Source of the DNA: Geoglobus sp.
Lineage (GTDB): Archaea; Halobacteriota; Archaeoglobi; Archaeoglobales; Archaeoglobaceae
DNA: 19,603 nucleotides
Assembly (NCBI GenBank): GCA_027019885.1
Contig: JALUWC010000014.1
Location: forward strand, 1-19,603
Direction of reading: 5' to 3'
Shown: one piece after another, positions 1-19,603 of the stretch
Numbering within the stretch: the first letter of the stretch is position 1
Layout: the number at the start of each line of letters is the position of its first letter
Notes under the pieces: model-generated
The model's database searches: none
The model's input: the letters and a program-made list of their open reading frames with translations, nothing else
What the model was told of the DNA's origin: nothing
Translations under genes and position numbers: made by a program

Positions 1-55
1 TCTCTCTCCACCTTTCAAAAATCTACTGGCTTATGCATATGTCCTTACCCACCAT
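1..55 (-). pseudogene. Relic N-terminus of a related integrase (flanking older element)
   Basis: Read on the minus strand from 55, this begins ATG GTG GGT AAG GA and closely follows the first codons of the intact integrase that starts at 19296 (ATG GTG GCT AAG GA). Similarity continues with small gaps: CATAAGC and TTTTTGA-AGG blocks are shared. The relic hits an in-frame TAG at its 11th codon, so it is dead. It lies just outside the left attachment repeat, with the same spacing to att as the live integrase has at the right end. I infer the decayed right end of an older related element in the same tRNA site; the rest lies beyond the window. Confidence 0.7.
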
Positions 56-112
56 GTTAGACCTCCTTTTCCTCAAAGCTCCTAAAACCCAGGGCTTAAG
101 CGGTGGGTAAGG
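43..112. repeat. Inverted repeat between relic integrase start and attL
   Basis: CCTTACCCACC (43-53) and GGTGGGTAAGG (102-112) are perfect 11-bp inverted repeats separated by 48 nt. One arm covers codons 1-4 of the relic integrase, the other abuts the attachment core. The same arrangement, with a compensatory change, is present at 19283-19357. Confidence 0.8.
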
Positions 113-114
113 CA

Positions 115-127
115 AGCCGAGGGAGGG
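115..127. repeat. attL: copy of the tRNA-Cys 3' end
   Basis: AGCCGAGGGAGGG is an exact direct repeat of 19359-19371, the discriminator base, acceptor strand and part of the T-stem of tRNA-Cys. The match extends leftward with two mismatches to 20 bp (108-127 versus 19352-19371). It marks the left boundary of the integrated element. Confidence 0.88.
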
Positions 128-190
128 CAACCTTAAACCACGTCCGATTCCTCCAAAATTCTATAAGCCTCCTACTATATAAGCATAACT

Positions 191-201
191 CTTTATATAT
201 G
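191..201 (+). promoter_or_regulatory. TATA box for the AbrB-like gene
   Basis: CTTTATATATG is centred about 27 nt before the ATG at 223, which predicts a leaderless or nearly leaderless transcript. A second TATA-like stretch (CTATATAAGC) lies near 173-182. Confidence 0.6.
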
Positions 202-222
202 CAAAATATTAACAATTTCAGT

Positions 223-375
223 ATGGCAGAAAAAACTTACACGATCCACCACGTTTCTGGAAGCCTGAAGGTAACAATCCCGCGGGTGCTGGCTGAGGCG
301 GTAGGACTTAAAGAAGGCGATAAAGTTAAGTGGGTGATAGACCGCGGGGAGCTCGTTTTGAGGAAAGCTGATTAG
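223..375 (+). CDS. SpoVT/AbrB-type DNA-binding regulator
   Basis: A 50-residue protein starting MAEKTYTIHHVSGSLKVTIP. The pattern (short beta strands, 'SLKVTIPRVLAEAVGLKEGDKVKW', then a final strand 'GELVLRK') is the swapped-hairpin AbrB fold used by archaeal transcription regulators and MazE-type antitoxins. The reading frame is open upstream, but the ATG at 223 sits about 27 nt after a TATA box, so I take it as the start of a leaderless mRNA. No toxin gene is adjacent, which favours a viral transcription regulator over a toxin-antitoxin pair. It lies directly upstream of the structural operon promoter and may control it; that is inference. Confidence 0.8.
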   Translation: MAEKTYTIHHVSGSLKVTIPRVLAEAVGLKEGDKVKWVIDRGELVLRKAD

Positions 376-376
376 A

Positions 377-394
377 CAAATCAGGCAAATCAGG
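377..394 (+). promoter_or_regulatory. Tandem 9-bp repeat upstream of the structural-operon TATA box
   Basis: CAAATCAGG occurs twice in perfect tandem (377-385, 386-394), ending about six bases before the TATA box of the structural operon. The position fits an operator or activator site. The binding protein is unknown; the neighbouring AbrB-like protein is one candidate. Confidence 0.5.
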
Positions 395-399
395 TATAA

Positions 400-410
400 C
401 TTTTATATAC
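400..410 (+). promoter_or_regulatory. TATA box of the structural operon
   Basis: CTTTTATATAC lies about 35 nt before the ATG at 442, giving an expected short leader of about 10-15 nt. It is the only convincing TATA box ahead of the long rightward gene series. Confidence 0.6.
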
Positions 411-441
411 CCCTAATTGGCAGAAATTTAATTGAATAGAA

Positions 442-657
442 ATGAGAGGGCATCCATTTGTCATAGGTGAAAACATTGAGATTAAAGTCAAAAAGGATAC
501 GAGATTCTATAAAACAACTCTAAAAGCTCTTGCCCCAGCTTTGAAGTCTGTGTTCTCGATACCAGGGAGTGATAAATTACCAGAGCCATCTTCGATTACG
601 ATCCTGCTTTCTTATAATAACGGGGCATCTCGTCCCGGGGAAGGGATAAAAAGATAG
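442..657 (+). CDS. N-terminal part of a large, frameshifted virion-like protein
   Basis: 71 codons beginning MRGHPFVIGENIEIKV and ending at a TAG at 655-657. The downstream frame (648-3056) is open back to 621 but has no ATG, GTG or TTG until 1068, and it carries good protein-like sequence through that interval. The two segments are therefore best read as one gene of roughly 870 codons broken by a -1 shift, most likely in the A-run at 648-652. It could be a true mutation, programmed -1 frameshifting (AAA-AGA-TAG places a stop right after the run) or a sequencing error in the homopolymer. No recognised domain. Confidence 0.6.
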   Translation: MRGHPFVIGENIEIKVKKDTRFYKTTLKALAPALKSVFSIPGSDKLPEPSSITILLSYNNGASRPGEGIKR

Positions 658-3056
658 CATATCGAGATGCTGCTGGTTGGATATGGGAGAATGGACACGT
701 TATTGGTAGAAAGACACCATCAGGTTTTATTTCTGGCTCTTATTCTGAAGTCATTGCAAAGGGAGGCGGTGGAAGCTATCATACCAAGCCAGGCGTCGTA
801 GATTCAAGCTCGTATACTCATCAAGAAAGACGCTACGAGGTCAAAAGCCTCGGAGTACAAAAAACGAAGTGGGGGGAGCAGTATGTCTATGAGATCAATG
901 GGCAGAGGTATGCATTCGACCACCCGCTACCGCAGAACAGCATACCAGAGTTCCAGCTGAAAAATATACTCAGAAGCCAGGGCTATGAAGTCGAGACAAC
1001 ATCCGAAGGTATAAAGGCAACCAAACCTAGCCAACAGGAACAGCAGCAAGCTACTCACAAAAACCTGATGGCGCTGCAGGCGCAAATAGGAGGGGCTCTT
1101 GTTACAGGGGAGGCGAAGGTAGAGAGTTATTATCCACCGCCAGATCGCATAATTGAGAGGCTGCAACGGCAACAGCGTGCTGAGGAGCAGAGGAGAGCAG
1201 AAATTGAAAGGAAAGCTATGCAGTACCTTGGCACAGGAGCCGCGCTCAGGGGGCCGCTTGGACCGTTCGGCGATATTCTGCCTACTGCATTTCTCGGGTA
1301 TAGAGCTCTCTCAGGTGGCGAGGCTGAGCGGAAAGAATCCCTTGACGTGCTCAAATCAGAGATGAAGATATTAGGGCAGATTGCTGCCTCTGCTGCAGGA
1401 GGATATGTTTTAGGCGGTGCTCTTGGCACTCTGGCAGGGATAGGAAGCAAAGGAGCAGGGTTCTCAAGGGCTGTGGGTATAGGAATAGGCGCGGTTGGTA
1501 CGGGGCTCACAGGCTATGAGAGCTACCAAGCTGTAAAGATGGGTCGCCCTGAGCTTGCCGTGCTGTACTTTTCTGAGCTTGGTCTCGCCGGTGCAGCTGG
1601 TGCAAGGGGGTTTGAGAAGGGCGCAAAGGCTGCCTCAAAAGTTCTGCTCAGGGGCTCCGCGCTAGATATTGCACCCAGGCAGCCGCAGAAAGAGCTTGCC
1701 ATCGTCCGCAGGCTGGAGGGAATGAAGGTCAACACTTTCAGGCAGCAGAAGGGCGAGCAGTTCATCGAGACATATCAGTTCATACCCCGCTACACGACAA
1801 GCATAGAAGAGTACGTCGGGCAGAAGCCAGCAAAGAGCATACCCATGATAGTGGAGGAGGGACGCAACGTCTTCATAGGCAAGGGCAAGCCACCCTCCGA
1901 AGCGCCCATCATGCTCACCAGGAAAGGGATAGTCGAGGTGCCTATCAGAGGGGGCAAGCCAGTGCTTGTGGTGCCTGACGTGGTGAAGTCGCCGCAGGGT
2001 GCACCCTCGGAGCCGGGCGTTACAGAGATAGGCAGGATACAGTACCGCGTGCTGAAGGTGGAGACTGCTGCAGAGGAGCCATTCACGCCAGAAAGCACCA
2101 AGACGGGCAAGGTCATACGCACACCTGAGGCGAAACGCGCCCTGAGGCACAAGCTCTACGGCAAGACGGAGGCGGAGAAGAACTTCGAGAGGTTGGTAGG
2201 GCTTGAGGAACATGGTAAAGGCGGCGGTGGTAGGTCTTCAGCACTGGAGCAGCAGCTAATGACAGAGGAGAACATCGTTGAGGTCAGGCGCCTCGGGCCG
2301 CTTGGAAAACATGAGCTTCCTGTACTAGAAAAGCCAGGCAAGGCTCCAGCGCTGCCGATTATTGCACCTGAGCCTCAGTCAAAAATTTCCCAGGAAATAA
2401 CACAGAGCGCTAAGACAGAGACGATATTTATACCAGGCTATGCGTTTCAGCTGGATCAAAAGCTTCAGTCAAAGCATGCGGTGAAAGAGCAGATCTTTTT
2501 CTTCCCAGCCATTGAGCCTCAGCAAAAGACCTCTCAGAAGAGCAATAACATTTCAATACCTGCGCTCGATTCTTCTCCAGATTTGTCTATCTCCTATACA
2601 CCGGATTTTGATATTTTCACTCCTCCGAAGCCGGCTAAGGAAACATTTAAACCTCGACCTAGAAAGACCGAAAAAAATCCACCTTCAGGGCCAGAGCGGC
2701 CACCGGGTGGATTGATACCTCCATTCTTCCTGTTCATTCCTCCTGGTGGTCCAAAGAAAAAACCGACGACTCCACGGAAACCAAAAGATGTAAAGGTGAA
2801 ATTCCCACGCTTCGTACCAGTCTTAAATCCGATATTTATATTCTGGGGCAAGTACGCCGGCGGCGTGATGCAGAAAGTAGGCGGGAAGCTGAGAGCTTTC
2901 TCTGAGAAAGGCGGTGAGCACGCCCCTGCTTTTCCAGTACCTAGAGAGCCAACACCTCTCGACTTCCCGCTGAACTTCATCCTTCGCGGTAATCGTAAAA
3001 AGAAAAACAAAAAGGGGGTGAGAGTACGGAAACAAAAGCTTTTCCCATTCTTGTAG
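648..3056 (+). CDS. Large unrecognised virion-like protein (main body, starts by frameshift)
   Basis: About 800 residues. The segment 648-1067 (KIAYRDAAGWIWENGHVIGRK onward) lacks a start codon and continues the frame from 442; a caller needing an ATG would start at 1068. The body has an Arg/Gln-rich stretch (about 1140-1220), a Gly/Ala-rich hydrophobic region (about 1365-1620) that could insert in a membrane, a mixed soluble part, then a Pro-rich, very basic C-terminus (GGLIPPFFLFIPPGGPKKK; final residues rich in Arg and Lys). It is the largest gene and the first of the structural operon, just before the adhesin and capsid genes, so a virion or DNA-binding internal protein is plausible. I do not recognise the family. 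Confidence 0.65.
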   Translation, partial: KKIAYRDAAGWIWENGHVIGRKTPSGFISGSYSEVIAKGGGGSYHTKPGVVDSSSYTHQERRYEVKSLGVQKTKWGEQYVYEINGQRYAFDHPLPQNSIPEFQLKNILRSQGYEVETTSEGIKATKPSQQEQQQATHKNLMALQAQIGGALVTGEAKVESYYPPPDRIIERLQRQQRAEEQRRAEIERKAMQYLGTGAALRGPLGPFGDILPTAFLGYRALSGGEAERKESLDVLKSEMKILGQIAASAAGGYVLGGALGTLAGIGSKGAGFSRAVGIGIGAVGTGLTGYESYQAVKMGRPELAVLYFSELGLAGAAGARGFEKGAKAASKVLLRGSALDIAPRQPQKELAIVRRLEGMKVNTFRQQKGEQFIETYQFIPRYTTSIEEYVGQKPAKSIPMIVEEGRNVFIGKGKPPSEAPIMLTRKGIVEVPIRGGKPVLVVPDVVKSPQGAPSEPGVTEIGRIQYRVLKVETAAEEPFTPESTKTGKVIRTPEAKRALRHKLYGKTEAEKNFERLVGLEEHGKGGGGRSSALEQQLMTEENIVEVRRLGPLGKHELPVLEKPGKAPALPIIAPEPQSKISQEITQSAKTETIFIPGYAFQLDQKLQSKHAVKEQIFFFPAIEPQQKTSQKSNNISIPALDSSPDLSISYTPDFDIFTPPKPAKETFKPRPRKTEKNPPSGPERPPGGLIPPFFLFIPPGGPKKKPTTPRKPKDVKVKFPRFVPVLNPIFIFWGKYAGGVMQKVGGKLRAFSEKGGEHAPAFPVPREPTPLDFPLNFILRGNRKKKNKKGVRVRKQKLFPFL

Positions 3057-4093
3057 CGGTAGCGGTGGCAGTTTTTATAGCACAGGCGTCGGCAATGGAG
3101 ATGCTGACCTTCCCGAATGACATTCAGGTGGTCAATGATCCAAGTCTACTATACGCATACAGCTTTGAGGATGGGCAGTTTGACAGCAACACAAGCTGCT
3201 GGAAGAACCTGGTGACAGGGGAATACGATGCATGCGTAACGGACAGTAACAGCAGCAACGGCAACGTGCTTTTCACCAGCGTGACCGGGGCATTTGGCAA
3301 GGGAATAGCGTTGGGCAGCGATGATGTGATAGTGATACAGAACACGAGTGATTTGCAGTTGAAATCTGTAACAGTGTTGCTATTTTACAGAATAGAGAAG
3401 ATAGACTTTACAGACGTGCCAGAAACGTCTTGGAAAGCAACAATTGGTAAGAGATTAAGTTTCGCGTGGGTTTTAATGTCTGGCAATGTCAGTGGACAGC
3501 TTGGTACAAATGCACACTTCGGCATATACATAGCGGGTCAGTGGACGCATACAGGAGAATACGGAGGAAACCCGCCATTAGGCGCAAACAAATGGCACAT
3601 GCTCGCTGGGACTTACGATGTAGCAACAGGAAAAATCAGCTTCTACAAAGACGGCGTGCTCATTGCAACAAAAGACGTTGAACCTGGAACAGAGCCAGAC
3701 TATACAATTAATCCAATAAAAATCACTCAAGACTTGATACAAAGAGATTCACAGACAGATGTGATCTACGACGAAATCCGCATCTACGACAGGGCGTTGA
3801 GTGCAAACGAAATAGCAGCGATCTGGAAAGCATATCAGGAGGGGAGTCTAAGTGCTGAGGAGGTTGCCAGCTATAAGCAGAGCTATTCAATGATCCAGAA
3901 GCTGATCACCATCTTCGGCACGGTGTTTCTCATAGGGATGATCTACATTATCAAGCGCCGGGGTATTGACGTCGAAGATACCAGAAACGTTACAGCGCTG
4001 TTTGTCGGAGTCCTGCTGGTGTTATTCATCGTCTTCGTGGCAAACGACCAGTATGCCGCTTCTGTGTATGGTTTAGAGGCTATTAAACCATAA
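3026..4093 (+). CDS. LamG/concanavalin A-like membrane-anchored surface protein
   Basis: The extracellular part has the LamG jelly-roll pattern: 'LLYAYSFEDG' near the start, a central 'W-H-M-LAGTYDVATGKISFYKDGVLIAT' block and the closing 'YDEIRIYDRALSANEIAAIW' typical of LamG3/concanavalin-like lectin domains. Two membrane segments follow, near residues 281-297 and 309-326 counted from the GTG at 3065. The conventional start is that GTG, but it would cut the signal peptide. A strong ribosome site (GGGGGTG, 3014-3020) sits five bases before an in-frame ACG at 3026, giving a full signal sequence (core LVAVAVAVFIA, cleavage after ASA). I use 3026. Likely a virion adhesin that binds host sugars. 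Confidence 0.8.
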   Translation, partial: TETKAFPILVAVAVAVFIAQASAMEMLTFPNDIQVVNDPSLLYAYSFEDGQFDSNTSCWKNLVTGEYDACVTDSNSSNGNVLFTSVTGAFGKGIALGSDDVIVIQNTSDLQLKSVTVLLFYRIEKIDFTDVPETSWKATIGKRLSFAWVLMSGNVSGQLGTNAHFGIYIAGQWTHTGEYGGNPPLGANKWHMLAGTYDVATGKISFYKDGVLIATKDVEPGTEPDYTINPIKITQDLIQRDSQTDVIYDEIRIYDRALSANEIAAIWKAYQEGSLSAEEVASYKQSYSMIQKLITIFGTVFLIGMIYIIKRRGIDVEDTRNVTALFVGVLLVLFIVFVANDQYAASVYGLEAIKP

Positions 4094-4103
4094 GGAGGTG
4101 AGA

Positions 4104-4568
4104 ATGGTGGAAATAGGATTAGAAATTCCAAGAAGGTTTGAACCAACGCTGGAAAAGTTGAAAGGGCTAGTAGGAGAAACACGCTTTGCTCAAGCAGTAG
4201 GACAGGCGAGGCTCTACGAGCAGACACTCAGGCAGCTTGCAGCTGAGGACGAGGACAAAGCTAGGGAAATCGTATTAGAGGACATAGAGCGCATGCTCGA
4301 TGATCTTCCAGGTCCCGTGAGGAGTCGATTCAGGGTTTTCCTGCGGGAAAATGCAGGAGCAGTGAGCATAAACTGGCTCATTGGTATAGCAGTGGTGATT
4401 TTCATATTCGCAATGCTCTACCCGATGATCATAGACTTTACAAGCCAGGCGGCGGCTTCTACTAGCGATACGAGCACCCAGACAATGATCAACATGATAC
4501 CGAAGATTCTGGCACTGGTGCTGGTGGTCTCGATACTGCTTGGAGCCTTCTACGGACGGGGCGACTAA
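4104..4568 (+). CDS. Fusellovirus VP1-like major capsid protein precursor
   Basis: A 154-residue precursor with an excellent GGAGGTGA site (4094-4101). The N-terminal 80 residues are charged and helical; the rest has two hydrophobic helices (about residues 89-110 and 132-150) joined by a Ser/Thr-rich loop. From my knowledge of SSV1, VP1 is made as a precursor and cut before a Glu to leave 73 residues with two hydrophobic helices, a Thr/Ser loop and a Pro at the start of helix 2. Cutting here before Glu82 (LR|ENAGAV) also leaves exactly 73 residues, with Pro at position 52 of the product, as I recall for VP1. This is the main evidence for a spindle-shaped virus. The neighbouring adhesin and secreted-protein genes support it. 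Confidence 0.78.
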   Translation: MVEIGLEIPRRFEPTLEKLKGLVGETRFAQAVGQARLYEQTLRQLAAEDEDKAREIVLEDIERMLDDLPGPVRSRFRVFLRENAGAVSINWLIGIAVVIFIFAMLYPMIIDFTSQAAASTSDTSTQTMINMIPKILALVLVVSILLGAFYGRGD

Positions 4569-4576
4569 AAGGAGCA

Positions 4577-5812
4577 ATGCGCAGCACTCTACTCTTCATT
4601 CTATTTTTTGGATTGCTCTGCAGCACCGCATCAGCTTATACTCTATATGTAAAGGACGAGCTGACAGTCGACACAGTGCAAAACTTCTGCGTCTTGGCAA
4701 ATGGGAGCTACTACTGCACCACTTCGGGAAGCATAGAACTCAATGACAGCGAGATCAGCATAATATACAATAACCTGAGCATGAGGCACTATATAGTCAA
4801 TCCTTCCCTCCCAAACTTCACCGCGTACATCCCAACAACCCGCTACTACCGTGCATATTTAAATCCCGTAGATGCAATGACATTCTCACCGCTCGGCGGT
4901 GTGAACTTCACCCTCAGCTACGCCGGAAAAGTTGTTGACACAAGAACAATAGATTCAAGCAGCCCAATCTATATCAACCCAGACCTTGTTTATGATGTGG
5001 AGATTTCTGCAGATGGATACATACACTACAAGCGCTCCGTTTCTTTTAGGGGCGAAAACATCTACTTCCCTCTGCAGAGAGAGCTTGTTTCCCAGGCTTG
5101 GGACGGCGTGGTTTATACCATATTCAACCACCTGCCTCCCTCGCAGGACACGTCTAACGTGCTCGATGCAAATGGTACCTTTGCACCCTGCCTTTACCTT
5201 CGCTCAACGCTCCCGCAGTTCACACTTGTCAATGCCTCTCTGCGCCTCTACATAGACGATCCATTTGTAGCTTTTGCATCAGATTACGATGGGGATTCAG
5301 AAATTCAAATAATCCGGGACAGTTTGAACGGATATATTGAGGTTACAGCGCCGGACATGAATAAAAACAACATAATTTATATATGCATACGCAATGCTAC
5401 TCTTGCATCTGAAGAAATAAACATTTCAAGTGCTTTCAGTTCAAATGAGATAGAAATCGCTATTTCTTACAATCTCAATAGCACAATCTACGGGGAGAGG
5501 CATAGGGAGCTTGCTTTGACACGGCAAATCTACGATTTCGAGATAGAACCGAAAGGCTTTGCGCAGGAAATACTCTCATGGCTGGGCTTTGGAGATGTGG
5601 CACTGAAGATGCTTCCTTTTGTTGCAATGTTTCTGAGCGCTACCGGTGCGGGATACTTCGCAAGAAAAGGTTACCCTCCTATTCCAGTCTTTATCGCGCT
5701 GATGGCACTGTTCTTTGTGCTTGGCTTCTATGGTCTGAAGATATTGATATTCACGCTCGTAGTTGGTGGAGTGATCGCATTGCGCGGGAGGTTTAGCTAT
5801 GAGGGTACTTGA
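4577..5812 (+). CDS. Secreted, membrane-anchored virion surface protein, family unknown
   Basis: 411 residues starting MRSTLLFILFFGLLCSTASA, a clear signal peptide cleaved near residue 20. The ectodomain is rich in N-x-S/T sequons and beta strands; residues about 85-170 (PLGGVNFTLSYAGKVVDTRT, then 'DVEISADGYIHYKRSV') resemble a carboxypeptidase regulatory-like/PEGA beta sandwich. Three hydrophobic segments at the C-terminus (about 345-362, 370-388, 389-404) would anchor it. AAGGAG lies just before the ATG, nine bases after the capsid gene. Position and topology fit a virion glycoprotein, perhaps for attachment or a tail end. No confident family match. Confidence 0.7.
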   Translation: MRSTLLFILFFGLLCSTASAYTLYVKDELTVDTVQNFCVLANGSYYCTTSGSIELNDSEISIIYNNLSMRHYIVNPSLPNFTAYIPTTRYYRAYLNPVDAMTFSPLGGVNFTLSYAGKVVDTRTIDSSSPIYINPDLVYDVEISADGYIHYKRSVSFRGENIYFPLQRELVSQAWDGVVYTIFNHLPPSQDTSNVLDANGTFAPCLYLRSTLPQFTLVNASLRLYIDDPFVAFASDYDGDSEIQIIRDSLNGYIEVTAPDMNKNNIIYICIRNATLASEEINISSAFSSNEIEIAISYNLNSTIYGERHRELALTRQIYDFEIEPKGFAQEILSWLGFGDVALKMLPFVAMFLSATGAGYFARKGYPPIPVFIALMALFFVLGFYGLKILIFTLVVGGVIALRGRFSYEGT

Positions 5813-6122
5813 GCTTGTGCCACTGGTTTACATCCTATTCGGAGCGATGCTCACGTACGTTGGACTATCTGCAGGTGTCCCTGACTATAAGGCGCCTATC
5901 CCAGATAGCAATCTTCCCGGACCTCTAGGCACTTTTGAGATAATGCTAAAATTTGGTTACAATTTCGCCACTACTATTCTTAACATGGCTGCCTTTAGGT
6001 ATGACCTCCCTGGTAATCCCCCAGCATATGTTAATGCAATATTCAAAGGCTTTATTCTTGCACCGCTTAATATGCTTCTATATTTTGCAATTTATAGGTT
6101 CTTCAGGGGGGTGAACGTGTGA
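5799..6122 (+). CDS. Small membrane protein, unknown
   Basis: 107 residues with an N-terminal hydrophobic segment (LVPLVYILFGAMLTYVGLSAG) and a C-terminal one (FILAPLNMLLYFAIYRFF), separated by a Pro-rich and an amphipathic stretch. It overlaps the end of the previous gene by 14 bases and is preceded by GGGAGG, so the two are probably translationally coupled. Likely a minor envelope or morphogenesis protein of the virion; this rests only on location. Confidence 0.65.
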   Translation: MRVLELVPLVYILFGAMLTYVGLSAGVPDYKAPIPDSNLPGPLGTFEIMLKFGYNFATTILNMAAFRYDLPGNPPAYVNAIFKGFILAPLNMLLYFAIYRFFRGVNV

Positions 6123-6400
6123 GCGAGCCTGCAATGGATGTTTTCACGCCACTACAATGGCTTTTCGGCATGTTTGGGGGCTATAAGGATGTGCTCATCG
6201 TATTTTCTACGCTTCTATTCTTTTATGGTATAGGAAACGCTTCGGGATTCGGAAAAACAGGCTCGCTTTTCCTTTCAAGTGTTGCCCTCATCGGGCTTGT
6301 CGAAGCTGGAAAGGCCCCTTTCTGGCTCTTGCCATTCGTGCTGATATTCTACGCAATCTATGTGGCTAAAACGTATATTGAGAGACTTGGAGGGTCCTGA
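6119..6400 (+). CDS. Small membrane protein, unknown
   Basis: 93 residues from a GTG start that overlaps the previous stop as GTGA; GGGGGGTGA at 6106-6114 provides the ribosome site. Three hydrophobic stretches: VLIVFSTLLFFYGIG, SLFLSSVALIGLVEAG and FWLLPFVLIFYAIYVA. Its end contains the ribosome site of the next small gene. Probable minor virion or assembly membrane protein. Confidence 0.65.
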   Translation: MSEPAMDVFTPLQWLFGMFGGYKDVLIVFSTLLFFYGIGNASGFGKTGSLFLSSVALIGLVEAGKAPFWLLPFVLIFYAIYVAKTYIERLGGS

Positions 6401-6401
6401 A

Positions 6402-6557
6402 GTGATGCTGGGAAAACTAAGAATCGGGAACATGGAGGTTGAAGTGAGGGGAAGTCCGATTAGGAATCCCGATGAGGTGCTCAGGATAGCAAAGGACCTG
6501 AAGAAGGTCTTGCATCGGCATAGAGTAATTATATCCTTTCCGGGGGGATTTGAGTGA
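6402..6557 (+). CDS. Small soluble protein, unknown
   Basis: 51 residues from GTG 6402 (or 50 from ATG 6405). GGAGGGT at 6389-6395, inside the end of the preceding gene, gives six to nine bases of spacing, so a longer reading from further upstream is unlikely. Two short beta strands (LRIGNMEVEVRG; HRVIISFPGG) flank a basic helix (PDEVLRIAKDLKKVLHRH). No family recognised. Confidence 0.55.
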   Translation: MMLGKLRIGNMEVEVRGSPIRNPDEVLRIAKDLKKVLHRHRVIISFPGGFE

Positions 6558-6766
6558 AGCTGGAAAAGAGAAAGAAAATACTTGAAAACATGAGGGCCTG
6601 CATAGATGGCTGGAATATTGCATCGCTTGTTGTATTGATGGCTGGCTTGTTTATTAAAAACTGGGAACTACTGAAACATGGCGCTTTGGCACTTTTTGAG
6701 GGATTTTTATTAGGATATGTGGTAAATGCAATTGGGTGGGATTTAGAAAGAAAACTCAGGGGGTAA
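6554..6766 (+). CDS. Small membrane protein, two hydrophobic helices
   Basis: 70 residues from a GTG that overlaps the previous stop (GTGA). A basic N-terminus (MKLEKRKKILENMRA) precedes two hydrophobic helices (IASLVVLMAGLFI and ALALFEGFLLGYVVNAIG) and a short charged tail. GGGGGG at 6542-6547 serves as the ribosome site. A minor envelope protein is possible; function unknown. Confidence 0.6.
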   Translation: MKLEKRKKILENMRACIDGWNIASLVVLMAGLFIKNWELLKHGALALFEGFLLGYVVNAIGWDLERKLRG

Positions 6767-6770
6767 ATAG

Positions 6771-7133
6771 ATGGTCTGGGAGAATGAAACAGTAAATCAA
6801 ACGCTGAGAATCCTCACGGAGCCCTACAGCATAGCAACAACTCAGTACATTGATCCAGCTCTACAGGAATTCCTTGGGCTTTTTGCGCTCTGGGCATTTA
6901 TGCTGCACATGGCAGAGAGGAGACCGGTTAACTTCGTGTATGTGCTTATCAGCATTACAGTATCTTTAGCCGTTTTCGTGTGGTCTCTTATAGTCTCTGG
7001 GTTCATCTCTGTTGTACTGGTGAGGGTGTTTGGTGCTGTTGCATTCGCAACAGCTTCATATCACACTCTCCTGCTGGTGAAAGAAATAATCAACAGGAGG
7101 CGAGCGTATGGTGGAATATTCTGGGGCTTCTAA
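6771..7133 (+). CDS. Multispanning membrane protein, unknown
   Basis: 120 residues, start ATG with AGGGGGT just before it. An N-terminal sequon-bearing segment (ENETVNQT) is followed by about four hydrophobic helices: FLGLFALWAFMLHMA, FVYVLISITVSLAVFVW, SLIVSGFISVVLVRVFG and AVAFATASYHTLLLV. It ends in a basic RRR segment. Overlaps the next gene by 26 bases. Probably a virion membrane or assembly component. Confidence 0.65.
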   Translation: MVWENETVNQTLRILTEPYSIATTQYIDPALQEFLGLFALWAFMLHMAERRPVNFVYVLISITVSLAVFVWSLIVSGFISVVLVRVFGAVAFATASYHTLLLVKEIINRRRAYGGIFWGF

Positions 7134-7494
7134 GGTGAGTGTGGCAGACTACGAGCCTCTATATGAGGATGTATTCAAAAGATTAGTGAGAACAGTCGAA
7201 GACGAGCACGAGAACATAAAAAAATCGTTTCTGAGCCGGGAAGAGGCAGAGTTTATATTCTCTGCCTCGAGGCTCGAAGCATTTGTAAAGGCAATTGCAC
7301 AGAAATATGATCCTGAGACACAGGCTGAGATAATCAGGGATACAGAGTTTTCAGACGAAGCAATGAAGATAGCAGCACTCTCATGCGGTAGAGGAGGAAA
7401 CCTGATCAATCGCATCGTCTACGGTCTCGGAGCTAAAATCAGAGAGAAAAAGAATTGGCTGAACTTTTTAGGAGGAGGTGATCAGAAGTGGTGA
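7108..7494 (+). CDS. Acidic soluble helical protein, unknown
   Basis: 128 residues, no membrane segments. It is mostly charged helix (PLYEDVFKRLVRTVEDEHEN; SREEAEFIFSASRLEAFVKA) with a less acidic C-terminal part. CAGGAGG precedes the ATG. It sits among membrane-protein genes in the structural operon, so an internal scaffold or assembly partner is possible; no family recognised. Confidence 0.6.
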   Translation: MVEYSGASKVSVADYEPLYEDVFKRLVRTVEDEHENIKKSFLSREEAEFIFSASRLEAFVKAIAQKYDPETQAEIIRDTEFSDEAMKIAALSCGRGGNLINRIVYGLGAKIREKKNWLNFLGGGDQKW

Positions 7495-8132
7495 ATTATA
7501 TTGGTATGATGAATTTTATGCTATACCTGCTGATGGGCGTTGCTGCACTTATACCACTGTATTTTGTATTTTTCAAGCATACAATATGGAGAATGAGGGG
7601 AATAGAGTTCTACAAGCTTATTATAATTGCGAATAGCGGGATAACGTCTAAAATAGTGAAGGCAGATGAGCTTGATACTGTCATAATCAAAACAGAGACA
7701 GGAGAGGAGACAATCGGACCCCTAGAGAGGCTGCGCGAGGTTGCAAGGCTCGACAAGCGTGGTATACCCACAGCAATATACATCTCTGGCCTTGGGCTTC
7801 TCTCACCAAAGCCGGAGATATTGAAAAACAAATGCTCTAACTGCGGTGCTGAAATATCGATTAAAGCACCAGTGCTGGTAGGTGTATCAGGTAAAGACGT
7901 GGGGCTGATACGCAAATATGAGCGACTGCTTGCATTGAAAGCTAGGAAGATGTTCGGCGGGGTGAATCAGCACACTGTAGCGCTTGTGGCCATCATAGGG
8001 ATCATAGCGTACTTGTTCTTCTCAGGCAGCTTTGGTGGTGAGCACGCTGCCACTGCAGCGAAGGCAGCCAAAGCAGGAGCTGTGCATGTGACTCCTCCGA
8101 AACCCTATGTGATCAACCAGACAGTGCCATAA
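7488..8132 (+). CDS. Membrane protein with a cytosolic CxxC domain, unknown
   Basis: 214 residues from GTG 7488, overlapping the previous stop; GGAGGTGA at 7474-7481 is the ribosome site. A hydrophobic helix near residues 5-27 (MNFMLYLLMGVAALIPLYFVFF) and another near 163-182 (TVALVAIIGIIAYLFFSG) flank a soluble domain with strands 'KLIIIANSGIT' and 'TVIIKTETGEE' and a single CSNCG motif near residues 116-120. The tail is Ala/Lys rich. The two-anchor arrangement with one CxxC pair could bind a metal as a dimer or form disulfides. Unknown family; located just before the ATPase pair. Confidence 0.65.
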   Translation: MVNYIGMMNFMLYLLMGVAALIPLYFVFFKHTIWRMRGIEFYKLIIIANSGITSKIVKADELDTVIIKTETGEETIGPLERLREVARLDKRGIPTAIYISGLGLLSPKPEILKNKCSNCGAEISIKAPVLVGVSGKDVGLIRKYERLLALKARKMFGGVNQHTVALVAIIGIIAYLFFSGSFGGEHAATAAKAAKAGAVHVTPPKPYVINQTVP

Positions 8133-8164
8133 TTTCCCAGGAAATAATTCAGGAGGGATAAACC

Positions 8165-8491
8165 TTGTTTGAAAAAGAGCTCAAGTACAACGTGAAAGGT
8201 CATATACTGACCCAGTACTTCAGCGGGGTACAGCGCAATATCATTGGTCCTATGATTTCAGCCTATGTGCAGCACCTTATGCTTCCTGGCTCGGAATCAC
8301 TGCAGGCTATTCAGGCAAAGCTTAGAGGGTTACGTGTCGCACTATCGCCTTTTTTGCTTAAAAAGGAAAGGGACGAGCTTTCAGATGAAAATATTGAGAT
8401 GCAGAAACCCGAGGAGCTGATTGAGACAGCGGTTAGGATATTCTTTGCTGTTATGGACAGGGAAATTGAAGATGAGAGCGTGGTGGTATGA
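8165..8491 (+). CDS. Small soluble helical protein, unknown
   Basis: 108 residues from a TTG start; GGAGGGA at 8152-8158 gives good spacing and no ATG is available upstream. Its middle (IIGPMISAYVQHLMLPG) and C-terminal helix (PEELIETAVRIFFAVMDREIED) suggest an all-helical protein. It overlaps the ATPase start (ATGA), so the two are likely made together and may interact. Confidence 0.6.
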   Translation: MFEKELKYNVKGHILTQYFSGVQRNIIGPMISAYVQHLMLPGSESLQAIQAKLRGLRVALSPFLLKKERDELSDENIEMQKPEELIETAVRIFFAVMDREIEDESVVV

Positions 8492-9312
8492 AGTACGAGC
8501 TTAATAGCGAGGCTCTTGAAAGAGCCCCAACTAAGTACTTCAGGGAAATATATCTGTTAAACACAACAAATACTATGACGGACTGCCTTGTTGTAGGCAG
8601 CAGGGGCGCCGGGAAATCTATTTTTTCTCTAAAATCTCCTATTTTGATTTCTGGAATCGACACTGAGATGTATGAGCCTTTTAGCGTGAAAAAGCATGTG
8701 TTTTTTGATATTGAAAACCTTGTTAAATACGCTCTGCCGCGGTATGATGAGGACGACCTTCTGTTTGCAAATGTTGTTTTCGACGATGCAGGGCTGAACG
8801 CGGGCAACAGAGAATATATGAAGCGTCTGAATGTTGTACTCGGGAAATTGCTTGAGTGTTACAGAGAAGTGCAGGTAAATTTGTGGGTGAACGTGCCAAA
8901 GGCTTCTTTGATAGACATTACAGTAAGGAAGCTGGTCGGATATTTTGCTATTGTCGAGAAGAAGCTGAATATAAATAATCATCAGGTTTGTGAGAAAAAA
9001 ATCGTGAAAATTTACAGGACTAATACAAAATCGAAATCGTTTCTTGATGATTTTCTTTTTGATTTCAATAAGTCGTATCCTTCTAGAATTGATAAATTCG
9101 AGGTAGCGCCGCTTGATAAAGAAATCTATGAGGAATATCGAAAAATGAAAAGGAGAGCTCATAAGGAGCTTCTGAAGGATGAGCTTGAAGGAGAATCAAA
9201 AGAGAGAATACTACTACGGAAAGCAATCAATGCAATGAGAGAATTTATGACTGTCTCACAGATCGCAAAAGTTCTAGAAATTCCTAGGACGTCAGTTTAT
9301 ACTTACTGCTGA
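8488..9312 (+). CDS. P-loop ATPase with a C-terminal helix-turn-helix
   Basis: 274 residues. Walker A is GSRGAGKS at 37-44; a Walker B-like strand 'NVVFDDAG' carries Asp99 and Asp100. A following 'NLWVNVPKASLIDITVRKLV' block resembles the sensor region of Zot/FtsK-like and viral packaging ATPases. The last 22 residues (MTVSQIAKVLEIPRTSVYTY) form a helix-turn-helix that ends abruptly at a stop. A P-loop ATPase is a common core gene of spindle-shaped and other archaeal viruses, used in genome handling or assembly. The start ATG overlaps the previous stop. The gene ends ten bases inside the converging gene from the other strand. Confidence 0.82.
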   Translation: MKYELNSEALERAPTKYFREIYLLNTTNTMTDCLVVGSRGAGKSIFSLKSPILISGIDTEMYEPFSVKKHVFFDIENLVKYALPRYDEDDLLFANVVFDDAGLNAGNREYMKRLNVVLGKLLECYREVQVNLWVNVPKASLIDITVRKLVGYFAIVEKKLNINNHQVCEKKIVKIYRTNTKSKSFLDDFLFDFNKSYPSRIDKFEVAPLDKEIYEEYRKMKRRAHKELLKDELEGESKERILLRKAINAMREFMTVSQIAKVLEIPRTSVYTYC

Positions 9313-9593
9313 AATTCAAAATCTTCAAATTTGAAGCTAAGTTCGATTAGACGTTTATTCCCATTGTCATAGTAGAAAACTCTACCACAACGTGAGCATC
9401 CTCTTACCACGTAATCTTTTGCATAACGCACCTTTTGCAGTAAAGGTAACTGTGCACGGTTGTAGTATTGTGCACCTATTTTTATTACTTTAATTTCATG
9501 AGCACAGGCTGGGCAAATGTCCGGCGTCCTACCCGGTTTTAATGCACCTATTTCGAAAGATATGAAGTTGTCTAATGTTTTGATATTCCCCAT
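9303..9593 (-). CDS. Zinc-ribbon protein, unknown
   Basis: 96 residues from the ATG at 9593; a longer reading from 9623 would overlap the preceding gene, and GAGGGA at 9602-9607 is a suitable ribosome site for 9593. CPAC and CSRC pairs, about 36 residues apart, form a zinc ribbon. The C-terminus is rich in Phe and acidic residues (LSFKFEDFEFQQ). It is the last gene of the long leftward operon and overlaps the ATPase gene tail to tail. Possible transcription-related accessory factor; function not determined. Confidence 0.65.
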   Translation of the reverse strand: MGNIKTLDNFISFEIGALKPGRTPDICPACAHEIKVIKIGAQYYNRAQLPLLQKVRYAKDYVVRGCSRCGRVFYYDNGNKRLIELSFKFEDFEFQQ

Positions 9594-9597
9594 AACA

Positions 9598-9957
9598 CTA
9601 TTCCCTCTTCTCAATGATTTCAAGGATGAAGTTGTGAAGCCTTACAAAGCCAGCAGCCTCGAGGCTCTTCAGCCATGCCCTCGCAGTCCTTTCCTGTACT
9701 TCGAAGTGCTTCATAAGCCAGCGTATTGCTATTTGAGTTCTGACTTTGAGATCGAAGTCCTTACGCTGTCTGTAAAGGAAAAGGTATACCTCCCTCAATC
9801 GTGAGCTCGCAGGGAGCTTTAACCCATCCACCCCTTCATAGTCTTTCTCTACAAGTATCTGTATTCCCCTGTTCACACTCCCGTACTTCCTTTTGAGGTG
9901 CTCAATGAGTTCAACTTTTAATTTACAACTGACAACCCTTTTTTTATTATATTTCAT
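9598..9957 (-). CDS. RHH plus winged-helix DNA-binding regulator
   Basis: 119 residues. The N-terminus (KKRVVSCKLKVELIEHLKRK) has the strand-helix-helix pattern of a ribbon-helix-helix domain; residues about 75-115 (TQIAIRWLMKHFEVQERTAR, then LKSLEAAGFVRLHN) look like a winged helix. I start at ATG 9957, preceded by AGGAG, rather than the upstream TTG at 10011, because a strong palindrome (9972-9997) sits in between as a likely operator. Three palindrome copies around this gene make it the prime candidate binding protein, either as autoregulator or replication-origin binder. Role inferred from domains and context. Confidence 0.72.
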   Translation of the reverse strand: MKYNKKRVVSCKLKVELIEHLKRKYGSVNRGIQILVEKDYEGVDGLKLPASSRLREVYLFLYRQRKDFDLKVRTQIAIRWLMKHFEVQERTARAWLKSLEAAGFVRLHNFILEIIEKRE

Positions 9958-9971
9958 AGGTTGTGCACTCC

Positions 9972-9997
9972 TGCGCAAACGGTAATACTTTTGCGCA
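9972..9997. promoter_or_regulatory. Palindromic site A upstream of the RHH/wHTH gene
   Basis: TGCGCAAA (9972-9979) and TTTGCGCA (9990-9997) are perfect arms around a 10-nt spacer holding GTAATAC. On the minus strand it reads as the same element as sites B and C. It lies 15 bases upstream of the ATG at 9957. Confidence 0.7.
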
Positions 9998-10026
9998 CGA
10001 CGCTTCTTCAAAGTAGATACTTTTTT

Positions 10027-10040
10027 GTTGAAATTTCAAC
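10027..10040. repeat. Perfect 14-bp palindrome GTTGAAATTTCAAC
   Basis: GTTGAAATTTCAAC is fully self-complementary and lies in the noncoding stretch between sites A and B. A related GAAATTTC occurs at 10050-10057. It may belong to the same regulatory or origin region. Confidence 0.5.
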
Positions 10041-10090
10041 CGCTTTTTAGAAATTTCTTCTCTTCTCATAACTAACCCAACTCTTCTTCT

Positions 10091-10118
10091 TTGCACGAAA
10101 GTATTACCTTTCGTGCAA
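10091..10118. promoter_or_regulatory. Palindromic site B
   Basis: TTGCACGAAAG (10091-10101) and CTTTCGTGCAA (10108-10118) are perfect 11-bp arms around TATTAC. It shares the AAAGTATTACC core with sites A (reversed) and C, but its arms differ from site A at matching positions on both sides. Confidence 0.75.
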
Positions 10119-10122
10119 GTGA

Positions 10123-10320
10123 TTACTGATGATCTTTATAAACTTGCGCAAAAGTATTACCTTTCATGCTATTAGCTCGATTTTTTAAATTATAAGTTTC
10201 ATTGATCACCTTGACCGCATGCTTGGCACAGAGGAAGGCCCCACCGTTAAACCCGCGCCTGGCTGGATATACCAGGAAATCAGCTACATCCTCGCAGTAA
10301 TCGCATTTTGCCACTACCAT
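10123..10320 (-). CDS. Small zinc-finger protein, unknown
   Basis: 65 residues. CDYC near the start and CAKH about 25 residues later make a C2-CH zinc site (MVVAKCDYCEDVADFLVYPA, later FLCAKHAVKVI). The ATG at 10320 overlaps the stop of the preceding 56-residue gene. The last third is coded by palindromic site C (10144-10169), so its C-terminal sequence may be constrained by DNA rather than protein function. Function unknown. Confidence 0.6.
   Translation of the reverse strand: MVVAKCDYCEDVADFLVYPARRGFNGGAFLCAKHAVKVINETYNLKNRANSMKGNTFAQVYKDHQ
10144..10169. promoter_or_regulatory. Palindromic site C (inside a coding region)
   Basis: TTGCGCAAAAG (10144-10154), TATTAC, then CTTTCATGC (10161-10169): the third copy of the element, with less perfect arms. 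Its centre lies 53 bp from that of site B, close to five helical turns. Confidence 0.6.
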
Positions 10321-10484
10321 ATCTCCGGCGGGAGCAGTTTCTCAAGTTTCTCTTCAAGGATTTCAATCCTCATTTCAAGCTCTCTGTTTCTATCAATGGC
10401 TCGTTTAAGTTTATTTTTCAATAGAGCGATTTCTTTCAGTGAAATTACTTCATCAGCGAGAAAATGACAATTGTTGCATCTCAT
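10314..10484 (-). CDS. Small coiled-coil protein with CxxC, unknown
   Basis: A 56-residue gene. ATG at 10484 overlaps the previous stop (ATGA), with GGAGGGAGGAG before it. The protein opens MRCNNCHF, giving one CxxC pair, and the rest is a strong coiled coil with heptad leucines (EIALLKNKLKRAIDRNRELE, then EILEEKLEKLLP). It could dimerise through the coil and share a metal between chains. Tight overlap at both ends supports it as a real member of the leftward operon. Confidence 0.65.
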   Translation of the reverse strand: MRCNNCHFLADEVISLKEIALLKNKLKRAIDRNRELEMRIEILEEKLEKLLPPEIW

Positions 10485-10723
10485 ACTCCTCCCTCCAAGG
10501 CTTTTAATCCTTCCTCAATAGCCTTTAAACGCTGCAAGATAAATTCTACAAAATCAAAATTTGGGTCATATTCAACTTCAAAATAATCATACAATCCAGC
10601 AGAAACGGAGCCGGGAATATCCAGGACTGCGTAAAAACCTACATGTTTGATGCCAGCTATACCTATAAGTAACCAATCATCTTCAAAAATCATAATCCAG
10701 CCTTTTCCTCCCCATATCTTCAT
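10481..10723 (-). CDS. Small acidic protein, unknown
   Basis: 80 residues beginning MKIWGGKGWIMIFEDDWLLI; a beta-rich N-terminal half with many aromatics and an acidic C-terminal helix (FVEFILQRLKAIEEGLKALE). The ATG lies just after the previous gene, whose final codons contain the GGAGGTG ribosome site. Not recognised. Confidence 0.55.
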   Translation of the reverse strand: MKIWGGKGWIMIFEDDWLLIGIAGIKHVGFYAVLDIPGSVSAGLYDYFEVEYDPNFDFVEFILQRLKAIEEGLKALEGGV

Positions 10724-10725
10724 AA

Positions 10726-10995
10726 TTACACCTCCAAAAGTCCTAACCCAGACCTGATAGCCACCTTCATTTTATAGTCCCCGAAGTATGGCGTATTACG
10801 CAGATAGCTCAGCAGCCTCTCAAGCTCTGATTTTCTTTTCTGCGAGGTAAGCTTAAGAGCCTCTTTCACAAGGTGCTGATGTATCCTGGTATTCAGCAGG
10901 CTCAGGGCCTCAGCAATAGTTATGCGGTCCACGCCCTGGGCCTGCAGGCGATCCGCAAAATCTGCCAGCTGGTAAGCAACCTGCTCGCTGTTCAC
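10726..10995 (-). CDS. Small helical protein following the ParB-like gene, unknown
   Basis: 89 residues from a GTG start overlapping the ParB-like gene's stop (GTGA). All helical: SEQVAYQLADFADRLQAQGV, then a basic stretch (KLTSQKRKSELERLL). The close coupling to the ParB-like gene suggests a partner in the same process. Ends in LLEV, where GGAGGTG serves the next gene. No family recognised. Confidence 0.6.
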   Translation of the reverse strand: MNSEQVAYQLADFADRLQAQGVDRITIAEALSLLNTRIHQHLVKEALKLTSQKRKSELERLLSYLRNTPYFGDYKMKVAIRSGLGLLEV

Positions 10996-12299
10996 TGCCC
11001 TCCCTCCTGAAGCTCTTTCAGAATAGAATCAACCAGCTCCACGCTTGGGTCTTCGTAGCTTCTCACTATTCTGTCAGTGATGATCAGCCTGAGCATCGCT
11101 TTATTAATGTCCTCAGCTGGAATTGATTCCACATCACCCCAGGGTTTAAGCCCCTTTTTAACCGACTCGCTCCACAGAAGCAGGCAGAGATTTTTGAGAA
11201 TAAAGCGCAGCTCCCTCTCTCCGAGCTCTGTAATCTCTGAAAGCTTTTCGTCGAGGTATTTGAATGCTTTTTTAGTGTTCTCTCTTTTCTGTTTTGTTAG
11301 TATTTTCCGTGCTTCTCTATCCTTTTTCTCGAAGCATTTTGTATTTATGCAAATCAGAGAGTCCCTTGTTGTTCTCTTACAATCTTTGCAATTCTTGCAT
11401 TCTGAGGTGTCGAAGTTAACCCCATATCCAAGATAGTTGTATGAGTCCCAGTCCAGCTTTGATATATCCACGATATCCTTATCTTTGAGGTCCTTTCTGC
11501 GCTTATGCTTCGCCTTGTTGATTTTGTCTTTAAAGCAAGATCTGTTTAGGCAGTATTCCTCGCCGTCATACTTTATTTTGTGTTTGCACTTCTTGCATTT
11601 TGAGAAATCTATGTAATCTCTGAGTTTTTCAACTTCAATAGGCAAATCTGAGAGATTCAGTGCATAATCGCCTTTCCAATCGTATTTAATCTGGTTCTTA
11701 GATATCTCCTGTATCTGACTAACAGAGGGCTGGACCCCTTTGCTGGTCAATTGCTTAATCGCCGGCAAAACCTTCTTTTTAAACACCGGGTAGGGAGCTA
11801 TGGGCAGAAGAGCGATAACGTGCTTGGCAGATATTTTCCGGGAAATAACCAGGTCCTTCAACTCCTCAGGTGCCTGCAGCAGCCTGAGCCTGTTGGCGAT
11901 CCACGCCTGGCTCTTGCCTAACCGCTTTCCGAGCTCCTTCTGAGTCAGCCCCGAATTTTCCAGGAGCTCTTTAATTGCCTGGGCTTCCTCGAGAGGGTTG
12001 AGATTCTCTCTCTGGAGATTTTCAATAAGCATGAGCTCCTTAACCTGGTCATCGCTGAGGTCCTTCACAACTACGGGCACTTTATCAAGCCCTGCAAGCT
12101 TGGCAGCCCTTAGCCGGCGCTCGCCGGCGACAAGCTGATAGGCACCGTTTACCTGGCGGACCACAAGAGGCTCGAGGATCCCGTGTTCTTTGATGCTTGC
12201 CGCAAGTTCCTCGAGAGACTTCTCATCAAAGCTTTTCCGGGGGTTCCAGCCTGTGAGCTCAATTTTTGAGATCTCAATCTCCTCGAGCGCAGCCATCAC
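10992..12299 (-). CDS. ParB-like DNA-binding protein with C-terminal cysteine clusters
   Basis: 435 residues from GTG 12299 (ATG follows at once). The N-terminal ParB/Spo0J domain is clear: '[20 protein letters not shown]' and GERRLRAA at 59-66 (the CTP-binding box), then ENLQREN at 93-99 and a helix-turn-helix near 117-140. The second half is unusual: two similar cysteine clusters (CKKCKH with [15 protein letters not shown] with CINTKCF) predict two zinc-binding units, followed by a helical C-terminus. ParB proteins bind parS-like sites for partition or act as transcription factors. No ParA is in the window, so partition of an extrachromosomal form, replication or gene control are all open. 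Confidence 0.85.
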
Positions 12300-12970
12300 G
12301 CCTCCACCCCCTCGGCGTCGGCTGTTACCTCAGCCATGATCTGGCGGTCCTTCTTCAGCGCCTCGTCTATCTTGCTCACGTCAAGGGACCCGTTCACCTT
12401 CGCGTAGAGCTGCCCCTTATCGCTTCTGATCAGATTTGAAATCTCGCTCTCTGAAACCTTCAGCCTCTTTGCAATTTCTGTGATCTGGAGCTTTTCCAAG
12501 AAATACAGCCTCAGAGCCTCTTTCTCCTCTCTCCCTGTTAGCTTCTTTGGTGGGGTTCCTGGAAGGCTGTAGAGTGTTTTACGCCCTACTTTCCTCTTCT
12601 GGAGCTCGTGATCCATGTTCCTGGTGATCCACAATGCCAGCGCTTTAGGCGTTTTTTGCTTGATCCTTATACCCTTCTTCTCCAGCCTCTCCAGGATTTC
12701 CTCTGCATAGAGCTCCTCGCCTTCGCGGAAGACACTTTTAATCATTTTCTTCTTACTGTGGGTGTTTAGGCATCGCATATTTATAGAGTGTAGGCTATTG
12801 GAGTCAGAGCGCGTTCTTGTCCTCCTATTTAAATCTTTCTGTTGATCATCCCTGGTGTTGTCGTCAATTGCCTGGTTAGCAAAAATCGCCTGGATGTATT
12901 CCCTGACAGTCTCATCTGGCAGCTCTACCTCCACGCGCAGCCCTGGAACTTCAAAGTATGCCAGCCCCAT
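12296..12970 (-). CDS. Winged-helix and HTH DNA-binding protein, unknown
   Basis: 224 residues. An N-terminal strand-rich stretch (GLAYFEVPGLRVEVELPDET) and a low-complexity linker (about 36-62) precede a winged helix (about 76-136) and a second helix-turn-helix (TEIAKRLKVSESEISNLIRS). The stop overlaps the ParB-like start, so the two are likely co-translated; it may load or assist ParB or regulate the operon. An internal TATA-like sequence (12775-12788) lies about 35 bases before an internal ATG (12745) that opens the two-domain part. Start ATG 12970 follows GGAGGTG. Confidence 0.7.
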   Translation of the reverse strand: MGLAYFEVPGLRVEVELPDETVREYIQAIFANQAIDDNTRDDQQKDLNRRTRTRSDSNSLHSINMRCLNTHSKKKMIKSVFREGEELYAEEILERLEKKGIRIKQKTPKALALWITRNMDHELQKRKVGRKTLYSLPGTPPKKLTGREEKEALRLYFLEKLQITEIAKRLKVSESEISNLIRSDKGQLYAKVNGSLDVSKIDEALKKDRQIMAEVTADAEGVEA

Positions 12971-12973
12971 CCC

Positions 12974-13153
12974 TCACACCTCCATCGTGGTTGTAATCAC
13001 CGCGCCCCCTGGGGTTCTGATCTTAAGGTTTACCCCTTCAGGCGTTGGTGTTGCCGAGGTCCTGGCTCCGCACTGCAGGCAGCTCCCGCTCTCATCGAGC
13101 CTGCTGCCACACAAAAAACAATACTTCTCTCTGTTGTTAGTTTTCTCTCCCAT
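12974..13153 (-). CDS. Small zinc-ribbon protein
   Basis: 59 residues from ATG 13153, chosen because GGAGGT lies eight bases upstream; the frame stays open further back. CFLCG and CLQCG pairs form a compact zinc ribbon (residues about 12-30), followed by a Thr/Pro-rich tail ending TTTMEV. The final codons carry the ribosome site of the next gene. Function unknown, perhaps a protein-docking module. Confidence 0.65.
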   Translation of the reverse strand: MGEKTNNREKYCFLCGSRLDESGSCLQCGARTSATPTPEGVNLKIRTPGGAVITTTMEV

Positions 13154-13158
13154 GATGT

Positions 13159-13311
13159 CTAACCTCCTTCCTGGGGTTGGACTGGGGAGGCTCCCTGGAC
13201 CCACGACCTGAGAGCCTCCCTGGTTACCTTAAATCTCATAGAGCCACAGCTGGGGCAGCCAGCAGGTGGTTTCTGGTAAACTTTCCCGCACCCTGAGCAT
13301 TGCCATGCCAA
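13159..13311 (-). CDS. Small zinc-ribbon (rubredoxin-like) protein
   Basis: A 50-residue gene. From TTG 13311 the protein reads MAWQCSGCGKVYQKPPAGCP and continues SCGSMRF: CSGC and CPSC pairs 14 residues apart form a rubredoxin-like zinc ribbon. GGGGGTG of the upstream gene's end lies six bases before the TTG, and the stop lies five bases before the next start, whose ribosome site is inside this gene's last codons. It is the second of two zinc ribbons in a row. Confidence 0.6.
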   Translation of the reverse strand: MAWQCSGCGKVYQKPPAGCPSCGSMRFKVTREALRSWVQGASPVQPQEGG

Positions 13312-13314
13312 AGC

Positions 13315-13614
13315 TCACACCCCCACCAGAAGCAGATCGCCCTCTGCCATTTTCCTGGCTTCCTCTTCGCCCTTTTCAATAGCCTCCTGAATCTCTTCCT
13401 CCTTAGCGTTGAGCATCTTGAGGAGCCACTTGAAGATGCTGATCTCACCGCTGTAGTAGCTCTGCAGGTCCTTATCCCCATCCATGAAGGCATTGCGGTA
13501 ATGGAAAACACACCAGGAGAGCTCTTCCAGCGCGAGCTTCTTTAAATCCTCAATAAAAAATTCAAGATTCAATATAGGCAGATCCTTTTTCATGCGAGTT
13601 CCTTTTAATTCCAA
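13315..13614 (-). CDS. Small helical acidic protein, unknown
   Basis: 99 residues from TTG 13614, selected because GGAGGTG stands six bases upstream at the end of the preceding gene; an ATG at 13593 is the alternative. Helical throughout (NLEFFIEDLKKLALEELSWC; LNAKEEEIQEAIEKGEEEAR). Not recognised. Confidence 0.55.
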   Translation of the reverse strand: MELKGTRMKKDLPILNLEFFIEDLKKLALEELSWCVFHYRNAFMDGDKDLQSYYSGEISIFKWLLKMLNAKEEEIQEAIEKGEEEARKMAEGDLLLVGV

Positions 13615-13617
13615 CTC

Positions 13618-13830
13618 TCACACCTCCAACTCAGTTAAAGGCTTCAAACCGCGAGCAGCAGCCCGCAATCTTGCATTTTCCTCCTCTATGGTTCGCCGAT
13701 ACCCCTCCTTGAGCGCCTCAGAACCAACTATTTGGACCGGAATACCTGCAATGCTGACGGTAATTTCATGCCCTTTTGCCAGTTCTTTGACATCTTCTGG
13801 CTCAATGACAAGAAGCGCCTTAAATTCCAT
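13618..13830 (-). CDS. Small protein, unknown
   Basis: 70 residues. An N-terminal beta-rich part (FKALLVIEPEDVKELAKGHE, ITVSIAGIPVQIVG) and a charged helix (GYRRTIEEENARLRAAARGL). Ends TELEV, whose codons contain the GGAGGTG of the following gene. No family recognised. Confidence 0.55.
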   Translation of the reverse strand: MEFKALLVIEPEDVKELAKGHEITVSIAGIPVQIVGSEALKEGYRRTIEEENARLRAAARGLKPLTELEV

Positions 13831-13832
13831 CT

Positions 13833-14060
13833 TTAAATCCCCTCAGAAAGCTTAGCCAGCCTTTTCATAATCTTTCGGTTCTTGCTCCTTTTCACCCTGG
13901 CGAGCTTGGGTTTGATCCCAGGCGTTGAAAATAGCTGACAGCGCTCGCAGAGCTTTTTGATAGACCTCTCCTTTTTCTCTGGAAACTTAGCACAGGAGAC
14001 TTCTCTGGGCAGCCATGGCTTTTCAGGCTTAATAACCACTAAGTGCCTGCACTGTGGCAT
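13833..14060 (-). CDS. Small basic cysteine-bearing protein, unknown
   Basis: 75 residues with four cysteines (MPQCRHLVVIKPEK, SCAKFPEK, LCERCQLF), probably a zinc site, and a strongly basic C-terminus (KLARVKRSKNRKIMKRLAKL) suited to nucleic-acid binding. Starts at ATG 14060 just after a 35-residue gene. Function unknown. Confidence 0.6.
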   Translation of the reverse strand: MPQCRHLVVIKPEKPWLPREVSCAKFPEKKERSIKKLCERCQLFSTPGIKPKLARVKRSKNRKIMKRLAKLSEGI

Positions 14061-14062
14061 TT

Positions 14063-14170
14063 TTACGTATGCCCCCTTGCAGCTTTTGCAGAGGAGCGCT
14101 CCTTTTGAGCTTTAGGAGCCTCCTTAGCCTCTTCCCACCACTCTCTGAGCAGCTCATACACTTTCTGCAT
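14063..14170 (-). CDS. 35-residue peptide gene, unknown
   Basis: ATG 14170 overlaps the previous stop (TAATG). The product MQKVYELLREWWEEAKEAPK plus a basic tail would be an amphipathic helix. Support is position only: it fills the gap exactly between two operon genes, with GGAGGG (14175-14180) upstream. Confidence 0.4.
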   Translation of the reverse strand: MQKVYELLREWWEEAKEAPKAQKERSSAKAARGHT

Positions 14171-14340
14171 TACACAACCCTCCATTTCCCGAGCCTTAGA
14201 GCAGCTTCAAGAGCCTCAGGCTCCACCCCGTGGTTAATAGCCACCGGAGAGAGGTATTTGAGCCGGTTTTTCTGATTGTGCGCTGTAATCTCCTGCAGAG
14301 CGTAGAAAACATCGGCGAGCCTGAGCCTGATCTTAATCAT
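14170..14340 (-). CDS. Small protein, unknown
   Basis: 56 residues from ATG 14340, overlapping the end of the preceding gene. Sequence MIKIRLRLADVFYALQEITA then a helix-rich second half (EPEALEAALRLGKWRVV). Coupled at both ends to its neighbours, which supports its reality; no family recognised. Confidence 0.5.
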   Translation of the reverse strand: MIKIRLRLADVFYALQEITAHNQKNRLKYLSPVAINHGVEPEALEAALRLGKWRVV

Positions 14341-14575
14341 TGCTCACAGCCCCCTCACCGTCCTCTAGGAGTCTCCTTATATCCATGTAAACAGATGTCT
14401 CTGTCTTGGGTGCCACTTCCTTTATCTCTGAGCGCTGAATTTCAAGTGTATCTTTGTTATCCATGCCCATGAAATAGAAAGTAAGCAAATCATCATGGAT
14501 ACTTATCGATTCCACAAGAGATATGTTGATTAATTCTTTTCTTCCACCCTTAAGTGAGATTTCAATCCATTTCAT
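14333..14575 (-). CDS. Small beta-rich protein, unknown
   Basis: 80 residues starting MKWIEISLKGGRKELINISL. Alternating hydrophobic and polar residues suggest a small beta barrel (LVESISIHDDLLTFYFMG), followed by a helix (VYMDIRRLLEDGEG). GGAGGGA precedes the ATG. Not recognised. Confidence 0.5.
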   Translation of the reverse strand: MKWIEISLKGGRKELINISLVESISIHDDLLTFYFMGMDNKDTLEIQRSEIKEVAPKTETSVYMDIRRLLEDGEGAVSND

Positions 14576-14599
14576 TGTTTATTCCCTCCTCCACCTCTG

Positions 14600-14839
14600 C
14601 TATTTGAAGAAGCTCCCAATAATGTCTAAAAGCGTCTTTTTCCTCCTCTTCTTGTATGGGGCATGTGGATTGTCATGCATTTGCTTGTAGGGGCCTCTTC
14701 CAATCAGTCCTCCCTTCATTCTGTCTCTTTCCGGATCATACTTGCTCCATCTACCGTTTCCGCGATAGTAGTAATATCCTGGACCCCTGTGCTTAAAAGG
14801 AAATTCAGGGTCTAGTGGAAAGTACTTCAAAGGACCCAT
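14600..14839 (-). CDS. Gly/Tyr/Arg-rich basic protein, unknown
   Basis: 79 residues, unusual composition: a Tyr/Gly/Arg-rich middle (GPGYYYYRGNGRWSKYDPER) and a basic tail (PYKKRRKKTLLDIIGSFF) that ends in an amphipathic helix. It could bind nucleic acid or a membrane through the tail. Directly follows the RHH gene, whose end carries its ribosome site. Confidence 0.5.
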   Translation of the reverse strand: MGPLKYFPLDPEFPFKHRGPGYYYYRGNGRWSKYDPERDRMKGGLIGRGPYKQMHDNPHAPYKKRRKKTLLDIIGSFFK

Positions 14840-14842
14840 TTT

Positions 14843-15031
14843 TTACACCTCCACCTCCGCTTTAACGCAGGCATCCCTCGCCGGTGTTGGTGTTGGGGGC
14901 TGGTGCCTCTCAAGGAACTCCTTTACTGCCTGGTTGATTGCATACTTGATAGTGGGGTAGTCCAGCCGATTGTTTTCCACAAAAATTTTCAGCCGAGCGT
15001 GTAACTCATCGTCGATATGGACTTGAACCAT
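14843..15031 (-). CDS. Ribbon-helix-helix regulator
   Basis: 62 residues: MVQVHIDDELHARLKIFVEN begins with a strand and two helices typical of RHH (CopG/Arc) repressors, then a helix and a Pro-rich tail. First gene of the long leftward operon; GAGGTGA precedes the ATG. A palindrome (15050-15070) lies at its own promoter, so autorepression and control of the divergent module are likely. Ends VKAEVEV, containing the next ribosome site. Confidence 0.72.
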   Translation of the reverse strand: MVQVHIDDELHARLKIFVENNRLDYPTIKYAINQAVKEFLERHQPPTPTPARDACVKAEVEV

Positions 15032-15049
15032 CTTCTCACCTCTTAATAT

Positions 15050-15070
15050 TCATCACTCATTAAGTGATGA
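15050..15070. promoter_or_regulatory. Operator palindrome between divergent genes
   Basis: TCATCACT (15050-15057) and AGTGATGA (15063-15070) are perfect 8-bp arms around CATTA; an overlapping ACTCAT/ATGAGT pair shares the spacer. It lies over the expected leftward transcription start and just before the shared TATA box. Confidence 0.65.
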
Positions 15071-15083
15071 GTAGTAACTAAAT

Positions 15084-15094
15084 GGTATATAAAC
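15084..15094. promoter_or_regulatory. Bidirectional TATA box
   Basis: GGTATATAAAC reads as a TATA box on both strands. Rightward it stands about 27 nt from ATG 15117, predicting a leaderless mRNA; leftward it predicts a start near 15063 and a leader of about 33 nt for the RHH gene. Confidence 0.6.
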
Positions 15095-15116
15095 TTTGTG
15101 GTCAACAATTAGTAAG

Positions 15117-15434
15117 ATGAAAGCTTTGAGTAAGGAGAGTAAACTGCGTAATGTGGAAGATGAAACAGAAATAGAAAGTATTGGTCGCGCAATAGGTGCA
15201 AGAGCGAGATGGCGGATAATAAATCTTCTAAAAGACGGAAAAAGTAGGAGTCTCAGCGAAATTGTAAAAGAATTAAAAGATTGGCAATTTCAAGTTATTC
15301 AAAATCATTGTAAAATTTTAGCAGAAGAGGGAGTAATAGATATGTGGCGCGAAGGAGGGCGCTGGATGGTCAAACTCAAGAAAATCCCACATGTCTACAT
15401 CGAAGAGGTGGGGGATAAGAATGAAGATGAGTAG
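15117..15434 (+). CDS. ArsR-like winged-helix regulator
   Basis: 105 residues from ATG 15117, chosen because the TATA box centre is 27 nt upstream. The core 'IGRAIGARARWRIINLLKDG' followed by 'SLSEIVKELKDWQFQVIQNH' and 'LAEEGVIDMWREGGRWMVKL' is a standard ArsR-type winged helix. No obvious metal-binding cysteines. It leads the AT-rich module and probably controls it. Confidence 0.78.
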   Translation: MKALSKESKLRNVEDETEIESIGRAIGARARWRIINLLKDGKSRSLSEIVKELKDWQFQVIQNHCKILAEEGVIDMWREGGRWMVKLKKIPHVYIEEVGDKNEDE

Positions 15435-15936
15435 CATCTTTTTAGGAATAATTGTAATTCTATCTGCAGGTTGTATCGCTGAGAATTTCAAACTTGAGAA
15501 ACTTAGCAAGTCTGCGCAATACGATATCCATATTCAAAATGTAAGAAAGGAATATGATTGTATCGTAAAAAATTTTATGGTCGAAATGCCTTGCACACTT
15601 GTTGAAATTGAATTTCAAAACAAAATAGACAAAGATATACACATTGCTATAAGGAAACTTGCAATAGTGACATCTGATGGAAGTCAATATGGAATATATA
15701 GCATATTTAGTGGTTTACTTAATGAACTTTGTCGTGAGTCATATAATGACCTTCAAGATGGTTTTTATTTATTTCCAGGAGCAAAAAAAGATATTTATTT
15801 GTGTTTCCCCGTAATTAAAAAAGACAAAGAGCCGATTTTATATTTGGAAGTCCACAAAGACGGAAATATTCAAAACTTTAAATTTAATTTAACGAAATAT
15901 CTTGTTGAGGAGGTTCAGGAGGAAGGGGAAGGGTAA
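15421..15936 (+). CDS. Lipoprotein, unknown
   Basis: 171 residues from ATG 15421, overlapping the regulator's end; GGTGGGGG at 15407-15414 is the ribosome site. An N-terminal hydrophobic stretch ends in the lipobox LSAGC (MSSIFLGIIVILSAGCIAEN), predicting a lipid-anchored outside protein. The beta-rich body, with strands such as 'PCTLVEIEFQNKI' and 'AKKDIYLCFPVI', looks like a DUF4352-type immunoglobulin fold. Base composition is more AT-rich than in the virion genes. A surface role such as superinfection exclusion is possible; inference only. Confidence 0.65.
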   Translation: MKMSSIFLGIIVILSAGCIAENFKLEKLSKSAQYDIHIQNVRKEYDCIVKNFMVEMPCTLVEIEFQNKIDKDIHIAIRKLAIVTSDGSQYGIYSIFSGLLNELCRESYNDLQDGFYLFPGAKKDIYLCFPVIKKDKEPILYLEVHKDGNIQNFKFNLTKYLVEEVQEEGEG

Positions 15937-16235
15937 TGGTAATCGAAGAGATAAAAAATGTTGGTGAAGCTTTAAAACCATTTACACCGCTTCTAGTTTT
16001 ATTTATAGCCTTTGCTTCTAACTTTACTATAAAAAACATAATTAAACCTTGGATAGAAAAAATTTTCAAAGAATGTAATATAATAGAAAATGAAGAATTT
16101 AGAAAAAAGTATGAGGATATAACTAAAAAAATTCACAACATAGAAACAGAGCAAGCAGTTATCAAAACTCAGCTTAAAGAATTAAATAAGCGGATTGATA
16201 GATTAAGTAATAACCTGAGAGGAGGAAGACGATGA
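15936..16235 (+). CDS. Membrane plus coiled-coil protein, unknown
   Basis: 99 residues; ATG overlaps the previous stop (TAATG). One hydrophobic helix (PLLVLFIAFASNFTI) is followed by a long charged coiled coil (KKYEDITKKIHNIETEQAVI onward). GGAGGAAGG upstream. Part of the AT-rich accessory module; partner of the similar protein at 16521 is possible. Confidence 0.6.
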   Translation: MVIEEIKNVGEALKPFTPLLVLFIAFASNFTIKNIIKPWIEKIFKECNIIENEEFRKKYEDITKKIHNIETEQAVIKTQLKELNKRIDRLSNNLRGGRR

Positions 16236-16537
16236 ATAGATTAGAGATTTCGCTCCGTGGCATCATTGAATATATAACAGGAATATTCGCTTTATTTATA
16301 ATTTTAATTGGATTAATTGTATTTTATGGATATTTTGCTGGGAAAATCACAGATTTAGTATCTATAATGATAGGGGCTTCATTTATTATAATGGGGGTTC
16401 CAAGTCTATTTTTTGCTTTCAGAATTATTTCTTGGGAGGACGTTGAAGGTAATGTATTCAAATCAATTGCTCTAATAATAGCTATACTTTGGACATGGTT
16501 AATGAGCATCCTCTTTATATATGCTTATCTTTCTTAG
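16232..16537 (+). CDS. Small multispanning membrane protein, unknown
   Basis: 101 residues; ATGA overlap with the preceding gene. Three hydrophobic helices: ITGIFALFIILIGLIVFYGY, LVSIMIGASFIIMGVPSLFF and IALIIAILWTWLMSILFIYA. GGAGGAAG lies inside the previous gene's end. No family recognised. Confidence 0.6.
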   Translation: MNRLEISLRGIIEYITGIFALFIILIGLIVFYGYFAGKITDLVSIMIGASFIIMGVPSLFFAFRIISWEDVEGNVFKSIALIIAILWTWLMSILFIYAYLS

Positions 16538-16829
16538 AAATTTGGAGGGATTATCCATAATAAGCGGAATTGAATTAGCAACATGGGTATTAGCAGGATT
16601 TACAGGGATATTAGCAATTGCTACTATAATGTATGCATATTTTACTTATCAAACAGGAAAAATAATCAAAGCAGCAACAGAATCGTTAGAATCCATTGCA
16701 GATTACCTGGACAGTACCAGCGATAAGCTTGAAGATATAGTTGGGCATATCGACGAAACAGCAGAGCATTTAGAACGTTTGGTTAGTACATTAGATGATA
16801 TTCGCATAGACATGATGTTGAAAGACTAA
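16521..16829 (+). CDS. Membrane plus coiled-coil protein, unknown
   Basis: Up to 102 residues. One hydrophobic helix (ATWVLAGFTGILAIATIMYA) then a coiled coil with repeated acidic heptads (SLESIADYLDSTSDKLEDIV). The ATG 16521 lacks a ribosome site; GGAGGGA at 16544-16550 instead points to a later non-standard start (an ATA near 16557), so the N-terminus is uncertain. Topology mirrors the protein at 15936. Confidence 0.55.
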   Translation: MLIFLRNLEGLSIISGIELATWVLAGFTGILAIATIMYAYFTYQTGKIIKAATESLESIADYLDSTSDKLEDIVGHIDETAEHLERLVSTLDDIRIDMMLKD

Positions 16830-16839
16830 TTAGTATTTT

Positions 16840-16870
16840 GGTTGTGCATGAGTCTCGCATAACCAACCAA
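16840..16870 (+). terminator. Possible terminator hairpin
   Basis: TTTTGGTTG and CAACCAAAA flank a loop of about 19 nt just after the last gene of the AT-rich operon, followed by a T-rich tract. It may end the operon; archaeal terminators more often rely on the T-run than on the hairpin, so support is moderate. Confidence 0.35.
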
Positions 16871-16874
16871 AAAT

Positions 16875-16884
16875 TTTATATATT
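16875..16884 (+). promoter_or_regulatory. TATA box before the hairpin region
   Basis: TTTATATATT predicts a start near 16905-16910, ahead of the two hairpins and about 100 nt before the NYN gene. GTTAATAC (16885-16892) and GTATTAAC (16912-16919) form an inverted repeat straddling the predicted start, as an operator would. Confidence 0.55.
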
Positions 16885-16904
16885 GTTAATACTATGGGGT
16901 ATGA

Positions 16905-17003
16905 TTGAAGTGTATTAACACCCGTTGGCTTAGGTCAGCGGGTGGGGTGTCTTAACCACCGTTCGATAAGAACGGTGGCAGGTAGTAAAATATTTTAATG
17001 GGG
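16905..17003 (+). ncRNA. Putative structured leader or small RNA with two strong hairpins
   Basis: Hairpin 1: 16919-16944, a 9-bp stem (CACCCGTTG with CAGCGGGTG, one G-U pair) and an 8-nt loop. Hairpin 2: 16956-16978, a perfect 9-bp stem CCACCGTTC with GAACGGTGG and loop GATAA. The segment holds no sensible ORF, is GC-rich inside AT-rich DNA and follows a TATA box. It may be the 5' leader of the NYN gene or a separate RNA. Not a tRNA: no fitting acceptor or T arm. Its class is unknown. Confidence 0.5.
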
Positions 17004-17008
17004 TTTTT

Positions 17009-17602
17009 ATGACTAAAAAGGTAGTAGTTTTAATTGATGGGGGCTACTACGATTCATTAAACTATTATCTCAAAGATAAGCGTGGTAAGAAACTTGATAT
17101 AGAAAAATTGTCTAAAAAAGTGGTCAGGGATGGAATTCATATAAGGACAAAATTTTACCACTCATATCCTTATCAAAGTGAAAATCCAACGAAAGAAGAA
17201 AAAGAAAAATATAGGAAAGCTCAGAAATTCTTTTATACGATTGGTTTAAAGAAAAACCATGAATTTTGTAATGTAGGAAGAGTGAGACCAAAGTATTTTA
17301 TTTGTCCAAATTGTGGGACAAAATTCATGAAACCACAGCAAAAAGGGGTAGATGTTGGCTTAGCTTTGGACCTTGTTAAAATGGCTAGGAAGAGAGTTGC
17401 AGATGAATTTGTGCTGATAAGTGGGGACGAGGATTTTGCTGCTGCCGTTGAGCTAGCACAGGAAGAGTTATGCAATGTTATTGTTTATTATGCATCAGAT
17501 AATCATTATGGCATCTACGGAAGCCAAAAATTAAATTATGTGGCATCAGACAGAGTAAGAATGGATTTAGATTTCTTAGAAGAATGTGCAATGGATGAAT
17601 AA
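17009..17602 (+). CDS. NYN-domain (LabA/DUF88-like) putative ribonuclease
   Basis: 197 residues. NYN/PIN-like signatures: 'VVVLIDGGYYD' with Asp10; 'QKGVDVGLALDLVKMA' with Asp115 and Asp121; 'LISGDEDFAAAVELA' with Asp140 and Asp142. These acidic residues are the expected metal-binding set of a PIN-fold RNase. A CPNCG motif near 99 adds a partial zinc site. GGGG lies a few bases before the ATG. The hairpin-rich transcript just upstream could be its own leader or substrate. Last gene of the rightward AT-rich module; an RNA-degrading role in host takeover or defence is plausible. Confidence 0.75.
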   Translation: MTKKVVVLIDGGYYDSLNYYLKDKRGKKLDIEKLSKKVVRDGIHIRTKFYHSYPYQSENPTKEEKEKYRKAQKFFYTIGLKKNHEFCNVGRVRPKYFICPNCGTKFMKPQQKGVDVGLALDLVKMARKRVADEFVLISGDEDFAAAVELAQEELCNVIVYYASDNHYGIYGSQKLNYVASDRVRMDLDFLEECAMDE

Positions 17603-17632
17603 ATGCCCAAAAGGGTAAAATAAAAGGTCTTT

Positions 17633-17878
17633 TTAAAAGCTCGCTTGCAATGCCTCACCAAGCTTTTTTCGCTCGTCGTAGTCCAGGAGCAGCGCCAGGT
17701 CCTCCACAAACTCATAGCCGATCTCTGCTGGCATTTCCACCTCCACAGGGTCCATGCTGAAGATATAGGTCCCGTTGCGCTTCAGCAGTCCAACTTTCTT
17801 GAGCCACACCGATGCCTGAGTTTCTACCACGTGGGTTTTTCCATCTCCTGCCAGGATTGAAATTTTCACACTCTTCAT
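17633..17878 (-). CDS. Small protein, unknown
   Basis: 81 residues starting MKSVKISILAGDGKTHVVET; beta-rich N-terminal half and a helical acidic C-terminus (EFVEDLALLLDYDERKKLGE). GAGGGGTG stands seven bases before the ATG, and a TATA box at 17927-17936 gives a leader of about 25 nt, so it is a single-gene transcript. Converges with the NYN gene. Not recognised; an excision or regulatory factor is possible from its position near the integrase. Confidence 0.6.
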   Translation of the reverse strand: MKSVKISILAGDGKTHVVETQASVWLKKVGLLKRNGTYIFSMDPVEVEMPAEIGYEFVEDLALLLDYDERKKLGEALQASF

Positions 17879-17926
17879 CTCTCAACACCCCTCGAGAAAG
17901 GCTGAATATATGCAACCTCCCGCCTA

Positions 17927-17936
17927 CTTATAAATA
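17927..17936 (-). promoter_or_regulatory. TATA box of the gene at 17878
   Basis: On the minus strand CTATTTATAAGT; predicted start near 17903. The palindromes at 17973-18002 lie upstream of it. Confidence 0.5.
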
Positions 17937-17972
17937 GCCCAAGCGCCGGAAAAGTAAAAAATTTCCCGGGGA

Positions 17973-18058
17973 ATATGTTAAGGGTATGTTACAGGTAACA
18001 TATCAGTGGGGCTTATAAAATATAAGCTCGGAATCACCTAAGTTTGCAGGATCCTGCA
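17973..18058. repeat. Palindrome cluster between the small gene and integrase
   Basis: Contains TATGTTAC-AG-GTAACATA (17985-18002) with an extra half-site ATATGTTA (17973-17980); GCTTATA-AAA-TATAAGC (18011-18027); and TGCAGGATCCTGCA (18045-18058), a perfect 14-bp palindrome. The noncoding stretch 17916-18099 has no ORF. It may hold operators, a recombination-directionality site or an origin. Confidence 0.55.
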
Positions 18059-18099
18059 GGGTAAAGGTGGTTAAAGTTTAATAAACTAAAAACTCGAGC

Positions 18100-19296
18100 T
18101 TAATAAGAAAAAAGCTCCTCGGCGCCTCTGGCTCTGGCAATCTCTATGAACCGCTCTTTGATCCTTGGGTTCTCCTCGGCGATTACTTTAAGGAACTCAA
18201 ATAGGAGGCTGTCCAGCTTGTCCAGGGCAAACACCCTATTACCAAGGGGCAGCCCGCACTTATGGCAGAACTTCGAGGAAGGATCATTTACCTCCTGGCA
18301 GCGTGGGCATTGCTCCACTTTCAGTGCTGGCTCCTGGTTTTTCTTGGCTTCCTTTATGCCGTAGATGCTCAGCACAGAACTATCCACATCTCTACCACTG
18401 AGATGGACGTAGATACTGGGCATCTCTGAATCCTTACCCCAGCCGAAAAACTCCCGCATCTCAGGCTCCTTGAGGTGGCGAGCCATAAAGGTAGCCCTGG
18501 CGTGCCTGAATGCATGGGGATTAACCTTTTTCTTCACGCCAGCCTTCTTTGCCAGCTCTCTGAGGAGCCTGGAAACAAACCCATAGCTCAGGTGCTGGTT
18601 TTTCCACTTGGGATTGTTGGGCGTAGGGACCTTACACCAGAGATAAGCCTCCGGGTTGCCTTTTCCGGGGTGCTCTTCTATCCAGCGCTGCAGGGCGAGG
18701 GTGGAGGCAACCAGGCGGATTCTCCTATCACCGGTCTTTCCGGTAACCCTGAGCACCGCGCCATACTGATCAAAGCTCACATGCTTAAGCTTCAGGGGCA
18801 GAAACTCGCCTATCCTGGCACCGCTCTCATAGAGAGCCAGCACAAAAGCTTTATCCCTGGTTGTATATGCTGCTTCCGCAATCGCTTTGATCTCCTCTTC
18901 GGTAAGCACCTCTTCAGGGAGGGTGCCATTCTTGGGCCTTGCTACCTTTATCCACTCTACCGTTTCACCCTTCCCCAGCCAGCGCATATATTTTCGGAGG
19001 ATTACCTTCTGGTCGTGCTTTGTCCACTCCCTATAATCGCTTCTCTGAAGCCAGGCGGCAAATCGCTTTAAATCCTCAGTTGTAGCCTTGCAAAAAGGCA
19101 TATTCAGGTGTTCTTTAATGCTAACCAAAAGGCTGAGGTATTTACTCACTCTGGAAACGCTGTATCCCTGCGCTAAAAGGTCATTAACAAATCTTTTAAC
19201 ATCCTTCCTATCTTCTGGAAAAAGTTTAGCGATTTGACGCTTTGAATACCTCTCAAAAAGCAAATCTCGCTTATGGATATCCTCCTTAGCCACCAT
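18100..19296 (-). CDS. Tyrosine recombinase (integrase) with C-terminal zinc ribbon
   Basis: 398 residues from ATG 19296; a start at 19314 exists, but the TATA box at 19321-19330 predicts an mRNA beginning near 19299, so 19296 is preferred. The N-terminal SAM-like core-binding half is followed by the catalytic set: Arg161 (ESGARIGEFL), a Lys in TGKTGD (about 187), HAFR (His261-Arg264), and the nucleophile Tyr296 in SIYVHL. CPRC and CHKCG (about 330-348) form a zinc ribbon, common in archaeal integrases of this kind. It lies next to the right att site and is read away from the tRNA, the usual arrangement for insertion into a tRNA 3' end. Confidence 0.93.
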   Translation of the reverse strand: MVAKEDIHKRDLLFERYSKRQIAKLFPEDRKDVKRFVNDLLAQGYSVSRVSKYLSLLVSIKEHLNMPFCKATTEDLKRFAAWLQRSDYREWTKHDQKVILRKYMRWLGKGETVEWIKVARPKNGTLPEEVLTEEEIKAIAEAAYTTRDKAFVLALYESGARIGEFLPLKLKHVSFDQYGAVLRVTGKTGDRRIRLVASTLALQRWIEEHPGKGNPEAYLWCKVPTPNNPKWKNQHLSYGFVSRLLRELAKKAGVKKKVNPHAFRHARATFMARHLKEPEMREFFGWGKDSEMPSIYVHLSGRDVDSSVLSIYGIKEAKKNQEPALKVEQCPRCQEVNDPSSKFCHKCGLPLGNRVFALDKLDSLLFEFLKVIAEENPRIKERFIEIARARGAEELFSY

Positions 19297-19357
19297 GTTA
19301 AATACCTCTCTCAACTTCGCATATTTATAAATTGTAGGAATCAGACGTGGCTAAGGA
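19283..19357. repeat. Inverted repeat linking integrase start and attR
   Basis: TCCTTAGCCAC (19283-19293) and GTGGCTAAGGA (19347-19357) are perfect 11-bp arms 53 nt apart. One arm covers integrase codons 2-5, the other ends one base before the att core. Same layout as 43-112, with a compensatory C/G swap. Confidence 0.8.
19321..19330 (-). promoter_or_regulatory. Integrase TATA box
   Basis: Minus-strand TTATAAATAT centred about 30 nt before ATG 19296, predicting a nearly leaderless integrase mRNA. It lies between the arms of the inverted repeat. Confidence 0.6.
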
Positions 19358-19358
19358 G

Positions 19359-19371
19359 AGCCGAGGGAGGG
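19359..19371. repeat. attR: within tRNA-Cys 3' end
   Basis: AGCCGAGGGAGGG, exact copy of attL (115-127). It covers the discriminator, acceptor 3' strand and part of the T-stem, so the tRNA is left intact at this end. Confidence 0.88.
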
Positions 19372-19430
19372 AATTGAACCCCCGAAAAGCGGATCTGCAG
19401 TCCGCCACGTTACCACTCCGTCACCTCGGC
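19359..19430 (-). tRNA. tRNA-Cys (GCA)
   Basis: 72 nt: acceptor GCCGAGG pairs with the 3' strand CCTCGGC, discriminator U; anticodon stem GCGGA/TCCGC with loop CTGCAGA, anticodon GCA; T-loop TTCAATT. U73 is expected for tRNA-Cys. No CCA is encoded. Its 3' end is the integration target. Upstream 19431-19603 shows no gene. Confidence 0.95.
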
Positions 19431-19603
19431 GTTGCTAAGATAGTGCAAAAATAACAACCTCATATTTGAGAAGAGGATTTCTTGAGTGGCGTTAAGGATT
19501 TTTCTGTTATTTGTTAAATTGAAAATAATCTTTCGAAAACGTTGTGGCTATCGGCCAAATTACCTCAAAAATATAAACTCTCTTTACTGCATTGCTCTCG
19601 CGA

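Follow-up and report, generated by a model that had tools for sequence, protein, structure and literature searches.

An integrated archaeal element was found to carry three copies of a putative recognition site of about 22 bp (about GGCTTnnGACGTGGCTAAGG) at its attachment site. One copy covers the start codon and the codons next to it in the integrase gene (arm2), one adjoins the att core (arm1) and one, inverted, lies across the core from arm1 (P'). We lean slightly towards the reading that the three copies serve the integrase or a partner as arm-type sites, and that the copy at the start codon doubles as an autorepression operator. The sequence supports the three copies, covariation of arm1 with arm2, a codon constraint in the integrase start and a TATA-like box between the arms.

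The window, i.e. the whole stretch of 19,603 nucleotides analysed here, is one whole contig. Its own element is called W in the comparisons. The following features were located:

23..55, minus strand: relic integrase start, MVGKDICISQ followed by a stop at codon 11 (from the translation)
43..53, minus strand: relic inner arm (arm2), GGTGGGTAAGG on the minus strand, CCTTACCCACC on the plus strand (from the sequence)
102..112, plus strand: relic core-proximal arm (arm1), GGTGGGTAAGG (from the sequence)
115..127, no strand assigned: left att core AGCCGAGGGAGGG, identical to the 3' end of tRNA-Cys (from the sequence)
131..151, minus strand: third site (P' arm), GGAATCGGACGTGGTTTAAGG on the minus strand, CCTTAAACCACGTCCGATTCC on the plus strand, immediately within the element, beyond the left core (from the score against background windows)
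18100..19296, minus strand: intact integrase of 398 aa, tyrosine recombinase, XerA-like, with a C-terminal zinc ribbon (from the open reading frame and profiles)
19282..19293, minus strand: live inner arm (arm2), GTGGCTAAGGAG on the minus strand, CTCCTTAGCCAC on the plus strand, in integrase codons 2-5 (from the sequence)
19323..19331, minus strand: TATA box TTTATAAAT predicted for the integrase promoter, located between arm1 and arm2 (from a sequence pattern)
19347..19358, plus strand: live core-proximal arm (arm1), GTGGCTAAGGAG (from the sequence)
19358..19430, minus strand, as the integrase: tRNA-Cys(GCA), the integration target (tRNA call)
19359..19371, no strand assigned: right att core AGCCGAGGGAGGG, 3' end of tRNA-Cys (from the sequence)

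The integrase lies downstream of tRNA-Cys; its ATG is at 19294-19296 of the minus strand and its N-terminus reads MVAKED. It was recognised as a tyrosine recombinase by PF00589 (E 7.8e-21) and also matched the XerA-like profile NF040815, with a score below the cut-off of that profile. In an alignment of 29 homologues R161, H261, R264 and Y296 are invariant, and were assigned by us as the catalytic Arg/His/Arg/Tyr. The zinc ribbon cysteines C330, C333, C344 and C347 (window 18256-18309) are likewise invariant in 29 integrases, and the ribbon is a candidate for extra DNA contacts. In the structure model (mean pLDDT 82.8, pTM 0.61) residues 1-9 are without regular structure and the first helical domain begins at residue 10. 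A separate N-terminal arm-binding domain was not found in this model, which sets the enzyme apart from the heterobivalent lambda type. It also differs from the suicidal integrases of the SSV type, as the 398-aa gene is intact between the two cores. Elsewhere in the element, upstream of a parB-like gene, three palindrome-like repeats of about 26 bp (about TGCGCAAAnGTATTACC) were noticed at window positions 9972-10169; perhaps these are replication or partition sites.

The contig is probably misbinned. Its tRNA-Cys stretch (window 19352-19471) is 96% identical over 120 bases to G073, a genome of the class of Hydrothermarchaeum, whereas the genomes compared from the genus and family of the bin reach 74% over about 70-90 bases, and the contamination of the source bin is 8.75%. 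In G073, TGCCTTATCTAACAC comes after tRNA-Cys; this sequence resembles a decayed form of the relic arm of the window.

The initial annotation had described an 11-bp inverted repeat at both ends, with one arm at the start of the relic or live integrase and the other beside the att core. Both repeats are found in these places. The left one measures 11 bp and the right one is a perfect repeat of 12 bp, i.e. one base longer than described. The live arm2 starts right after the integrase ATG, and the relic arm2 begins in the last base of the relic ATG (53-55). Past the relic stop codon the frame reads IFERW, comparable to IFERW in L165 and IFNRW in L146, and we infer that the left relic is the remnant of an earlier element at the same tRNA-Cys. 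The paired exchange of C for G, encoding Ala or Gly, was also seen as described, in both arms of each end. When the upstream stretch was dinucleotide-shuffled 2000 times, the observed score or exact length was never reached, for the live and the relic junction each, although as homologous junctions the two ends are not independent. A chance repeat was rejected on the basis of these shuffles. In a DNA search of 59 genomes the exact junction was found only in the window itself.

A contig scan of genomes yielded 54 loci. The closest integrases reaching the start region (65-76% identity) belong to Pyrohabitans, Hydrothermarchaeum, Methanoperedens and one unassigned euryarchaeote. Further copies and relics were added from those genomes, from the class of Hydrothermarchaeum and from the order to which a Methanoperedens genome belongs. 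The junction set comprised 17 junctions including the two of the window, and later 19. L064 was used in the 17-element score test and, because its arms are unalignable, is absent from the register counts. L217 and L218, found by a pattern search built from the known sites, were used only in the 18-element register test. With ARAGORN the adjacent tRNA was identified as Cys, Thr, His, Glu or Ser; no tRNA was called by this program beside L144, L153, L165 and L217.

For the 17 elements, own pairs of arm1 and arm2 score 10.6 on average, compared with 7.6 for foreign pairs, and none of 20,000 permutations was as high; kinship among the elements is ignored in this and the other arm permutation tests. 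In a register of 12 columns with 18 elements the key column, which holds the C/G exchange, agrees 18 times out of 18 in three states (C, G and T), with 9.1 agreements expected. Over all columns 171 of 216 cells agree (148.4 expected; 0 of 20,000 permutations). Changes on both sides were counted for the 15 distinct rows of 16 and occur in seven of 12 pairs, against 4.6 for shuffled rows; 23 of 500 shuffles were as high. Doubly changed cells number 17 in these rows, whereas shuffles give 7.0 and none of 500 is as high; in pair counting the true register beats all six slid registers. L146 and L165 are the best case for arm covariation with relatedness taken into account. They are grouped with a support of 94/91, each has a perfect 14-bp repeat, and they differ at three positions, each time in both arms. 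L101/L145 (support 99/95) show the reverse, arm1 having changed alone in L101. Covariation among related junctions, the check proposed in the initial annotation, is thus borne out by the key column and the doubly changed cells, but not by L101.

Related elements with unpaired or independently varying arms had been named in advance as evidence against a selected palindrome, and some were found. Eleven of the 17 elements are strong, being matched by at most one of 2000 shuffles. L064 (94 matching shuffles) is without paired arms; L062 (19), L143 (45), L162 (250) and L170 (491) match weakly, and L101 (77) also belongs to the weak junctions. On this point the junctions speak partly against the earlier proposal.

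The codons under arm2 are constrained. Among long-type integrase starts (MVAK/MVGK), seven were compared, and their arm codons are invariant (Val 7/7, Ala 6/6, Lys 7/7). In the same starts 14 of 17 conserved downstream columns vary, with two or three codons each. With six invariant columns among the 20, all three arm columns would by chance be invariant with a probability of about 0.018, for a test chosen post hoc on related sequences. The stop-bearing L162, with GTA as its Val codon, was left out. Length and sequence of the stretch ahead of the conserved D-I/V/L-H/Y motif change along with the arm. Since residues 1-9 are unstructured in the model, the coding sequence could follow the DNA site there.

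The far end of the element was sought in seven elements and found in five (W, L059, L101, L062 and L142), each with a P' beside the core; for L061 and L143 this search found no far end. The far-end cores differ from the tRNA at 0 (W), 0 (L059), 2 (L101), 1 (L062) and 3 (L142) of 13 positions. For the far-end and TATA analyses of L142, the sequences of L142 and L143 were short by about 1 kb upstream, and the far-end search was unaffected. P' is inverted relative to the core-proximal arm. Scored against the arm1 of its own element, P' reaches 14 in W (0 of 2488 background windows of the element as good), 13 in L059 (0 of 1352), 14 in L101 (0 of 770), 12 in L062 (0 of 366) and 10 at the far end of L142 (2 of 1318). 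The scores of P' lie at 10-14 against the own arm1 and at 7-10 against the own arm2. By these matches, the motif flanks the core of the predicted attP on each side and recurs a third time over the start of the integrase. Among W, L059, L101 and L062 the own arm1 is the best match of P' in W only. Higher scores were obtained for P' of L059 with arm1 of L101, for P' of L101 with arm1 of L144, L145, L153 and L165, and for P' of L062 with arm1 of L060. In three of four cases P' therefore lacks specificity for its own element, which counts against a tight coevolution of P'. At the key column, P' agrees in three of five elements in our alignment (L059, L101 and L142; not W and L062).

The repeats could also be functionless and result from chance, or from shared ancestry with gene conversion between the arms. 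Several copies are relics, related copies share changes, and tree support is poor, with one of 13 inner branches starred. The shuffle controls, the codon constraint and the third copy speak against this explanation, as does the weak pairing of the arms in the stop-bearing L162 and L170. We consider it very improbable.

A TATA-like sequence was detected 28-37 nt before the ATG, between arm1 and arm2, in 15 of the 17 elements. The search was restricted to the region between the arms, starting more than 20 bases from the tRNA, and fallback patterns were used. The match is weak in the relic of the window, and under the same restriction no TATA-like box was found in L153 and L162. From an archaeal promoter with such a TATA box, transcription would start at or just before the ATG. 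The predicted box between the arms would therefore put the beginning of the transcript at arm2 and leave arm1 upstream of it, so that arm1 would be excluded from the mRNA of this promoter. The layout of arm1, TATA box and arm2 fits that of an operator pair. The distance from the tRNA end to the ATG is 56-66 nt in 16 of 17 elements and 80 nt in the pseudogene L162. Because this spacing varies, a fixed helical phasing between the arms is not suggested. An extra palindrome (GCCTTTGGAG/CTCCAAAGGC or similar) was noticed around the integrase TATA-like box of L101, L145, L144 and L153.

Our proposal for the function of the sites is as follows. The integrase, or a partner, would bind arm2, arm1 and the inverted P' as arm-type sites, and the recombination complex would be built on them. 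Binding at arm2 would also shut off transcription of the integrase; repression is to be expected from the position of the predicted promoter between arm1 and arm2, with arm2 at the expected start of transcription. The integrase lineage and its sites would change together, and the first codons of the protein would follow the DNA site. The identity of the binding protein, the assembly of the complex and repression are deduced here from the arrangement of the sites. Arm-type sites, an autoregulatory operator or a looped DNA structure had already been suggested in the initial annotation. Covariation supports a selected palindrome, the third copy beyond the core favours arm-type sites and the predicted TATA box between the arms fits an operator; the weak or unpaired junctions argue partly against the suggestion.

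Compensatory changes would also be expected in a helix of RNA, and such changes are seen in the arms, which could form a helix. In transcripts reading through from the tRNA promoter, arm1 could fold onto arm2 and hide the start codon. No integrase would then be made from read-through in the integrated state, and mRNA from the integrase's own promoter, without arm1, would be translated. Standard pairs including G-U make up 85.0% of the cells (76.2% in shuffles; 0 of 500 as high). Differences between the arms are of the G-U type in 16 cases and of the A-C type in 6, or 11 with the start-codon column (16-element table), but this bias from A to G is partly due to Glu/Asp codons in arm2. The folding z is -2.94, with one of 200 shuffles as stable, and by eye there is no T-run between tRNA and integrase in the window. 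However, 15 of 17 elements have a TATA-like box between their arms, from which the mRNA would start after arm1. In addition, P', on the other side of the core, cannot take part in such pairing within one transcript of the integrated element and is left unexplained. As read-through from the tRNA is needed, P' is not accounted for and the pairing bias stems in part from codons, we regard such an RNA lock as the main alternative, but as unlikely. A combination, in which one sequence would be arm site, operator and coding start and the arms in tRNA read-through RNA would also keep the integrase silent only when integrated, appears rather unlikely to us. If it were true, the N-terminus of a protein would be written by its attachment site.

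Binding of arm-type sites by the integrase has to be weighed against binding by another protein, such as an excisionase, a host bending protein or a repressor of the element, with the integrase lineage tracked only incidentally. The lack of a separate arm-binding domain in the integrase model and the many small open reading frames of the element with unknown function would agree with another protein. However, the sites stay with this integrase across hosts and element sizes, i.e. 19.2 kb in the window, 10.6 kb in L059 and 6.4 kb in L101. We judge this alternative to be improbable.

The wider integrase family was examined with 109 junctions with intact reading frame, of which 93 are non-redundant, and 200 shuffles each. 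Twelve of the 93 junctions reach p≤0.05 and five reach p≤0.005; three of these five are the clade members L059, L060 and L061. For L101 a different repeat was picked in this test. With only these 12 junctions, and with the arm at the start codon mostly absent outside the clade, a feature of the whole integrase family is unsupported. A strict pattern of the long type gave six matches in four of the 23 genomes of the class and none in the reversed control. One match is new, and the other five are junctions used to build the pattern. A looser single-site pattern gave 23 matches in 10 of 23 genomes, compared with seven in the control, and some of these matches are ordinary coding sequence by eye. 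Sites similar to P' adjoin tRNA-like cores in L220, L221, L225, L234 and L237, also by eye; those of L221 and L225 are the sites of L101 and L142. In a viral collection, one protein scan gave no confirmed relative, another gave a single relative with 34% identity, and a pattern scan gave no match.

Some further arrangements were observed. L233, L238 and L240 are lone core-proximal arms beside tRNA-Thr with similar flanks and no integrase start seen nearby; possibly they are scars of departed elements. In L084 and L183 (Methanosarcinales) an unrelated inverted repeat CTTTCACTTC/GAAGTGAAAG lies upstream of the integrase, with one arm just before the ATG. L002, L007, L008 and L067 have a tRNA-like core before the integrase, flanked by an inverted repeat around GGCTCTGT/ACAGAGCC, an arrangement that looks like an unintegrated attP.

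Unlike lambda Int, the integrase of the window is modelled without a separate N-terminal domain, and to our knowledge the start of lambda int is not an arm site. The attP of lambda is described with extra sites beside its 15-bp core, the attB with only two (PMC8371274). Repeated inverted sites flank the core on the element side of the window junction; if bound by the integrase, they would correspond to the extra sites of lambda attP. The enzyme resembles the classical archaeal integrases (XerA, SNJ2, pNOB8) in being XerA-like, in a gene that is intact after integration and in targeting the 3' end of a tRNA (PMC8371274). In this review of archaeal tyrosine recombinases, the terms 'arm-type', 'arm site' and 'arm-binding' are absent and the sole 'arm binding' concerns lambda (PMC8371274). 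Three sites per attP, as seen here, set the window element apart from the classical archaeal integrases as reviewed there. In the 'suicidal' integrases of SSV and pT26-2, attP lies inside int, which is split on integration (PMC6972569; PMC8371274). The tRNA target and the archaeal hosts are shared with the window element. In contrast, int remains intact in the window, where an arm overlaps no more than its first codons.

With regard to regulation, a likeness was found to bacterial systems. The promoter of intS of the Escherichia coli prophage KplE1 overlaps an att region that has arm-type sites of the integrase, and the integrase represses its own gene (PMC2951348). Here, too, the integrase gene lies beside a tRNA, and its predicted promoter would lie amid sites of the att region. 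KplE1 intS is bacterial, with a -10/-35 promoter and the factor TorI (PMC2951348). In contrast, the window element is archaeal, its predicted TATA box lies between two inverted sites, one of them within the integrase start, and repression would follow from this layout. For int of phage P4, integrase binding near the transcription start is reported to give negative regulation, with Vis as a second regulator (PMC2951348). The tyrosine integrase of the window likewise has a site near its predicted transcription start, to which it may bind. Archaeal att sites need nucleotides outside the stretch shared with the tRNA, and the control of archaeal integrase expression is described as largely unexplored (PMC8371274). 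Three copies of the motif around the core, one of them over the integrase start, provide a concrete and testable architecture for both. The arm motif would also serve as a sequence signature by which integrated elements, and the scars they leave, could be found in archaeal genomes without annotation, and the first residues of an enzyme could be dictated by the attachment site that it uses.
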